64,000 nucleotides of DNA from Pseudomonadota bacterium (GTDB lineage: Bacteria; Pseudomonadota; Alphaproteobacteria; Rhodobacterales; Rhodobacteraceae), in assembly GCA_021779835.1 (NCBI GenBank), contig JAJXZX010000002.1, forward strand, positions 1 through 64,000, written 5' to 3'. Below, in pieces: positions 1 through 64,000 of this stretch (positions within the stretch are counted from its first letter, which is position 1; the number at the start of each line of letters is the position of its first letter). A model generated the notes under the pieces. It saw nothing but the letters and a program-made list of their open reading frames with translations, had not been told where the DNA came from and made no database searches. The translations under genes and the position numbers were made by a program.

Positions 1-91
1 TCTCTTCGGGGCTGCCAAGTGCCAGAAGGATCGCCACGGCGTCGTCCTGACCGGGGTCGGTGTCAATGATGATCTTGCGTGTCTGGGTCAT
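1..91 (-). CDS. Nucleoside hydrolase, N-terminal fragment
   Basis: The gene starts with ATG at 91 and runs off the left edge, so only about 30 residues are visible. They contain DTDPGQDDAVA, the aspartate cluster that binds Ca2+ and ribose in inosine/uridine-preferring nucleoside hydrolases. A perfect AGGAGG ribosome binding site precedes the ATG. It lies 58 bases downstream of mazG on the same strand, so the two nucleotide-handling genes are probably co-transcribed. By family, the enzyme splits ribonucleosides into base and ribose in salvage. Substrate preference cannot be judged from the fragment. Confidence 0.85.
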   Translation of the reverse strand, partial: MTQTRKIIIDTDPGQDDAVAILLALGSPEE

Positions 92-149
92 GGCGGCCTC
101 CTGTTCCGGCGCACCAAACCGCAAGCGGGGCGGCTTGTCGAGGGGGCGC

Positions 150-983
150 TTAGAGCCTTTTCGCGGCTTTTTCAGCGGCCTTCGCGGCATCCCACAGCGC
201 GTCCATCTCTGCCAGATCGCTGTCGTCGGGTTTACGCCCTGTCGCGGCCAGCGCGGCCTCTATGTGACGGAAACGGCGGGTGAATTTGGCGTTGGCGGCG
301 CGTAATGCCGCCTCGGGGTCGATGTTCAGATGGCGGCCAAGGTTGGCCATCACGAACAAAAGGTCCCCGAATTCCTCGAACTGTTCGGCCTCGGTCAGGG
401 TGTCGCGCGCCTCGACCAGTTCGCGCGATTCCTCCACGATCTTGTCCAGCACCTCGTCGGTGGAGGGCCAGTCGAAGCCGACCCGCGCCGCCCGCTTTTG
501 CAGCTTTACCGCGCGCAACAGCGCAGGCAGGCCGACGGCGACGCCATCCAGCACCCCGGTTTCCGCCTTGGCCGCGCGCTCTGCCGCCTTCACCCGCTCC
601 CAATCCACGGTTTGCTGTTCCGCCGATTTGTCGCGGCTCTCATCGCCGAACACATGCGGATGGCGCGCCACCATCTTGTCGGCAATCGCGCGCACCACAT
701 CGTCGAAGGCGAAAAGCCCTGCATCCTCAGCCATTTGCGCGTGAAACACGCTTTGGAACAAAAGATCGCCCAGCTCGCTTTGCAACTCGCCCCACGCTTG
801 CCGCTCGATGGCGTCGGCGACCTCATAGGCCTCCTCGATGGTGTAGGGTGCGATGGTGGCGAAGGTCTGCTCGATATCCCACGGGCAGCCGGTGTTGGGA
901 TCGCGCAGACGCCGCATGATCGCCAACAAGCGCGGCATACCGCCCTGCGGGTCGTGAATAAGCGCGTCGCTGTCTCTGGGCAT
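150..983 (-). CDS. mazG: Nucleoside triphosphate pyrophosphohydrolase MazG
   Basis: This 277-residue protein has two tandem MazG domains. The first carries the Mg2+-binding signature EEAYEVAD at about residues 50-57 with a following ELGDLLFQ helix. The second has EESRELVEAR near 184-193 and EFGDLLFV near 204-211. By family it hydrolyses (d)NTPs to NMP and pyrophosphate in the cytoplasm, cleaning the nucleotide pool of non-canonical or excess NTPs. A second in-frame Met at residue 16 is a possible shorter start. It is followed closely by a nucleoside hydrolase gene on the same strand. Confidence 0.95.
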   Translation of the reverse strand: MPRDSDALIHDPQGGMPRLLAIMRRLRDPNTGCPWDIEQTFATIAPYTIEEAYEVADAIERQAWGELQSELGDLLFQSVFHAQMAEDAGLFAFDDVVRAIADKMVARHPHVFGDESRDKSAEQQTVDWERVKAAERAAKAETGVLDGVAVGLPALLRAVKLQKRAARVGFDWPSTDEVLDKIVEESRELVEARDTLTEAEQFEEFGDLLFVMANLGRHLNIDPEAALRAANAKFTRRFRHIEAALAATGRKPDDSDLAEMDALWDAAKAAEKAAKRL

Positions 984-1046
984 CGGAACCGATCCGTGTA
1001 AGTTGTGGCGCGAGTGTTATCCGAAAATGAAGCAGGGGAGTCCACC

Positions 1047-2210
1047 ATGCCCATCGTCAACCGCATCGCCGATTATGCCGAGGAAATGAAAGGGTGGCGT
1101 CGCCATCTGCATCAGCACCCCGAGCTGACGTTTGAATTGCCGCAAACCGCCGCGTTCGTCGCGGCCCGCCTGCGCGAGATTGGCGTGGACGAAATCCATG
1201 AGGGCATCGCCAAGACCGGCATCGTGGCGATCATCAACGGGCAGGGGCCGGGCGGCACCATCGGGTTGCGCGCCGATATGGACGCGCTGCCGATTACCGA
1301 GACGACGGGGGCGGAGTATGCCTCGCAAAACGCCGGTAAGATGCACGCGTGTGGCCATGACGGGCATACCACGATGCTGCTGGGAGCCGCGAAATATCTG
1401 GCTGAAACGCGCCGCTTTTCCGGCCGTGTCGCGCTGATCTTTCAGCCGGCAGAGGAAGACGGCGGCGGCGGTCAGGTCATGGTGCAGGAAGGCATGATGG
1501 AGCGGTTCGGCATCGATCAGGTCTATGGCATCCATAACGCGCCAAACCTGCCGTTCGGGGCGTTTTACACCACGCCGGGGCCATTGATGGCGGCCGTCGA
1601 TACCGCTTGGGTCTATGTCACCGGCAAAGGCGGCCACGGCGCCACGCCGCATGATTGCATCGATCCGGTGGTCGCCATCGTCGGCATGGTCAGCGCAATC
1701 CAGACTATCGTGACGCGTAACGCCTATGCCATTGACAACATTGTGATATCAGTGACGCAGATCCACACTGGCTCCGCGTCAAACATCATCCCGGAAGAGG
1801 GCTGGTTTTGCGCCACCATCCGCACCTTCAACCCCGACCTGCGCGAACTGGTGCGCAAACGCTTCCACGAGGTCGTGGCGGGGCAAGCGGCCTCCTATGG
1901 CGTTACTGCGCGGGTTGAGTATGATTGGGGCTATCCCGCCACGGTGAACGACGCCGAAAAAACCGCCTTCGCCGCCGAAGCTGCGCGCGATGTTGCGGGT
2001 GCGGACAAGGTCGAGGCGGCGTCCTGCCGCGAGATGGGGGCCGAGGATTTCTCTTACATGCTGGAGGCGCGTCCCGGCGCGTATCTCTTCCTCGGCACCG
2101 GCCCCGGCGCGGGGCTGCATCACCCGAAATTCGACTTCAACGACGAGGTTGCCCCGATCGGCGCCAGCTTCTTCGCGCGCCTTGTCGAACGCGCGCAGCC
2201 TCTGGCCTAA
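1047..2210 (+). CDS. M20 family amidohydrolase (hippurate hydrolase-like)
   Basis: The protein has 387 residues and is a typical M20D metal-dependent amidohydrolase. The RADMDALP metal site is near residues 78-85, HACGHDGHT follows near 100, PAEEDGGGG contains the catalytic Glu pair near 135, GHGA lies in the lid domain and a late HHPKFDF closes the metal site. I place the start at the ATG at 1047 because a GGGGAG ribosome binding site sits just upstream; the frame is open from 1005 but that leader reads as non-family sequence. Members hydrolyse N-acyl amino acids or related amides; the substrate is not evident. It converges with an FAD oxidoreductase gene across a large inverted repeat. Confidence 0.93.
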   Translation: MPIVNRIADYAEEMKGWRRHLHQHPELTFELPQTAAFVAARLREIGVDEIHEGIAKTGIVAIINGQGPGGTIGLRADMDALPITETTGAEYASQNAGKMHACGHDGHTTMLLGAAKYLAETRRFSGRVALIFQPAEEDGGGGQVMVQEGMMERFGIDQVYGIHNAPNLPFGAFYTTPGPLMAAVDTAWVYVTGKGGHGATPHDCIDPVVAIVGMVSAIQTIVTRNAYAIDNIVISVTQIHTGSASNIIPEEGWFCATIRTFNPDLRELVRKRFHEVVAGQAASYGVTARVEYDWGYPATVNDAEKTAFAAEAARDVAGADKVEAASCREMGAEDFSYMLEARPGAYLFLGTGPGAGLHHPKFDFNDEVAPIGASFFARLVERAQPLA

Positions 2211-2214
2211 AAGG

Positions 2215-2291
2215 GCCTCCGGCGGGGATATTTGGCCCAAAGCAAGATGAAGCGGCCCAATTGCTTTGGTCAAAATATCCCCGCCGGAGGC
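2215..2291. repeat. Paired interspersed elements forming a large inverted repeat (probable bidirectional terminator)
   Basis: Arms at 2215-2245 and 2261-2291 are each 31 bases and match at 29 positions when one is reverse-complemented; the loop is 15 bases. Each arm begins GCCTCCGGCGGGGATATTT and ends CCAAAGCAA. The structure fills the gap between two convergent stop codons (2210 and 2318), which suits a bidirectional terminator or 3'-end protecting hairpin. Each arm is also one copy of an element seen again at 10542, 58530 and, in weaker form, 6622 and 19311. Confidence 0.8.
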
Positions 2292-2317
2292 ATCTGCCCG
2301 AGTCGCCGCGCGCAAGT

Positions 2318-3670
2318 CTAGTGTGGCGCGCGCGGCATTGGCCCGTCCATCAGTCCTTTCCACACATAGGCCGCGCGCAGGGCGACGCGGCGCAGCGCGG
2401 GCAGCGGGAAGCGGCGCGGCGGTTGGCGCATCAGCGCGGGGATTGCGGTGGGGGCGCCCGCGATCAGGCCTGCGGCCAACTCTCCGCCCAAGGTTGCCGC
2501 CGCTACCCCGTTGCCATGCCAGCCAAGCGCCGCGTAAAGGCCATCAGCGCCGGGCACCGGTCCGATATAGGGCGCGCTGCTGCCGGTCAGACAGATAAAG
2601 CCGGACCATTCGGTCTCGGCCTCGACCGCGGCCCATGCCGGAAACATGCGCGCAAAGTGATCGCGCAGCAGCGCTGAGGTGCGCGCGGCCTCGGCGGGGT
2701 GCGCGGTTACGCCGCCACGCATACCGAACAGAAAGCGGCCATCGGGCAGGTGGCGGAAATAGTGCAGCAGATCGCGCGTATCATAGCTCATGATCGGCGT
2801 GGTGAAACCCTGCGCGCGTCTCTCGGTCCGCGTCAGGGGGCGGGTCATCATGATCTGTGACCGCGCGGGCAGGGTGCGCCCGCCCAGCCAGTCGGGCAGA
2901 TCCTCGGAGGAATAGCCGTTGGTGGCGATCAGCACGCGGCGGGCGTGGACCTGCCCCTCGGGTGTGGTCAGCCGCCAGCCCTCGCCATCGCGTTGGATCG
3001 AGACGACGGGGGTGTCGCCAAAGATGCGCACCCCAGCCGCGAGGGCGAGGCGCGCCAGACCTTCGGCGTAGATCAGCGGGTGGATCGGGAAGCCGGTGGC
3101 GTTGAGTTCGGCGCCGTGAAACCCGGCGCCCAGCAGGCCGCGTTCGGCGAGGGCCTCTGGCGGGATCAGCTCGCTGTTCTCGCCATAGAGCGTGCGGCGC
3201 GTTTCGGCGCTGCGCTGGAGCGCGGCGAAGGCGCGGCGCGAATGGGCGATGCAGAGGTCGCCCTCTGGTCCCTGCCGCGCGTCGATGGCGTGTTTTTGCA
3301 GGATCTCGGCTACGCGTTCGACGGCGCGGTGCTGGAAGTCGCGGAAATCCCGCGCGCCGCCAGTGCCGACGCGCGCGACGATGGCGGCGTCTGACAGCAT
3401 CGCGCCGCCAAGGCAGCAAAACCCGCCGTTGCGCCCCGATGCGCCCCAACCGGGTTGGCCCGCCTCCAGCACGGCGACGGTTGCGCCGTGGCGGCGCGCC
3501 AGTGTCAACGCCGCACTTAGCCCGGCATATCCAGCGCCGATCACCGCCACCTCGGCCCGCGTCGCGGTGGAGAGCGCGGGTAGTGGCACGGCGGCAGGCG
3601 CGCTTGCCCGCCAATGGCTTGGCGGCCAGACGGTCGTGTCATAGGCGCTGGCTTCGTGAATGCGGCGCAT
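2318..3670 (-). CDS. FAD-dependent oxidoreductase (gamma-glutamylputrescine oxidase-like)
   Basis: The 450-residue protein is a DAO-family flavoenzyme. An ADP-binding GAGYAG motif sits at residues 45-50, followed by an acidic residue (VLEAG) and the GASGRNGGF segment typical of the PuuB/ordL group. I chose the ATG at 3670 because the N-terminus MRRIHEASAYD resembles the family and the longer frame would run across the divergent promoter. The gene is divergent from a class III aminotransferase and an agmatinase-family gene, so I infer a role in oxidising a polyamine or its derivative. Other amines or amino acids remain possible. The element after its stop may act as terminator. Confidence 0.85.
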   Translation of the reverse strand: MRRIHEASAYDTTVWPPSHWRASAPAAVPLPALSTATRAEVAVIGAGYAGLSAALTLARRHGATVAVLEAGQPGWGASGRNGGFCCLGGAMLSDAAIVARVGTGGARDFRDFQHRAVERVAEILQKHAIDARQGPEGDLCIAHSRRAFAALQRSAETRRTLYGENSELIPPEALAERGLLGAGFHGAELNATGFPIHPLIYAEGLARLALAAGVRIFGDTPVVSIQRDGEGWRLTTPEGQVHARRVLIATNGYSSEDLPDWLGGRTLPARSQIMMTRPLTRTERRAQGFTTPIMSYDTRDLLHYFRHLPDGRFLFGMRGGVTAHPAEAARTSALLRDHFARMFPAWAAVEAETEWSGFICLTGSSAPYIGPVPGADGLYAALGWHGNGVAAATLGGELAAGLIAGAPTAIPALMRQPPRRFPLPALRRVALRAAYVWKGLMDGPMPRAPH

Positions 3671-3746
3671 GGAAATTCCCGGGGGGCTGGCGTTCTTTAT
3701 ACCCTCAGCTAGACTGCGCCTCATATCAACAGTCAATGAGACACAC

Positions 3747-5171
3747 ATGACCAAACCGGGAATGACCCCAATGACGCGCACCGGAACCAATGACGCCGCC
3801 GACGCGCTGTGGCAGATGGATCACGATCACGCCCTGCATCCCTGGACCAATTTCGGCCCGTTCGAGGACAAGGGCTCGATGGTGATCACGCGCGGCCAGG
3901 GCTGTCATATCTGGGATGCGAACGGCGCGAAGTTTTTCGATGCGGTGGGGGGCATGTGGTGCACCAACATCGGGCTTGGGCGGCGCGAGATGGCGGATGC
4001 GATTGCCGAGCAGGCGATGACGCTGGGTTTTTCCAACACCTTCGTCGATCAGACCAACGCGCCTGCTGCGCGCCTTGCAGCCAAACTCGCCAGCCTTGCG
4101 CCCGGCGATCTGAACCGGGTGCATCTGACCACGGGTGGCTCTACCGCCGTCGATACCGCCTATCGCATGGTGCATTTCTACCAAAGCTGCATGGGGCGGC
4201 CTGAGAAAACCCACGTGATCTCGCGTGAGCGGAGCTATCACGGCTCGACCTATATCTCGCAGTCGATTGGCAAGCGGAATGGCGACCGCGTGCCGCAGTT
4301 CCGCTATAAGGAGGAGGGGATTCACCATATCTCCTCGCCCGATCCCTACCGCGCGCCAGACGGGATGGACGCGGCGGCCTTCTGCGATTTCCTGATTGCG
4401 GAGTTTGAGGCGAAGATTGCCGAAGTTGGGTCGGAGCGGATTGGCGGGTTCTTTGCAGAGCCGATTCAGGCGTCGGGCGGGGTGATTGTGCCGCCCGAAG
4501 GCTACCTCAAGCGCATGGCGGAGGTTTGCCGCAAGCACGACATTCTGTTTATCGCGGATGAGGTGGTCACTGCCTTCGGGCGCATTGGGCACTGGTTTGC
4601 CAGTTGGGATGAGTTCGGCTTTCAGCCCGATATCATTACCTGCGCCAAAGGATTAACTTCGGGCTATATCCCATTGGGTGCGATGATTTTTTCTGATCGT
4701 ATATGGCAGGCGATGGCGCAGGATGGCGACCGCTGGTTCACCTCTGGCTTCACCTATTCCGGCCATCCGGTCGCCTCTGCCGCGGCGCTGAAAAACATCG
4801 AGATCATCGAGCGCGAGGATATTCTGGGCAACGTGGCCACCACCGGGCAGTATTTCGAGGACCGCCTGCGCCAGCTCGCGCATTTGCCGCTGGTGGGCGA
4901 GGTGCGCGGGCGGAAGTTCATGATCTGCGTGGAAAATGTCGCCGACAAATCCACCAAGCGTTTGTTGCCGGAGGCCCTTGACGTTGGCCGCCGCGTCACA
5001 GAAACCTGCGAGGCTGCTGGCCTGATCGTGCGGCCGCTCGGCCACCTGAACGTGATGTCGCCGCCGCTAACTATGACGCGGAGCGACGTTGATTTCGTGG
5101 CGGAAACGCTGGAAAAGGCGATTGTGAAAGTGACGGACGATCTGGTCCGCGACGGAGTAAGGATAGGCTGA
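3747..5171 (+). CDS. Class III (omega) aminotransferase, PLP-dependent
   Basis: The 474-residue protein is a fold-type I, class III transaminase. The cofactor-binding Asp is in ADEVVTAFGR (Asp271) and the Schiff-base lysine is in CAKGLTSGY (Lys301). The set of motifs resembles putrescine/taurine/beta-alanine:pyruvate aminotransferases. Starts at 3747, 3762 and 3771 are all possible and none has a strong ribosome binding site; I use the longest that does not run far into the promoter. Its stop overlaps the start of the ureohydrolase gene by one base (TGATG), which indicates translational coupling and a shared pathway, most plausibly polyamine breakdown. The substrate is inferred, not shown. 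Confidence 0.9.
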   Translation: MTKPGMTPMTRTGTNDAADALWQMDHDHALHPWTNFGPFEDKGSMVITRGQGCHIWDANGAKFFDAVGGMWCTNIGLGRREMADAIAEQAMTLGFSNTFVDQTNAPAARLAAKLASLAPGDLNRVHLTTGGSTAVDTAYRMVHFYQSCMGRPEKTHVISRERSYHGSTYISQSIGKRNGDRVPQFRYKEEGIHHISSPDPYRAPDGMDAAAFCDFLIAEFEAKIAEVGSERIGGFFAEPIQASGGVIVPPEGYLKRMAEVCRKHDILFIADEVVTAFGRIGHWFASWDEFGFQPDIITCAKGLTSGYIPLGAMIFSDRIWQAMAQDGDRWFTSGFTYSGHPVASAAALKNIEIIEREDILGNVATTGQYFEDRLRQLAHLPLVGEVRGRKFMICVENVADKSTKRLLPEALDVGRRVTETCEAAGLIVRPLGHLNVMSPPLTMTRSDVDFVAETLEKAIVKVTDDLVRDGVRIG

Positions 5172-6145
5172 TGGGACTGGAAGACGCGAAATCAGAGGTT
5201 GATACCGCCTTCACGCGCAAGGGCAACCGTGGCCTTGCGTTTGAAAACGCCTTTGGCGGCGCGACCTCGTTTCTGCGTCGCACCTATACCAAAGACCTGA
5301 CCGGGGTTGATCTGGCGATCACCGGCGTGCCGTTCGATCAGGCGGTGACGCATCGCACCGGCACCCGCTTCGGGCCGCGCGCCATCCGCGAGGCGTCGGC
5401 GTTGCAGGCGTTCGATCCGCCCTATGGCTGGGGGTTTGACCCGCTGGAGGATTTCTCGATCATCGACTACGGCGATCTGGCGTTTGACTACGCCAAGGTT
5501 GCGGATTTTCCCGATACGCTGACCGCCCATATCCGCAAGATCCTTGCCGGAGGCGCCGGGACCATCACGCTGGGCGGCGATCACTACATCTCTTTCCCGA
5601 TCCTCAAGGCCTATGCCGAGAAATACGGGCCGCTGAGCCTTTTGCATTTCGATGCCCATTCCGACACCTGGGTCGACGATGATTTCAGCCGAATCGACCA
5701 CGGCACCATGTTCTACAAGGCGGTGAAATCTGGCATCGTTGACCCGAAACGCTCGGTTCAGATCGGGATTCGCACCCATAATGATGACTTCATGGGCGTG
5801 CATGTGATCGACGCGCGTGAGGTGCATGAAAAGGGCACCGCCGCCGCGGTGGCCAAGGCGCGCGCGATCATTGGCGATCACCCAACTTACCTGACCTTCG
5901 ACATCGACGCGCTTGACCCCGCTTTCGCGCCCGGCACCGGCACGCCGGTCTGGGGCGGGCTGACGACATGGCAGGCGGCGGCGATGTTGCGCGATCTGGC
6001 GGGCATCAACATGGTTGGCGGCGACGTGGTCGAGGTCTCGCCCCCCTACGACACCACCGGCGCCACGGCGATTGCGGGGGCACATGTGGCAACCGAGCTT
6101 ATGTGTCTCTACTGCTGGAACCAAAGCCAGCGGCGGGGCAAGTAG
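5171..6145 (+). CDS. speB: Agmatinase/ureohydrolase family protein
   Basis: The 324-residue protein has the full arginase-family binuclear Mn2+ site: GGDH at 135-138, DAHSD at 161-165 and FDIDALDP near 245. These residues position two metals that activate water to release urea from a guanidino group. Agmatine (giving putrescine) is the usual substrate of this branch, but guanidinobutyrate and other guanidino acids are common alternatives, so the symbol is a family label. The start codon overlaps the aminotransferase stop, so hydrolysis and transamination are probably sequential: the released amine would be the aminotransferase substrate. Confidence 0.88.
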   Translation: MGLEDAKSEVDTAFTRKGNRGLAFENAFGGATSFLRRTYTKDLTGVDLAITGVPFDQAVTHRTGTRFGPRAIREASALQAFDPPYGWGFDPLEDFSIIDYGDLAFDYAKVADFPDTLTAHIRKILAGGAGTITLGGDHYISFPILKAYAEKYGPLSLLHFDAHSDTWVDDDFSRIDHGTMFYKAVKSGIVDPKRSVQIGIRTHNDDFMGVHVIDAREVHEKGTAAAVAKARAIIGDHPTYLTFDIDALDPAFAPGTGTPVWGGLTTWQAAAMLRDLAGINMVGGDVVEVSPPYDTTGATAIAGAHVATELMCLYCWNQSQRRGK

Positions 6146-6148
6146 GGG

Positions 6149-6601
6149 GTGCGCAACGTGTTGATTGCCCTTGCGCTGATCGTTCTGGCGGGGATGGCCT
6201 ATATCCGGCTGTCGCCCAACGATCCGGCGCGGTGGCACGTCGATCCGATCAGCGACGGCGTGGCCGGTCTGCACAACGGCTTTCTGCTGCGCCCCGATCA
6301 GGGGGATGCAGTCGCGCCGGTGTTCAGCGAGCCGGTCGGTGATTTGGCGAAAGCGATCAACAGCGTCGCGCTGGCGCAGCCGCGCACTCGGTTGTTTGCC
6401 GGATCGGTCGCAACGGGATGGATGACCTATATCACACGCTCGCGTTTGATGGGGTTCCCGGATTTCACCTCGGTCAAGGTGATCGCCGCGCCGGGCGGAT
6501 CGACGTTTGCCGCCTTTGCCCGCGCGCGGTTTGGCTCGTCCGACCTTGGCGTCAACAAGGAACGCTTGGACACTTGGCTGACGGCGCTTGGCGCGCACTG
6601 A
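6149..6601 (+). CDS. DUF1499 family protein
   Basis: The 150-residue protein starts with GTG three bases after the agmatinase stop. It has an N-terminal hydrophobic segment ([15 protein letters not shown]) that could be a signal anchor. The rest matches the DUF1499 pattern, with FPDFTSVKV in the middle and a C-terminal [18 protein letters not shown] motif. The function of DUF1499 is not established. It appears to be the last gene of the aminotransferase operon, but DUF1499 genes occur in many contexts, so the link to polyamines may be coincidental. Confidence 0.8.
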
Positions 6602-6621
6602 CCGGCGGGACCGCGTGGGGT

Positions 6622-6660
6622 TGGCCGGGAATTGAGTATTTAGCCCAAGAAGAAGCTGCA
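6622..6660 (+). repeat. Degenerate copy of the interspersed element
   Basis: This stretch just downstream of the DUF1499 stop contains GAGTATTTAGCCCAAGAAG, which parallels the GATATTTGGCCCAAAGCAAG part of the element at 2215. It has the same orientation as the preceding gene. The GC-rich 5' part is poorly conserved, so the call is tentative. Confidence 0.4.
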
Positions 6661-6708
6661 AGGGCACAGCCCCTTGACGCAGGCCAGAGGGCAGGGCAAC
6701 AGACCCTC

Positions 6709-7764
6709 ATGGTTCCGATGGATAAACTTGAGCAGATCATTCGCCGTTTCGAGTTTCTCGAAGCGCGGCTGAATGCGGGCGCGGGGGCGGGCGAGATTGC
6801 CGCGCTGAGCCGCGAATATTCCGACCTCAAGCCGGTGGTGACAGAGATTGCCGCCTATCGCCGGGCGCTGATCGATCTGGACGAGGCCGAGCATATGCTG
6901 GCTGATCCCGAAATGCGCGCGCTGGCCGAGGAAGAGATGCCGCGGCTGAAGGCGCGCATCCCGGAGATGGAGCAGGCGTTACGGCTGGCCTTGCTGCCCA
7001 AGGACGCCGCCGACGCGCGGCCTGCCATCATCGAGATCCGCCCCGGCACGGGTGGGGAAGAGGCCGCGCTGTTCGCCGCCGACCTTCTGCGGATGTATCA
7101 GCGCTATGCCGAGGCGCAGGGCTGGAAATTCCAGATCCTTGATTTGCAGGAGACCGAGCTGGGTGGCATCAAGGACGTCACGGCCAACGTGCAGGGCGAG
7201 GGCGTGTTCGCCCGGCTGAAATACGAATCTGGTGTGCACCGGGTGCAGCGGGTGCCGACGACTGAGGCGGGCGGGCGTATCCATACTTCTGCTGCGACAG
7301 TCGCCGTGCTGCCAGAGGCGGCGGAGGTCGATATCGACATTCCCGCCAGCGATATTCGCATCGATACCTATCGGTCCTCGGGGGCGGGCGGGCAGCACGT
7401 CAACACCACCGACTCGGCGGTGCGCATCACGCATATCCCAAGCGGTGTGGTGGTCACCTCTTCCGAGAAGTCGCAACACCAGAACCGCGCCAATGCGATG
7501 CAGGTGCTGCGCGCGCGGCTCTATGATCTGGAGCGCGGCCGCGTCGATGCGGAACGCGCCGCCGACCGGAAGGCGCAAGTCGGCTCTGGCGATCGGTCAG
7601 AGCGCATCCGCACCTACAATTTTCCGCAAGGCCGCATGACCGACCACCGCATCAACCTGACGCTTTATCGGCTGGATGCGATCCTGCAAGGCGATCTGGC
7701 CGAGGTGATCGACGCGCTGGTCGCCGACGATCAGGCGCATAAACTGGCCGAGATGGAGGCATGA
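6709..7764 (+). CDS. prfA: Peptide chain release factor 1
   Basis: The 351-residue protein carries the PxT stop-codon recognition tripeptide of RF1 (PTT at 183-185, where E. coli has PAT) and the universal GGQ motif at 227-229 that triggers peptidyl-tRNA hydrolysis at UAA and UAG. The flanking [15 protein letters not shown] segment is canonical. The start is either the ATG at 6709 or that at 6718; the first gives the MVPMDKL N-terminus. Its last four bases overlap prmC (ATGA), coupling the factor to the enzyme that methylates its GGQ glutamine. Confidence 0.97.
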
Positions 7765-8591
7765 CCGCCGCCGAGGCTTTGCGCGCCGCGATTCCGCGTC
7801 TTGCCGGGGCCGGGGTTCCCGACGCGGCCCGCGATGCACGGCGCCTGCTGGCGTTTGCCATGGGTCTTGCGCCCGACCGGATGCCGCTGCACCAGTCGGA
7901 CGCGCTGACACCCGAGGCCGCCGCGCGATTTGAGGCGGCGTTGACCGCCCGCGCCGCGCGCCAACCGGTCAGCCAGATCACCGGGACGCGCCTGTTCTGG
8001 GGCCGCGCGTTCCGCGTGACGCCCGATGTTCTCGACCCGCGCCCCGAGACCGAGATCCTGATCGAGGCCGCACTTGCCGCGCCCTTCACCCGTGTGCTTG
8101 ATCTTGGCACCGGATCGGGCGCGATCCTGCTGACCCTGTTGGCCGAGCGCCCCGAGGCCACCGGCATGGCCACCGACCTTTCCGCCGCAGCTTTGGCGGT
8201 GGCCGACGAGAACGCGCGCACCCAGAGCCTGAGCGCGCGCGTGGAGTTCCGCCGCTCGGACTGGTTTGCCGAAGTCGCGGGCCGCTTTGACCTTATCGTG
8301 TCCAACCCGCCCTATATCGCCGCGTCAGAGATGGCCGCCCTCGCCCCCGAGGTGCTGGAGTGGGAGCCGCACATGGCCCTTAGCCCCGGTGGCGACGGGC
8401 TGAGCGCCTATCGCGCCATTGCCGCCAATGCAGCCGCGCACCTTACCCCAGAGGGACGGGTCATGGTCGAGATCGGCCCGACTCAGGCTGCCGCGGTTAC
8501 TGCCCTTTTTGCCACCGCCGGTCTTGGCCGCACCCAGACGCTTCCCGACCTCGACGGGCGCGACCGTGTGGTTGTCGCGCGCCGTCCGTAA
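7761..8591 (+). CDS. prmC: Peptide chain release factor N5-glutamine methyltransferase
   Basis: The 276-residue protein is a class I SAM methyltransferase with the SAM-binding [10 protein letters not shown] near 113-122 and the catalytic NPPY at 182-185 that holds the substrate amide. It methylates the GGQ glutamine of release factors. The ATGA overlap with prfA supports the assignment. The helical N-terminal domain that recognises the release factor is complete, and the length is close to that of E. coli PrmC. Confidence 0.97.
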
Positions 8592-8814
8592 GGGCACGGC
8601 TGGCAGGAAATCGCGCAAAATCCCAGTGTTTGCGCAGATTTCGCTTGTCATGGCGCGCGCTGCGTGTTTATTCAAATCAGGTTTCGGGCGGACGCTTCTT
8701 TTCAGTCCCCTGAACCTGCAAGCCCACACAAGCACGAACCATACTACAGGGCGAGACGCGACAGCGCCGCAAAGGTTCGGGCAAAGCCCATTCATGGCTG
8801 GAAAAAACGAGAAC

Positions 8815-9666
8815 ATGAGATCATCTAAGTCACGATCGCGTTCCAAGTCGAACCGTCCGCGTTCGATGGGAAACATCGTCAACCGCGTCTTTGAATCTTC
8901 GGGTCCCGAAGGCAAGGTGCGCGGCACCCCGCAGCAGGTCATCGAGAAATACCTCCAGTTGGCGCGCGATGCGCAACTGTCCAATGACCGCGTGGCGCAT
9001 GAAAACTTCCTGCAGCACGCCGAACATTACACCCGCATGTTGGGTGAGGCGATGCGAGAGCTGGGTCAGCAGAACGGTCAAAACGGTGACGATCAGAACC
9101 AGCGCCGCGACGATAACGGCTATGGCGATCAGCCGCGCGGCTCTGGTGATGGCGGCGATAGTGCCGAAGGTCGCTATGGCGACTCCGGTCTGGTAGATAC
9201 GCCGGAACAACGCGCGCAACCGCGTCAGGACCAGCGGTTTGAACGGAATGACCGCAACGACAACCGCGAGCGCAACGACAACCGCGAGCGTAACGATAAC
9301 CGTGGCGAGCAGCGCGCCAACGACAATCGTGGTGAGCCGCGTAATGACAACCGCGGTGATCAGCCGCGCAATAATGACAACCGCGGTGACCAGCCGCGTC
9401 CGTCATATGCAGAGCGCCGCGCCGAACAGCCGCGCAAACCGCAGCCGCAACCGCAGCAAAAGCCGCAAATGCAACCCGCGCCGCAGCCTGCGGCGGAACC
9501 GGAACAGCTTGGCCTGCCCGCCTTCATCACGCAGCAGCCAGAGGTCGTGGCAGTCCAGCCAGAGGTCGCAGCAGCGCCGAAACCACGCCGTCCGCGTGCA
9601 CCGCGCAAACCCGCCGCGACTGAAGGCGAGGCCCCGGCCGACACTCGGGCGGACGCCGCTGAATAA
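8815..9666 (+). CDS. DUF4167 domain protein with long Asn/Asp/Arg/Gly-rich disordered region
   Basis: The 283-residue product starts MRSSKSRSRSKSNR, the usual basic N-terminus of DUF4167 proteins; the domain continues to about residue 85 (GTPQQVIEKYLQLARDAQ and a helix ending HYTRMLG). Residues from about 95 to 200 are low complexity, with repeated DNRERN and DNRGEQ/DNRGDQ units, then a Pro/Gln/Ala/Lys tail. An upstream ATG at 8794 is an alternative start. The function is not established; the basic head and RG/DN repeats suggest nucleic-acid or RNP association, which is inference. The 223 bases before it hold only a weak possible promoter (TTGTCA near 8647). Confidence 0.85.
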   Translation: MRSSKSRSRSKSNRPRSMGNIVNRVFESSGPEGKVRGTPQQVIEKYLQLARDAQLSNDRVAHENFLQHAEHYTRMLGEAMRELGQQNGQNGDDQNQRRDDNGYGDQPRGSGDGGDSAEGRYGDSGLVDTPEQRAQPRQDQRFERNDRNDNRERNDNRERNDNRGEQRANDNRGEPRNDNRGDQPRNNDNRGDQPRPSYAERRAEQPRKPQPQPQQKPQMQPAPQPAAEPEQLGLPAFITQQPEVVAVQPEVAAAPKPRRPRAPRKPAATEGEAPADTRADAAE

Positions 9667-9680
9667 GGCTCAGCCTGCGA

Positions 9681-10529
9681 TCACGCTGGCCCGTCCGCGA
9701 TGACACGGGCCAGCGCGCAGAACGCTTCCAGCGAAATCTCTTCCGCGCGGGCGGTGGGCTCGATGCCTGCCGCCCGTAGCTTTTCCTCCATGTCGGGCGC
9801 CACGCCGCGCAGGCTGGCGCGCAGCATTTTGCGGCGTTGGTTGAACCCCGCCGCAATGATCCGCCCCAGCAGCTTTTCGTCGGCTGGATACAACGGCGCC
9901 TCGCGCCGGGTGATATGCACCACCGCCGAATGGACTTTGGGCGCGGGGGTGAAGGCCTCGGGCGGCAGCGTCATCACGATCTTCGCCTCGGCGCGCCACT
10001 GCACCAGCAGCGCCAGCCGCCCATAGGCCTTCGACCCCGACCGCGCCACGATGCGTTCGGCCACTTCCTTTTGGAACATCAACGTGAGGCTCTGCCAGAA
10101 CGGCGGCCAGACCGCAGGGGTCAGCCAACGGATCAGCAGCTCGGTGCCGACATTATAGGGCAGGTTCGCCACCACGCGGATCGGTGGCGTCAACAGGCGC
10201 GCCGCATCGATGTCAAGCGCATCCGCGTTCAGCACCTCCAGCCGCCCGGGATACGCCTCTGATATCTCGGCCAGCGCAGGCAGACAGCGGGTGTCTTTTT
10301 CAATCGCCAGCACGCGCCGCGCGCCCTCGGCCAACAGCCCGCGCGTCAGCCCGCCGGGGCCGGGGCCGACCTCGAGCACGTCGCAGCCGCTCAAATCCCC
10401 CGCCTGCCGCGCGATCTTGGCGGTCAGGTTGAGGTCGAGCAGAAAGTTCTGCCCCAATTGCTTTTTCGCCTGCAAATCATGGGTTGCAATCACGGCGCGC
10501 AAGGGCGGTAAGCCATCAATCGTGCTCAT
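9681..10529 (-). CDS. rsmA: 16S rRNA (adenine1518-N6/adenine1519-N6)-dimethyltransferase
   Basis: The 282-residue protein has the KsgA/RsmA signatures: [11 protein letters not shown] at 22-32, the SAM site [14 protein letters not shown], and the catalytic NLPYN motif. It dimethylates two adjacent adenines in the 3' hairpin of 16S rRNA late in 30S assembly. It is the last gene of the leftward lptFGD-surA-pdxA-rsmA operon, the same relative order as lptD-surA-pdxA-rsmA in E. coli. A copy of the interspersed element lies between it and pdxA. Confidence 0.97.
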
Positions 10530-10541
10530 GGCCCGTCCCCA

Positions 10542-10572
10542 TTGCTTTGGTCAAAATATCCCCGCCGGAGGC
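10542..10572 (-). repeat. Interspersed 31-bp element, single copy
   Basis: This copy is identical over 31 bases to the arm at 2261-2291, although the two are 8 kb apart. It sits 11 bases beyond the pdxA stop and 12 bases before the rsmA start, in the orientation of those genes. Here it is inside an operon, so it cannot be a strong complete terminator; it may instead mark or stabilise an RNA 3' end. Confidence 0.75.
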
Positions 10573-10583
10573 TTCCACCGATC

Positions 10584-11555
10584 TCACGCGCGCGCCCGTG
10601 CCATTTCGTCGGCCATCTCCAGCGCGGCAATCAGGCTGGTCGCATCCGCCACGCCCTTGCCCGCAATGTCAAACGCGGTGCCGTGGTCGGGCGAGGTGCG
10701 GATGAAGGGCAAGCCCAGCGTGACGTTCACTCCGCCGGCGAAATCAATCGTCTTGATCGGGATCAGCGCCTGGTCATGATACATGCAGATTGCTACGTCA
10801 TAACGCGCGCGGGCGGCGGCATGGAACATCGTGTCAGCTGACAGTGGCCCAGAAATCGCCATGCCCTCGTCGCGCAAGCGGTCCAGCACGGGGCCGATCA
10901 CCTCGATCTCTTCACGCCCCATCGCGCCGCCTTCGCCTGCGTGAGGGTTCAGCCCGGCGACGGCCAGCCGTGGCGCCTCAATGCCGAAATCGCGCACGAG
11001 GCCCGCGTGAGTGATGCGGATCGTCTCTTCCAGCAGCGCTTCGGTCAACGCGCCCGGCACGTCTTTCAGCGCGATGTGGATCGTCACCGGCACCACGCGC
11101 AGCGCAGGTGCGGCGAGCATCATCACCACACGGTCCACCCCGGCCAGATGCGCCAGATATTCGGTGTGCCCCGGAAAGGCAAAGCCGGCGCCATCCTTCA
11201 GCGCCTTCTTGTGGATCGGGGCGGTGGTCAGCGCGCCCGCGCGCCCCTCCATCACCAGTTCGACGCCGCGTGCAATCGCCTCGATCACCGCTGCTGCATT
11301 CGCCGCAGCGGGAATGCCGGGCACCGCTGGGGCAGGGAAGGGCAGGGACAGCACCGGCAGCGCCACGGCGGACACATACATTGCCTCGGCCGGATCGGTA
11401 ATCACCTTATAGATCGCACCGACGGGCAGATGTGCCGGGTCGCCGATATAGAAAAACGGCAGGCGCGCGCCCAAAGCCTCCCACGCTTTGACAGCAATCT
11501 CAGGGCCGACACCGGCAGGCTCGCCGCAACTCAGGGCTATCGGCAACCGGCTCAT
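10584..11555 (-). CDS. pdxA: 4-hydroxythreonine-4-phosphate dehydrogenase
   Basis: The 323-residue protein begins with the PdxA hallmark CGEPAGVGPE and has conserved GHTEYLA and the metal-binding MYHDQALIPIK segment near the C-terminus. It oxidises 4-phosphohydroxy-L-threonine with NAD+ in the DXP-dependent pathway to pyridoxal phosphate. Its start overlaps the surA stop by four bases (ATGA), so it is translationally coupled inside the envelope-biogenesis operon, as in enterobacteria. Confidence 0.97.
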   Translation of the reverse strand: MSRLPIALSCGEPAGVGPEIAVKAWEALGARLPFFYIGDPAHLPVGAIYKVITDPAEAMYVSAVALPVLSLPFPAPAVPGIPAAANAAAVIEAIARGVELVMEGRAGALTTAPIHKKALKDGAGFAFPGHTEYLAHLAGVDRVVMMLAAPALRVVPVTIHIALKDVPGALTEALLEETIRITHAGLVRDFGIEAPRLAVAGLNPHAGEGGAMGREEIEVIGPVLDRLRDEGMAISGPLSADTMFHAAARARYDVAICMYHDQALIPIKTIDFAGGVNVTLGLPFIRTSPDHGTAFDIAGKGVADATSLIAALEMADEMARARA

Positions 11556-12766
11556 TGTGTGGTGATGATCGCCGCCGCGCGCAGCTTGGCCAGATAGACG
11601 TTGGCCAAGCCGTTGACCCGTTGGTCAAACAGCCCCGCGCGCATCTGGTCCTCGGTGAGGGGGGGCGTTGGCGTCACGATGCGGCTGCACAACATCAGGT
11701 AAACCAGCGCCGAGCCGCGCGTCAGGTCGGTCGAGACTTCACCGGGATCGAGTTTCGCCAGCGCATAGCCAATGTCGGTCGGAACCGCTGCCAGTTTTTG
11801 CGTGGTCCGGGTCAACTGGTCCGGGGGCGTGCCCTTGACGGCGCCATACACATCATCACAGGAGTGCGCCTTGGCCTTGATCCGCGCTGCCTCTGCAAGC
11901 GCCTCGGCGCTGTGGCCGCCGGGGATCAGGTATTCCATATAATCGACCGAGACGTCGGCTGACGGAACCGGGGCCGCATCTTCCAGCCCGCGCATCTCGA
12001 ACAAAACCAGCGCATTAGGCAGCGCCATCGGCGACGTTACCTGCCCGGGCGACAGACTGAGCACGGCGGTCAGCACGGCTGGCGGCAGATTGGCGGTCGG
12101 CAACCAGTCCAGCTTGCCGCCCTGCTTGGCCGAGGCTGAGGCCGAATATTTCTGTGCCGCCGCGGAAAAAGCCGCGTCGCCATGCAGTGTCTTTGACAAC
12201 TGATCGGCCAAAGGCCCAGTCTGTGCGATATATTCCGGCGTCGCAGGCAGCACGAGTTCCGACAACAGCACGCGCGGCACACCATGCGCGAGGCTCAGGG
12301 CCTGCGCGTCTTTCACATCGGCCGCCGTCACAGTGACGCGCGGCGCGATCACGCCGCCCACCACCGCCCGCCACGCAAGGCCAGCCTCGACGAAATCGCG
12401 CAGCGTTTGCGTCGCTACGCCCGCCTTGTTCAGCTGGGCGATAAAATCGGGAGTCGCCAACTTGGCGCGTGCGGCGAACTCGTCCTCGCCCGCTTTGATC
12501 TGCGCATCCGTCACGGTGATGCCGAGCCGAGCAGCCTCGGTCATTTGCAAACGGTCGCTGATAAGCCCCTTCAGCGCCTCGTCATGGTGATCGCCGGGGC
12601 CATTGAGCAGTTGCAGGAACGCGATGCGCTGCGACAGCTCGTAATTGGTGATCGCCCGCTCGTTCACGGTCGCCACCGCGGCAAAGGGGTTTGCATCCGC
12701 AGCCGCAGTCATGCCTGCCGGAAGCATCAGGATCAGAAGGGCGGTAGAAAGTCTTGTCAGTCGCAT
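11552..12766 (-). CDS. surA: Periplasmic chaperone/peptidyl-prolyl isomerase SurA
   Basis: The 404-residue protein has a signal peptide (residues 1 to about 23, ending MTAAADA), a SurA N-terminal chaperone domain (AAVATVNERAITNYELSQRI) and a central parvulin-like region. The parvulin domain is divergent and its catalytic activity is uncertain; the chaperone function is the more conserved part of the family. It escorts unfolded outer-membrane proteins across the periplasm, which fits its position directly after lptD, whose product is a classical SurA client. Confidence 0.9.
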   Translation of the reverse strand: MRLTRLSTALLILMLPAGMTAAADANPFAAVATVNERAITNYELSQRIAFLQLLNGPGDHHDEALKGLISDRLQMTEAARLGITVTDAQIKAGEDEFAARAKLATPDFIAQLNKAGVATQTLRDFVEAGLAWRAVVGGVIAPRVTVTAADVKDAQALSLAHGVPRVLLSELVLPATPEYIAQTGPLADQLSKTLHGDAAFSAAAQKYSASASAKQGGKLDWLPTANLPPAVLTAVLSLSPGQVTSPMALPNALVLFEMRGLEDAAPVPSADVSVDYMEYLIPGGHSAEALAEAARIKAKAHSCDDVYGAVKGTPPDQLTRTTQKLAAVPTDIGYALAKLDPGEVSTDLTRGSALVYLMLCSRIVTPTPPLTEDQMRAGLFDQRVNGLANVYLAKLRAAAIITTQ

Positions 12767-12856
12767 ACTCGGGTCCGTTCTGCTCGTTCCTTCGGCGTCA
12801 GATCATCTGTCAGCGCGACGCTGCTGCTTGACCGGGGGCCAATCGCAACCGGTGGG

Positions 12857-15004
12857 TCATCTGGCGCAACTTCCCGTCTGACTTCCACCACCGGTAGCAC
12901 CGCCAAAGCCGATCAAACCTATCGAAAAGCTAACGCTCGTAGTGGCGCCAACACTAGTCGAGGATGCAAACATACGCGAGAGGGAAAGATCAAATGTCGT
13001 GCATTCGTTATGCCAGCTGAGCGTGGTTGCGCTGCTGTCAACCCGGTGCGCCACCAGATCATAGCGCCAGTTGACCTTGCCGCTCCAATTACCGCGGAGG
13101 GGATAATGGGCGTCAAGAATCCATTCCCGCGTCGGCAGCGTCGTCAGCGGCTGATAGGCGGTCGGGTCCGCCACCATCCAGACATAGCTGGTTGCCACCG
13201 CGGCACGCGTGCCGGTCCAGCCCAGCCGCATCTCTTCCTTGGTTAATTGTGTGCCGCCAAAAACCGTGCGGTTGATCAGATCAAGATTTTTCCACTTCAC
13301 CTGACCCGCCACAAGCCAGTCAGAGGCGCCTGCCCCAAGCCCCGACGCCGGATCGTAAAGCTGCGCTGTCGCTTGGCGGAAGATGCGCCCGCCCACCAGA
13401 CCCAGCGACATGCCGGTCGGATTGATCCGCGTGTAGGACAGGCCGACATTGGCGCGCGCGCCCACCTCGACGCCGTCCACGCCGTTGAAATTGCTGGTGG
13501 ACCACAGGTTGCCCTCGTCAAACTCGGATATCTGCGAATCCTCGTTCGGGACCGATGTAACCTTCAGCGGGCTCCACGCCAGCAGGGCCACCGGCTCAAT
13601 TACCTGCGACACGCCGTTGGCGCCCGCCTTCACCCAAGGCCAGCGCAGCTCCGCCGCTGCGGTCGGCACGGTGCGCACGATATTGGGGGGATAGGTCGAA
13701 TCCTGATTGATCGAATAAAAATCGCTTTCCACCGACCCGATCGCCGAGGCTAGGATCCCCGGACCCAGCGTCCAGTTCCGCCGCCAGTCCAACCGAACCC
13801 CGGCGCGCGCCACGTCGCGCCCAAGGATGTCGGTGGTGGAGGGGCGGATCAGCGAATGGCCGCTGAAGGTCAGGCTGGCATCGCCGCCGATCAGCGCAGG
13901 CTGGAACCGCCGCGCCCACGTCGCCCCCGCCACATTGGAGGGCAGCGTCGCATTATTGTCCCCCGCGCGGATCGAGTGAAAATGCAGCGCCTGCACATCA
14001 ATATATTCGTCATGCCGCACCCGGCTGACATCGACGCCGCTTTTCAGCCGGTCGATCTGCGGCAGGCCGTAGGTCAGAAAATAATCAGGGTCGCTGACCG
14101 TCTGATATTGAAAGTCCGCGCGAAACCCATCGGGCAGCGCAAAACTGCCGTTGGCGAACAGATAGCCGCGCGTGCGCCCCGGCATCAGATCGTCGCGCGA
14201 CACCGCTCCACGCATTAAGACAATGCCGCTGTTGAACGCCTGCCGATAGCGGAGCCCCATCGATTCTGCGTTCTTCTGGCCCAGAAAGGGCGACAGCAGC
14301 ACATCGCGGTTTGGCCCCAGCGTTTGGAAATAGGGCAGGGTCACCCCAGTGCCAAAGGTGCTGGTGCCGGTAACCACGGGAACGAGAAACCCGCTTGCGC
14401 GTTTCACCGTGGGATCGGGCAGCGTCATCTCGGGGATGTAGAATATCGGCACCCCGGCAAAGCGCAGCTGCGCCTGCTCGAAGTACAGCTTTTGGTCCAG
14501 TTGGTCGTGAATGACCCGCTTGGCACGGATTTCCCACAAGGGGACCGGATGCGCCGCACAGACCTGACACGACGAGGTCACCGTGTTTTTCAGTTGCGTA
14601 TAGCGTCCGCCCACGCGGTCCATCTCGCTGGCCGCCACTTGCACCTGATGGTCCAACATCAGGCGCGCACTGGTCAAAATGCCTTCCTTCAGATCTGACG
14701 ACAGCTCGGCGCTATCTGCCAGCACGGTGGCATCTCCCGCCGTATCGACCAGCGTCAGCGGCCCCTCGATCGTCAGCCTTCCCAGCGTCTGGTCATAAAC
14801 CACGCGCGTCGCCCGCAGGCGCATGCCCTTATACAGCACCTCGACATTGCCAGTAGCGGTCAGGATCTTGCCCGCCGACGTCACGCTGTCGGCGACAAGC
14901 GAGGCAAGCGGCGGTGTCTGTTGCGCATACGCGGGCAGGGCGAGGGTCAGCACCATCAGCCCGGCAGCAACACCGCGCAACACCTTGCGAACATTTCCCT
15001 GCAT
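12857..15004 (-). CDS. lptD: LPS-assembly protein LptD
   Basis: Using the ATG at 15004 the product is 715 residues with a clear signal peptide ending in AYA at about residue 27. The OstA/LptA-like beta-jellyroll follows (ADSVTSAGKILTATGNVEV) and then the long beta-barrel. A Cys pair spaced by two residues (SCQVC) and a late Cys (NECTTF) are candidates for the disulfides that switch LptD on in E. coli. It inserts LPS in the outer leaflet together with LptE. The start overlaps the lptG stop by one base. LptE is not in this window. Confidence 0.95.
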   Translation of the reverse strand: MQGNVRKVLRGVAAGLMVLTLALPAYAQQTPPLASLVADSVTSAGKILTATGNVEVLYKGMRLRATRVVYDQTLGRLTIEGPLTLVDTAGDATVLADSAELSSDLKEGILTSARLMLDHQVQVAASEMDRVGGRYTQLKNTVTSSCQVCAAHPVPLWEIRAKRVIHDQLDQKLYFEQAQLRFAGVPIFYIPEMTLPDPTVKRASGFLVPVVTGTSTFGTGVTLPYFQTLGPNRDVLLSPFLGQKNAESMGLRYRQAFNSGIVLMRGAVSRDDLMPGRTRGYLFANGSFALPDGFRADFQYQTVSDPDYFLTYGLPQIDRLKSGVDVSRVRHDEYIDVQALHFHSIRAGDNNATLPSNVAGATWARRFQPALIGGDASLTFSGHSLIRPSTTDILGRDVARAGVRLDWRRNWTLGPGILASAIGSVESDFYSINQDSTYPPNIVRTVPTAAAELRWPWVKAGANGVSQVIEPVALLAWSPLKVTSVPNEDSQISEFDEGNLWSTSNFNGVDGVEVGARANVGLSYTRINPTGMSLGLVGGRIFRQATAQLYDPASGLGAGASDWLVAGQVKWKNLDLINRTVFGGTQLTKEEMRLGWTGTRAAVATSYVWMVADPTAYQPLTTLPTREWILDAHYPLRGNWSGKVNWRYDLVAHRVDSSATTLSWHNECTTFDLSLSRMFASSTSVGATTSVSFSIGLIGFGGATGGGSQTGSCAR

Positions 15005-16104
15005 CAGCCGTCTTCCATGTGCAGCAACAGGCCCATCGACAGCAAGACCCCCGCCACGGGTGGACCCCACGCTGCCAGCACCACCGGGATTTGTCCATTG
15101 GAGCCAAGCACCTGCGCGAAGTTTCGCAGGAAAAAGATCGCAAATCCCGCCAGCAGGGCCAGCAGCACCATCATCCCGGTATTGCCCAGCCGCACATGCC
15201 GCATGGTAAAGCCCGCCGCGATCAGCACCATCGCAGCCAGCATCACGGGCAAGGCCAGTTCCATCTGAAACCACACCCGTTGTTCACGCGCCGAAAATCC
15301 TGCCTTTTCCATTTGATCGATGAAGGCGGGTAGTTGCCAGATTGGCACCTGACCGGGATCGCCGAAACTGTCCCGGATCTGCGCCTGGGTCAGGTTGGAG
15401 GGCAACGTCAATGTCGCCGCCGTGGTCGCGGCAAGCTCTGGGTTGGCGGTGTCGGTGAAGGCCCAGCTTTTGGTGTCGTTCAACTGCCATTGCCCGGCCA
15501 GCAGCGCGGCAGAGCCGGCCTCGATCCGCTTTACAGGCCGCCCCTGCGCGTCAAACGTCAGGAAGGTCGCCGCGCGCAACTGAGTGCCATCGCTGCTGGC
15601 ATGCTCCGCCCGGATCACAGTCTGCCCCTCTGGCCCGCCCTGGCGCAGCCAAAGCCCTTCGCGGCTGATCGAGGTCACGCTCGCGGCGCCCCCGTTAGAG
15701 TAGTGGTTCTGCAATGTCTTGTACGCCTCCGAGGTTGCCGCCACGAAGGGGTTCATCACCGCCACCCCGATCACCCCGATCGCCAGCGCTGTCAGCACTG
15801 GCGGCACCAGACAGCGCAGGCCAGACCGCCCGGTTGCGCGCACCACCACCAGTTCGCTGGTCCGCGCCAGCCCCAGAAACAGGATCAGCGTCGCCAGAAT
15901 CGTCACCAGCGGCAGGATGCGGTAGAGCCCGTCCGGCGTGTTCAGCGCCGCCAGCCCCGCCGCCTGCATGAAGGTGACAGAGCTTCCCGCCGCGCGGTGA
16001 ACCTCTTCCACCAGATCCAACAGCATCAGAATCGCCCCGAACGCGCCCGCCACAGCGAAGAACGCCACCAGAAACTTGCGAGCGACGTAAAGGCTCAGCG
16101 TCAT
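15004..16104 (-). CDS. lptG: LPS export ABC transporter permease LptG
   Basis: The 366-residue protein is a YjgP/YjgQ-family permease with N-terminal membrane helices, a large periplasmic beta-jellyroll (about residues 130-270) and C-terminal helices. The start at 16104 (MTLSLYVARKF) overlaps the lptF stop in an ATGA. LptG pairs with LptF and the LptB ATPase (not in the window) to extract LPS from the inner membrane and push it onto the periplasmic bridge. Being second of the pair and preceding lptD fits LptG. Confidence 0.95.
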   Translation of the reverse strand: MTLSLYVARKFLVAFFAVAGAFGAILMLLDLVEEVHRAAGSSVTFMQAAGLAALNTPDGLYRILPLVTILATLILFLGLARTSELVVVRATGRSGLRCLVPPVLTALAIGVIGVAVMNPFVAATSEAYKTLQNHYSNGGAASVTSISREGLWLRQGGPEGQTVIRAEHASSDGTQLRAATFLTFDAQGRPVKRIEAGSAALLAGQWQLNDTKSWAFTDTANPELAATTAATLTLPSNLTQAQIRDSFGDPGQVPIWQLPAFIDQMEKAGFSAREQRVWFQMELALPVMLAAMVLIAAGFTMRHVRLGNTGMMVLLALLAGFAIFFLRNFAQVLGSNGQIPVVLAAWGPPVAGVLLSMGLLLHMEDG

Positions 16105-17234
16105 GATGCGTACTCGCCGCGCATCGCAGGTCGTCGCGCCGGTTGCTCTGACCACCAAAGCAGCGCGACGGTCACGACGCCGCCGACCAGAGAGGGCACA
16201 TAGACCATTGGCCACAAGCGCGCATCGGCTACGGCAAAGCCTGCAGTCCAGTCGATCATCAGTTGCAGGCCGATCAACATGCCAACCCCGATCAGAATCT
16301 GGCGCCAATTGCCGAACCGGCTGAAGCCACCCAGCAACAGCGTGGCAAACCCCAGCACCGAGGCGACCATCGCATTTAGCGCCGAGGCAAAGCGCACGTT
16401 CGCCTCGTAGAGAAACGCCGCACGGTCCGCGCTTGTCTTTGCAAGCGCTGCCGGGGTGGGGTGCAGCAATTCCCATGTGCCAAGCTCTGCCACGTCCTGC
16501 TTGCGGGTGCCAAGCGGCGTGATCAGCCCGCCGATGTCATAGCTGAGGTCGGCGAAACGCGTCACTGACAGTTTGCTGTCCGCAATGTTCAGCCGCTGCA
16601 CCATGCCGTCGAACATCACCAACTTGGTGCCGGTCTCAACCTTCACCAGCAGCGCGCGCTGTGCGGTGTAGGTCGTGCGATCGGTGCCGCCCCGCGCATC
16701 GGACAAAAAGATGCCATGCATCTCGCCCAGCGGTGTGATCTGCCGGATGAACAGCGTCACGCCGTCGGTCGGATGCATGAACTTCCCCTCGGTCAGGAAC
16801 TTCGTCGTTACGTTCTGCGCCATAGCCACCGTGCGATCGGCAAGGATCACGCGGCTTGCGGGCACCAGCACATGCGCCAAAAGCGAGATCAGCACCGCCA
16901 CCGTCAAGCCAAACATCACCACAGGCCGCGCCAGCCGGAACGACGACAGGCCAACCGCCTGCATCACCACCAATTCGCTTTCCGTTGACAGCCGGTTGGT
17001 GACATAAACCGAGGCGGCAAAGGCCGAGACGGGCAGCATGATCTTGATGACATTCGGCAGGGTAAGTGCAGTGAACTCAAGGAAGATCCCCATCGACTGC
17101 CCATCGCCGATCAGGGCGTTGAACAGCAGAACCGCGCGGTTGACCCAGTACACCGCCACCAAAACCAAAGAGAAAAAGCCAAACAGCATCATCAGCTGCG
17201 ACAGCATATATCTGTCGAATCTGGACACCTGCAC
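16101..17234 (-). CDS. lptF: LPS export ABC transporter permease LptF
   Basis: The 377-residue protein has the LptF N-terminus (FDRYMLSQLM), membrane helices at about 12-35, 55-80 and 95-120, a periplasmic domain and three C-terminal helices. It starts with GTG at 17234 behind an AGGAG ribosome binding site. It heads the leftward operon and is divergent from pepA, an arrangement also found in E. coli. The inverted repeat in the divergent region may affect its expression. Confidence 0.95.
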   Translation of the reverse strand: MQVSRFDRYMLSQLMMLFGFFSLVLVAVYWVNRAVLLFNALIGDGQSMGIFLEFTALTLPNVIKIMLPVSAFAASVYVTNRLSTESELVVMQAVGLSSFRLARPVVMFGLTVAVLISLLAHVLVPASRVILADRTVAMAQNVTTKFLTEGKFMHPTDGVTLFIRQITPLGEMHGIFLSDARGGTDRTTYTAQRALLVKVETGTKLVMFDGMVQRLNIADSKLSVTRFADLSYDIGGLITPLGTRKQDVAELGTWELLHPTPAALAKTSADRAAFLYEANVRFASALNAMVASVLGFATLLLGGFSRFGNWRQILIGVGMLIGLQLMIDWTAGFAVADARLWPMVYVPSLVGGVVTVALLWWSEQPARRPAMRGEYAS

Positions 17235-17256
17235 TCACTCCTGAAATTGGCCAATC

Positions 17257-17333
17257 GGCGGGACCGTAGCGGAATTCGCGGGCGGGGAAAACTCATATCT
17301 GGTCATCGCGCGGGGCAGCCGCTACGGTCCGCC
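17257..17333. promoter_or_regulatory. Inverted repeat in the lptF/pepA divergent promoter region
   Basis: GACCGTAGCGG at 17262-17272 is exactly complementary to CCGCTACGGTC at 17319-17329. Including flanks the arms extend to 15-16 bases (17257-17272 and 17319-17333) with one extra G. The spacer is 46 bases. It fills most of the 127-bp region from which both lptF and pepA must be transcribed. It could be a paired operator or a 5'-UTR hairpin; the sequence alone does not decide. Confidence 0.6.
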
Positions 17334-17361
17334 TACCGCGCCGCCGTGCCAAGGAGCCCCC

Positions 17362-18831
17362 ATGACCACCCCCGCGACCATCCATTTCCGCGAGATTGAC
17401 CTAGACGCCGTAGCACCGTTCATGGGGCGCGTCGCCGTTCTGGTCCCGGCCAATGGCGCGCTGTCGCCCACCGCGCGCCGGGTTGACCGCCTGACGCGCG
17501 GCGCACTTGCCCGCGCTGTCGCCTCTGACGCCTTCGCTGCGCTCAAACCCGGTGATGCGCTTGATCTTGCCTTCCCGGTCGGGCTGAAGGCGGACACGCT
17601 GCATGTCGTGCGGCTGGAGGCCAAGCCCTCTGTGGCAGAGGCGCGTCGCGCCGGTGGCACGCTTGGCCGCGTCAAGGGCACGGCGGCTCTGCTTGTGCTG
17701 GGCGGCGCACAGCGCCAGATCGCCGACGTCTCGCTTGGCCTCGCGCTGCGCGACTACGCCTTTACCGCACACAAAACCGCCGTGGAGAAACCGCGCGGCG
17801 AGGTGACCTTCATGGTCTCGGCGCCAGAGGCGGTGGCCGCGTCCGCCGGCCCGATGGCGGCTATCGCAGAGGGCGTGTTTTTCACCCGCGATCTGGTGAA
17901 TGAACCGGCCAATATCCTGACCACCGACGACTTCGCCGCCCGTCTTGCCGCGATGCAAGAGCTTGGGCTCGACGTCGAAATCCTTGAGGAAGGCGACCTA
18001 AAGGCGCTTGGCATGGGGGCGCTGTTGGGGGTGGGGCAGGGCTCTGACGCGCCGACCAAGGTGGTGGTGATGCAGTGGCATGGCGGCACGCCCGGCGCGG
18101 CACCATTCGCGCTGGTCGGCAAAGGCGTGACGTTTGACACCGGTGGCATCTCGATCAAACCGGCGGGTGGCATGGAAGATATGACGATGGACATGGGCGG
18201 CGCCGCCACCGTCGCGGGCGTCATGCGCACGCTGACGATGCGCAAAGCCAAGGCGAATGTGGTGGGCCTGGTCGGTTTGGTGGAAAACATGCCCTCGGGC
18301 AGCGCGCAGCGGCCCGGCGATGTGGTCAAATCGATGAAGGGCGACACGATCGAGGTCATCAACACCGATGCCGAGGGGCGCCTGCTGCTTGCCGACGTGT
18401 TGTGGTATGCGCAGACCCGCTTTAACCCGACCGGCGTCATCAACCTCGCCACGCTGACCGGCGCGATCATCGTGGCCTTGGGGCATGAAAACACCGGCGT
18501 GTTCTCCAACAACGACGCGCTGTGCAACGCCTTCCTCAAGGCCGCCGCAACAGAGGGCGAGGGCGCGTGGCGGATGCCGATGGGCGACGCCTATGACGCA
18601 AAGCTCAAATCGCGCATCGCTGACATGATGAACGTGGGCGGCCGCGATGGCGGTGCCATCATCGCCGCGCAGTTCCTGCAACGGTTCATCAAGCCGGACA
18701 TGCCGTGGTGCCACCTTGATATCGCAGGCACCGCTTTGCTCAAAAGCGATACCGACCTTGCCCCCAAGGGCGCGACCGGCTGGGGCGTCCGCGCGCTTGA
18801 CCGGCTGATCCGCGACATCTGCGAGGGCTGA
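17362..18831 (+). CDS. pepA: Leucyl aminopeptidase (M17)
   Basis: The 489-residue protein has the M17 C-terminal catalytic domain with GKGVTFDTGGISIKP and the signature NTDAEGRLLLAD, which supply ligands to the two metals and the active-site arginine. It removes N-terminal residues from peptides in the cytoplasm as a hexamer. The N-terminal domain (residues 1-160) is divergent, as usual. A clear AAGGAG precedes the ATG. Its stop overlaps the start of holC (TGATG). The pepA-holC pair divergent from lptFG is also the E. coli arrangement. E. coli PepA doubles as a DNA-binding protein; whether this one does is unknown. Confidence 0.96.
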   Translation: MTTPATIHFREIDLDAVAPFMGRVAVLVPANGALSPTARRVDRLTRGALARAVASDAFAALKPGDALDLAFPVGLKADTLHVVRLEAKPSVAEARRAGGTLGRVKGTAALLVLGGAQRQIADVSLGLALRDYAFTAHKTAVEKPRGEVTFMVSAPEAVAASAGPMAAIAEGVFFTRDLVNEPANILTTDDFAARLAAMQELGLDVEILEEGDLKALGMGALLGVGQGSDAPTKVVVMQWHGGTPGAAPFALVGKGVTFDTGGISIKPAGGMEDMTMDMGGAATVAGVMRTLTMRKAKANVVGLVGLVENMPSGSAQRPGDVVKSMKGDTIEVINTDAEGRLLLADVLWYAQTRFNPTGVINLATLTGAIIVALGHENTGVFSNNDALCNAFLKAAATEGEGAWRMPMGDAYDAKLKSRIADMMNVGGRDGGAIIAAQFLQRFIKPDMPWCHLDIAGTALLKSDTDLAPKGATGWGVRALDRLIRDICEG

Positions 18832-19289
18832 TGGGCGCGGTCTATTTCTACCAGTTGACCCATAGCGGGGTGGAGGCCACGCTTTCGATGCTGATCGAAC
18901 GGTCGTTGCGGGCCGGTTGGCGCGTCGCGGTGCGTGCCCCTGACGCGGCGCGGTTGAAGCGCCTCGACGAGGTTTTGTGGCTGGGGGAGGAAGACCAATT
19001 TCTGGCGCATGGTCTGGCCGGTGGCCCGCATGACGCGCTGCAACCTGTGCTGCTGACCACTGGGGCAGAGATGCCCAATGCCGCGACCTGCCTCATGTCG
19101 CTTGATGGTGCGGCGATTGGCGCGGACGAAGTCAGCCGGGCTGAACGCGCCTGTATCCTGTTCGACGGCAACGATCCCGCGGCGCTTGCTGCGGCGCGTG
19201 TGCAGTGGAAAAGCCTGACCGATGCGGGCGTGTCGGCGCAATACTGGTCAGAGGAAAGCGGGCGTTGGCAGAAGAAGGCCGAACGTTAG
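18831..19289 (+). CDS. holC: DNA polymerase III chi subunit
   Basis: The 152-residue protein matches HolC, with the N-terminal FYQLTHSGVEATLSMLIERSL helix and the EVLWLGEEDQFLAHG segment. Chi links the clamp loader to single-strand binding protein at the replication fork. It is coupled to pepA by a one-base overlap. The interspersed element follows its stop. Confidence 0.93.
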   Translation: MGAVYFYQLTHSGVEATLSMLIERSLRAGWRVAVRAPDAARLKRLDEVLWLGEEDQFLAHGLAGGPHDALQPVLLTTGAEMPNAATCLMSLDGAAIGADEVSRAERACILFDGNDPAALAAARVQWKSLTDAGVSAQYWSEESGRWQKKAER

Positions 19290-19310
19290 CGCGCGGGGCC
19301 TGCTTTGGAA

Positions 19311-19347
19311 CGCCTGCGGCGGGCGAGTATTTTTGCCAAAAAGAAAG
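19311..19347 (+). repeat. Variant copy of the interspersed element
   Basis: The sequence GCCTGCGGCGGGCGAGTATT followed by TTTGCCAAAAAG begins 22 bases after the holC stop, in the same orientation as holC. It differs from the 2215 copy at several positions but keeps the order: GC-rich block, AT-rich block, CCAAA, purine tail. Confidence 0.55.
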
Positions 19348-19385
19348 GGCGCCGGTTTGCGCGCAAAGCCCTGCCAGGGGACGCG

Positions 19386-19967
19386 CTATCGCGTCAGCAC
19401 CATTTTGTCGCCCGCAATCTCGATCTTGCCGAACTTTTGCAGGTAGGACATGCCCAACAAGGATGTCTCCATCTGCCCGCCGTTCACATCGGCGCGCACC
19501 GAGGGGTCGGTGTAGTTGCCAAGGCTGACATCTTTGAGCCAAACCCGCGCTGTCTTGACGATACCATTCGCGGTCGAGGCCTGCCCGATATAGGCCAGTG
19601 AGGCCGGATCGATGCCAACGCGCCGTGCATCCTGCGCGGTCAGGACCATATCGGTGGCGCCGGTATCTATCACAAATCGCACCTTCACGCCCGAGATTTT
19701 CAGCACAACATAGTAATGCCCGTCACCCGCGCGTGGCACCTCGATCTGCCCCGCAGGACCGATCACGGATTGCTGCGGCATCACGGTGCGCCCGATCTGA
19801 TCCCACAGCCCGTAGCCCGCGAGCACGCCCAGAAAGATCAGCGCCCAGATCACCATCTGCTGCGCCATCCGGCCCAAATTCTTGCGCCCCTGCATCATCA
19901 GAGATCCGCCAATCGCGGCGCCGAGCAGAACCAGATAGAGGATTTGGGCCGTTTGATCGCTGTTCAT
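19386..19967 (-). CDS. Membrane-anchored retropepsin-like aspartic protease (clan AA)
   Basis: The 193-residue protein has two N-terminal hydrophobic segments (about 8-25 and 36-55) and a soluble domain with the aspartic protease signature FVIDTGATDMVL near 97-108 and a later SLLGMSYL. This matches the bacterial clan AA family (TIGR02281 type) in which a single lobe dimerises to form the active site. The domain should be in the periplasm. It lies 37 bases downstream of marC and may be the last gene of the ABC-F/marC/protease unit. The substrate is unknown. Confidence 0.85.
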   Translation of the reverse strand: MNSDQTAQILYLVLLGAAIGGSLMMQGRKNLGRMAQQMVIWALIFLGVLAGYGLWDQIGRTVMPQQSVIGPAGQIEVPRAGDGHYYVVLKISGVKVRFVIDTGATDMVLTAQDARRVGIDPASLAYIGQASTANGIVKTARVWLKDVSLGNYTDPSVRADVNGGQMETSLLGMSYLQKFGKIEIAGDKMVLTR

Positions 19968-20004
19968 GCCATCAATGTAGGAAGACCTGCGCGCGCTGTC
20001 ACCC

Positions 20005-20643
20005 TTAGCCGTGCAAAAGGCCGCTGGCCTTTACCCCGTCGATGACGAACTGCACCGACAGGCCCGCCAGCAGCATACCCAAAAGCCGGGTAATCACGTT
20101 GTTGCCAGTTTTGCCCAACGCGCGGTCAAGCGGGGCCGCGACCTGAAACAGCAGGAACGCACAGGCAACCACGGCCACCATAACGACATGCACGGCAATC
20201 ACGCCCTGCCAGACGCTGCCCGCCGCGCCCTCGCGCGCTTGGCCGACCAAAAGGATCATCGAGGTCATCGCCCCCGGACCCGCCAAAAGCGGCATCGCCA
20301 GCGGGAAGACCGAGGGGTCGTGGTCGTCGTCATGCGCGGCCTGCCCCTCGCGGCGCGGGTTGCGGCGTTCAAACAGCATGTCGAGCGCGGTGAGGAACAG
20401 CAAAATGCCGCCCGAAATGCGGAAGGCCGACATCGAGATGCCGACGAAATTCAGCAAAGCCTCGCCCAGCAGGCCGAATGTGGTCAGCAGACCGATGGCG
20501 ACCAGACAGGCGTGCATCCCGATCCGCCGCCGCTTTTGCGCGGACATGCCGCGCGTCAGGGCGATGAAAATCGGCGTGATGCCGATGGGCTCGATAATGA
20601 CGAACAGCGTCACGAACGAGGTTATGATGAAGCCGAGCGCCAT
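20005..20643 (-). CDS. MarC family integral membrane protein
   Basis: The 212-residue protein has about six membrane helices and the MarC family features IEPIGITPIFIALT near 16-29 and PLAMPLLAGPGAMTSM in the middle. MarC was named from its position near the mar locus; transport of amino acids or other solutes is proposed for relatives but not established. It begins four bases after the ABC-F stop, so the two are co-transcribed. Confidence 0.9.
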   Translation of the reverse strand: MALGFIITSFVTLFVIIEPIGITPIFIALTRGMSAQKRRRIGMHACLVAIGLLTTFGLLGEALLNFVGISMSAFRISGGILLFLTALDMLFERRNPRREGQAAHDDDHDPSVFPLAMPLLAGPGAMTSMILLVGQAREGAAGSVWQGVIAVHVVMVAVVACAFLLFQVAAPLDRALGKTGNNVITRLLGMLLAGLSVQFVIDGVKASGLLHG

Positions 20644-20647
20644 TGCC

Positions 20648-22495
20648 TTAAGCCTCTGCCTTTTCCAGCTTTTCCAACGCGGTCAGCCACATCGCCTCGG
20701 CGCGGTCGAGGCCGTCCATCACCTCGGCGTATTTCTTCTGCCAGGTTTCGGCTTCGGTGCCACGACCGGGCTCGTACAGCGTGGGGTCGGCCAGCTTTTT
20801 CGCCAGCCGGTCGCGCATCTCATTGAGCTTGCCGATGCGCTCTTCGCATTTGCGCACCTCGGCCTTCAGCACCAGAATATCCTCGCGGGAGGCGCGCTTG
20901 GGCTTTTCGACCTTGACCTTTTCCTTCGCGGGTTCGTCACCACCCAGCAGCAGGCGGCGGTAAGCCTCGAGGTCTTCCTCATAGGGCTGCACCGCGCCGT
21001 CCTTCACCAGCCAGAGCCGGTCGGCAACCAGGCTGAGAAGGTGCATGTCGTGGGAAACCAGGATCACCGCACCGGAATAGTCGGTCAGCGCGTTCACCAA
21101 AGCCTCGCGGCTTTCGATGTCTAGGTGGTTGGTCGGTTCGTCGAGGATCAAAAGGTGCGGCGCCTCGATGGTGGCAAGCAACAGCGACAGGCGTGCCTTT
21201 TGCCCGCCCGACAGCCGCGACACCACGGTTTCCGCCTGATCCGCGCCAAGGCCAAAGCCCGCAAGACGGGCGCGCAGGCGGGGCTGACCCTCGTTCGGGC
21301 GGATGCGCTGGATGTGTTGCAGGGGTGTTTCGTCGATGAAAAGCTCATCCACCTGATGCTGCGCGAAATAGCCGATGCGCAGCTTGTTGGAGCGCGTGAT
21401 ATGGCCGGCACTGACCTCAAGCTTGCCGGCGAGCAGCTTGGACAGGGTGGATTTGCCCTCGCCGTTGCGACCCAGCAAGGCGATGCGGTCGTCTTGGTCG
21501 ATGCGCAGGCTGAGGTTGCGCAGCACGGGCGGGCCGCCATAACCCACGGCGGCGCCTTCAAGGTTGATGATCGGCGGTGACAGCTCTTCTGGCACCGGGA
21601 AGGTAAAGACGTGTTTCGCCGCTTCCTCGGGTGCCGTGATCGGCGTCATCTTTTCCAGCTGCTTGACGCGGCTTTGCGCCTGCTTGGCCTTTGACGCCTT
21701 GGCTTTGAAGCGGTTGACGAAGGCTTGCAGATGTTCGCGGCGCAAGTCCTGCTTGCGCGCCTCGGCGGCAAGCACGGCACGGTTTTCGGCGCGTTGGCGG
21801 GCGAACTGGTCGTAGGGGCCCTGGTAGAAGGTCAGCTTTTTGTTCTCAAGATGCAGGATGCCGTTCACCGCGCGGTTCAGCAGCCCCCGGTCGTGGCTGA
21901 TGATGAGAACGGTGTGGGGGTATTTCTGCAAATACGCCTCGAGCCAGAGCGCGCCTTCAAGGTCGAGGTAGTTGGTCGGTTCGTCGAGCAGCAAGAGGTC
22001 GGGCTGCGCGAACAGCACACCCGCCAGCGCCACGCGCATACGCCAACCACCCGAGAAATCGGAGCAGGGCATCAGTTGCTCTTCCGCCGTGAAGCCGAGC
22101 CCCTTCAGGATCGCCGCCGCGCGCCCCTCTGCCGACCAGGCGTCGATATCGGCAAGACGGTGCTGGATATCGGCGATGCGGTGGGGATCGGTTGCCGTCT
22201 CGGATTCGGCCATCAATTCGGCGCGTTCGGTGTCGGCGGACAGCACCGTCTCCAACAGCGAGGTCGAGGACGAGGGCACCTCTTGCGCGATGCCGCCGAT
22301 GCGGGCGCGGGTGGGCAGGCTGATGTCGCCGCCCTCCAGCACCAACTCGCCGCGGATCAGGCGGAAAAGCGTGGTTTTCCCCGACCCATTGCGGCCGACG
22401 AGGCCCACTTTGTGACCGGCGGGAATACGAGCGGACGCGCCCTCGAACAATGGGCGGCCGTCAACGGAATAACTGATGTCTTTGATGCTGAGCAT
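20648..22495 (-). CDS. ABC-F family ATPase (ribosome-associated, YheS/Uup type)
   Basis: The 615-residue protein has two ATP-binding cassettes without membrane segments: Walker A motifs GRNGSGKTT and GRNGEGKST, signature motifs FSGGWRMR and LSGGQKAR, and Walker B motifs LLLLDEPTNYLD and LLILDEPTNHLD. The interdomain linker (about 240-290) is rich in Lys, Arg and Gln as in translational ABC-F factors, and the C-terminus is a coiled coil (about 540-615). By family it binds the ribosomal E site and rescues or regulates stalled ribosomes. Confidence 0.93.
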   Translation of the reverse strand: MLSIKDISYSVDGRPLFEGASARIPAGHKVGLVGRNGSGKTTLFRLIRGELVLEGGDISLPTRARIGGIAQEVPSSSTSLLETVLSADTERAELMAESETATDPHRIADIQHRLADIDAWSAEGRAAAILKGLGFTAEEQLMPCSDFSGGWRMRVALAGVLFAQPDLLLLDEPTNYLDLEGALWLEAYLQKYPHTVLIISHDRGLLNRAVNGILHLENKKLTFYQGPYDQFARQRAENRAVLAAEARKQDLRREHLQAFVNRFKAKASKAKQAQSRVKQLEKMTPITAPEEAAKHVFTFPVPEELSPPIINLEGAAVGYGGPPVLRNLSLRIDQDDRIALLGRNGEGKSTLSKLLAGKLEVSAGHITRSNKLRIGYFAQHQVDELFIDETPLQHIQRIRPNEGQPRLRARLAGFGLGADQAETVVSRLSGGQKARLSLLLATIEAPHLLILDEPTNHLDIESREALVNALTDYSGAVILVSHDMHLLSLVADRLWLVKDGAVQPYEEDLEAYRRLLLGGDEPAKEKVKVEKPKRASREDILVLKAEVRKCEERIGKLNEMRDRLAKKLADPTLYEPGRGTEAETWQKKYAEVMDGLDRAEAMWLTALEKLEKAEA

Positions 22496-22628
22496 GGCGC
22501 ATCCCCTGCATCATCCGGCGCGGAACGTCAATCGGTGGGTTTTCAAGCGAGCAGAGCCGTGATAGCAGGGCGCCGGAATTGAAGGGGCGGGCAGGGGCCC
22601 GCCTTTGACCACTTATCAAGAGGCAAAC

Positions 22629-23051
22629 ATGGCCATCGAACGCACGCTTTCCATCATCAAACCGGACGCAACCAAACGTAACCTCACCGGCAAAATCAAC
22701 GCCAAGTTCGAGGAAGCTGGTCTGCGCATCGTCGCGCAAAAGCGCATTCACCTGTCCGTCGCGCAAGCCGGCCAGTTCTACGCAGAGCATTCAGAGCGCG
22801 GCTTCTACGGCGAACTGTGCGAATTCATGGCGTCCGAGCCCGTCGTGGTTCAGGTGCTGGAGGGCGAAGGTGCCATCGCGAAAAACCGCGAAGTGATGGG
22901 CGCAACCAACCCGGCCAACGCAGCTGACGGCACCATCCGCAAGGAATTTGCGCTGTCGGTCGGCGAAAACTCCGTGCACGGCTCCGACAGCCCCGAGTCC
23001 GCCGCACGCGAGATCTCGTTCTACTTCTCCGGTCTCGAACTGGTTGGCTGA
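22629..23051 (+). CDS. ndk: Nucleoside diphosphate kinase
   Basis: The 140-residue protein is full length. The phospho-accepting histidine is His117 in [10 protein letters not shown], and the N-terminus [15 protein letters not shown] is canonical. The ATG at 22629 is preceded by GAGG. It exchanges gamma phosphates among NDPs and NTPs in the cytoplasm. It converges with the TfoX-C gene; a hairpin 48 bases past its stop may terminate it. Confidence 0.97.
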
Positions 23052-23069
23052 GCGTAAACGCGTCTGGCG

Positions 23070-23399
23070 CTAACGTCGGGCGATAACGCCGAAAAAATCA
23101 AGGGCCGCTTCCAGTTCGGAGCGGCCCTTGTCATGTCCGGCGGCTTTCAACGCATCAAAGCGCGCCCGCAGCGCCTTTTTCTCGTCGCCCTTGCAATCGT
23201 TCCACGGACGGCCTTGAAGGGCCATCACCAGCACATAATAGCCAATGAAATGCGGCGGCGTGCCTGCCCGCATCAGGGCAAGATACGCCGCATCCGCGCC
23301 CAATTCACGCAGGGCTTCGGCGGAATGGATGCCTGCACGGGCAAATGATGCCTCGGATGCAGGCCCAAGATTGCGGATCGAGGAAATGGGGGTGGGCAT
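23070..23399 (-). CDS. TfoX C-terminal domain protein
   Basis: The 109-residue protein is only the TfoX C-terminal helix-hairpin-like domain: SSIRNLGPASEASFARAGIH and SAEALRELGADAAYL are typical. The N-terminal TfoX domain is absent. TfoX/Sxy regulates competence in gamma-proteobacteria, but stand-alone C-terminal domains in alphaproteobacteria have no established role, so regulation of competence should not be assumed even though comEC is in the same window. Confidence 0.88.
   Translation of the reverse strand: MPTPISSIRNLGPASEASFARAGIHSAEALRELGADAAYLALMRAGTPPHFIGYYVLVMALQGRPWNDCKGDEKKALRARFDALKAAGHDKGRSELEAALDFFGVIARR
23099..23130 (+). terminator. Hairpin downstream of ndk, inside the TfoX-C coding region
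   Basis: CAAGGGCCGCT at 23099-23109 pairs perfectly with AGCGGCCCTTG at 23120-23130 around a 10-base loop. It lies 48 bases after the ndk stop within the last codons of the convergent gene. There is no long U tract, so termination would be imperfect. Confidence 0.45.
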
Positions 23400-23466
23400 C
23401 GGCTCGCACGCTTCGGTCAGGGTCGCCCCCGACTTTAGCCTCGGCGTTGCCCCAAGAAAACCCGGA

Positions 23467-23631
23467 TCAGATCGACGCCCAGTCGGTGATGATCAGCGTG
23501 GTTTTCGGCGCTTTTGGCGCATCGTCGGTGCGCGGCGCGGCCGGGCGCGGCGTGACGCGCGGGCGGTTGGTTGCGGGGATCTCACCCTGCTGCTGCTGTT
23601 GCGGCGCCTGCGAGGACGTATCGTTGTTCAT
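23467..23631 (-). CDS. Small conserved-type protein, 54 residues, Pro/Gln-rich
   Basis: I found this frame by translating the gap. It starts with ATG at 23631 behind a GGAG at good distance, has a run of five Gln near residues 11-15, a Pro/Arg/Thr-rich middle, and ends TTLIITDWASI. No domain is recognisable. The gene lies between TfoX-C and the Rrf2 regulator on the same strand. The clear ribosome binding site and the hydrophobic/aromatic end following a disordered body argue for a real microprotein, but conservation cannot be checked here. Confidence 0.6.
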   Translation of the reverse strand: MNNDTSSQAPQQQQQGEIPATNRPRVTPRPAAPRTDDAPKAPKTTLIITDWASI

Positions 23632-23738
23632 TGACCTGCTCCGAATGGGCGGACATTGCCGCCCGGTTTGCCAATAACCTCAAGACTTACAAGCCTATCG
23701 GAAATTTGCGGCGGCAATGAGGCAGCGGCTCCGCGTTG

Positions 23739-24206
23739 TCAAGAACAGCTAAGGGCGAAGGCGGGTTTTTGCGCGTCCAATCGCAAAAGTGTGCTCAGTC
23801 CTTCGTTATCTGTGACCAGATCGGCCAAAGTCAGATGGTCGAGCGTCTCGTAGAAAGCCTTCAGCGCGTTCACCAAAGCCTTGCGCAACAGACAGACGCG
23901 GGTCAGCGGGCAGGTGTTCGATGCCGCGTCAAAGCATTCGGCGAAGGGCAGGCTGGATTCAAAGGCGCGAAACACCTGACCGACGCAGATCTCCTCCATC
24001 GGGCGACCCAGCCGCAAGCCGCCATTGCGACCGCGCACGGTGTGGACGTATTCCAGTTGCCCCAGCGTATTGATGACCTGCGCCAGATGATTTTCCGAGG
24101 CATTGCACGCCTCGGCAATTTCATGTTTGCGCACGGTCTTTCCGTCATTGACGGCACAGACCATCAGGGTGCGCAGCGCGAGGTTGGTTCGGGTCGTCAG
24201 ACGCAT
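23739..24206 (-). CDS. Rrf2 family regulator, NsrR-like
   Basis: The 155-residue protein begins MRLTTRTNLALRTLM, the standard Rrf2 N-terminus, so I use the ATG at 24206. The winged helix is at about 23-63 and the cluster-binding cysteines are C91, C99 and C105. Three cysteines in this loop are typical of Fe-S Rrf2 proteins such as NsrR and IscR; the overall pattern (KTVRKHEIAEACNASENHLAQVINTLGQ, split here as a family description) suits the nitric-oxide sensor NsrR. It would be a repressor relieved by cluster damage. The divergent region contains an FNR-like box. Confidence 0.85.
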   Translation of the reverse strand: MRLTTRTNLALRTLMVCAVNDGKTVRKHEIAEACNASENHLAQVINTLGQLEYVHTVRGRNGGLRLGRPMEEICVGQVFRAFESSLPFAECFDAASNTCPLTRVCLLRKALVNALKAFYETLDHLTLADLVTDNEGLSTLLRLDAQKPAFALSCS

Positions 24207-24279
24207 GGACGCAGGGCCTTTCTGAACGGGAGCAGACGTAAAGATAAGTCTCAACTATACCAATCACTGTCACAGCGAT

Positions 24280-24293
24280 TTGATCCAGATCAT
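24280..24293. promoter_or_regulatory. FNR-type box in the Rrf2/dipeptidase divergent region
   Basis: TTGATCCAGATCAT matches the FNR/FnrL consensus TTGAT-N4-ATCAA at nine of ten positions. It lies 73 bases upstream of the Rrf2 start and 97 bases upstream of the dipeptidase start. Either gene could be controlled by oxygen through it. Confidence 0.5.
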
Positions 24294-24390
24294 AGCTGGC
24301 GCCGGCACCGGACAAGGTGCGCAAAGGTGTCTGGTAACGGCTACAATCCCCATGTTAGCCATAGAGAGTTCACACGCTGAGGAGGCGGGC

Positions 24391-25458
24391 ATGGTAGATT
24401 TGGTTCCGGTTTTCGACGGTCACAATGATTTTCTTCTGCGCCTTCTTCACGCTCCGGCGCAGCGGGAGGAGATGTGGTTGCACGGCGAGGGCAGGGGCCA
24501 TCTTGACCTGCCGCGTATGCGCAAAGGTGGCTTTGCCGGTGGCTTTTTCGCGATCTACATCCCGTCGCCGATTGCCCACAATGCCCTCGATTTTCAGGCG
24601 CTGATGGACCGACCGCCGTATGAGGTGCCGCTGCCCGACCTGATGCACTACACCGGCGCGCAGCCCACCGCGCTGGCTATGGCCGCGCATCTTTTGTGGA
24701 TGGAGCGTGCAGCGCCCCATGATTTCAAGGTTTGCCGCACCGCAGCCGAGGTTCGCGCTTGCCTGAAATCCGGCGTCATTGCCGGGATCATGCACATGGA
24801 GGGGGCTGAGGCGATCGACCCCGGACTCGACGCGCTTTACGCCTTTCACGCGATGGGCCTGCGCTCGCTTGGGCCGGTGTGGTCGCGCCCGACAGTGTTC
24901 GGCTATGGCGTGCCGTTCCGGTTTCCCGGCTCGCCCGATACCGGGCCGGGGCTGACCGAGGCGGGCAAGGATCTGGTGCGGGCGTGTAACGAGCTGAAAA
25001 TCATGATCGACCTGTCGCATCTGAACGAAAAGGGCTTTGACGATGTGGCGCGTCTGACCGATGCGCCGTTGGTCGCGACCCATTCCAACGCGCATGACGT
25101 CACCCCATCGACCCGCAACCTGACCGACCGCCAGCTTGCGATGATCCGCGAGTCGGGCGGCATGGTCGGGCTGAACTTCGCCACTGTGTTTCTGCGCCCC
25201 GATGGTCGCCGCTCGCCCGTGATGACATGGGAGCCGGTGATGCGTCACCTTGACCATCTGCTTGCCAATCTGGGCGAGGATCACGTCGGCCTCGGGTCGG
25301 ATTTCGACGGCGCGACGGTGCCGGATGGCATCACCGATGTTGCGGGCCTGCCCAACCTTGTCGCGGCGATGCGCGCGCATGGTTATGACGCGGCGCTGAT
25401 TGCCAAGATCTGCCACGAGAACTGGCTTGCCCTGCTTGACCGCACCCTGGCGGCCTGA
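24391..25458 (+). CDS. Membrane dipeptidase (peptidase M19)
   Basis: The 355-residue protein is a renal-dipeptidase-like amidohydrolase: FDGHNDFLL gives the first His-X-Asp metal ligands, MHMEGAEAI the bridging Glu, DLSHLNEKG and ATHSNAHDV the further histidines, and LGSDFDGA the Asp. These bind two zinc ions to cleave dipeptides, including D-configured ones in some members. I use the ATG at 24391 because GAGGAGG lies just before it. There is no signal peptide, so it is likely cytoplasmic despite the family name. The next gene begins three bases later. Confidence 0.92.
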   Translation: MVDLVPVFDGHNDFLLRLLHAPAQREEMWLHGEGRGHLDLPRMRKGGFAGGFFAIYIPSPIAHNALDFQALMDRPPYEVPLPDLMHYTGAQPTALAMAAHLLWMERAAPHDFKVCRTAAEVRACLKSGVIAGIMHMEGAEAIDPGLDALYAFHAMGLRSLGPVWSRPTVFGYGVPFRFPGSPDTGPGLTEAGKDLVRACNELKIMIDLSHLNEKGFDDVARLTDAPLVATHSNAHDVTPSTRNLTDRQLAMIRESGGMVGLNFATVFLRPDGRRSPVMTWEPVMRHLDHLLANLGEDHVGLGSDFDGATVPDGITDVAGLPNLVAAMRAHGYDAALIAKICHENWLALLDRTLAA

Positions 25459-25461
25459 TCC

Positions 25462-26094
25462 ATGACGCAACCTGCTGATATTGCCCAGCTTACCCGCCAC
25501 CTTGCCGCCCTGTCGCGCGGGGCGCGCGTGATCGTGGCGCTGGCCGGGGCGCCGGGGTCGGGCAAGTCCCACATGGCCGAGGCGCTGTGTGAGGCGATTA
25601 ACGCCGCTGCCCCCGGTCTTGCCGCCGTGCTGCCGATGGATGGCTATCACTACGACGACGCCATCCTGCATCAGCTTGGCCGCCATGCCCGCAAGGGCGC
25701 GCCCGACACTTTCGATGTCGCGGGGCTGCATCACATGCTGCTGCGCCTGCGTGCCAATGCAGAGCCTGACATTGCCGTGCCGGTGTTTGACCGCGCGCTG
25801 GAAATCTCGCACGCGTCGGCGCGGCTGATCCCGCAGTCGGTTGGCATCGTCCTGTGCGAGGGGAATTACCTGCTGCTGGATCAGGCCCCCTGGGCGGCAC
25901 TCGCCCCGGCCTTCGATCTTAGCGTGCTGATCGACGTGCCAGAGGCGACGTTGCGCGCGCGCCTCACGCGCCGTTGGCAGGGTTTCGGCCTGAACGAGGC
26001 GCAAATCCGCGCCAAGTTGGAGGATAACGATCTGCCGAATGGGCGCTTTCTGCTAAGCCATAGCCGCGCGCCGGACTTCACCTTGCCGAATTGA
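25462..26094 (+). CDS. P-loop nucleoside/sugar kinase family protein
   Basis: The 210-residue protein has a Walker A motif GAPGSGKS near 32-39, a PMDGYHYDD segment near 59-67, and an R-rich lid (RARLTRRW). This pattern is shared by uridine kinase, pantothenate kinase and the YggC/FrcK group of putative fructose or nucleoside kinases. The exact substrate is not visible. It sits three bases after the dipeptidase gene, probably in one transcript. Confidence 0.82.
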   Translation: MTQPADIAQLTRHLAALSRGARVIVALAGAPGSGKSHMAEALCEAINAAAPGLAAVLPMDGYHYDDAILHQLGRHARKGAPDTFDVAGLHHMLLRLRANAEPDIAVPVFDRALEISHASARLIPQSVGIVLCEGNYLLLDQAPWAALAPAFDLSVLIDVPEATLRARLTRRWQGFGLNEAQIRAKLEDNDLPNGRFLLSHSRAPDFTLPN

Positions 26095-26169
26095 GTGGCC
26101 CTTTCCCCTTCCGCGCCCGCCCAATTTCGGGCAAAACGACCCCAGGCGCCCAGACAATAGGTATTTGCG

Positions 26170-27582
26170 ATGATCTATCCCGTTTTGCTTTGTGGCGGCT
26201 CTGGCACCCGGCTTTGGCCCTTGTCGCGCAAAAGCTACCCCAAGCAATTCGCTGCTCTGGTTGGCGCGGAAAGCCTGTTTCAGGCCTCGGCGCATCGCCT
26301 GTGCGGCGCGGGGTTTGCTGCGCCCACCGTTATCACCAGCTCTGATTTCCGCTTCATCGTGACCGAGCAACTGGCCGAGGCGGGCATCGACCCCGGCGCC
26401 ATCCTTATCGAGCCCGAGGGGCGCAATACCGCCCCCGCCGTGCTGGCGACGGCGCTGTATCTCGCGGCCAAAGACCCCGAGGCGCTGATGTTGGTTGCGC
26501 CCTCCGACCATGTTATCCCCGACGCAAACGCCTTTCGCGCTGCCGTAGCGCTGGCCGAACCCGCCGCGCGGCAAGGCACTTTGGTCACCTTTGGCATCCA
26601 GCCCGACCGCCCGGAAACCGGTTACGGCTACCTGGAGCTTTCGGCCCGTGCGACCACTGGCATCGTTCCCCTCAAACGGTTTGTCGAAAAGCCGGACGCC
26701 GAAACCGCCGCGAAGATGCTGTCGCAAGGCAGCTTCCTGTGGAACGCCGGCATCTTTCTGTTCTCCACCCGCGCCATCATCGCGGCGTTCGAGGCCCACG
26801 CGCCCGACCTGATCCCCCCGGTGCGTGAGGCGGTGGAAACCGCGCAGCCCGACCTTGGCTTTCTGCGCCTCGCCGCCGCCCCTTGGGCCAAGGCGCGCGA
26901 TATTTCGATCGACTACGCGGTGATGGAACAGGCGCAAAACCTTGCGGTGGTGCCGTTCTCCGGCACCTGGTCGGACCTTGGCGGCTGGGATGCCGTGTGG
27001 CGCGAAACCGGCCCGGATGCAGCGGGCAACGCGCTTTCCGGCCCGGCCATCGCGATCGACTGCGAAAACACCCTGCTGCGATCGGAATCGCCGACGCTGG
27101 AACTGGTGGGGATCGGGCTGGAGAATATCATCGCCATCGCCATGCCCGACGCCGTTCTGGTCGCCGATATGCGCCGCGCGCAGGATGTGAAAAAAGCCGT
27201 CGCGGCGTTGAAAAACAAGGGCGCAAAGCAGGCCGAGACCTTTCCGCGCGACTATCGCCCCTGGGGCTGGTTCGACAGTCTGGTGATCGGCTCGCGCTTT
27301 CAGGTCAAACGCATCGTGGTCAAGCCGGGCGCGGCGCTGTCCTTGCAAAGCCATGTGCATCGGTCAGAACATTGGATCGTGGTCGAGGGCACCGCACTGG
27401 TGACGATCAATGAAACCAAACAGTTGGTGGGTGAAAACCAGTCGGTCTACATCCCGCTTGGCGCGGTTCACCGCATGGAAAACCCCGGCAAAGTGCCGAT
27501 GGTGCTGATCGAGGTGCAGACCGGCACCTATCTTGGCGAGGATGATATCACGCGCTACGAGGATGCCTATAAACGCGACTAA
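26170..27582 (+). CDS. manC: Bifunctional mannose-1-phosphate guanylyltransferase/mannose-6-phosphate isomerase
   Basis: The 470-residue protein has an N-terminal nucleotidyltransferase domain with GGSGTRLWPLSRKSYPKQF (residues 9-27) and FVEKP, and a C-terminal cupin of the type II phosphomannose isomerase with QSHVHRSEHWIVVEG. It makes GDP-mannose for LPS, capsule or exopolysaccharide. No other polysaccharide genes adjoin it, so it probably serves several pathways. Confidence 0.95.
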   Translation: MIYPVLLCGGSGTRLWPLSRKSYPKQFAALVGAESLFQASAHRLCGAGFAAPTVITSSDFRFIVTEQLAEAGIDPGAILIEPEGRNTAPAVLATALYLAAKDPEALMLVAPSDHVIPDANAFRAAVALAEPAARQGTLVTFGIQPDRPETGYGYLELSARATTGIVPLKRFVEKPDAETAAKMLSQGSFLWNAGIFLFSTRAIIAAFEAHAPDLIPPVREAVETAQPDLGFLRLAAAPWAKARDISIDYAVMEQAQNLAVVPFSGTWSDLGGWDAVWRETGPDAAGNALSGPAIAIDCENTLLRSESPTLELVGIGLENIIAIAMPDAVLVADMRRAQDVKKAVAALKNKGAKQAETFPRDYRPWGWFDSLVIGSRFQVKRIVVKPGAALSLQSHVHRSEHWIVVEGTALVTINETKQLVGENQSVYIPLGAVHRMENPGKVPMVLIEVQTGTYLGEDDITRYEDAYKRD

Positions 27583-27608
27583 GGCGCTGGCGCGCGCGGG
27601 GAGGGGCC

Positions 27609-28133
27609 ATGACACAACTGCTTGCCGCGATCCGCTGTCCCGATGCGGGGGGCGATGATCTGCTTGCCGCCGTCGCGCGCGTGCTTCAGGCGGAGGGTCT
27701 GCGCGTCACTGGCCATGTGCAGCGCACCTTTCCCGACCCAAGCGACGCTTGCTGCGAGATTACTCATATCGAGGATATCCAGACCGGCGCGCGCATCAAT
27801 ATCACGCAGGCGCTTGGGGCGGGCTCGACCGGGTGCCGTCTGGACCCGGCCGCGCTGGCCGATGTTGCGGGCGATTTGCTGGTGGCGCTTGACGCGGTGC
27901 CGGACCTTGTGCTGCTGAACCGTTTTGGCAAGGGCGAGGCCGAGGGGCAGGGCCTGCGCGCGGTGATTGAGCGCGCCTTTGCTGACGGTATCCCGGTGCT
28001 GACCCTGCTGCGCGACAGCCATGCCCCTGCGTGGCAGGCCTTTACTGGCGGCGAGGCGGAGCTTTTGCCCGCCGATGCACCCGCGATCCTTGCTTGGGCG
28101 CGGGCCGCCGTGGCCAAGGCGCGCGCGGCCTGA
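27609..28133 (+). CDS. DUF2478 family protein (molybdenum-associated)
   Basis: The 174-residue protein resembles DUF2478: a Rossmann-like core, a Cys pair (ACCEIT) near 39-40, the ITQALGAGSTGCRLDP segment and the characteristic LNRFGKGEAEGQG. The family resembles small NTPases and is commonly encoded beside molybdate transport or cofactor genes. Here its stop is only three bases from the mobA stop on the other strand, which supports a molybdenum link. Biochemical function is not known. Confidence 0.78.
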   Translation: MTQLLAAIRCPDAGGDDLLAAVARVLQAEGLRVTGHVQRTFPDPSDACCEITHIEDIQTGARINITQALGAGSTGCRLDPAALADVAGDLLVALDAVPDLVLLNRFGKGEAEGQGLRAVIERAFADGIPVLTLLRDSHAPAWQAFTGGEAELLPADAPAILAWARAAVAKARAA

Positions 28134-28136
28134 GCC

Positions 28137-28742
28137 TTAGCGCAGCATCGCCTCGGCCTGCGCCAGATCCTCGGGCCGGTTCACGTTGAAGAAGGGGTCA
28201 ATCCTGCCCTCTGCCGCAAAGTCGCAAAGGTCTAGGCCGAACGCGGCGGCAAAGTCCTGCACCTTGCGCGAGCCATCGGTGTGCAGCCACTGCTCCAGCG
28301 CGCCGCGCAGCGTCACGGGCCAAAGCGCAAACACTGGCTGCACGCCATCCCTGTTACGCGCCATCACCACGCGGCCCGGCACCGCTTGCGCGCTTAGCCG
28401 GGCAACCAGATCGCCGGGGAAAAACGGCGTGTCCGCCGCCACTGTCGCCAGATAGTCCGCGCCTTGTGTGCTGGCCCAGTTCAACCCGGCCAGCACCCCG
28501 GCCAAGGGACCGACAAAGCCCGCCACCGTATCGGCCAGCACCGGCACGCCGAACCCGGCATAGCCATCGGCGTTGGCGTTAATGGCAACCTCGGCCACCT
28601 GCGGCGCCAGCCGTTCCAACACCCGCGCAATAATCGGGCGATTGCCCAGCGGCAACAGCGCCTTTTGCCCGCCGCCCATCCGCCGCGATAAGCCACCGGC
28701 AAGGATCAGGCCGTGAACAACGATTGCAGGGGCGTCAGACAT
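28137..28742 (-). CDS. mobA: Molybdenum cofactor guanylyltransferase
   Basis: The 201-residue protein has the MobA motif LILAGGLSRRMGGGQKALL near 11-29 and the TVAADTPFFPGDLV segment. It adds GMP to Mo-molybdopterin, giving the bis-MGD cofactor of DMSO reductase-family enzymes. The start is the ATG at 28742; its only ribosome binding site (GGAG) lies within the 3' arm of a terminator hairpin directly upstream, which is unusual and could limit translation. Confidence 0.93.
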   Translation of the reverse strand: MSDAPAIVVHGLILAGGLSRRMGGGQKALLPLGNRPIIARVLERLAPQVAEVAINANADGYAGFGVPVLADTVAGFVGPLAGVLAGLNWASTQGADYLATVAADTPFFPGDLVARLSAQAVPGRVVMARNRDGVQPVFALWPVTLRGALEQWLHTDGSRKVQDFAAAFGLDLCDFAAEGRIDPFFNVNRPEDLAQAEAMLR

Positions 28743-28743
28743 G

Positions 28744-28770
28744 AAAAAGGCTCCGGGTTGCGCCGGAGCC
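28744..28770 (-). terminator. Rho-independent terminator overlapping the mobA ribosome binding site
   Basis: On the minus strand GGCTCCGG (28770-28763) pairs with CCGGAGCC (28756-28749) around a six-base loop and is followed by five U residues ending one base before the mobA ATG. It would stop read-through from the DUF2892 gene, and its 3' arm contains the GGAG of mobA. Confidence 0.75.
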
Positions 28771-28810
28771 ATAGCATTTGTTCCCTGCGCCGGACAGGGC
28801 GCGCTGCGTC

Positions 28811-29014
28811 TTAGCGCTTCATCGGGCAGGTTGACATGCCGAGGATCGAATACAGCGGGCAGGTCGACAGCAAGCCAGTTGCCAGCGGGATGATCCCGAT
28901 CAGATAGAGCCAGTGATAAGCGCCGCCGCTGGTCAGGAAATACGCCGCCAGAAGCGCGATCCCGACGACGATGCGAACCACACGATCCGCCGAACCGACA
29001 TTGGTCTTGAACAT
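28811..29014 (-). CDS. DUF2892 small inner-membrane protein
   Basis: The 67-residue protein has two membrane helices (about 12-30 and 32-50) and the family motif LLSTCPLYSILGMSTCP at the C-terminus with two cysteines. DUF2892 is the membrane portion of YgaP-type rhodaneses and appears alone in many sulfur- or redox-related loci. It lies 84 bases downstream of a Crp/Fnr regulator with a palindromic site between them. A 7-bp hairpin (29034-29050) precedes its start. Confidence 0.88.
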   Translation of the reverse strand: MFKTNVGSADRVVRIVVGIALLAAYFLTSGGAYHWLYLIGIIPLATGLLSTCPLYSILGMSTCPMKR

Positions 29015-29087
29015 GATTACACCTCAGGTTTGCGCCCGGACAATCCGGGCGGGATGGTTAACCCTATCGCACCGGCCAGCCCGCGTC

Positions 29088-29103
29088 TGTGACCCAGATC
29101 ACA
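29088..29103. promoter_or_regulatory. Crp-type palindrome between the Crp/Fnr gene and the DUF2892 gene
   Basis: TGTGACCCAGATCACA is a perfect TGTGA-N6-TCACA palindrome overlapping the stop codon of the regulator gene and ending 74 bases upstream of the DUF2892 start. It matches the Crp-class consensus. The spacing suits an activator site for DUF2892. Confidence 0.55.
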
Positions 29104-29758
29104 AAGCGACGTCATCTTCCGCCAGCCGCCGCAAAGCCCCGGTATCGCTGAGGCGCACCAAGCCACGCTCGGTCGTGACCCAGCCGCGCCGTGCGAAGGC
29201 GTCAAGGTGGCGCGAGATCACCTCGCGCGCCGACCCCAGCGCGGTCGCGATGTCCTGATGCGTCGCGCGCACCTCGCCCGCCTCTGCGCGCGCCAGCAAC
29301 AGCGCCGCCAGCCGGCCCTCCAGCCGTTGAAACGCCACCACCTGCAAAAGCTGCATCATCTCGCGCATACGCTGGCCAAAGGCGGTGAAGACGAAGCCGC
29401 GAAAGGCAGGCGCCTCATCCATCAAGGCGATAAACAGCGCGCGCGGAATATCGACCAAGGTGCAATCGTTCGCCGCAACCGCTGCGCCGGTATAGGCCTC
29501 GCCGCCCAGCAGAGACAGCGTGGTCTGCACACAGCTTTGCCCCGGCTCGACCGCGTAAAGCATCATCTCGCGCCCCGAGGCGCTGGCGGTGAACACCTCA
29601 ATCCGCCCCGAAAGCACCAGAACGAAGCCGCGCGCGGTGTCGCCCGCGTGGAACAGCGGGGTGCCACGCGGCACCGACACGGGCACCAGCGCATCCAGCC
29701 GCGCCCGCGCATCGGCGGGCAAGGCGGCAAGCGACGGCGCGCGCGCGGTCCAGCCCAT
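29099..29758 (-). CDS. Crp/Fnr family transcriptional regulator
   Basis: The 219-residue protein has a cyclic-nucleotide-binding-like beta barrel (about 15-120), a dimer helix and a C-terminal winged helix with the recognition helix GSAREVISRHLDAF near 175-188. The E-x-x-S-R pattern is the FNR-type DNA contact set. It lacks the N-terminal cysteine cluster of FNR; its only cysteines are C76 and C99 in the sensor barrel, possible thiol sensors. It starts one base inside the mmsB stop, so it may be read from the valine operon, and it probably controls the next gene, DUF2892. Confidence 0.88.
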   Translation of the reverse strand: MGWTARAPSLAALPADARARLDALVPVSVPRGTPLFHAGDTARGFVLVLSGRIEVFTASASGREMMLYAVEPGQSCVQTTLSLLGGEAYTGAAVAANDCTLVDIPRALFIALMDEAPAFRGFVFTAFGQRMREMMQLLQVVAFQRLEGRLAALLLARAEAGEVRATHQDIATALGSAREVISRHLDAFARRGWVTTERGLVRLSDTGALRRLAEDDVAL

Positions 29759-30630
29759 CAGCCGCGATGCCGCTTTTCAAACCGGGGCAACATTGCAGAA
29801 AAGTCCCTGCCGCGCCCGTCTTCCTGCTCGACAAAGGTTTCATAAAGCTGCGCCGCCAGCGCGCCCATCGGCGTGTCGGCATCCGCCGAACTTGCAGCTT
29901 GCTGGCTAAGCCGCAGGTCTTTCAGCATCAGGTCGGCGGCAAAGCCAGGCTTGTAGCCATTGTCGGCGGGCGATTTCGGCCCCACGCCGGGGGCCGGGCA
30001 ATAGGCGTTCATCGTCCAGCTATAGCCCGAAGAGGTTGACACCACGTCAAACATCTTTTGCCGATCCAGCCCCAGTTTGTCGGCCAAGGCAAAGGCCTCG
30101 CAGGTCGCGATCATGGTGACGCCGAGGATCATGTTGTTGCAGATCTTGGCCGATTGCCCCGCACCCGCCGCGCCGCAATGCACCGCCTTTTGCCCCATCA
30201 CGTCGAACAGAGGCGCAACCGTGGCGAAAGCGTCGTCAGAGCCGCCCACCATGAAGGTCAGCGTGCCCGCCGTAGCGCCGCCAGTGCCGCCCGAAACCGG
30301 CGCATCCAGCGCGCCAAGGCCCGCCGCCTGCGCAAGGTCAGCCACCGCGCGGGCAGAGTCGACGTCCACGGTGGAGCAATCACACAGCACCGCGCCCTTG
30401 CGCATCGCCGGGATCACCTCTGCCGCGACCGCGCGCAGGATTGCGCCGTTTGGCAGCATGGTAATCACCACATCCGCCCCGCGCGCCGCCTCTGCGGCAC
30501 TCGCCGCCTTGGTCACGCCGTCTGGCATCGCGGCCATGGTGTCAAAGCCCGCAACGTCATGCCCTGCCTTGGCCAGATTGGCCGCCATCGGCGCGCCCAT
30601 GTTGCCTAACCCGATGAATCCAACCTTCAT
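29758..30630 (-). CDS. mmsB: 3-hydroxyisobutyrate dehydrogenase
   Basis: The 290-residue protein has the NAD-binding GFIGLGNMGAPMAANL at 4-19, the substrate-binding DAPVSGGTGGA segment, the catalytic Lys in GAAGAGQSAKICNN, and a C-terminal helical domain ending KDLRLSQQAA and beyond. It oxidises 3-hydroxyisobutyrate to methylmalonate semialdehyde in valine degradation. Its start overlaps the stop of the hydrolase gene that makes its substrate (ATGA). Confidence 0.95.
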   Translation of the reverse strand: MKVGFIGLGNMGAPMAANLAKAGHDVAGFDTMAAMPDGVTKAASAAEAARGADVVITMLPNGAILRAVAAEVIPAMRKGAVLCDCSTVDVDSARAVADLAQAAGLGALDAPVSGGTGGATAGTLTFMVGGSDDAFATVAPLFDVMGQKAVHCGAAGAGQSAKICNNMILGVTMIATCEAFALADKLGLDRQKMFDVVSTSSGYSWTMNAYCPAPGVGPKSPADNGYKPGFAADLMLKDLRLSQQAASSADADTPMGALAAQLYETFVEQEDGRGRDFSAMLPRFEKRHRG

Positions 30631-31667
30631 CTGCGTTCCTCCGTGAATTTCAAACCGGCGGCCCCAAGAGGTGCCAACATCTCTGCCACCTCAGAGGCGA
30701 GCGCGATGCCGCTGCGTTCCCAGCGCGGCCTGCGATCTTTGTCGATCACCGCGGCGCGGACGCCCTCCAGAAAATCGGCCTCGGCGGGGGCGCGGTAGGT
30801 ATAGCGGTATTCCATCGTTAGCGCGCGGCGCAGGTCGGGGGCCGCGCGTTGGTCGCGCACCAACTGCAAGGTGCAGGCGAGCGACAGAGGCGCATTGTGG
30901 TGCAGTATCCGCAGCGTTTCCGCGGCGAAGGGCGACACTGACGTCTCAAGCCGCTCTAGCATGTCGGCATAGATCGGTGCGGAAAAGTAGAGGTCGATCT
31001 GGTCCTGCACCGCTGGCAGGCGGCCTTCGGGCGGTTTTTCGATGAAGGGCTGGATTGCTGTGGCGTCGCCGGTTTCCACCAGAATTGCGCTCAACTCCGG
31101 CCAGATCGCCTCGGGGATGAAATGGTCGGCAAAGCCTGCGTAAATCGCGTCCGCCGCCCCCATCCTTGCGCCCGTCAGGCCAAGGTATTCGCCCAGATGC
31201 CCCGGCGCGCGGGCCAGCAGATAGGTGCCGCCCACATCGGGGATCAAGCCTATACCGCATTCGGGCATCGCGATCTGGCTCGTTTCGCCAACAATGCGCG
31301 GATGCCCGTGACAGCCAAGCCCGACGCCGCCGCCCATCACAAAGCCCTGCATCAGGCTGACCACCGGCTTGGGATATTCCGCCAGCCGTGCGTTCATGCG
31401 GTATTCGTCGCGCCAGAAATTGCGCGCGCCCTCAAACTCGCCCAATTTGCCCGCCGCGTGAACGGCGGCAATATCGCCGCCCGCGCAAAACGACCGCGGC
31501 CCCAGCGCGTCGATCAGGATCAGCGCTACGGCAGGATCTTCGCGCCAGGCCAGCAGCGCGGCGTCGATCTCGCGGCACATCTCATGCGTCAGCGCGTTCA
31601 GAGTTTCGGGGCGAGCCAGGGTGATGCGCCCGGCGCGGCCCTCAATGCGGATACTGACATCACTCAT
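30627..31667 (-). CDS. 3-hydroxyisobutyryl-CoA hydrolase
   Basis: The 346-residue protein is a long crotonase-fold enzyme. The oxyanion-hole segments are SFCAGGDI and QGFVMGGGVGL, and the catalytic acidic residues lie in MPECGIGLIPDVGG; the extended C-terminus separates it from enoyl-CoA hydratases. It releases CoA from 3-hydroxyisobutyryl-CoA. I start at the ATG at 31667, which overlaps the dehydrogenase stop by one base; a GTG one codon earlier is an alternative. Its position between acyl-CoA dehydrogenase and mmsB confirms the valine pathway. Confidence 0.93.
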   Translation of the reverse strand: MSDVSIRIEGRAGRITLARPETLNALTHEMCREIDAALLAWREDPAVALILIDALGPRSFCAGGDIAAVHAAGKLGEFEGARNFWRDEYRMNARLAEYPKPVVSLMQGFVMGGGVGLGCHGHPRIVGETSQIAMPECGIGLIPDVGGTYLLARAPGHLGEYLGLTGARMGAADAIYAGFADHFIPEAIWPELSAILVETGDATAIQPFIEKPPEGRLPAVQDQIDLYFSAPIYADMLERLETSVSPFAAETLRILHHNAPLSLACTLQLVRDQRAAPDLRRALTMEYRYTYRAPAEADFLEGVRAAVIDKDRRPRWERSGIALASEVAEMLAPLGAAGLKFTEERR

Positions 31668-32812
31668 CACACGCGATCCGAGAGAAGTTGGCGGGAAATG
31701 ATCAGACGCATGATTTCGTTGGTCCCCTCAAGGATCTGGTGAACGCGCAGGTCGCGCACGATTTTCTCGATACCGTAATCGGCGAGATATCCATAGCCAC
31801 CGTGAAGCTGAAGGCACTGATTTGCGACGTCAAACGCTGCATCCGTGACGTAAAGCTTGGCCATGGCGCAGAATTTCGTGGCATCCGCCGCGCGATTGTC
31901 CAGCTTCCACGCCGCCTGTCGCAGGAAGATGCGCGCCGATTGCAGTTTGACCTCCATCTCGGCCAGCCGGAATTGCAGCGCCTGAAACTGGTCGATGGTT
32001 TTGCCAAAGGCCTTGCGCTCGCCCATATAGGTCAGCGTCTGGTTCAGCGCCGCCTGCGCCCCACCCAGCGCGGAGGCCGCGATATTCAGCCGCCCACCGT
32101 CCAGCCCCGCCATGGCATAGACAAAGCCGCGCCCCTCTTCCCCGATCAGGTTGTCGGTGGGCACCGCGCAGGCGTCCATCTGCACGGCCCGCGTTGGCTG
32201 CGCGCGCCAGCCCATCTTGTCCTCCAGCCCGCCAAAGGACAGGCCCGGCGCGCCATTCTCTACGATCAGGGCCGAGATGCCCTTTGGCCCCTCCGCCCCG
32301 GTGCGCGCCATCACGATATAGGCGTCAGAATAGCCGCCGCCCGAGATAAAGGCCTTGGTGCCCGTCAGGGCATAGCCCTCGTTTGTCTTGTCCGCCCGCG
32401 TGCGCAGCGCCGCCGCATCCGACCCCGAGCCAGGTTCGGTCAGGCAATAGGAAAACACCCGCTCCATACTGCACAACCCCGGCAACCAGCGCGCCTTTTG
32501 CGCGTCGGTTCCATAGGCGTCGATCATGCCGCCGCACATGTTATGGATCGACAGGAACGAGCCTACCGCCGGGCAGGCCATCGCCAAAGCCTCAAACACC
32601 AGCGTCGCATCCAGCCGGCCCAAGCCAGAGCCGCCGTAAGTATCAGAGACATAGATCCCGCCCAGCCCCAGCGCCGCCACCTTGGGCCACAGCGCCTTTG
32701 GGATGGTCCCTTCACGTTCCCAGTTGCGCGCATGGGGGGCAATTTCATCCTGCCCAAAGGCGTAGGCCATCTCAAAGATCGCTTGCTGTTCCTCGCTCAG
32801 CGCGAAATCCAT
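31667..32812 (-). CDS. Acyl-CoA dehydrogenase (probable isobutyryl-CoA dehydrogenase)
   Basis: The 381-residue protein has the flavin-binding YCLTEPGSGSDAA and the catalytic Glu region LEGTNEIMRLIISRQ near the C-terminus, plus LQLHGGYGYL. A GGGAGGG ribosome binding site lies before the ATG at 32812. In this operon it should oxidise isobutyryl-CoA to methacrylyl-CoA; specificity is inferred from context. An enoyl-CoA hydratase for the following step is not in this operon. A palindromic operator candidate lies 22 bases upstream. Confidence 0.92.
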   Translation of the reverse strand: MDFALSEEQQAIFEMAYAFGQDEIAPHARNWEREGTIPKALWPKVAALGLGGIYVSDTYGGSGLGRLDATLVFEALAMACPAVGSFLSIHNMCGGMIDAYGTDAQKARWLPGLCSMERVFSYCLTEPGSGSDAAALRTRADKTNEGYALTGTKAFISGGGYSDAYIVMARTGAEGPKGISALIVENGAPGLSFGGLEDKMGWRAQPTRAVQMDACAVPTDNLIGEEGRGFVYAMAGLDGGRLNIAASALGGAQAALNQTLTYMGERKAFGKTIDQFQALQFRLAEMEVKLQSARIFLRQAAWKLDNRAADATKFCAMAKLYVTDAAFDVANQCLQLHGGYGYLADYGIEKIVRDLRVHQILEGTNEIMRLIISRQLLSDRV

Positions 32813-32833
32813 GCATCCCTCCCAAGGCCGGTG

Positions 32834-32853
32834 AATTGAACGTCCGTTTAATT
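32834..32853. promoter_or_regulatory. Palindromic operator candidate upstream of the acyl-CoA dehydrogenase
   Basis: AATTGAACG-TC-CGTTTAATT has nine-base arms matching at eight positions, centred about 31 bases upstream of the start. Near-perfect dyads of this size next to acyl-CoA genes are often TetR-family operators. No TetR gene is in the window. Confidence 0.5.
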
Positions 32854-33012
32854 GTCTATGCCCCCGCCCGAAATGCAAGCGACTTTACGCACCGGCTCCG
32901 TGGCCTCTGGCGGCATATATGGCGAGAAAGGATTACAGGCGCGTAACGCTTTCTTTCTGGCACAAAGAATGTCGGGCGCGAAGGGCACACAGCCCCGCGC
33001 GCCCGGCAAAGG

Positions 33013-34512
33013 TCACTCCATCGGCTTGAAGTTGAACTCGCCGCCCTGACGGATGCCGCTCGGCCAACGCGAGGTGATGGTTTTGGTGCGGGTGTAGAAG
33101 CGGAAGGCGTCAGGGCCATGCTGGTTCAGGTCGCCAAAGCCCGATTTCTTCCAGCCCCCGAACGTGTGGTAGGCCAGCGGCACCGGGATCGGCACGTTGA
33201 TGCCGATCATGCCGATGTTGATGCGGTTGGCAAAGTCGCGTGCGGTGTCGCCATCGCGGGTAAAGATCGCGGTGCCGTTGCCGTATTCGTGGTCCATCGC
33301 GTAGGACAGCGCCTCTTCATAAGTCTTGGCGCGCACGGTCGACAGCACTGGCCCAAAGATCTCTTTCTTGTAGATGTCCATGTCGCGGGTGACGTGGTCG
33401 AACAGGTGCGGGCCGACGAAATAGCCGTCCTCATAGCCTTGCAGTTTGAAGTCGCGGCCATCGACGACCAGCTTCGCACCCTGCGCGATGCCGGATTCCA
33501 CCAGTTTCAGGATGTTGGCTTTGGCGGCGGCGGTCACAACCGGGCCGTAATCCACATCGTTGCCAGCGGTATAGGGGCCGACCTTCAGCTTCTCGATCCG
33601 CGGGATCAGGCGTTTTATCAACTCGTCCGCCGTCTTGTCGCCCACCGGCACCGCGACCGAGATCGCCATGCAGCGTTCGCCCGCCGCGCCATAGCCCGCG
33701 CCGATCAGCGCGTCGGCGGCTTGGTCAAGATCGGCGTCCGGCATGATGATCATGTGGTTCTTGGCGCCGCCGAAGCACTGCACGCGCTTGCCGTTGGTGC
33801 AGCCGCGGCCATAGATATATTCAGCAATCGGGGTGGAGCCGACAAAGCCGATGGCGGCGACGGTTGGGTTATCAAGGATCGCATCGACCGATTCCTTGTC
33901 GCCGTTCACTACTTGCAGCACACCGTCCGGCAAGCCCGCCTCTTGCATCAGCTCTGCCAGCATCAGCGGAACCGAGGGGTCACGCTCGCTGGGTTTCAGG
34001 ATGAACGCGTTGCCGCAGGCCAGCGCCGGGCCCATTTTCCACATCGGGATCATGGCGGGGAAGTTGAAGGGCGTGATGCCCGCCGCCACGCCCAAAGGCT
34101 GGCGCATCGAATACATGTCGATGCCGGGGCCAGCGGAGTCGGTGAATTCACCCTTCAGCATCTGCGCGGCGTTGATGCAGTATTCCATCACTTCCAGACC
34201 GCGCTGCACGTCGCCCTTGGCGTCGGGCAGGGTCTTGCCGTGTTCGCGGCTTAGCGCCTCGGCCAGTTTGTCCATGTCGCGGTTCAAAAGACGCACGAAT
34301 TCCATCATCACGCGGCCACGGCGCTGCGGGTTGGTGGCGCCCCATTTCGGCTGGGCCTTGGCGGCCTCGGCGACCGCGTGGTCCAGCTCGGCCTTCGATG
34401 CAAGCGGCACGCGCGCCTGCACTTCGCCGGTCGCCGGGTTCATCACATCGGCAAAGCGCCCCGAGGTGCCCTTGACGTGCTTTCCGTTGATCCAGTGGGT
34501 GAGTTCTTTCAT
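33013..34512 (-). CDS. mmsA: CoA-acylating methylmalonate-semialdehyde dehydrogenase
   Basis: The 499-residue protein is an aldehyde dehydrogenase with the MmsA start (MKELTHWINGKHV), the catalytic Cys in GAAGERCMAISVAVPVG and the NAD-binding FVGSTPIAEYI segment. It converts methylmalonate semialdehyde to propionyl-CoA, the last step of valine degradation, and may also act on malonate semialdehyde. The frame is open 85 codons further upstream, but that part is the divergent LysR gene region. The 200 bases between it and the acyl-CoA dehydrogenase contain an operator candidate, suggesting an internal promoter. Confidence 0.96.
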   Translation of the reverse strand: MKELTHWINGKHVKGTSGRFADVMNPATGEVQARVPLASKAELDHAVAEAAKAQPKWGATNPQRRGRVMMEFVRLLNRDMDKLAEALSREHGKTLPDAKGDVQRGLEVMEYCINAAQMLKGEFTDSAGPGIDMYSMRQPLGVAAGITPFNFPAMIPMWKMGPALACGNAFILKPSERDPSVPLMLAELMQEAGLPDGVLQVVNGDKESVDAILDNPTVAAIGFVGSTPIAEYIYGRGCTNGKRVQCFGGAKNHMIIMPDADLDQAADALIGAGYGAAGERCMAISVAVPVGDKTADELIKRLIPRIEKLKVGPYTAGNDVDYGPVVTAAAKANILKLVESGIAQGAKLVVDGRDFKLQGYEDGYFVGPHLFDHVTRDMDIYKKEIFGPVLSTVRAKTYEEALSYAMDHEYGNGTAIFTRDGDTARDFANRINIGMIGINVPIPVPLAYHTFGGWKKSGFGDLNQHGPDAFRFYTRTKTITSRWPSGIRQGGEFNFKPME

Positions 34513-34590
34513 CGTCGGTGTCCTCCTGACATTTGCGCCGACAATAGGCTTGCGTTTTTGTCTGTAAAAGAGGGAAGATTTCAAAAAGGT

Positions 34591-34606
34591 TTTGCAGTTT
34601 TGCAAA
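34591..34606. promoter_or_regulatory. LysR-type dyad in the mmsA/lysR divergent region
   Basis: TTTGCA-GTTT-TGCAAA is a perfect dyad with the T-N-A architecture of LysR-type boxes. It ends 10 bases before the LysR start and lies 79 bases upstream of mmsA, suitable for autorepression and activation of mmsA. Confidence 0.55.
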
Positions 34607-34615
34607 GGTGTGTGC

Positions 34616-35521
34616 ATGGCGGATTGGGATGACTTGCGGGTGTTTCTGGCGGTGGCGCGGGCGGAAAGTCTGAGCCGCGCGGGCAGGGCGCTGAAAATCG
34701 ACCCCGCCACCGTGGGCCGCCGCATCGCGCGGCTGGAAGAGGCGCTGGAGGCGCGTCTGTTTACCAAGGGTCCGCAAGGCTACGCGCTGACCGAGGAAGG
34801 CGGGCGGCTTCTGGCCCATGCGGTGCGCGCGGAACAGGCGGTGGCCGGCGCGCTGGAGGAGGTGCGCGGCGAGGCGGGCGCGCTGTCGGGCCAGATCCGC
34901 ATCGGTGCGCCAGACGGCTGCGCCACCTTCATCCTGCCTCAGGTGGTGTCGGAGATCTGCGATACAAATCCGGGGTTGGAGGTGCAGATCGTCGCCCTGC
35001 CGCGCGTGTTCAACCTGTCAAAACGCGAGGCGGACATGGCGATTGCGGTGTCGCGCCCCGAGGCTGGGCGGCTGACGGTGCAAAAGCTGACCGAATATCA
35101 CCTGCATCTGGCCGCGAGCCGCGACTACCTTGCGCGCCACCCGGTGATCGCCACCCCGGCCGATCTGAAAACCCACCGCGTGGTGGGCTACATTGCGGAC
35201 ATGATTTTTGACAAGGAACTCGACTATCTGGGCGAGGTCGGGGCGGGGGCGGTGCCGCTCGCCTCCAACTCTGTCACCGTGCAGCTGAACTGGGTGCGGC
35301 AGGGCGCGGGCGTCGCGGTGGTGCATGACTTCGTGCTGCCCTCGGCCCCCGAGGTGGTGCGCATCCTGCCCGATCAGGTCAGCCTTACGCGCACGTTCTA
35401 CTTGATCCGCCATGCCGACGACCGGCGGGTGGAGCGGTTGAACCGCTTTGCCGACCTGCTGGCGCAAGGCGTGCGGCGCGAAGTGGCGCGGCTGGAAAGC
35501 GCGCGGATCACGGGCGGGTGA
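34616..35521 (+). CDS. LysR family transcriptional regulator
   Basis: The 301-residue protein has a winged helix-turn-helix at about 3-62 (DDLRVFLAVARAESLSRAGR, with KIDPATVGRRIARLE as recognition part) and a substrate-binding domain from about 90. It is divergent from mmsA, so regulation of the valine-catabolic genes is the simplest proposal. The inducer is unknown. Confidence 0.9.
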   Translation: MADWDDLRVFLAVARAESLSRAGRALKIDPATVGRRIARLEEALEARLFTKGPQGYALTEEGGRLLAHAVRAEQAVAGALEEVRGEAGALSGQIRIGAPDGCATFILPQVVSEICDTNPGLEVQIVALPRVFNLSKREADMAIAVSRPEAGRLTVQKLTEYHLHLAASRDYLARHPVIATPADLKTHRVVGYIADMIFDKELDYLGEVGAGAVPLASNSVTVQLNWVRQGAGVAVVHDFVLPSAPEVVRILPDQVSLTRTFYLIRHADDRRVERLNRFADLLAQGVRREVARLESARITGG

Positions 35522-35588
35522 ACAGGGCGCTTGACAGAATGTCGCGGCAGGCCGACGCTGAAGGGGCAACCTTGGAGGAGGGCAGCCG

Positions 35589-36023
35589 ATGCTGGTTCAG
35601 CAGATCCTGAAGGCAAAATCGGATGATGGCGTGGTGACGGTCCTGCCGGGCAGCACGGTGGCGAAAGCGGTCGAGGTGCTCTCGACGCGGCGGATCGGCG
35701 CGGTGATCGTCTCGGCCGACGGCAAAAACATCGCGGGTATCCTGTCGGAACGCGACGTGGTGCGCGAATTGGGGCGGCGCGGCACCGCCGTTCTGGGCGA
35801 TACGGTTGACAACCTGATGACGGCCAAAATCGTCGGCTGCCGGCGTGATGACAGCGTTGAGACGGTGATGCAGAAGATGACCGACGGGCGTTTTCGTCAC
35901 ATGCCGGTGCTGGACGGCGCGGAAATGGTCGGCCTGATTTCCATCGGTGACGTGGTCAAGGCGCGCCTGTCAGAGCTTGGCATGGAAAAAGAGGCGCTGG
36001 AGGGCATGATCAAGGGCTTCTGA
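35589..36023 (+). CDS. CBS-domain pair protein
   Basis: The 144-residue protein consists of two CBS motifs, about 10-65 (TVAKAVEVLSTRRIGAVIV) and 78-135 (SVETVMQKMTDGRFRHMPVLD), followed by a short helix. Such Bateman modules bind adenine nucleotides and regulate partner proteins. A GGAG ribosome binding site lies shortly upstream of the ATG. The partner is unknown; its neighbour coaD may be co-transcribed. Confidence 0.9.
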   Translation: MLVQQILKAKSDDGVVTVLPGSTVAKAVEVLSTRRIGAVIVSADGKNIAGILSERDVVRELGRRGTAVLGDTVDNLMTAKIVGCRRDDSVETVMQKMTDGRFRHMPVLDGAEMVGLISIGDVVKARLSELGMEKEALEGMIKGF

Positions 36024-36043
36024 GACAAGCTGACCCTTGCAAA

Positions 36044-36070
36044 GCGCCGCGCAATATTGTTGCGTGGCGC
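36044..36070 (+). other. Hairpin in the coaD leader
   Basis: GCGCCGCGCAA (36044-36054) pairs with TTGCGTGGCGC (36060-36070) with one G-U pair and a five-base loop, 20 bases before the coaD ATG. There is no U tract, so it is more likely a leader or processing structure than a terminator. Confidence 0.4.
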
Positions 36071-36090
36071 CAAACAGCTTGGAGCCTCTC

Positions 36091-36582
36091 ATGCGCATCG
36101 GACTTTACCCCGGCACTTTTGATCCGCTGACGCTGGGGCATCTCGACATCATCAAGCGCGCCGCTGCATTGGTGGACCGTTTGGTGATCGGCGTCGCGAT
36201 CAACCGCGACAAAAAGCCGTTTTTCACGTTGGAAGAGCGGGTGGCGATGATCGAGACGGAATGCGCGGGCCTCTCTGCCAAGACCGGGATCGAGATCGTT
36301 GTACATCCGTTCGAAAATCTTCTGATCGATTGCGCGCGGGATGTGGGTGCCGGCCTCATCATCCGCGGCCTGCGGGCGGTTGCGGACTTCGAGTATGAAT
36401 ATCAGATGGTTGGCATGAACCGCGCGCTTGATTCCAGCGTCGAGACGGTATTCCTGATGGCGGAAGCGCGCCACCAGGCGATCGCCTCGAAACTGGTGAA
36501 AGAAATTGCGCGCCTTGGCGGCGATGTCACAAAATTCGTGACACCCGCCGTGCGAGAGGCGCTGCTTGCCCGCTTTGCCTGA
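36091..36582 (+). CDS. coaD: Pantetheine-phosphate adenylyltransferase
   Basis: The 163-residue protein starts MRIGLYPGTFDPLTLGHLDI with the nucleotidyltransferase T/HxGH motif and later has IRGLRAVADFEYEYQM and the KFVTPAVREAL C-terminal region. It makes dephospho-CoA from ATP and 4'-phosphopantetheine. The length matches the family. It converges with the DUF1127 pair, nine bases apart. Confidence 0.97.
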   Translation: MRIGLYPGTFDPLTLGHLDIIKRAAALVDRLVIGVAINRDKKPFFTLEERVAMIETECAGLSAKTGIEIVVHPFENLLIDCARDVGAGLIIRGLRAVADFEYEYQMVGMNRALDSSVETVFLMAEARHQAIASKLVKEIARLGGDVTKFVTPAVREALLARFA

Positions 36583-36590
36583 ACCGTGGC

Positions 36591-36755
36591 TCAGAACCCG
36601 TAGACGGTAACGTGGGCCACCCGCGGGATGTCGCAGCGCGCCATGTGAAGGTCGCGCAGGGCCTCGCCCGGCAGGCTCGAAAGCTCTGCCACGGTGCGGT
36701 TATAGGCGGCCCGGTTGCGGGCGGCGGTGCGGATGTAGGATACGAAGTTTTTCAT
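36591..36755 (-). CDS. DUF1127 small Arg-rich protein, copy 1
   Basis: This 54-residue frame was found by hand translation. It reads MKNFVSYIRTAARNR then AYNRTVAELSSLP, which is the YjiS/DUF1127 pattern (aromatic/basic helix, then L-S-x-L and D-L-x). It has an AAAGGA ribosome binding site. It is 29/54 identical to copy 2 just upstream. In Rhodobacter sphaeroides a DUF1127 protein (CcaF1) is an RNA-binding modulator of small RNAs, so an RNA role is plausible but not shown here. Confidence 0.85.
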   Translation of the reverse strand: MKNFVSYIRTAARNRAAYNRTVAELSSLPGEALRDLHMARCDIPRVAHVTVYGF

Positions 36756-36796
36756 TTCTCTGTCCTTTCAAGGCGAACATTCGGCCCGGTCGCGGG

Positions 36797-36961
36797 TCAG
36801 GCGCCGTAAACGGCGCGACGCGCGATGTGGCGGATGTCGCCTGCATAGATGTCAAGGTCGAGGCGGGTATCGAGCGGCAGGCTCGACAGTTCCGCCACGG
36901 TGCGCAGATAGGCCACGCGATTGCGGGCGGCGGCGCCAAGCTGGGATACGAGCGATTTCAT
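36797..36961 (-). CDS. DUF1127 small Arg-rich protein, copy 2
   Basis: This 54-residue frame starts at 36961 behind AGGA and reads MKSLVSQLGAAARNRVAYL then RTVAELSSLPLD. It is the first of the tandem pair and 41 bases upstream of copy 1, so both are on one transcript. The two copies share the AARNR, RTVAELSSLP, DL and VYG positions, which suggests a recent duplication under selection. A LysR-type dyad lies about 98 bases upstream. Confidence 0.85.
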   Translation of the reverse strand: MKSLVSQLGAAARNRVAYLRTVAELSSLPLDTRLDLDIYAGDIRHIARRAVYGA

Positions 36962-37058
36962 TGTCTTTGTCCTCATGGATCGTCACGATGACGGGTTTTG
37001 CCGTCTGGGATACATTTGGGGGAATTGGTGGCGCTAACAACCAGGCGCGGCGCCGTTG

Positions 37059-37081
37059 CGCTATGCGTTTTGCGCATATCT
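37059..37081. promoter_or_regulatory. LysR-type dyad upstream of the DUF1127 pair
   Basis: TATGCG-TTTTG-CGCATA is a perfect dyad within the longer CGCTATGCGTTTTGCGCATATCT (given here as 37059-37081). The same pattern occurs at 45195-45217 and, with four differences, at 46177-46193. Confidence 0.55.
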
Positions 37082-37100
37082 ATCGCAAATGCGCCGTATC

Positions 37101-37138
37101 TAAAGAAAAACGGGCGCCGGATTGCCCTGACGCCCGTT
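37101..37138 (-). terminator. Rho-independent terminator of gap
   Basis: On the minus strand AACGGGCG (37138-37131) pairs with CGCCCGTT (37116-37109), with a 14-base loop, followed by TTTTTCTTTA. It lies 24 bases after the gap stop. Confidence 0.75.
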
Positions 37139-37161
37139 CCAGAAATGTCACAGATGCTGAC

Positions 37162-38163
37162 TTAAAGCAGCTTTCCCATCGCAACGGCGGTATCCGCCAT
37201 GCGGTTGGAGAAGCCCCATTCGTTGTCATACCAGCTGAGAATCCGCACCATGTTGCCGTCCATCACCTTGGTCTGGTCCATGTGGAAGATCGAGGAGTGG
37301 GGGTCGTGGTTGAAGTCGGACGACACGTTGGGCTGGTCGGTGAAGCCAAGGATACCCTTCAGCTCGCCGGTCGCGGCGGCGCGGATCGCAGCGTTGACTT
37401 CCTCGACCGTGGTCGGGCGCGCGGCTTCGAACACCAGATCGACCACCGAGACGTTCGGCGTCGGCACGCGGATCGCGACGCCGTCCAGCTTGCCCTTCAG
37501 TTCCGGCAGCACCAGACCCACGGCCTTGGCGGCACCGGTCGAGGTCGGGATCATCGACAAAGCCGCAGCGCGACCACGATACAGATCCTTGTGCATCGTA
37601 TCCAGCGTCGGCTGGTCGCCAGTATAGCTGTGGATCGTGGTCATGAAGCCTTTGGTGATGCCAATGGTGTCGTTCAGCACCTTGGCGACCGGCGACAGGC
37701 AGTTCGTCGTGCAGGACGCGTTCGAGACGATCAGGTCAGCCGAGGTCAGCGTGTCATGGTTGACGCCAAACACGATGGTCTTGTCGGCACCGGCAGAGGG
37801 GGCAGAGACCAGAACCCGGCTCGCGCCGTTCTCAAGGTGGATCTTGGCCTTGTCCTTGTCGGTGAAGATGCCGGTGCATTCCAGCACGATATCGATATGC
37901 TTCCACGGCAGTTCGGCCGGGTTGCGGATCGCGGTGACTTCAATCGGGCCACGGCCCGCGTCAATGGTGGTCGCGGTGGTGGTGACGGTGCCGGGGAAAC
38001 GGCCATGCACCGAGTCAAAGCGCAGCAGGTGCGCGTTGGTTTCCACGGGGCCGAGGTCGTTGATCGCCACAACCTCGATATCGGTGCGGCCGGATTCGAT
38101 GATCGCCCGCAGCACGTTCCGTCCAATGCGGCCAAAGCCGTTGATCGCTACCTTTACAGTCAT
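37162..38163 (-). CDS. gap: Glyceraldehyde-3-phosphate dehydrogenase
   Basis: The 333-residue protein has the NAD-binding NGFGRIGRN at 8-16 and the catalytic Cys151 in [10 protein letters not shown], followed by HSYTGDQ. It is a complete type I GAPDH. A strong AAGGAG ribosome binding site precedes the ATG. It is downstream of tkt and a small membrane-protein gene on the same strand, so sugar-phosphate metabolism genes are grouped here. Direction in vivo (glycolytic or gluconeogenic) is not indicated. Confidence 0.97.
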
Positions 38164-38286
38164 TCAATTCTCCTTTTGGTGGCGCGGTGATTCCGTTAAT
38201 GCCCTTGAGGGACGGCGCGCGCTAACGTTGCAGGTTTCGGCTTAAGGTCAACGGGACACTCTGTCCGGCCCGGATGAAATATGCCC

Positions 38287-38430
38287 CTAGTTCCAGAATT
38301 GCAGGTATTGCACGAAGTCGGCCAGCTTGCGCCCGACGAATAGCGCAATACCGTAGTGAAGGAAGAAGTGGTCAGCCAGCAGGACTCCGATGACCAACAG
38401 CCCAATAATCAGTGCGGCGCGGTCAGTCAT
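38287..38430 (-). CDS. Small membrane protein, 47 residues
   Basis: Hand translation gives a protein with one strong hydrophobic helix (ALIIGLLVIGVLLADHFFL, residues 6-24) and a C-terminal amphipathic part ending LQYLQFWN-like aromatic residues. It lies between tkt and gap on the same strand. No domain is recognisable. The hydrophobic helix with flanking charges and the intact frame support a real gene; relatives next to gap would confirm it. Confidence 0.65.
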   Translation of the reverse strand: MTDRAALIIGLLVIGVLLADHFFLHYGIALFVGRKLADFVQYLQFWN

Positions 38431-38544
38431 TGTCCAGCATCCATCCGGCAAGGGTGCCGCGGGGCACCGGTCTTAGTTGCGGCGAAACATAGAGGAAAGC
38501 GTGCGGAGGGTGAAGCCGCTTCTGACGCGCTTGCCGAAAGGGTG

Positions 38545-38567
38545 GGAAGGCACCGGTGGCGCCTTCC
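38545..38567 (-). terminator. Weak hairpin downstream of tkt
   Basis: GGAAGGC (38545-38551) and GCCTTCC (38561-38567) can pair just after the tkt stop. There is no U tract, so at most it is a weak terminator or a 3'-end stabilising hairpin. Confidence 0.4.
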
Positions 38568-38578
38568 CCCATCGTGGC

Positions 38579-40597
38579 TCAGAGCATCGCCTTGACGGCG
38601 GCAACCGTCGCGGCGGCGGTGATGCCGAACTTTTCATACAGCGTTTCCGCCGGGGCCGAGGCGCCAAAGCCGGTCATGCCGATAAAGGCCGACTTGCCCG
38701 AACGCCCGCGCTCGCCCGTAAGCCAGCGATCCCAACCGAAATCGCACGCGGCCTCGATCGCCACACGCACCGGACCCGCGGGCAGAACCTTGCGGCGATA
38801 GGCCTCGGGTTGATCTGCGAACAGTTCCAGACAGGGGGCCGACACCACGCGGGTGCCGATGCCCTCGGCCTCCAGCATGTCGCGGGCCTTCAGCGCGATT
38901 TCCACTTCGGACCCGGTGGCGATCAGGATCGCCTGCCGCTTGCCTGTCGCTTCGGCCAGCACATAAGCGCCCTGCGCCGTCAGGTTTTTCGCGGTATGCG
39001 TGGTGCGCACCGTCGGCAGGTTCTGACGGCTTAGCACCAGAACCGAAGGCGTCTTGGTGGTGGTCAGTGCCAATTCCCACGCCTCTGCCGTCTCGACCGT
39101 ATCGGCGGGGCGGAAGGTCCAGGTGTTCGGCGTGGCGCGGTTGATCGCCAGATGTTCCACCGGCTGGTGGGTCGGGCCATCCTCGCCCAGACCGATCGAG
39201 TCATGCGTCATGACATAGACCGTGGGCACCGCCATCAGCGCCGACAGGCGCATCGCGCCCCGCGCGTAGTCGGTGAAGCACATGAAAGTGCCGCCATAGG
39301 GGCGCACGCCGCCATGCAGCACCGCGCCGTTCATCGCCGCCGCCATGCCGTGCTCGCGGATGCCGTAGTGGATGTAACGGCCCTTGCGGTTTTCCGCGTT
39401 GAAGATGCCCAGACCCGCCGTCACCGTCAGGTTGGACCCGGTAAGGTCGGCAGAGCCGCCCAGCGTTTCCGGCATGATCGGGTTCACGACTTCCAGCACC
39501 ATTTCCGAGGATTTGCGCGTCGCAACCTTCGGTTTCGCATCGGAAATCTGCTTTTTCAGCGCGCGGATGGTGGCGGCAAGCTTCTTGGGTGCCTCAAGCC
39601 GCATCACGCGGTTGAACTCGTCCCGGCGCTGCGACGACAGTTCGGTCAGGCGGGTTTCCCACTCTTTGCGGGCCTCGATGCCGCGGACGCCGATCGCTTC
39701 CCATTCCTTTTTGATGTCGGCAGGGATCACGAAAGCTGGCGACTCCCAGCCATAGATCTCGCGCACCTTGGCGATTTCCTCGGCGCCAAGCGGCGAGCCA
39801 TGCGCGCCAGCGGTGTCCTGCTTTTTGGGAGAGCCAAAGCCGATGTGCGTCTTGCAGTCGATCATCACGGGACGCGAGGATTTTTTGGCCTCGGTCATGG
39901 CGCGGTCGATGTCGTCGGGGTCATGCCCGTCGCAATGCAGCACGGTCCAGCCCGCCGCGGCGAAGCGCGCCCGTTGATCGGTGATGTCCGACAGTGAGAC
40001 CTTGCCGTCGATGGAAATACTGTTGTTGTCCCACAGCACGATCAGCTTGTTGAGCTTTTGCATACCGGCCAGACCGATCGCCTCGTGGCTGATGCCCTCC
40101 ATCAGGCAGCCGTCGCCCGCGATCACCCAGGTGTAGTGATCGACGATCTTGCGCCCAAAGCGCGCGCGCATGTTCTCTTCGGCAATCGCAAAGCCGACAG
40201 CGTTCGAGATGCCCTGACCCAGTGGGCCGGTGGTGGTCTCGATCCCCATCGCGTGGCCGTATTCCGGGTGACCGGCGGTTTTGGCGCCCCACTGGCGGAA
40301 GTTCTTGATCTGCTCGATCGTCATGTCCGGCGAGCCGGTCAGATGCAAAACCGCATAAAGCAGCATAGAGCCGTGGCCCGCCGACAGGATAAACCGGTCA
40401 CGGTCCGCCCAGCTTGGGTTCTTTGCGTCAAATTTCAGGTGCTTGGAAAACAGCACGGTTGCCACGTCGGCCATGCCCATCGGCATGCCGGGGTGGCCGG
40501 AATTTGCAGCCTGCACGGCGTCAATCGCCAGCATGCGGATGGCACAGGCCTTCTTCCAATGGTCCGGGTGCGCCGTGCGCAGGGTGGCGATATCCAA
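38579..40597 (-). CDS. tkt: Transketolase
   Basis: The 672-residue protein has the thiamine diphosphate site [13 protein letters not shown], the N-terminal [12 protein letters not shown] and the central pyrimidine domain with SADLTGSN and [13 protein letters not shown]. It transfers C2 units between sugar phosphates in the pentose phosphate (and possibly Calvin) cycle. A GGAGGAG precedes the start. No Calvin-cycle genes adjoin it. Confidence 0.97.
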
Positions 40598-40839
40598 GGG
40601 GCAGTCTCCTCCGCTATATGTTTCCGCGATTTTTCGCGGTATCGGGAGGTGATAGCAAGCCCTGAACCGATATCAAGCGCCGTGGCGTCGCAGTTGGAAA
40701 AACCGGGCAGAAATCGTTTGATCGGCGATCTATTGCTCGTAAAACCTTGACCAAGCGTCGATTCGTGCTTCCAACATCGTCTTCAGTCATAAACAGTTGC
40801 ACCAATGGACCAGTCCGAAAATATGCGGGAGCAGGCCGG

Positions 40840-41355
40840 ATGAACGAGATAGTGGAGTTTGAGCGCCGGATTTCCCTGGCGCTGGACCGGATAGGCAAGG
40901 GCGCCGAATCCTTGCACCACATCGCCACCGCGGCGAAAAGCAACGCTCATATGCCAGACGGCGAACACCCCGCAATCGCCGAGGTCGCGCGCCTGACCGA
41001 GGCGTTGGAGGCAGAGCGGGACGTCACCGCACAACTGACTGAACGCGTGCGGGCGCTGCACGAAAAGCAGGGCGCTGCACCGCAGGATGAGGCGCGGGTC
41101 GATACGCTTGCGCGGCAACTTGATGCGCAAGGCGTGGAATTACAACGGCTTAAGCAAAGCAACGTGCAACTGCGCGAAACCATGCAGGCGATGCGCGACG
41201 CGATGGCGAAAGGGGTCCACGACCCCGCGTTGATCAACAAAAGCATGGCGGCAGAGCTTGATGCGCTGCGCGCCACGCGTGCCGCCGAGATTGCCGAGCT
41301 TGATGGTATCTTGTCGGAACTGAAACCGCTGATCGGGGAGGGGTCCGATGCCTGA
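40840..41355 (+). CDS. Coiled-coil protein encoded with zapA
   Basis: The 171-residue protein is almost entirely predicted alpha helix. Residues 20-130 show heptad-like Leu/Ala/Glu spacing (AEVARLTEALEAERDVTAQLTERV, described in part). The last 8 bases overlap the start of zapA, so the products are translationally coupled. No catalytic motif is visible. Because ZapA stabilises FtsZ filaments together with a coiled-coil partner in other bacteria, this product may be a ZapA partner; this is inference from context and shape. A longer frame from 40747 is possible but lacks a good start. Confidence 0.8.
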   Translation: MNEIVEFERRISLALDRIGKGAESLHHIATAAKSNAHMPDGEHPAIAEVARLTEALEAERDVTAQLTERVRALHEKQGAAPQDEARVDTLARQLDAQGVELQRLKQSNVQLRETMQAMRDAMAKGVHDPALINKSMAAELDALRATRAAEIAELDGILSELKPLIGEGSDA

Positions 41356-41755
41356 GGTTACTGTCACCATCGGGGGCCGCGCGTTCGAGGTTGCCTGTCA
41401 GGCAGGCGAGGAACATTTCCTGCGCACCGCCGCCGGGATGCTCGACACCGAGGCGCGCGTATTGCTGGACCAGATCGGCCGTATGCCCGAATCGCGGATG
41501 CTGCTGATGGCGGGTTTGATGCTGGCCGACCGCACCGGCGGGGCGGAGGATCAGTTGCGGGATGCGCAGGCGCGCATTGCCGCGCTGGAGGCGGAGTTGA
41601 AAGACCTTGCGGCGCGCCCGGCGCAGCGGGTTGAGGTGCCGGTGATGCCGACCGCCGTCAGCGACAGCCTTGCCGAGATTGCCGCGCGGGCAGAGGCGCT
41701 GGCGGCCTCGCTGGATGCAAGTCTGGCCGAACACGGCGCCGCGACGTCCGCCTAA
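41348..41755 (+). CDS. zapA: Cell division protein ZapA
   Basis: The 135-residue protein begins PEVTVTIGGRAFEVACQAGEE, the ZapA beta-hairpin, followed by a long coiled coil. The family binds FtsZ and bundles protofilaments at the division site. The C-terminal half is longer than in E. coli ZapA. Overlap with the preceding coiled-coil gene implies joint synthesis. Confidence 0.92.
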   Translation: MPEVTVTIGGRAFEVACQAGEEHFLRTAAGMLDTEARVLLDQIGRMPESRMLLMAGLMLADRTGGAEDQLRDAQARIAALEAELKDLAARPAQRVEVPVMPTAVSDSLAEIAARAEALAASLDASLAEHGAATSA

Positions 41756-41774
41756 CCTGCGGTAATATAAAACA

Positions 41775-41801
41775 AAAAGGCCCGCGTGTTGCGGGCCTTT
41801 T
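41775..41801. terminator. Bidirectional Rho-independent terminator (zapA / grxD)
   Basis: AAAGGCCCGC (41776-41785) pairs with GCGGGCCTTT (41791-41800) around GTGTT. The A run on the left and T run on the right allow termination in both directions between the two convergent genes. Confidence 0.85.
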
Positions 41802-41821
41802 CCATTTGGCTGGCGACGATG

Positions 41822-42181
41822 TCAGCCGTTCGCTTCGCGGATCTTGGCCGAGGCATCTTTGTCAAACGCCACGCCTTTCGCCTCGAACAGGGCGTCAAGC
41901 TCGCCCGACAGCGTCATCTCGGTAACGATGTCGCAGCCGCCGACGAATTCGCCTTTGACGTAAAGCTGCGGGATGGTCGGCCAGTCAGAGAAGTCCTTGA
42001 TTCCCTGACGGATTTCCGGGTCCGCCAGCACGTTCACATCGGCGAATTCGACGCCCATGTAGTTCAGCACACCCGCCACGCGGGACGAAAACCCGCATTG
42101 CGGCATCGACTTGGTGCCCTTCATGAACAGCACCACGTCGTTCTTGGTCACGGTGTCTTTGATTTGGTCAACAGCGCTCAT
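41822..42181 (-). CDS. grxD: Monothiol glutaredoxin, Grx4 family
   Basis: The 119-residue protein has the CGFS active site at 29-32, and the WPTIPQLYVKGEFVGGCDI glutathione-binding region. CGFS glutaredoxins hold a [2Fe-2S] cluster, often with BolA, and act in Fe-S transfer and iron sensing. bolA lies 60 bases upstream on the same strand, supporting a Grx4-BolA pair. Confidence 0.96.
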   Translation of the reverse strand: MSAVDQIKDTVTKNDVVLFMKGTKSMPQCGFSSRVAGVLNYMGVEFADVNVLADPEIRQGIKDFSDWPTIPQLYVKGEFVGGCDIVTEMTLSGELDALFEAKGVAFDKDASAKIREANG

Positions 42182-42241
42182 GTCGAGCCCCCTCATGTCT
42201 GCGGGCAGCCCATGCCGCCCGATTTCATCAATAGAATCAAT

Positions 42242-42484
42242 TCACTCCGGCGCTTTGGTGGTCAGCGCCAGCGCGTGCAACTCGCCATTCGGCCCGTCCA
42301 TCTTGCCTTTCAGCGCGGCATAAACCGCGCGTTGTTGCTGGACGCGGTTCATCCCCTTGAAGCTGGCGTCGATCACCTCGGCCGCCCAATGATTGCCGTC
42401 GCCAGCGAGATCGGTGATCGTGATACGCGCTTGCGGGAAGCTGGTGCGGATCAGGTTTTCGATGTCTTGCGCTTGCATGGCCAT
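42242..42484 (-). CDS. bolA: BolA family protein
   Basis: The 80-residue protein has the BolA fold with the NHWAAEVIDASFKGMNRVQQQR segment (in part) and the conserved histidine in GELHALAL that ligates a shared [2Fe-2S] cluster with a CGFS glutaredoxin. A second Met two codons in is an alternative start. It lies between purL and grxD. Repeats upstream may be regulatory. Confidence 0.93.
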   Translation of the reverse strand: MAMQAQDIENLIRTSFPQARITITDLAGDGNHWAAEVIDASFKGMNRVQQQRAVYAALKGKMDGPNGELHALALTTKAPE

Positions 42485-42597
42485 GGGATCGGGATTCCTG
42501 TCTGAAGTTCTCAACAAATCTAAGCGCGGCGTTGCGCTACGGCAAGACGCGGCGCGCGTAAAGGCGCAAATGCCGCGCATCTTAGGCCGCAAACCGC

Positions 42598-42641
42598 ATA
42601 TGTTTTTCATGCAGCAATCGTATGTTTTTCATACATACGAT
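42598..42641. promoter_or_regulatory. Repeated TATGTTTTTCAT motif and dyad between purL and bolA
   Basis: TATGTTTTTCAT occurs at 42598-42609 (beginning in the TATG that spans the line) and again at 42621-42632. The second copy lies in a dyad, ATCGTATG (42617-42624) and CATACGAT (42634-42641). The site is about 115-155 bases upstream of the bolA start. It may be an operator for the bolA-grxD unit. Confidence 0.45.
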
Positions 42642-42665
42642 GATGCAGAGGGGCAGATCGCCAGT

Positions 42666-44825
42666 TTAGCCGACCGCGCGCGCAAAACTGGAGCGGTAAA
42701 GCGCCGACATATCCGCCAGCGGTGCCTCAGAGGGACCAAGCCGCACGACATGCCCGCCAAAGTGCCCGACGGCGGCGATGGGCACGCCCGCGTGACCGGC
42801 GGCGACCATCAGCGCCTCGGCCTGATCGAACGAGCAGGCGACCAGATAGCGCGCCTGATCCTCGCCGAACAGAAGCCCGGTGTCGGCGCTTTCCAGCACC
42901 ACGCCCAGGCCTGCGGCCTCGGCCATCTCAAACGCGGCGAGCGCGAGGCCGCCGTCTGACAGGTCGGTCGCGGCGCTGAAGAGGGCGCGCTGCGCTTGCA
43001 GGAAGGTGCCGTTGCGCAGCTCTGCCGCGAGATCGACATGCGGCGCGTCGCCGTCTTCGCGGTTGAACACCTCGGCCAACAGCGCCGACTGGCCCAGATG
43101 GCCGACGGTTTCGCCAATCACCACGGCAATCGCGCCCTCATGCGGCAGCCCGGCAATCATGTCGTCGAGCGATTTGAGCAGACCGACCGCGCCAATCGTC
43201 GGGGTTGGCAGGATGCCGGTGCCATCGGTTTCATTGTAAAGCGAGACGTTGCCCGACACGATCGGCATGTCGAGCGCGATGCAGGCGGCGCCGATGCCTT
43301 TGATTGCGCCAACCATCTGGCCCATGATCTCGGGTTTTTCCGGGTTGCCGAAGTTGAGGTTGTCGGTCGCGGCCAAGGGCGTCGCGCCGCAGGCGATCAG
43401 ATTGCGCCACGCCTCTGCCACCGCTTGCTTGCCGCCCTCGAACGGGTTGGCCTTGACGTAGCGCGGCGTCACGTCCGAGGTGAAGGCGAGCGCCTTGCCG
43501 GTGTCATGCACCCGCACCACGCCCGCGCCGAGACCGGGCGTGCGCACGGTATCGCCCATCACCATGGTGTCATATTGCTCCCACACCCACGATTTGCGCG
43601 CGTAGTTCGGGCTGGAGATCAGCGCCTTCAGCGCATCCAGCGGGTCGATATGCGGCACCGGGGCCAGCGGGGCGGCGGGTGGGGTTTCCACCCAGGGGCG
43701 GTCATATTCCGGCGCGGTGCCCGACAGCGCCTTCAGCGGCAGGTCGGCCTTGACCTGATTGCCGTGCATGATGAGGAAGCGGTCTTCGGCGATGGTTTCA
43801 CCGACGATGGCGAAGTCGAGATCCCATTTGTCAAACACCGCCTTGGCCTCGGCCTCTTTCTCGGGGCGAAGGACCATCAACATGCGTTCTTGGGATTCGG
43901 ACAGCATCATCTCATAGGCGGTCATGTTCGGTTCACGCACCGGCACGCGGTCGAGGTCAAGCCGGATACCAAGGTCGCCCTTGTCGCCCATTTCCACGGC
44001 AGAGCAGGTCAGGCCCGCCGCGCCCATGTCCTGAATCGAGATGACGGCGCCGGTCTGCATCAGTTCCATGCACGCCTCCATCAGGCGCTTTTCGGTGAAG
44101 GGGTCGCCAACCTGAACGGTGGGGCGCTTTTCCTCGATGGTGTCATCGAATTCCGCGCTGGCCATGGTGGCGCCGCCGACGCCATCGCGGCCGGTTTTGG
44201 CGCCGAGGTAAACCACCGGCATACCCACGCCCGAGGCGACCGAGTAGAAGATCTTGTCGGCATCGGCGAGGCCCGCCGCGAAGGCGTTGACCAGACAGTT
44301 GCCGTTATACGAGCGGTGAAAGCGCACCTCGCCGCCCACAGTGGGCACGCCAAAGCAGTTGCCGTAGGAGCCGACGCCCTCGACCACGCCCTTGACCAGA
44401 TGCGCGGTTTTCGGGTGGCTCGGCTCGCCAAAGCTGAGCGAGTTCATCGCGGCAATAGGGCGCGCGCCCATGGTGAAGACGTCGCGCAGGATGCCGCCGA
44501 CGCCGGTGGCAGCGCCCTGATGCGGCTCGATATAAGAGGGGTGGTTGTGGCTTTCCATCTTGAACACCACGGCCTGCCCGTCACCGATATCGACGACACC
44601 CGCGTTTTCGCCCGGCCCGCAGATCACTTGCGGCCCGGTGGTCGGCAGGGTGCGCAGCCATTTCTTGGACGACTTGTAGGAACAATGCTCGTTCCACATG
44701 GCGGAAAAGATGCCGAGCTCGGTAAACGTCGGCTCGCGCCCGATGATCCCCAGAAGGCGCTGATATTCGTCGGGCTTCAGCCCATGCGCAGCGATCAAGT
44801 CTTCGGTGATCTTCGGCTCGTCCAT
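42666..44825 (-). CDS. purL: Phosphoribosylformylglycinamidine synthase subunit PurL
   Basis: The 719-residue protein is the small-type PurL that works with PurS and PurQ (neither is in the window). It has [11 protein letters not shown] near 43-53, [20 protein letters not shown] with the catalytic His, and two AIRS-like halves. It uses ATP and ammonia from PurQ to make FGAM in purine synthesis. The start at 44825 gives [15 protein letters not shown]; the frame stays open into the small-RNA region, but that leader has no family similarity. The 224 bases upstream of it contain no other gene that I can support. Confidence 0.97.
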
Positions 44826-45050
44826 GTCGCGTCCCCCGGGGTTGGCCGCATGTGCGGGCCTGACTGCGGATATCGCCTGCGTCATAAGATATGGGCCGGG
44901 TTGGGGGAAGGGTGAATTGCCGCATTGCGCCAATTCGCGGCAGAACTGCCGGATTCGCAGGCGAGCGGCGGGGGGGGCTGTGCAGGGTGCCTTGGCTTGC
45001 AGCATCGCGGCGCCGCGCTGCGGCAATTTCAGGCAAAGGCGGTTTGAGTG

Positions 45051-45130
45051 AAAAAAAAGGCCGAGCAAAGCTCGGCCTAAGTCCAACAGGGAGGTAGAAG
45101 AATATGAGACAACGTCAATCACATCCTTCT
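45051..45130 (-). ncRNA. Candidate trans-acting small RNA with anti-Shine-Dalgarno linker
   Basis: Read on the minus strand, bases 45130-45119 (AGAAGGAUGUGA) pair over 12 bp, two of them G-U, with 45107-45096 (UCAUAUUCUUCU) around an 11-base loop. A 17-base linker ACCUCCCUGUUGGACUU follows (45095-45079). Then AGGCCGAGC/GCUCGGCCU forms a 9-bp terminator with UUU loop (45078-45058) and a run of seven or eight U. Length is about 80 nt. The linker is complementary to ribosome binding sites. There is a well-spaced promoter. On the plus strand the same DNA looks like GGGAGG followed by an ATG and a 38-codon frame (45104-45220), but the U tract is on the minus side, so I prefer an RNA gene. Confidence 0.65.
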
Positions 45131-45136
45131 GCAGTG

Positions 45137-45165
45137 CAGTTAGGATGCGCAACCTTGTGGTTCAA
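45137..45165 (-). promoter_or_regulatory. Predicted sigma-70 type promoter of the small RNA
   Basis: On the minus strand TTGAAC (45165-45160) and TAACTG (45142-45137) are 17 bases apart. The last base of the -10 element is seven bases from the proposed 5' end at 45130, which is also the first base of the 12-bp stem. The -35 is good, the -10 only fair. Confidence 0.5.
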
Positions 45166-45194
45166 GACAAATCATGCCGCAGGTGCGGCAATGC

Positions 45195-45217
45195 CGCTAT
45201 GCGTTTCCTGCATATCT
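45195..45217. promoter_or_regulatory. LysR-type dyad upstream of the small RNA promoter
   Basis: CGCTATGCGTTT followed four bases later by CATATCT repeats 19 of 23 positions of the motif at 37059-37081 and contains TATGC-N7-GCATA. Its centre is about 76 bases upstream of the predicted RNA start, the usual place for LysR activators. It overlaps no codon of the LysR gene, whose stop is at 45229. Confidence 0.5.
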
Positions 45218-45228
45218 TGACTTTTTGG

Positions 45229-46125
45229 TCAAGGAATCTGCTGACGCTTGCGATGCTCAAAGATTTCCTCGGTGACGAAATCGCGGAACGCCGAGACGCG
45301 CTTGGAATGGCGCAACTCTTCGGGGTAGGCGAGGAACACCGGCACTTCGGTCGATTCCACATCCGGCAAGACACGGACAAGATTGGGGAAATCCTCGGTC
45401 AGGTAGTCTGGCAACACGCCGATGCCAAGGTTCGCCAGCACCGCCTGCAACACGCCAAAGTAGTTGTTCACCGTCAGGGTTGACCGCACGTCATAGGCCA
45501 GCAGATTTTGCACCAAAGTCGCCCCCGCCGCGACCTGCGGCGTGGTGGTGTTCTGACAAATCAGGCGATGGGCCGACAAATCCTCCAGCCGCAGCGGCGT
45601 GCCGTTCTTCTCCAGATAGTCGCGCGACGCATAAAGGCGCATCTTCACGATCATCAGCTTCTTGCGGATCAGGTCGGCCTGGCTTGGCTCTTTCATGCGG
45701 ATCGCCACGTCAGCCTCGCGCATCGGCAGGTCGAGCACACGCTCTTCCAGCATCAGGTCGATCTTGAGGTCGGGGTATTTCGCGTAAAGCGCCGACAGAC
45801 GCGGCGCCAGCCACAGCGTGCCAAAGCCGGTGGTGGTGGTCACCTTCAGCTCGCCAAACACCTCATCCTCGCTGTCGCGGATGCGCGCCGAGGCGGCGTC
45901 AAGCCGTTTGACCATCGAATTGGTCGCGTCAAACAGCAACTCTCCCTGCTCGGTGAGAATCAGTCCGCGCGCGTGACGGTGGAAAAGCGTGGTGTTCAGG
46001 CTTTCCTCAAGCGCGCGGATTTGCCGGGAAACGGCGGATTGCGACAGGTGCAGCGCCTCACCCGCATGGGTCAGGCTGCCCGCGTCGGCCACCGCGTGAA
46101 ATATTCGAAGCTTATCCCAATCCAT
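45229..46125 (-). CDS. LysR family transcriptional regulator
   Basis: The 298-residue protein has a strong N-terminal helix-turn-helix (DWDKLRIFHAVADAGSLTHA then LSQSAVSRQIRALEE at 28-42) and a ligand domain from about 90. It is divergent from the fused indolepyruvate oxidoreductase. Motifs resembling its expected half-sites occur in its own promoter, upstream of the adjacent small RNA and upstream of the DUF1127 pair, so it may control all three. The ligand is unknown. Confidence 0.9.
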   Translation of the reverse strand: MDWDKLRIFHAVADAGSLTHAGEALHLSQSAVSRQIRALEESLNTTLFHRHARGLILTEQGELLFDATNSMVKRLDAASARIRDSEDEVFGELKVTTTTGFGTLWLAPRLSALYAKYPDLKIDLMLEERVLDLPMREADVAIRMKEPSQADLIRKKLMIVKMRLYASRDYLEKNGTPLRLEDLSAHRLICQNTTTPQVAAGATLVQNLLAYDVRSTLTVNNYFGVLQAVLANLGIGVLPDYLTEDFPNLVRVLPDVESTEVPVFLAYPEELRHSKRVSAFRDFVTEEIFEHRKRQQIP

Positions 46126-46176
46126 CTCGCAACTCTCTGCAACTTGTCAGACGCTAACATTGAAGGGGCTGTCTTA

Positions 46177-46193
46177 GATACGTTTTGTGCATT
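46177..46193. promoter_or_regulatory. LysR-type motif in the LysR/indolepyruvate oxidoreductase divergent region
   Basis: GATACGTTTTGTGCATT matches TATGCGTTTTGCGCATA (part of the 37059-37081 motif) at 13 of 17 positions. It lies 52 bases upstream of the LysR start, as expected for autoregulation. Confidence 0.45.
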
Positions 46194-46224
46194 GTAAATG
46201 AACATTTCTGAAAAATCTTCTTCG

Positions 46225-46245
46225 TAGGTCAGTTAATTTGACCTA
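46225..46245. promoter_or_regulatory. Perfect dyad upstream of the indolepyruvate oxidoreductase gene
   Basis: TAGGTCA-GTTAATT-TGACCTA has perfect seven-base arms and a seven-base AT-rich spacer. It ends 39 bases before the ATG at 46285, in a position that overlaps or follows the promoter, so it is probably a repressor operator. It differs from the LysR-type motif nearby. Confidence 0.6.
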
Positions 46246-46284
46246 TCATGCAGGAACAGCGCAGAAAGCATTGGGAGGTGCTTA

Positions 46285-49200
46285 ATGAGCAGGCAGGATA
46301 TCCAGCTTTCCGACCGTTTCGACCTTTCCAAGTCGCCGGTGCTATTGAATGGCACGCAGGCGCTGGTGCGGTTGATGCTGATGCAAAAGGCGCGCGATGT
46401 GGCGGCGGGGCTGCACACGGGCGGCTATGTCACCGGCTATCGCGGCTCGCCTTTGGGTGCGGTCGATATGCAGATGGCGCGCGCCAAGCCAGAGTTGGAG
46501 GCGGCGGATGTGCTGTTTCAACCCGGCCTGAACGAGGATCTTGCCGCCACCGCGATCTGGGGAACGCAACAGGCGGAACTGCGTGGCGAGGGGAAGTTCG
46601 ACGGCGTGTTTGCGCTTTGGTATGGCAAGGGGCCGGGGGTGGACCGCTCTGGCGACGTGATGCGCCACGCCAATATGGCCGGCACCTCGCCCAAGGGCGG
46701 CGTGCTGATGGCGATGGGGGACGACCACACGGGGGAGTCATCGACCACGCTGCACCAGTCCGACTGGGCGATGGTGGATGCTTATATGCCGATCGTCTCG
46801 CCCGCCGGGGTGCAGGAATTGATGGATTACGGCCTTTACGGCTGGGCTTTGTCGCGCTTTGCCGGGGTTTGGGTCGGGCTCAAGACGATGAAGGATACTG
46901 TCGAGGCGACCTCGGTTGTGGATGGCAATCCGCACCGGCTGTCCTTCGTGACGCCGGATTTCAAGCTGCCGCCGGGCGGGGTGAATATCCGCCTGATCGA
47001 CACCCCCGTGCTGCAAGAAGCGCGGATGATAGATTACAAGAGGTTCGCCGCCGAAGCCTTTGCGCGGGCTAACAAAATCGACAAGCGGGTGTGGAGTGCC
47101 GCGGGCGCGAAAATCGGCTTTGTCGCGGCGGGCAAGAACTGGCTGGACCTCGTTCACGCGCTCTCATTGCTGGGCATTGACGAGGCCGAGGCGGAACGGC
47201 TGGGCGTCACCACCTACAAGGTCGGGCAGGTTTGGCCGCTGGATATGCAGTCTTTCCACGAATGGGCCGAGGGGCTGGACCTGATCGTGGTGGTCGAGGA
47301 AAAGCGCAAGCTGATCGAGGTGCAGGTCAAAGAGGCGATCTTTGACGACCGTCACGGTCGGCGCGTTTATGGCTGGCACAAGGGCGACACGTGGGAACAT
47401 GGCCGTCAGGTTGAACTGTTCCCGACCCGCTATGCGCTGGACCCGATCCTGATCGCAGAAAAGCTGGGCGAGATCCTGATCGACGAGGGGCGCGGCACGG
47501 AAAGTGTGAAGAACGCGCTGCAACGCCTTGAGGATACACGCAAAGCCGATAACGCCAAAGACCTTGCCGCGCGGTTGCCCTACTTCTGTTCCGGCTGCCC
47601 GCACAACACCTCGACCAAGGTTCCAGCGGGCAGTCGCGCCTATGCCGGCATCGGCTGTCACTACATGGTGCAGTGGATGGACCGCCAGACCACCGGCTTT
47701 ACCCAGATGGGCGGCGAAGGTGCGAACTGGATCGGCGAGGCGCCGTTTTCGACGCGCGGCCATGTGTTCCAGAACCTCGGCGATGGCACCTACAACCACT
47801 CTGGTGTGCAGGCGATCCGCGCAGCTTTGGCGGCGGGCACCACGATCACCTACAAGATCTTGTATAATGACGCGGTTGCGATGACTGGCGGGCAAACGAA
47901 CGAGGGCGGGCTGACCGCCGACAAGATCGCACGCGAGATTACGGCGATGGGGGTGCAGCACATCGCCGTGGTTTATGATGAAAAGGAGCCGATAGACCGG
48001 GCGCAGTTCCCGAAAACGGTGGCATTCCACGAACGCTCCGCCCTGATGACCGTGCAGGAAGAATTTAGCAAAATCAGCGGTGTATCGGCGATAGTTTATG
48101 TGCAAACCTGCGCTGCCGAAAAGCGTCGTCGCCGCAAAAAGGGCGATTTCCCCGACCCGGACAAACGCATCTTCATCAACACCGACATCTGCGAGGGCTG
48201 CGGCGATTGCGGGGTGCAGTCGAACTGCGTCTCGATCGTCCCGGTCGAGACCGAACTGGGCCGCAAACGCGCCATCGACCAGAGCAGCTGCAACAAAGAT
48301 TATTCATGCGTCAAAGGGTTTTGCCCGTCGTTCGTGATGTTGGAAGGCGCCAAGGTCAAGAAGGCCGCGACCGCCTCGGTTGACGTGCCGGACCTGCCGG
48401 AACCCACGCTGCCGACCATCAACGGCACCTATAATGTGGTGATTACCGGGGTTGGCGGCACCGGGGTTGTGACCGTGGGCGCGATCATGGCGATGGCGGC
48501 GCATGTCGATGGCAAGGGCGCGGGCATGATGGAGATGGCGGGGCTGGCCCAAAAGGGCGGCGCGGTGCATATCCACTGTAGGATCGCCAACCAACCCGCT
48601 GATATATCAGCAATTCGCGTTGCCGTGGGCGAGGCAGATGCGGTGATCGGGGGCGATCTGGTGGTGACGGCGGGCGCGCGCACCTTGGGGTTGATGACCA
48701 CGGGGCGCACGGGGGCGGCGGTCAACAGCCACCAGATCATCACCGGGGACTTTACTCGCAACACAGAATTCCGTATTCCTTTTGATAGGTTAGAGCTTGG
48801 TCTTGAAGCACGGGTCAAGGACCGGCTGACGCTGTTTGACGCTACAGAACTGGCGCGCGTGCTGCTGGGCGACTCGATCTATTCCAACATGATGGTGTTT
48901 GGCGCGGCGTGGCAGATGGGGCTGATCCCGTTGTCCGAGGCGGCGATTTTGCGCGCGATTGAGTTGAACAAGGCCTCGGTCGAGGGCAACAAACGCGCGT
49001 TTGAACTGGGCCGTTGGGCGGTGGTTCACCCCGATCAGGCGGCGCGGGCGCTGGCGCCGAATGTCAGCGAAAAGCCGAAAACGCTGGAGGAGAAGATCGC
49101 CTTTCGCGTGGCGCATTTGACCATCTATCAATCGGCCCGGCTGGCGCGGCGTTATGTGAAACTGGTCGATGCCGTCACCGATCCTCGGCTGAAAGCGGCG

Positions 49201-49707
49201 GTGGCGCTCGGCTATCACAAACTGCTCGCCTACAAGGACGAATACGAGGTGGCGCGGCTGCACTTGGAGACCGAGGCCAAGGTGCGCGCGGAATTTGATG
49301 GCGATTTCCGCATGAATTTCAGCCTCGCGCCACCGATCCTTGGCGGCACCAGCCCGGACGGGCGGCCCGCAAAGCGCGGATTTGGCCCCGGCACGCTGCA
49401 CGTTTTCCGGCTGCTGGCGCGCATGAAACCGCTGCGGGGCACGCCGTTTGACCCGTTCGGGCATAGTGCCGACCGCAAGCTGGAGCGCGCACTTATCGCG
49501 CAATACGAAGCGGATATGGCTGAAATCCTAGGCAAAATCAGCCCGGAGACGCTGGATCAGGCGGTGGCGCTGGCCGAATTGCCGCTGCAAATCCGCGGCT
49601 ACGGCCCGGTCAAGGCCGCCAACGCCACCAAGGCGGCCAAGCGGCGTGAGCAAATTCTGGCCGCGTTCCGCGCGGGTGGGCAGGCGGTGCGGCAAGCGGC
49701 GGAGTAG
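46285..49707 (+). CDS. Fused indolepyruvate ferredoxin oxidoreductase (2-oxoacid oxidoreductase)
   Basis: The 1140-residue single chain combines the pyrimidine-binding domain (GYVTGYRGSPLGAVD near 47-61), the thiamine diphosphate domain (GAN..., NLGDGTYNHSG near 495-505), a [4Fe-4S] segment (DICEGCGDCG and CVKGFCPSF), and the gamma domain with VVITGVGGTGVVTVG, followed by a long C-terminal region. In archaea these are separate IorA and IorB subunits. It oxidises aryl pyruvates (for example indolepyruvate, phenylpyruvate) to acyl-CoA with ferredoxin; bacterial fused members may prefer other 2-oxoacids. It is preceded by GGGAGG and is divergent from a LysR gene. Confidence 0.93.
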   Translation: MSRQDIQLSDRFDLSKSPVLLNGTQALVRLMLMQKARDVAAGLHTGGYVTGYRGSPLGAVDMQMARAKPELEAADVLFQPGLNEDLAATAIWGTQQAELRGEGKFDGVFALWYGKGPGVDRSGDVMRHANMAGTSPKGGVLMAMGDDHTGESSTTLHQSDWAMVDAYMPIVSPAGVQELMDYGLYGWALSRFAGVWVGLKTMKDTVEATSVVDGNPHRLSFVTPDFKLPPGGVNIRLIDTPVLQEARMIDYKRFAAEAFARANKIDKRVWSAAGAKIGFVAAGKNWLDLVHALSLLGIDEAEAERLGVTTYKVGQVWPLDMQSFHEWAEGLDLIVVVEEKRKLIEVQVKEAIFDDRHGRRVYGWHKGDTWEHGRQVELFPTRYALDPILIAEKLGEILIDEGRGTESVKNALQRLEDTRKADNAKDLAARLPYFCSGCPHNTSTKVPAGSRAYAGIGCHYMVQWMDRQTTGFTQMGGEGANWIGEAPFSTRGHVFQNLGDGTYNHSGVQAIRAALAAGTTITYKILYNDAVAMTGGQTNEGGLTADKIAREITAMGVQHIAVVYDEKEPIDRAQFPKTVAFHERSALMTVQEEFSKISGVSAIVYVQTCAAEKRRRRKKGDFPDPDKRIFINTDICEGCGDCGVQSNCVSIVPVETELGRKRAIDQSSCNKDYSCVKGFCPSFVMLEGAKVKKAATASVDVPDLPEPTLPTINGTYNVVITGVGGTGVVTVGAIMAMAAHVDGKGAGMMEMAGLAQKGGAVHIHCRIANQPADISAIRVAVGEADAVIGGDLVVTAGARTLGLMTTGRTGAAVNSHQIITGDFTRNTEFRIPFDRLELGLEARVKDRLTLFDATELARVLLGDSIYSNMMVFGAAWQMGLIPLSEAAILRAIELNKASVEGNKRAFELGRWAVVHPDQAARALAPNVSEKPKTLEEKIAFRVAHLTIYQSARLARRYVKLVDAVTDPRLKAAVALGYHKLLAYKDEYEVARLHLETEAKVRAEFDGDFRMNFSLAPPILGGTSPDGRPAKRGFGPGTLHVFRLLARMKPLRGTPFDPFGHSADRKLERALIAQYEADMAEILGKISPETLDQAVALAELPLQIRGYGPVKAANATKAAKRREQILAAFRAGGQAVRQAAE

Positions 49708-49785
49708 GCTTTACACATCTGTCATCTTTGCTGGCCAGACTCGGGGAAACGCGCTATTTGGGCGCGCGGCAAAGGGGTGGATCGC

Positions 49786-50661
49786 ATGGGGCAGGGCCAA
49801 GTCACTCGGGAAATCAGCTATGCCTCGTCGGCGCGCTCGCGCGGGGGGCGGGTGCTGATCCGCGCGATCGAGAATACCACCGGGCGCATCGGTCTGATTC
49901 GCCGCGCCGATGGCTATGAACGCGATGTGGCGCGGGGGCAGAGCTTTTGGCAGGTGATCGCCGAACGCTACGGCCTGTCGCTGGAAATTGTCGGCGGCGC
50001 GCTGAGCAATATTCCCGCCAATGGCCCGCTGGTGCTGATCGCGAACCACCCTTACGGCATCCTTGACGGGTTGATGATGGGGCATCTGCTGGACCGCGCG
50101 CGCGGCGACTTCCGCATTCTTGCCAACAACGTGTTTCGCCGCGCGGCAGAGCTTGACCGCGTCGTGCTGCCGATCTCGTTTGATGAGACAAAAGAGGCGG
50201 TGCGGCTGAACCTTGATACCCGCGCCACCGCGCTGAAGTATCTGGCCGACGGCGGCGCGATTGGCGTGTTTCCCGGCGGCACCGTTTCGACCTCGGCGCG
50301 GCCCTTCGGGCGGCCGATGGACCCGGGGTGGCGCAATTTCACCGCCAAGATGATCGCCAAATCCGATGCGACCGTGGTGCCGGTGTATTTTGATGGCCAT
50401 AATAGCCGTCTGTTTCAGGTGCTTAGCCATGTTCACCCGACGCTGCGCCTGGCGCTGCTGATCAAGGAATTCCGCCGCCGGATCGACCACCCGGTGCGTA
50501 TTGTGGTGGGCGAGCCGATCGCTTCGGCGCAGCTTGCGCCGCTGAAATCCGACAGCCGCGCCATGATGGATTTCCTGCGCCGCTCGACCTACGCGCTGTC
50601 GCCGGAGCCGCTGAAATCCTACGCCTACGGCTATGAGTTCGAGGCGAAGTATAAGGCCTGA
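49786..50661 (+). CDS. Lysophospholipid acyltransferase family protein
   Basis: The 291-residue protein has the acyltransferase core: the catalytic box NHPYGILDG near 92-100 (NHxxxxD) and the glycerol-binding FPGGTVS near 169-175. It resembles the PlsC/OlsA-like group lacking long membrane helices. I use the ATG at 49786 because AGGGG is at a good distance. The substrate (lyso-PA, lyso-ornithine lipid or other) is not decidable. Its stop is 103 bases from murI on the same strand. Confidence 0.88.
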
Positions 50662-50764
50662 GGCGGGCAGGGCTGTCACGATCCCGTTCGCGCCCGCGGC
50701 GCATGGCTTCCCTCGGCGCGAATTGCCGTTTATGTGCGGCAAAGCGGCACGAAAGGGCGGGGCG

Positions 50765-51577
50765 ATGGCAGTAGGCATTTTTGACAGCGGGCTGGGCGGC
50801 CTGACGGTGCTGGACGCGGTGGCGCGCCGTTTGCCCGCGGTGCCGCTGGTCTATTTCGGTGACAACGCCCATGCGCCTTACGGGGTGCGCACGTCGGATG
50901 ATATTTTCAACCTGACCTGTGCGGCGACGGAACGGCTGTGGGGCGAGGGCTGCGATCTGGTGATCCTTGCCTGCAACACCGCCTCGGCGGCTGCGCTGAA
51001 GCGGATGCAGGAAACCTGGGTGCCGCCGGGTAAGCGCGTGCTGGGCGTGTTTGTGCCGCTGATCGAGGCGCTGACCGAACGCCAGTGGGGCGACAACTCA
51101 CCGCCGCGCGAGGTTGCGGTGAAGCATGTCGCGCTGTTCGCGACGCCCGCCACCGTCGCCAGCCGCGCCTTTCAGCGCGAGCTGTCATTCCGCGCCATCG
51201 GCGTCGATGTCGAGGCGCAACCCTGCGGCGGCGTGGTCGATGCCATCGAGCAGGGCGACGAAATCCTCGCCGAGGCATTGGTGCGCAGCCATGTCGAGGC
51301 GCTGATGCGCCGGATGCCGCACCCAGAGGCGGCGATCCTTGGCTGCACGCATTACCCGCTGATGCAGGCCGCGTTCCAAGAGGCACTGGGCGAGGGCGTG
51401 CGCGTCTATTCGCAGGCTAATCTGGTGGCGGAAAGCCTTGCCGATTACCTGATCCGTCGCCCGGAATTTCTTGGGTCGGGCACGCAGGCGAAATTCCTGA
51501 CCACGGGCGACCCCAAATACGTTTCCAGCAAGGCCACGCAGTTCCTGCGGCGCAAGATCACGTTCGAGGCGGCCTAG
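50765..51577 (+). CDS. murI: Glutamate racemase
   Basis: The 270-residue protein has the two catalytic cysteines Cys70 (ACNTASA) and Cys194 (LGCTHYPL), and the N-terminal [13 protein letters not shown]. It provides D-glutamate for peptidoglycan. The start at 50765 is chosen by the family N-terminus; the frame is open for 44 codons upstream without similarity. A terminator follows. Confidence 0.96.
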
Positions 51578-51611
51578 GCGGCCTCGTTGAAAATGCCACG
51601 ATTGACCGGTG

Positions 51612-51637
51612 GAACGCCGCAATTCCGGCGTTCTTTT
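51612..51637 (+). terminator. Rho-independent terminator of murI
   Basis: GAACGCCG (51612-51619) pairs with CGGCGTTC (51626-51633) around CAATTC and is followed by TTTT, 35 bases after the murI stop. Confidence 0.75.
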
Positions 51638-51700
51638 GTCCGGTTGCCCCACTAGCACTTGCCCGTCCAACCATGGACACGAGGGCAGGAGCGCATTTCG

Positions 51701-52348
51701 ATGCAAGGCGGGTTCGGGATCTGGGGTGCCTTTTGCGGCGGAGCGGTCGCTTTGGCGATCAGCCTGCCCGCGCAGGCGTCGACGCTGAACGCCTCTGACG
51801 TGCCGGGTGGGTTCAGCACCTCTTTCCTCGCCCCGACGGTGATTGGCGCCGGGGTCACGCTGGTCAATGCCTCGACCACGGGCGCGCCGGTTGTGCTGGA
51901 ATTCAACGCGCTGCCCGCCGGGGCGCAGACGCTGAGCTTCAGCTTTTCAATTCCCGCGTCGATCGGTGTGCTAGGCGCATCAAACGGCTGGACCTATGCC
52001 AACGCGGGCGGCTCGCTGTATTACAAAACCGGCACGCCTTTCCTGTATAGCGCCTACGAGGGCACCCAGCTGAGCTATGCGATGAACAACACCTCGCTGG
52101 CCAGTTTTACCGACACGGTGACGCTGGCGCTTGGCGCGACGTTTGCAGGCCCGCTTTATATCTCGCTGCCCGCAAGCTGGGGCAGTGCGCCGGTCAGCCT
52201 TGCGCTGGCCACGCCGTCGAACGCCATCGCGGCGCCTGCGCCGGTGCCGCTGCCGCCGGGGGCCGCCATGTTGGGCAGCGTCTTGGTGGCACTTGGGCTT
52301 GCCGCGGCGCGCCGTCGGAAGTATGGCAAAGGTCTTGTGTTCAGCTGA
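51701..52348 (+). CDS. Exported protein with VPLP-type C-terminal sorting signal
   Basis: The 215-residue protein has a signal peptide (residues 1-25, ending PAQAS) and a C-terminal tripartite signal: VPLPPGAAML near 188, a hydrophobic helix (LGSVLVALGLAAA) and a terminal RRRK cluster. This is the VPLPA-CTERM/PEP-CTERM pattern processed by exosortases. The mature part is Ser/Thr/Ala-rich beta-type sequence without cysteines or catalytic motifs. A GAGGGCAGGAG stretch precedes the ATG at 51701. No exosortase gene is in the window. The function is unknown; surface or matrix roles are typical of the class. Confidence 0.8.
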   Translation: MQGGFGIWGAFCGGAVALAISLPAQASTLNASDVPGGFSTSFLAPTVIGAGVTLVNASTTGAPVVLEFNALPAGAQTLSFSFSIPASIGVLGASNGWTYANAGGSLYYKTGTPFLYSAYEGTQLSYAMNNTSLASFTDTVTLALGATFAGPLYISLPASWGSAPVSLALATPSNAIAAPAPVPLPPGAAMLGSVLVALGLAAARRRKYGKGLVFS

Positions 52349-52392
52349 CGCCGGGCGGCGCATCTTCCCCCGGCAAGATCAAGGGGGATATC

Positions 52393-53418
52393 ATGACCCA
52401 TAGAATCGCCATCCTCGGGGCCTCTGGCTATACCGGCGCGGAGCTTATCCGCCTGATCGCCACCCATCCCACCATGCGCATTGTCGCCCTTTCCGCCGAC
52501 CGCAAGGCGGGGATGAGCATGGCAGAGGTGTTCCCCCACCTGCGCCACCTTGCGCTGCCCAAGCTGACCACGATCGAGGAGATTGACTTCGCCGAGGTCG
52601 ATCTGGCCTTTTGCGCGCTGCCGCATGGCGTGACGCATGGGCTGGTCAAGACGCTGCCCGCGCATGTGAAGGTGGTGGACCTGTCCGCCGATTTCCGGCT
52701 GCGCGATGCGGCGGCCTACAAGAAATGGTATGGCCTTGATCACACCGCGATGGAGATCCAGCCGCAGGTCGCGTTTGGCCTGCCCGAGTTTTACCGCGAC
52801 CAGATCCGCGCCGCGCGTATCACCGCCAACACCGGCTGCTATGTCGCGACCTCGCTTTTGCCGCTGATCCCCTTGCTGCGCGCGGGGGCGGTGGCGCCCG
52901 AGGGGCTGGTGATCGACGCCAAATCCAGCGTGTCCGGCGCGGGCCGTGCCCTGCGCGAGGGCAACCTATTTTGCGAGGTGAACGAGGGGTTTTCGGCCTA
53001 TGGCGTCGCCCACCACCGCCACATGGGCGAGCTGGATCAAGAGCTTAGCCTTGCCGCAGGCCAACCGGTGCTGGCCAGCTTTACCCCCCATCTGGTGCCG
53101 ATGAACCGCGGCATGATGGCGACGATCTATGCGGCAGGCGACGCCGTCCGCGCGCATGAGGTTTTGATGCAGACCTACGCCAAAGAGCGTTTTGTCGAGG
53201 TTTTGCCGCTGGGCCAGACCCCGTCAACGCAGCATGTGAAGGGCTCTAACCTGTGTCATATTGGCGTGGTGAAAGATCGCGGCGAAGGGCGTATGATTAT
53301 CGTGTCGGTGCTCGACAACGTGATGAAGGGCGCCTCCGGTCAGGCGCTACAATGCGCCAATATCATGCTGGGCGAGGATGAGGGGGCAGGGCTATCGCTG
53401 TCGCCGATCTTCCCCTGA
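52393..53418 (+). CDS. argC: N-acetyl-gamma-glutamyl-phosphate reductase
   Basis: The 341-residue protein starts with the NADP-binding GASGYTGAEL near 9-18 and has the catalytic Cys149 in NTGCYVATS. It reduces N-acetylglutamyl phosphate to the semialdehyde in arginine synthesis. It precedes ccmE by 13 bases on the same strand, probably one transcript. No other arg gene adjoins it. Confidence 0.97.
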   Translation: MTHRIAILGASGYTGAELIRLIATHPTMRIVALSADRKAGMSMAEVFPHLRHLALPKLTTIEEIDFAEVDLAFCALPHGVTHGLVKTLPAHVKVVDLSADFRLRDAAAYKKWYGLDHTAMEIQPQVAFGLPEFYRDQIRAARITANTGCYVATSLLPLIPLLRAGAVAPEGLVIDAKSSVSGAGRALREGNLFCEVNEGFSAYGVAHHRHMGELDQELSLAAGQPVLASFTPHLVPMNRGMMATIYAAGDAVRAHEVLMQTYAKERFVEVLPLGQTPSTQHVKGSNLCHIGVVKDRGEGRMIIVSVLDNVMKGASGQALQCANIMLGEDEGAGLSLSPIFP

Positions 53419-53431
53419 GTAAGGACGTAAG

Positions 53432-53887
53432 ATGAAGGGCCTGAAGAACCTCAAGAAAACGCGACGGGTGCAGATCATCGTCGTGGCGGCGGTGGCGCTT
53501 GCGCTGTCGACCGCGATGATCGGCTATGCCATGAAAGACGGCATTAACTACTTCCGCACGCCAAGTCAGGTTCTGGCGCAAAACATCGCGCCGTCAGAGA
53601 TGTTCCGCATCGGCGGCTTGGTCGAGAAAGGCAGCCTTGTGCGCGGGCAGGGGCAGACGATTTCCTTTCGCGTGACCGACACCAAATCGACGCTGCCCGT
53701 CCAGTATACCGGTGTTCTGCCTGATCTGTTCAGCGAAGGCACCGGCGTCGTCGCCACTGGGCGCTGGGTGAACGGCACCTTCCAAGCGACGGAAATCCTT
53801 GCGAAACATGATGCGAACTACATGCCCAAGGAAGTCATCGACTCGCTGAAGAAACAGGGCGTCTACGTCGCGCCAAGCTCCAGCTGA
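53432..53887 (+). CDS. ccmE: Cytochrome c maturation heme chaperone CcmE
   Basis: The 151-residue protein has a single N-terminal membrane anchor (about 13-34) and a periplasmic OB-fold domain. The heme-binding His126 and Tyr130 are in AKHDANYMP. It covalently carries heme from the CcmABCD complex to CcmF/H. ccmF and ccmH are 1.3 kb downstream, separated by the lysis cassette. Confidence 0.97.
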   Translation: MKGLKNLKKTRRVQIIVVAAVALALSTAMIGYAMKDGINYFRTPSQVLAQNIAPSEMFRIGGLVEKGSLVRGQGQTISFRVTDTKSTLPVQYTGVLPDLFSEGTGVVATGRWVNGTFQATEILAKHDANYMPKEVIDSLKKQGVYVAPSSS

Positions 53888-53915
53888 TCTGACCGCGCGC
53901 TGCGCTAGCCCTAAG

Positions 53916-53930
53916 TTAACCAATTGTTAG
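53916..53930. promoter_or_regulatory. CtrA-like box upstream of the endolysin gene
   Basis: TTAACCAATTGTTAG fits TTAA-N7-TTAA at seven of eight positions. It ends 38 bases before the endolysin ATG at 53969. CtrA is required for release of the gene transfer agent in Rhodobacter capsulatus, so control of this lysis cassette by CtrA is plausible. Confidence 0.55.
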
Positions 53931-53968
53931 CACCCTCCTCGCCTAGGTAAAACCACGCGGGGATGACC

Positions 53969-54580
53969 ATGCAATCGGTTCAGGATATCGCGCTTGCCAT
54001 TGTGGCGCGCGAAGGCGGCTATGTGAATGACCCGGCAGATCCGGGCGGGCCCACCAATTACGGCGTGACACTGGCGACGATGCAGCGGCTGGGGATGGAT
54101 CTGACCGGCGACGGGCAGGTGACCGACGCCGATGTGCAGCGCCTCAGCCGCGATCAGGCGGTGCAGATATTTGTCACCAACTATTATCAGCAACCCCACA
54201 TCGACCTGTTGCCAGAGATACTGCAACCCTCGGTGTTTGACATGAACGTCAACGCGGGCGCGACCTCGATCACGTTGTTGCAGCGGTTGGTCAGCCAGAT
54301 GGGATTCGGCTGCACCGTCGATGGGGTGGTCGGCCCGCAAACCGCGGGGGCTGTGCGCAACGCGACCGCCGCCGCGCCCGATCATATCGTTGACGCCTAC
54401 GGAATCGCGCGGCGCAACTATTACTACGCGCTCGCCGATGCCCACCCTGCGATGCGCAAATATGCGCGCACGCAATCGGGGGGCAAGGGCGGCTGGATCA
54501 CCCGTGCCGAGGAGTTCATCTCGCCGAAATACCGCCTTACGCTGGCGCAGGCACAGGAAAGGACCAAGGCATGGGGCTGA
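53969..54580 (+). CDS. Endolysin, GH108 N-acetylmuramidase (GTA-type)
   Basis: The 203-residue protein has the glycoside hydrolase 108 catalytic motif REGGYVNDPAD with Glu15, then DPGGPTNYGVT, and a C-terminal peptidoglycan-binding region (FDMNVNAGATSITLLQ). There is no signal peptide, so a holin is needed for export. The adjacent overlapping gene encodes one. I use the second ATG (53969), six bases after GGGG; the ATG at 53963 is too close to it. Endolysin-holin pairs of this type release the gene transfer agent of Rhodobacter relatives. Confidence 0.85.
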   Translation: MQSVQDIALAIVAREGGYVNDPADPGGPTNYGVTLATMQRLGMDLTGDGQVTDADVQRLSRDQAVQIFVTNYYQQPHIDLLPEILQPSVFDMNVNAGATSITLLQRLVSQMGFGCTVDGVVGPQTAGAVRNATAAAPDHIVDAYGIARRNYYYALADAHPAMRKYARTQSGGKGGWITRAEEFISPKYRLTLAQAQERTKAWG

Positions 54581-55092
54581 TCGATCAGGTGCTGGGTGGG
54601 GCCAATACGCTGACCGCCGCGGGCAATGCGGTGCAGGGCGTGGCAGAGGTCTTTACCGCAAACGCAACCAAGCAGATGGAGTTGTCGAACGCCGCCTATA
54701 CCACCGCGATGGGCGAGACGAGCGATGAGTTTCAGACCGCCGGCGCGGGAAAGTTTGACCGTTTTGTCAATGGTTTGAACCGTCTGCCGCGCCCGATGCT
54801 GGCGCTGGGGACGTTGGCGCTGTTCGTCTATGCGATGGTGGCGCCGGTCAGTTTCACGCAGCGTATGGTGGGCCTTGGCTATGTGCCCGATCCGCTGTGG
54901 TGGCTGTTGGGCGCCATCGTCTCGTTCTATTTCGGCGCACGAGAGGCGCATTATTTTCGGGTCGGTCGCGCGCTTGCGCCTCAACTGACCGCGGCGGCCA
55001 CCGATGCTGCGGCATCGCTGCCCGCTGCCGCCGCGCCGCATAGCGACACCAACGCAGCGCTTGACGACTGGCGCGGCCAGCACAACCGCTAA
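54571..55092 (+). CDS. Holin, GTA-type (3TM family)
   Basis: The 173-residue protein has an amphipathic N-terminal half, membrane helices at about 71-95 (LALGTLALFVYAMVAPV) and 108-125 (LWWLLGAIVSFYFGA), and an Ala/Pro-rich tail. This matches the holin family associated with gene-transfer-agent release. It overlaps the endolysin gene by 10 bases, a typical lysis-cassette arrangement, and is followed by a terminator. Confidence 0.82.
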   Translation: MGLIDQVLGGANTLTAAGNAVQGVAEVFTANATKQMELSNAAYTTAMGETSDEFQTAGAGKFDRFVNGLNRLPRPMLALGTLALFVYAMVAPVSFTQRMVGLGYVPDPLWWLLGAIVSFYFGAREAHYFRVGRALAPQLTAAATDAAASLPAAAAPHSDTNAALDDWRGQHNR

Positions 55093-55112
55093 GCCTTACG
55101 GCACCGCACTCA

Positions 55113-55137
55113 GGCCCCCCAAATCGGGGGGCCGTTT
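55113..55137 (+). terminator. Rho-independent terminator after the holin gene
   Basis: GGCCCCCC (55113-55120) pairs with GGGGGGCC (55126-55133) around AAATC, followed by GTTTC. It isolates the lysis cassette from ccmF. Confidence 0.75.
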
Positions 55138-55234
55138 CATTTGCGCCCATCACCCCCCGAAAAGTGATGCTTTGCCCGCGACATGCGCGCGCAGACCCAT
55201 TGGCGAGGCCGCAGTTCGCGCCTATGCTGGCCGC

Positions 55235-57208
55235 ATGATTACAGAACTCGGTCATTTCGCCCTCGTCCTCGCGCTTGCTGTCGCGGTCGTGCAAACCATC
55301 ATCCCGCTGATCGGCGCCCACAAGGGCTGGCCGGGCTGGATGGCGGTGGCCGAACCTGCGGCCACAGCGCAATTTCTGCTGGTGGCGTTCTCGTTCGGCG
55401 CACTGATGTGGGCTTTCATCACCGACGACTTCTCGCTGAAGCTGGTGGTGGAGAACTCGCACACGCTGAAGCCGATGCTGTATAAAGTCGCCGGAACCTG
55501 GGGCAACCACGAAGGCTCGATGCTGCTGTGGGTGCTGATTCTGTCGCTGTTTGGCGCCACTGCCGCGATGTTTGGCGGCAATCTGCCGCCACGCTTGCGC
55601 GCCCGCGTTCTGGCGGTGCAGGCCTCGATCGGGGTCGCGTTCTACATCTTCATCCTGTTCACCTCGAACCCGTTTCTGCGCCTCGCCAATCCGCCGCTGA
55701 ACGGGCAGGGCATGAACCCGCTGTTGCAAGACCCCGGCCTCGCCTTCCACCCGCCGTTCCTTTACCTCGGCTATGTTGGCCTCTCGATGGCGTTTTCCTT
55801 CGCCGTCGCGGCCTTGATCGAGGGGCGCGTTGACGCCGCTTGGGCGCGTTGGGTGCGCCCGTGGACGCTTGCCGCTTGGGTGTTCCTGACCATCGGCATC
55901 GCGATGGGATCGTGGTGGAGCTATTACGTCCTCGGCTGGGGTGGCTTCTGGTTCTGGGATCCAGTCGAGAATGCCTCGTTGATGCCGTGGCTGATCGCCG
56001 CCGCGCTGGTCCATTCCGCCATCGTGGTGGAAAAACGCGAGGCGCTGAAAAGCTGGACCGTCCTCCTCGCCATCCTCGCCTTCGGCTTCTCGCTGATCGG
56101 CACTTTCCTTGTGCGGTCGGGCGTCATCACCTCGGTGCACGCCTTCGCCAACGACCCGCGCCGGGGTGTCTATATCCTCGCCATCCTTGGATTTTTCATG
56201 GGCGGCTCACTCACGCTATACGCCGCGCGGGCCTCTGCTATGGCGGCGAAGGGCGTATTCTCCACCGTTTCCCGCGAAACTGCGCTGGTGATGAACAACG
56301 TCCTGCTTGCCGTCTCAGCCTTCGTCGTGTTCATCGGCACGGTCTGGCCGCTGGTGGCGGAGCTGGTGTTCAACCGCAAGCTCTCGGTCGGCCCGCCCTT
56401 CTTCAACCTCGCCTTCCCGCCCTTCCTGATCGCCGCCGCGCTATTGATTCCACTCGGCTCGCTGATGCCGTGGAAGCGCGCGCGGCTTGGCCAAAGCCTG
56501 CGCCCGTTGCGCGGCGTGCTGGTGCTCGCCGTCGCGATCGGCGCGCTGGTTTGGGCGATGCAAACCGGGCGCACCGCGCTTGGGCCGGTCGGCGCGGCGC
56601 TTGGCGCGTGGCTTGTCGCGGGCTCGGCGGTTGACCTGCTGACCCGCACCGGGCGCGGCCCGATCTCCACCCGCCTCGCGCGCCTCACCCGCCTGCCGCG
56701 CGCCGAATGGGGCAAGGCCACGGCGCACGCTGGCATGGGCATCTTGATCTTCGGCATTTGCGGCGTGATGGCGTGGCAGGTCGAGGATATCCGCATCGCG
56801 AAAATTGGCGAAAGCTTCCCGGTCGGCCAATTCGAGGTCACGCTCGAAGGCGTCCACAAGGCGCAAGGCCCGAACTACGAGGCGACGATTGCCGATATGA
56901 AGGTCACGCAAGACGGCCAGACTGTTGCGCTGCTTCACCCCGACAAACGTTTTTACCCGGTGGCGCAAATGCCCACCACGCAGGCCGCGATTCAGCGCAG
57001 TGTGATGCGCGACATCTACCTTGTGGTCGGCGACAAGCAGGCCAACGGCGGCTACGCGGTGCGCAGCTACATCAAGCCCTTTGCGGATTGGATGTGGGCG
57101 GGCGCGCTTATCATGGCGTTCGGCGGCTTCCTGAGCCTGACCGACCGCCGCTACCGCATCGCTGTGGGCGCGCGCAAATCCGCTGCAACCCCGGTGGCGG
57201 CCGAATGA
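55235..57208 (+). CDS. ccmF: Cytochrome c-type biogenesis protein CcmF
   Basis: The 657-residue protein has about 14 membrane helices, the WWD domain (GWGGFWFWDPVENASLMPW) that presents heme near residues 226-244, and conserved periplasmic histidines. It is the heme lyase that attaches heme to apocytochrome c with CcmH. The start at 55235 is chosen by the family N-terminus MITELGHFALVLA. Its last four bases overlap ccmH (ATGA). Confidence 0.96.
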   Translation: MITELGHFALVLALAVAVVQTIIPLIGAHKGWPGWMAVAEPAATAQFLLVAFSFGALMWAFITDDFSLKLVVENSHTLKPMLYKVAGTWGNHEGSMLLWVLILSLFGATAAMFGGNLPPRLRARVLAVQASIGVAFYIFILFTSNPFLRLANPPLNGQGMNPLLQDPGLAFHPPFLYLGYVGLSMAFSFAVAALIEGRVDAAWARWVRPWTLAAWVFLTIGIAMGSWWSYYVLGWGGFWFWDPVENASLMPWLIAAALVHSAIVVEKREALKSWTVLLAILAFGFSLIGTFLVRSGVITSVHAFANDPRRGVYILAILGFFMGGSLTLYAARASAMAAKGVFSTVSRETALVMNNVLLAVSAFVVFIGTVWPLVAELVFNRKLSVGPPFFNLAFPPFLIAAALLIPLGSLMPWKRARLGQSLRPLRGVLVLAVAIGALVWAMQTGRTALGPVGAALGAWLVAGSAVDLLTRTGRGPISTRLARLTRLPRAEWGKATAHAGMGILIFGICGVMAWQVEDIRIAKIGESFPVGQFEVTLEGVHKAQGPNYEATIADMKVTQDGQTVALLHPDKRFYPVAQMPTTQAAIQRSVMRDIYLVVGDKQANGGYAVRSYIKPFADWMWAGALIMAFGGFLSLTDRRYRIAVGARKSAATPVAAE

Positions 57209-57672
57209 TGCGCCGCCTTGCCCTTGTGGTGGCTTTGGGCCTGACGCCGATGCTCGCGGCCCCGGCCCATGCCGTGCAACCCTCTGAAATGCTTGCCGAT
57301 CCAGTGCTGGAGGCGCGCGCGCGCGATATCTCTGCCGGGCTGCGCTGCCTTGTCTGCCGCAATGAATCGATCGACGAATCCGACGCCTCTCTCGCGCATG
57401 ACCTGCGCGTGTTGGTGCGTCAGCGCTTGCTTGCGGGTGATACCAACCAGCAGGTGGTGAAATACATCGTCGCGCGCTATGGCGAATTTGTGCTGCTGAA
57501 ACCAACCACCACCGGCGCCAACCTGATCCTCTGGGCCTCTGGCCCCGCGATGTTCCTCGCCGGTCTTGGCCTCTTTGCCCTTACGCTGCGCCGCCGCAAA
57601 AAGGGCGACCCCGCGCAGGCAAAGCTTACGGCAGAGGATGAGGCCCGCCTCGCCACGATCCTGAAAGAGTGA
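57205..57672 (+). CDS. ccmH: Cytochrome c-type biogenesis protein CcmH
   Basis: The 155-residue protein has a signal peptide (about residues 1-23), the redox motif LRCLVCRNESI (Cys48, Cys51) in a three-helix domain and one C-terminal membrane helix. It reduces or holds the apocytochrome CxxCH thiols for heme ligation by CcmF. It lacks the C-terminal TPR part that E. coli CcmH has; CcmI would provide that and is not here. Coupled to ccmF by ATGA. Confidence 0.95.
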   Translation: MMRRLALVVALGLTPMLAAPAHAVQPSEMLADPVLEARARDISAGLRCLVCRNESIDESDASLAHDLRVLVRQRLLAGDTNQQVVKYIVARYGEFVLLKPTTTGANLILWASGPAMFLAGLGLFALTLRRRKKGDPAQAKLTAEDEARLATILKE

Positions 57673-57741
57673 CGTAAAGTTGCCCCTAGCGGCGCGCGCC
57701 CGTTGCCCTAGACTGGCGCGATGCAAGCAAGGAGCAGCCCG

Positions 57742-58512
57742 ATGTCCTATCAGACCATCACCTACGCAGAGGCCGATGGCCTTGGCCTGATTACCCTGAC
57801 GCGGCCCGCGGTGATGAACGCGCTGAACCGCCAGATGCGGGCAGAGATTACAGCGGCCCTTCGCAACACCACGGCCCGCGCGCTGGTCATCACCGGCGAA
57901 GGCCGCGCCTTCTGCTCGGGTCAGGATCTCGCCGACGCGCCCGCAGATGGCCGTTTCGATATCGAGGCGACCTTGCGCGACGAATATGTCCCCATGCTGC
58001 GCGCCATCGTCGATTGCCCGGTGCCGGTGATCGCCGCCGTCAACGGCAGCGCCGCCGGGGCAGGGGCCAACCTCGCGCTGGCTTGCGACGTGGTGATTGC
58101 GGCGGAAAGTGCCAGCTTTATCCAAGCCTTCACCCGCATCGGCCTGATCCCCGACGCAGGCGGCACCTGGACCCTGCCGCGACAGGTTGGAAACGCCCGC
58201 GCCATGGGGGCGATGCTGTTTGCCGACACGATCACCGCGCGTCAGGCCGCCGACTGGGGCATGATTTGGGAGGCGGTGCCCGATGACCTTTTCGCCGCGC
58301 ACTGGCAAGCGCGCGCGCAAAGCCTCGCCAGCGGCCCGACGGACGCCTACCGGAACCTCAAAGTCGCGCTGCGGGCCAGTGCCGACAACACGCTTGATGC
58401 GCAACTGGCGTTAGAGGCAAAACTGCAAGGGATATGTGGGGCCACGGCCGACTTTTACGAGGGCGTCAGCGCCTTCCTGCAAAAACGCAAAGCCCGCTTT
58501 ACCGGCCACTAA
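57742..58512 (+). CDS. Enoyl-CoA hydratase/isomerase family protein (PaaG-like)
   Basis: The 256-residue protein is a crotonase. Oxyanion-hole segments are AFCSGQDLAD and NGSAAGAGANLALACD; the active-site region IPDAGGTWTLPR has Asp where hydratases have Glu, as in PaaG-type isomerases. A GGAG is at good spacing to the ATG at 57742. The substrate is not clear; a link to phenylacetyl-CoA is possible because the upstream region of the window has an aryl-pyruvate oxidoreductase, but the two genes are 8 kb apart. Confidence 0.85.
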   Translation: MSYQTITYAEADGLGLITLTRPAVMNALNRQMRAEITAALRNTTARALVITGEGRAFCSGQDLADAPADGRFDIEATLRDEYVPMLRAIVDCPVPVIAAVNGSAAGAGANLALACDVVIAAESASFIQAFTRIGLIPDAGGTWTLPRQVGNARAMGAMLFADTITARQAADWGMIWEAVPDDLFAAHWQARAQSLASGPTDAYRNLKVALRASADNTLDAQLALEAKLQGICGATADFYEGVSAFLQKRKARFTGH

Positions 58513-58529
58513 GCCCGCCGCGCTCCCAT

Positions 58530-58561
58530 TTGCTTTGGCCCAAATATCCCCCGCGGAGCGG
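58530..58561 (-). repeat. Variant copy of the interspersed element
   Basis: On the minus strand this reads CGCTCCGCGGGGGATATTTG followed by GGCCAAAGCAAA, close to the 2215 copy. It lies between two convergent stops (58512 and 58633), in the orientation of gltA, beyond the terminator at 58588. Confidence 0.6.
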
Positions 58562-58587
58562 TCAGTCCAACACCCGCGCGAAATGCA

Positions 58588-58615
58588 GAAAGGCCGCCCA
58601 ACCGGGCGGCCTTTC
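58588..58615. terminator. Bidirectional Rho-independent terminator (gltA side)
   Basis: GAAAGGCCGCCC (58588-58599) pairs with GGGCGGCCTTTC (58604-58615) around AACC. The A and T runs flank a GC-rich 8-bp core, so it can act for gltA and for the crotonase gene. Confidence 0.85.
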
Positions 58616-58632
58616 TTCGCACATAACCGGGC

Positions 58633-59928
58633 TCAACGCTCGGCAATATCCTTATAATCGCGCTTGGTCGGCCCGATATACAGCTGCCGCGGCCGCCCGA
58701 TTTTCTGATCCTTCTCGGCGATCATTTCTTTCCATTGCGAAATCCAACCCACCGTCCGCGACAGCGCGAAAATCGGGGTGAACATCGAGGTCGGGAAGCC
58801 GATCGCCTCCAGAATGATGCCGGAGTAGAAATCGACGTTGGGATAGAGCTTTTTGGAGATGAAGTACTCATCCTCCAACGCGATCCGCTCCAACTCTTTC
58901 GCGACTTTCAGGGTCTCGTTATTGTGGATGCCCATCAGGTCGAGCACCTCGTCGGCGCTTTCCTTCATCACTTTCGCGCGTGGGTCGAAGTTTTTGTAAA
59001 CCCGGTGCCCGAAGCCCATCAGGCGGAACGGGTCATCCTTGTCCTTGGCGCGCGCGATGTATTCCGGGATGCGATCCACGGTGCCGATTTCGCGCAGCAT
59101 CTCCAGGCATGCCTGGTTCGCCCCGCCATGCGCCGGCCCCCAAAGGCAGGCGATCCCCGCCGCGATACAGGCAAACGGGTTGGCCCCTGAAGAGCCCGCC
59201 AGCCGCACCGTCGAGGTCGAGGCGTTCTGCTCGTGATCGGCATGCAGGGTAAAGATCCGGTCCATCGCTTTCGCAATAATCGGGTTCACCACATAGGGCT
59301 CTGCCGGGACCGAGAAGCACATGTGCAGGAAGTTCGACGCGTAATCGAGGTCGTTGCGCGGATAAACGAAGGGCTGACCCACATAGTATTTATAGGCCAT
59401 TGCGGCGACGGTCGGCATCTTGGCGATCATGCGTATGGCGGCGACTTCGCGCTGCCACTCGTCATTGATATCAAGGCTGTCGTGGTAGAAGGCCGACATC
59501 GCGCCGACCACGCCCACCATCGTCGCCATCGGGTGGCTGTCGCGGCGGAAGCCACGGAAGAAATAGTGGATCTGCTCGTGCAGCATGGTGTGCCGCGTCA
59601 CGCGGCCTTCGAAGTCCTGCAATTGCGTTGCGTTCGGCAACTCGCCGTATAGCAGCAGGTAGCAAACTTCGAGGTAGTGCGACTCGTCGGCAAGCTGCTC
59701 GATCGGGTAGCCGCGATACAACAGTTCGCCCTTGTCGCCGTCGATATAGGTGATCGACGATTCGCAAGCTGCGGTGGAGGTGAAGCCGGGGTCGTAGGTG
59801 AACACGTCGCCTTGCGCATAAAGCTTGCGGATGTCGATGACATCCGTCCCGACGGTTGGCGCGTAAATAGGCATCTCAATCGACTTGTTATCGAAGGTCA
59901 GCGTCGCAGTTCTTTTCGTGTCCGCCAT
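58633..59928 (-). CDS. gltA: Citrate synthase
   Basis: The 431-residue protein is a type I (Gram-negative, hexameric type) citrate synthase. The active-site histidines are in [15 protein letters not shown] and [15 protein letters not shown], and the Asp is in the later GIIL region. The N-terminus [10 protein letters not shown] is typical. It condenses oxaloacetate and acetyl-CoA at the entry to the citric acid cycle. gltX lies 68 bases upstream on the same strand. Confidence 0.97.
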
Positions 59929-59996
59929 CTCTATCCCTCTTAGTCAGCACCCGCGCGGGCCTGCGCGGTCATGGATCTATCGGCTTTGGGCTGGCC

Positions 59997-61418
59997 CTAG
60001 GGTTGCCCAGCCGCATCGTCCAAGCGCGCAATGGTTTCATCGCGCCCAAGGACGAGCATCATATCAAACACACTGGGAGAGACCGTGCGCCCCGCGAGCG
60101 CCGCCCGAAGCGGCCCCGCGATCTTGCCGAGACCCAAGCCATGGGCACCCGCCACTTCGGCGACAACCGCTTCCAGACCGTCACGCTCCCAGCTAGCACT
60201 TTGCAATCGCGGCGTCAATTCGCTCAGTATACCACGGGATACCGGATCGAGGGATTTTGTTGCCTGCGCATCGGGTTCCATCGGGCGCTGTTTGAGGATA
60301 AAGTATGCTTTATCAATGAGTTCCGGAAATATCTTCGCACGATCCTTGAGGCAGTACATGGCGCGCAACAAGCCGTGAACTTGCGCCTCGGTCAGCGCGG
60401 GCTGTGCGGCCGCAGCAAGATATGCCTGAATCTCATGCAGCAGCGCGGCATCGTCGGCCGCCGCGATGTGCTGACCGCTGAGATTTTCCAGTTTTTTGAA
60501 GTCGAGCCGCGCCGGAGCGCGCCCGATTCCAGACAGATCAAACCAGTTCTTCGCCTGCTCCGAGGTAAAGAATTCGTCATCCCCATGGCTCCACCCGAGT
60601 CGGGTCAGGTAGTTGCGCATCCCCGCCGCCGGGTAGCCCATCGCCTGATATTCCTCCAACCCCACCGCGCCGTGGCGTTTGGAGAGTTTCTTGCCGTCGG
60701 GCCCGTGGATCAGCGGGATATGCGCCCAAACCGGCACCTCCCACCCCATCGCGCGATAGACCATCGTCTGCCGCGCGGCATTGTTGAGGTGGTCATCCCC
60801 CCGGATCACATGGGTCACGCCCATATCATGGTCATCTACTACGACTGCCAACATATAGGTGGGCGTACCATCGGATCGTAAACAAACCATATCGTCGAGC
60901 TGGTCGTTTCCGAATTTCACCGTGCCCTGCACCGCGTCCTCGATCACTGTTTCGCCCTCGCGCGGGGCCTTCATGCGGATCACATAAGGACCGTCGGGGT
61001 GGGTGGCAGGATCGGCGTCGCGCCACGGGCTTTGGAACAGGGTAGAGCGACCCTCGGCACGGGCCGCCTCGCGGAAGGCTTCGATTTCTTCCTGGGTCGA
61101 GAAGCACTTATAGGCCGCGCTGCGCGCCAGCATCTCGCGCGCGACATCGGCGTGGCGGTGGCGTTGTTCGAACTGGCTGACCGCCTCGCCGTCCCAATCG
61201 AGCCCGAGCCAGGTCAGCCCGCGCAGAATCGCCGCGGTCGCCTCGGGGGTGGAGCGTTCGCGGTCGGTGTCTTCGATGCGCAGCAGGAACTTGCCGCCGC
61301 GACCGCGCGCGTAAAGCCAGTTGAACAGCGCGGTGCGCGCGCCGCCGATGTGCAGATAGCCGGTCGGTGAGGGGGCGAACCGGGTCACGACGGGGCGCGT
61401 TGATGCTGCCTCTGACAT
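59997..61418 (-). CDS. gltX: Glutamyl-tRNA synthetase
   Basis: The 473-residue class I synthetase has HIGG at 23-26 and KLSKR at 244-248, the signature ATP-binding motifs, and the [17 protein letters not shown] segment. It charges tRNA(Glu) (and tRNA(Gln) in organisms with GatCAB). An ATG two codons further upstream (61424) is a possible alternative start. Many alphaproteobacteria have two GltX copies; this one resembles the canonical form. Confidence 0.96.
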
Positions 61419-61494
61419 GAGCATTAACCTTTCGGAAACCATGAGGCCGTAGCCTTTCGCGACTGTCTAGGCAATCGGATCGGAGAGAACAAGG

Positions 61495-63783
61495 GTGACC
61501 GGCCTGCCGCCTCTGCCGGACCCTTTTGCGACCCAGCGGGGCAAGCTGTTCGCCTGGGTGCCGGTGTGCCTTGGCATTGGCATCGGCCTCTATTTCAGCC
61601 TCGCGCAGGAGCCGGGGCGGGGGCTGGTGGGGTTGCTGGGGATCGCGGTCCTTTTGGGCGGCGGATTGGCGTGGCGCGGGCCAGAGCAGGTGCAGCCCGC
61701 TGCGATGGCGCTGGCGCTGGTCGCGGCGGGGATGCTGAGCGGGGTGGCGCGCAGCCAGATCCTCGCGGCTCCGGTGCTTGGCTTTCGCTATTATGGGCCG
61801 GTTGAGGGGCGGATCCTGCTGGTGGACCGCGCGATCTCGGGCAAGCTGCGCCTGACGCTGGATCAGGTGGTGCTGGCGCGGATGGATCCGGCAAAAACGC
61901 CAAGCCGGGTGCGCATCGCGATCGAGGAGGCCCAGCCGGGCCTGCAAACCGATCCGGGCCTGCGCGTGATGACGACCGCCTTCCTGTCGGAACCGCCGGC
62001 GCCGTCAGAACCGGGCGGGTTCGATTTTCAGCGCATGGCCTATTTCATGCAGATCGGAGCGATCGGCTATACCCGTGTTCCGGTGCTGGTGGCGGCGCCC
62101 GCCGATCCGGGCTGGGGCGTGTTGTTCTTCAACCGCCTGCGCCAGACCATTTCGGTCTCGGTCCGGGCGCAGATTGCGGGCGATGCGGGCGGCTTTTCGG
62201 CGGCGATCCTGACCAATGACATTTCGGGGATCAGTCAGGCGCGGCTGAACAGCCTGCGTATTTCGAACCTTGCCCATGCCCTGTCGATCTCTGGGCTGCA
62301 CATGGCGCTGGTGACGGGTTTCGTGTTTTCGATGTTCCGCTACGGGATCGCGCTGATCCCGCCACTGGCCTTGCGGGTGTCGTCCAAAAAGGTCGCGGCG
62401 GCGATCGGGCTGGCAGCGGCGACCTTTTATCTGGCGCTGTCGGGTGCTGCGGTCGCGACGGAACGGTCCTACCTGATGATGGTGGTGATCCTCGTCGCGG
62501 TGCTGCTGGAGCGGCGCGCGTTCTCGATGCGGTCGGTGGCGATGTCGGCCACGATCCTGCTGGTGGTTCAACCGGAAAGCCTGATCGACCCGGGGTTTCA
62601 GATGTCTTACGCCGCGACGGTCGGGCTGATTGCCGCGTTCGAGGCGCTGAGCGGCCTGCGCGGAAAGCTGTGGCATCCGCCGCGCTGGATTGCCACCGGG
62701 GCGACGCTGGTGATGTCATCCTTTGTCGCAGGCGCGGCGACGGCGCCGTTCGGCGCGGCGCATTTCGATCGGATGTCGTCCTATGGCCTGCTGGCGAATG
62801 TGCTGGCAGAGCCGCTGATGGCGTTCGTGGTGATGCCTGCGGCAGTGATCTCGGCCATCCTCGCCCCCTTCGGGCTGGAGGCGCCCGCGCTCTGGGCGAT
62901 GGGGGCCGCGTCGCAGGGTATCCTGTTGATTTCCGATTGGGTGGCGGCGATGCCGGGGGCGGTCGTCCCGGTGGTGCAGCCGTCGGCGGTGGTGCTGCCG
63001 ATGCTGACGCTCGGGCTGATCTGGTTGATACTGTGGCAAGGGTGGCTGCGGGCGGCAGGCGGGCTGGTGGCGGTGGCGGCGATGGTGCTGTGGTCGCTGT
63101 CGGCGCGGCCGGACCTGCTGGTCGCCGATACCGGCGGGCTGGCAGGGCTGATGACCCCCGACGGACGTGCGCTGTCGAAGGGGACGGGCGATACCTTCGC
63201 CGCGCGCGCCTGGTTGCAGGACGATGGCGAGTTCGTGGCGCAGCCGGAGGCAGCCGCGCGGGCTGGGTTTTCAGGAGCGAAAGGCAATCAGCGCTTCAAT
63301 GTCGGAGCGATCAGCGCGGCACTGCTGTCCGGCAAGGGTGCGGCGGCCGAGGTCGCGACCACCTGCCGCAAGGTGCGTCTGGTGATCCTTGCCGTGGAGG
63401 TCACAGCGCCAGCACCGGCTGGCTGTCTGGTGCTGGACCAACGCCTGCTGCGCCGGACCGGGGCGCTGGCCATTCGGGTGCAAGGGGCCGACCTGTCGTT
63501 TCGCGCCACTGCGGCGGCACAGGGTGCCAGACCCTGGACCCCAGCCGGACGGCGGCACCGAGATGGCGCGCCGGATTGGCCCGAGATCGCAATGCCCGCG
63601 CCGGTTCCTCAATCCGTCGCACCCCTGGATGCAGGATCGGCCGGGGCAGGTCGGCAACAGGTCGCAGTTCCAAGCCCCGTGGGCAGGGTTGCGGTGGTTC
63701 AGGTTGCGCCGGTGGAGCCCTGCGGCCCTGGACGCCGCCTCAGTAGCTGCGGATCAAACCAACCAGACGCCCCTGCACCTTGA
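61495..63783 (+). CDS. comEC: ComEC/Rec2 family DNA-uptake channel protein
   Basis: The 762-residue protein starts with GTG after an AGAGAACAAGG stretch. It has N-terminal membrane helices and a soluble domain (about 90-200), then the competence domain with [15 protein letters not shown] near 261-275 and many helices to about 560. The lactamase-like C-terminal part is short and reduced. The last 75 residues are low-complexity Pro/Ala/Gly/Arg and run 44 bases into lexA on the other strand, so the true end may be earlier. By family it conducts single-stranded DNA across the inner membrane. The lexA-comEC-gltX order is common in this order of bacteria. Confidence 0.88.
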
Positions 63784-64000
63784 CCTGATTATCCGGTAAA
63801 ATGCGGGTTTCATACGCGGGGTTAGCCGCCTCAAGCGCGATCATATTGCCCTTGCGGCGGAAGCGTTTCAGCGTCGCCTCGGCATCATCCACCAGCGCCA
63901 CCACGATGTCGCCGTTGTCGGCGGTGGTTTGTTCGCGGATCACCACGATATCGCCGTCATTGATGCCAGCCTCAATCATCGAATCGCCCCGCACCTCCAG
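63740..64000 (-). CDS. lexA: LexA repressor, C-terminal part
   Basis: Only the C-terminal protease domain is visible; the gene continues past the right edge. [13 protein letters not shown] contains the catalytic Ser, and [14 protein letters not shown] the Lys of the Ser-Lys dyad; the end is [12 protein letters not shown]. RecA-stimulated self-cleavage inactivates LexA and induces the SOS response. The DNA-binding domain and operator cannot be seen. Its stop lies inside the comEC frame. Confidence 0.93.

Follow-up and report, generated by a model that had tools for sequence, protein, structure and literature searches.

The DNA analysed here, a stretch of 64,000 nucleotides from a Rhodobacterales bacterium (the window), encodes on its minus strand, between lysR and purL, a small RNA of about 79 nt that is, judged by sequence and gene order, the orthologue of SorY (RSs1543; Rfam RF02651) of Rhodobacter sphaeroides. 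The sRNA has already been described; what we add, in a new organism, is its distribution across the family, its RpoH promoter and a proposed connection to VtlR and the AbcR RNAs. We favour, with a probability of roughly 0.9, a model in which SorY is produced under stress via RpoH and represses mRNAs of uptake proteins by anti-Shine-Dalgarno pairing. A first-pass annotation had described an sRNA acting in trans through an anti-Shine-Dalgarno linker and made from a promoter of its own; that description is strongly supported, with corrections to the class of the promoter and to the naming of the family.

We propose the following model for its action. Upon heat or singlet-oxygen/oxidative stress, RpoH would drive synthesis of SorY, with the neighbouring VtlR-type activator probably adding a second input. 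Hfq-bound SorY would then pair its CCUCCCUG linker with GGGAGG-type ribosome-binding sites in mRNAs for periplasmic solute-binding proteins and for other transport or redox genes. Pairing would block translation, destabilise the mRNA and thereby lower carbon uptake, an effect published for R. sphaeroides takP.

Table 1. Features of the sorY locus and of the SorX copies in the same genome (window positions unless stated otherwise).
Feature	Position	Strand	Basis or remark
purL, downstream neighbour and synteny marker	42666..44825	-	lysR-RNA-purL order
SorY sRNA orthologue, predicted +1 G45129 to end of U tract	45051..45129	-	cmscan RF02651, fold z, synteny, promoter-derived +1
Rho-independent terminator, GGCCGAGC stem and eight U	45051..45077	-	fold; U run in orthologues
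Linker ACCUCCCUGUUGGACUUA, single-stranded, predicted anti-Shine-Dalgarno pairing site	45078..45095	-	90% identity over 108 loci
5' hairpin (12 + 3 bp), sequence drifting, structure kept	45096..45129	-	fold z, arm swap, covariation
Predicted RpoHI/RpoHII-type promoter, CTTG (C-37 to G-34) and CCTAACT (C-15 to T-9)	45138..45166	-	spacing over 108 loci
Putative VtlR/LsrB operator, TATGC-N7-GCATA palindrome (45214-45198) overlapping box GCATAGCGGCATT (45202-45190, at -73)	45190..45214	-	sequence pattern
VtlR/LsrB-family LysR-type regulator gene, immediately upstream of the RNA	45229..46125	-	PDB 9hh1 match, VtlR identity
SorX copies	L002 1494-1566, L003 1494-1566 (G000:C45, about 58120-58192 and 59622-59694)		first copy 3' of ompR-like gene

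Identity of the RNA

When compared with all Rfam families by cmscan, the window RNA fits SorY best (66.4 bits, E = 1.5e-12, full-length); it also matches SorX (RF02784) over its full length (42.6 bits) and gives a weak cross-match to MmgR/suhB (RF00519; 27.9 bits, below the cut-off). The Rfam gathering scores of SorY and SorX, 111 and 46.6 bits, are both higher than the scores reached, and for this reason a default Rfam scan of the window is empty. The earlier opinion that the RNA belongs to no named family was nevertheless wrong: it is SorY, a relative of SorX.

How should the SorY cut-off be read? It was reached in none of 61 related genomes and is passed by R. sphaeroides-type copies alone, namely in Cereibacter (Luteovulum) azotoformans (L155, 111.4 bits) and on an R. 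sphaeroides-like contig (G081:C4, L256, 115 bits), so that it acts at approximately the level of the species. Both passing copies sit immediately 3' of a LysR gene sharing 81% identity with the window LysR, and on the strength of this common locus we identify the window RNA as the SorY orthologue. It has the further features of the family, two hairpins flanking a UACCUCCCUGUUGGACUU linker and a terminator with a U run, and it shares the linker core, which is identical, and a predicted RpoH-type promoter with R. sphaeroides SorY, from which it differs in the diverged sequence of its 5' hairpin.

Assignment to SorX is disfavoured by the sub-threshold score and by the locus: SorX (RSs2461) has the linker ACCUCCCUGUUGGAC and the terminator layout in common with the window RNA, but arises by cleavage within the 3'UTR of an ompR-like gene. 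Two separate SorX copies, with scores of 68.8 and 67.7 bits that both exceed the cut-off, lie about 1.5 kb from each other in the window genome (Table 1), and paired SorX copies occur in several relatives too. MmgR/suhB and BjrC1505 (RF02356) share CUCCCU...GACUU before the terminator with the window RNA, but occupy other loci and have other 5' parts. BjrC1505 matches of 57.4 and 41.8 bits fall at loci that also match SorX, and the BjrC1505 matches at L466 1004-1126 and L467 1053-1189, one of them above the cut-off, also match SorX and SorY. This overlap suggests that the BjrC1505, SorX and SorY families of Rfam form one superfamily with a common CCUCCCUGUU-GAACU linker. A fourth RNA with this architecture, whose linker is CTCCCTGTCGGAC and whose SorX score is 36.3 bits, was seen at an unrelated locus (L005 1503-1573, minus strand; G000:C17:25777-25839).

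Anatomy and conservation

The 5' stem, the ACCUCCC linker, the 9-bp terminator and the U run recognised in the first reading are all present on the minus strand. The linker extends from A45095 to A45078, with ACCUCCC as its first bases, and is followed by the terminator stem (45077-45059) and the eight U residues (45058-45051). The 80 nt fold with an energy of -32.7 kcal/mol (z = -5.28), equalled by none of 200 dinucleotide shuffles. The linker, originally called unpaired, is indeed exposed between the hairpins, but part of it can form a weak 2-bp hairpin and it is therefore not wholly unpaired.

Because loci found via the linker must contain the linker, we chose loci by lysR: the orthologue was located by its protein in one genome per genus, and the DNA 3' of it was taken without use of the RNA. 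A strong lysR match was present in 117 of 120 genomes of the family, at one place per genome. The linker occurs in 109 of 116 regions 3' of the lysR orthologue (the core in 108 and a variant in one), while a reverse-strand control on these regions returned no linker and best matches at chance level. Identity within the 20-nt linker is 90% across the 108 loci, and ACCTCCCTGTTGGACT is invariant in all 56 aligned sequences. The 38-nt 5' hairpin behaves differently, with a mean ungapped position-by-position identity of 31% across the 108 orthologues; its structure is nonetheless kept, as indicated by a mean fold z of -3.2 against shuffles, with z below -1 in 96%.

In a MAFFT alignment of 56 genera the 5' hairpin came out misaligned and RNAalifold detected the terminator alone, so the hairpin was assessed through fold z, arm swapping and a gap-free subset. 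Hairpin arms pair better with their own partner than with one swapped between species (-15.1 versus -8.8 kcal/mol; the own partner wins in 106 of 108 cases), a comparison in which own pairing is somewhat favoured since the arms were picked from each sequence's own fold. For the 17 sequences of the gap-free subset, the covariation score is higher than in any of 500 shuffles. The terminator has a U run of at least five in all 108 orthologues. The order lysR-RNA-purL is complete in 97 of 149 loci, most others ending before purL, and a Paracoccus record has lysR and then purL.

A species-level Rfam entry thereby becomes an RNA that almost all genera of the family possess, in which selection keeps the anti-Shine-Dalgarno linker and lets the hairpin sequence drift. 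The first-pass annotation had pointed to a plus-strand open reading frame at 45104-45220 whose coding conservation would speak against an RNA gene; we reject a coding role, as the frame runs through the hairpin, where the sequence is not conserved.

Promoter and alternative origins of the transcript

The TTGAAC-N17-TAACTG element noted upstream of the RNA (45165-45137) is present, but its class had been misread. The window carries CTTG-N18-CCTAACT (45166-45163 and 45144-45138), and TTG-N18-CYTA recurs at exactly this spacing in 63 of 108 loci, compared with about one expected from shuffles at any spacing. Two positions that were not used for selection are also retained in these 63 promoters, C-37 in 59 of them and T-9 in all. 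RpoHI and RpoHII promoter positions of R. sphaeroides (PMC3441632) coincide with those in the sorY promoters, and given these positions and the fixed spacing we reject a sigma-70 reading. We thus predict that sorY of the window is under an RpoHI/RpoHII-type promoter, to whose positions its sequence fits, dependence on these factors being published for R. sphaeroides only. In that species SorY depends on RpoHI/RpoHII, is bound by Hfq and lowers takP, the mRNA of a malate TRAP transporter, according to published work; it is made from its own promoter and start site with no processing (PMC6238624). The published start at genome position 1,632,642 (PMC6238624) precedes by 2 nt the +1 that the promoter of L256 predicts, assuming that contig G081:C4 corresponds to chromosome 1 of R. 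sphaeroides 2.4.1.

These data bear on two other origins of the transcript. The RNA could mainly be a processed 3' end of the lysR mRNA, with the promoter marginal, since it lies on the lysR strand about 100 nt past the stop codon and since SorX in R. sphaeroides derives from a 3'UTR (PMC6238624); the RpoH promoter at fixed spacing in 63 of 108 loci and the unprocessed published SorY, with its own start site, make such an origin improbable. Still further from the data is the notion that we are looking at nothing other than the lysR transcription terminator with chance pairing upstream of it. The hairpin would also stop a lysR read-through transcript, but a linker far more conserved than the adjoining hairpin, a structure kept at 31% identity, a conserved promoter and a characterised orthologue leave it next to no probability, and we take it to be refuted by the comparative data.

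Candidate targets of the linker

Ribosome-binding sites of the GGGAGG type are complementary to the linker. Of 403 genes sampled from this genome, 23 have a GGGAGG leader, among them all three TRAP binding-protein genes of the sample, takP included (p = 1.6e-4); the fourth TRAP binding-protein gene of the genome, read directly, has one too. The takP orthologue, recognised by eye from its sequence, has a AAAGGGAGG leader, and another TRAP binding-protein gene, with PDB 4pf6 as the closest structure to its product, has TCAGGGAGG in this genome and CAGGGAGG in most congeners. Transporter mRNAs, suggested as targets in the first-pass annotation, are published as such for SorY and takP, and the leaders of the TRAP binding proteins here are consistent with this. 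Elsewhere in the genome (L531; G000:C63, about 45250-47444), soxX- and soxA-like genes, named by eye, both have CAGGGAGG leaders complementary to the linker.

The exact form of the site originally envisaged, CAACAGGGAGG, is seldom seen among the leaders of this genome; what recurs is the complementary core GGGAGG. Across genera, CAACAGGGAGG precedes the ATG of about 15 solute-binding proteins among 51 genes, compared with none of 13 for the motif ACACAAGGAGG, but plain GGGAGG leaders include three solute-binding proteins in about 24, and the excess for CAACAGGGAGG is not clearly above this. As the plain control also yields solute-binding proteins, an effect of complementarity beyond GGGAGG is not demonstrated. 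Ranking the genes by duplex energy alone singled out no target, the takP leader standing at rank 52 of 403, and the linker is close to a generic anti-Shine-Dalgarno sequence; its target specificity is accordingly a supposition. The anatomy of the RNA together with the published orthologue supports the silencing mechanism, and the single targets named here are candidates.

Proposed relation to the AbcR RNAs of rhizobia

What is the regulator encoded next to sorY? By its best matches, the window LysR belongs to the VtlR/LsrB family: it matches PDB 9hh1 with E 3.6e-72 (next structure, 6.8e-31) and is 41% identical to an R. leguminosarum protein annotated VtlR and 51% identical to an Azospirillum LysR. 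With R. leguminosarum VtlR as the query, the window LysR scores 247 bits versus 92 bits for the next LysR in the part of the genome searched. The sorY promoters, moreover, carry a recurrent element, GCAT-N3-NG-N3-T, at -73 or -72 in 47 of 63, where chance predicts 0.85 at any position, and 45 of 63 contain a palindrome ATGC-N6..8-GCAT (0.25 expected). The element resembles the LsrB consensus box GCAT-N3-TG-N3-T (PMC8844928), with another base in place of T at one position, as a comparison of the boxes of the window (GCATAGCGGCATT), R. sphaeroides (GCATGGCGGCCAT), R. leguminosarum (GCATGACTGGCAT) and S. meliloti (GCATGGCTGTCAT) illustrates. The sorY promoters would therefore share a VtlR-box-like operator, a putative site, with the abcR promoters.

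Two ar15 (AbcR; RF02345) RNAs come after vtlR/lsrB in the records of R. leguminosarum and S. meliloti, in agreement with the published position of the abcR pair beside vtlR/lsrB in rhizobia (PMC5461406, PMC8844928). AbcR1 requires LsrB via the GCAT-N3-TG-N3-T box and AbcR2 requires RpoH1, and both act on transporter mRNAs by anti-Shine-Dalgarno motifs (PMC8844928). AbcR RNAs of the Rhizobiales thus resemble SorY in their place directly 3' of a VtlR/LsrB-type lysR, in the upstream box, in an anti-Shine-Dalgarno motif, which in AbcR silences mRNAs of solute-binding proteins, and in RpoH control, found there in a sibling. They differ in being about 113 nt long, with two anti-Shine-Dalgarno motifs and three stems, and in usually occurring in tandem. 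Based on place, operator, RpoH input and mode of action, we propose SorY as the Rhodobacterales counterpart of AbcR, with VtlR and RpoH inputs, which would silence solute-binding-protein mRNAs by anti-Shine-Dalgarno pairing.

A broader reading, which extends the RpoH-SorY model and does not contradict it, is that SorY and AbcR represent a single inherited module, in which a VtlR/LsrB-type LysR gene precedes an anti-Shine-Dalgarno RNA that silences solute-binding proteins, and that in Rhodobacterales a single RNA takes both the VtlR input, which in Sinorhizobium goes to AbcR1, and the RpoH input, which goes to AbcR2. The family of the adjacent regulator, the two ar15 RNAs after its rhizobial orthologues, the common box and the division of inputs between AbcR1 and AbcR2 all point this way, as does a SorX-like RNA in another alphaproteobacterial family (L465, 42.6 bits) that is encoded immediately 3' of a LysR with 48% identity to the window LysR and has the same box. 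Against common descent of the RNAs themselves counts the ar15 covariance model, which finds nothing in the window with E values up to 1 and scores 106-127 bits at rhizobial loci; two unrelated anti-Shine-Dalgarno RNAs could also have settled at the same site, and the putative sorY operator departs from the consensus T at one position. On balance we consider the inherited module more probable than not. We lean a little less firmly, at slightly better than even odds, towards the wider claim that the vtlR-sRNA locus is one ancient alphaproteobacterial module with SorY and AbcR as its branches, in which SorY would integrate redox or metabolic control by VtlR/LsrB with RpoH stress control and silence solute-binding proteins globally.

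If the VtlR operator is real, two systems studied apart from each other, the singlet-oxygen sRNAs of phototrophs and the AbcR sRNAs known from rhizobia and Brucella, would form a single regulatory module. No relevant paper linking AbcR and SorY was found among the open-access papers searched, and an earlier link may exist in the subscription literature; a study of Ruegeria pomeroyi sRNAs (PMC4809877) does not mention SorX or SorY. The L465 RNA (915-1062), 3' of a VtlR-like lysR, has extra hairpins with CUCCCUCCC and CUCCCA, as in AbcR, together with a SorX-type linker, and may bridge the AbcR and the SorX/SorY types. The S. meliloti record CP090106.1 (3.7 Mb), titled plasmid pSymB in PLSDB, bears trxB and lsrB as well as the abcR pair, all of which lie on the chromosome elsewhere, and is probably mislabelled.
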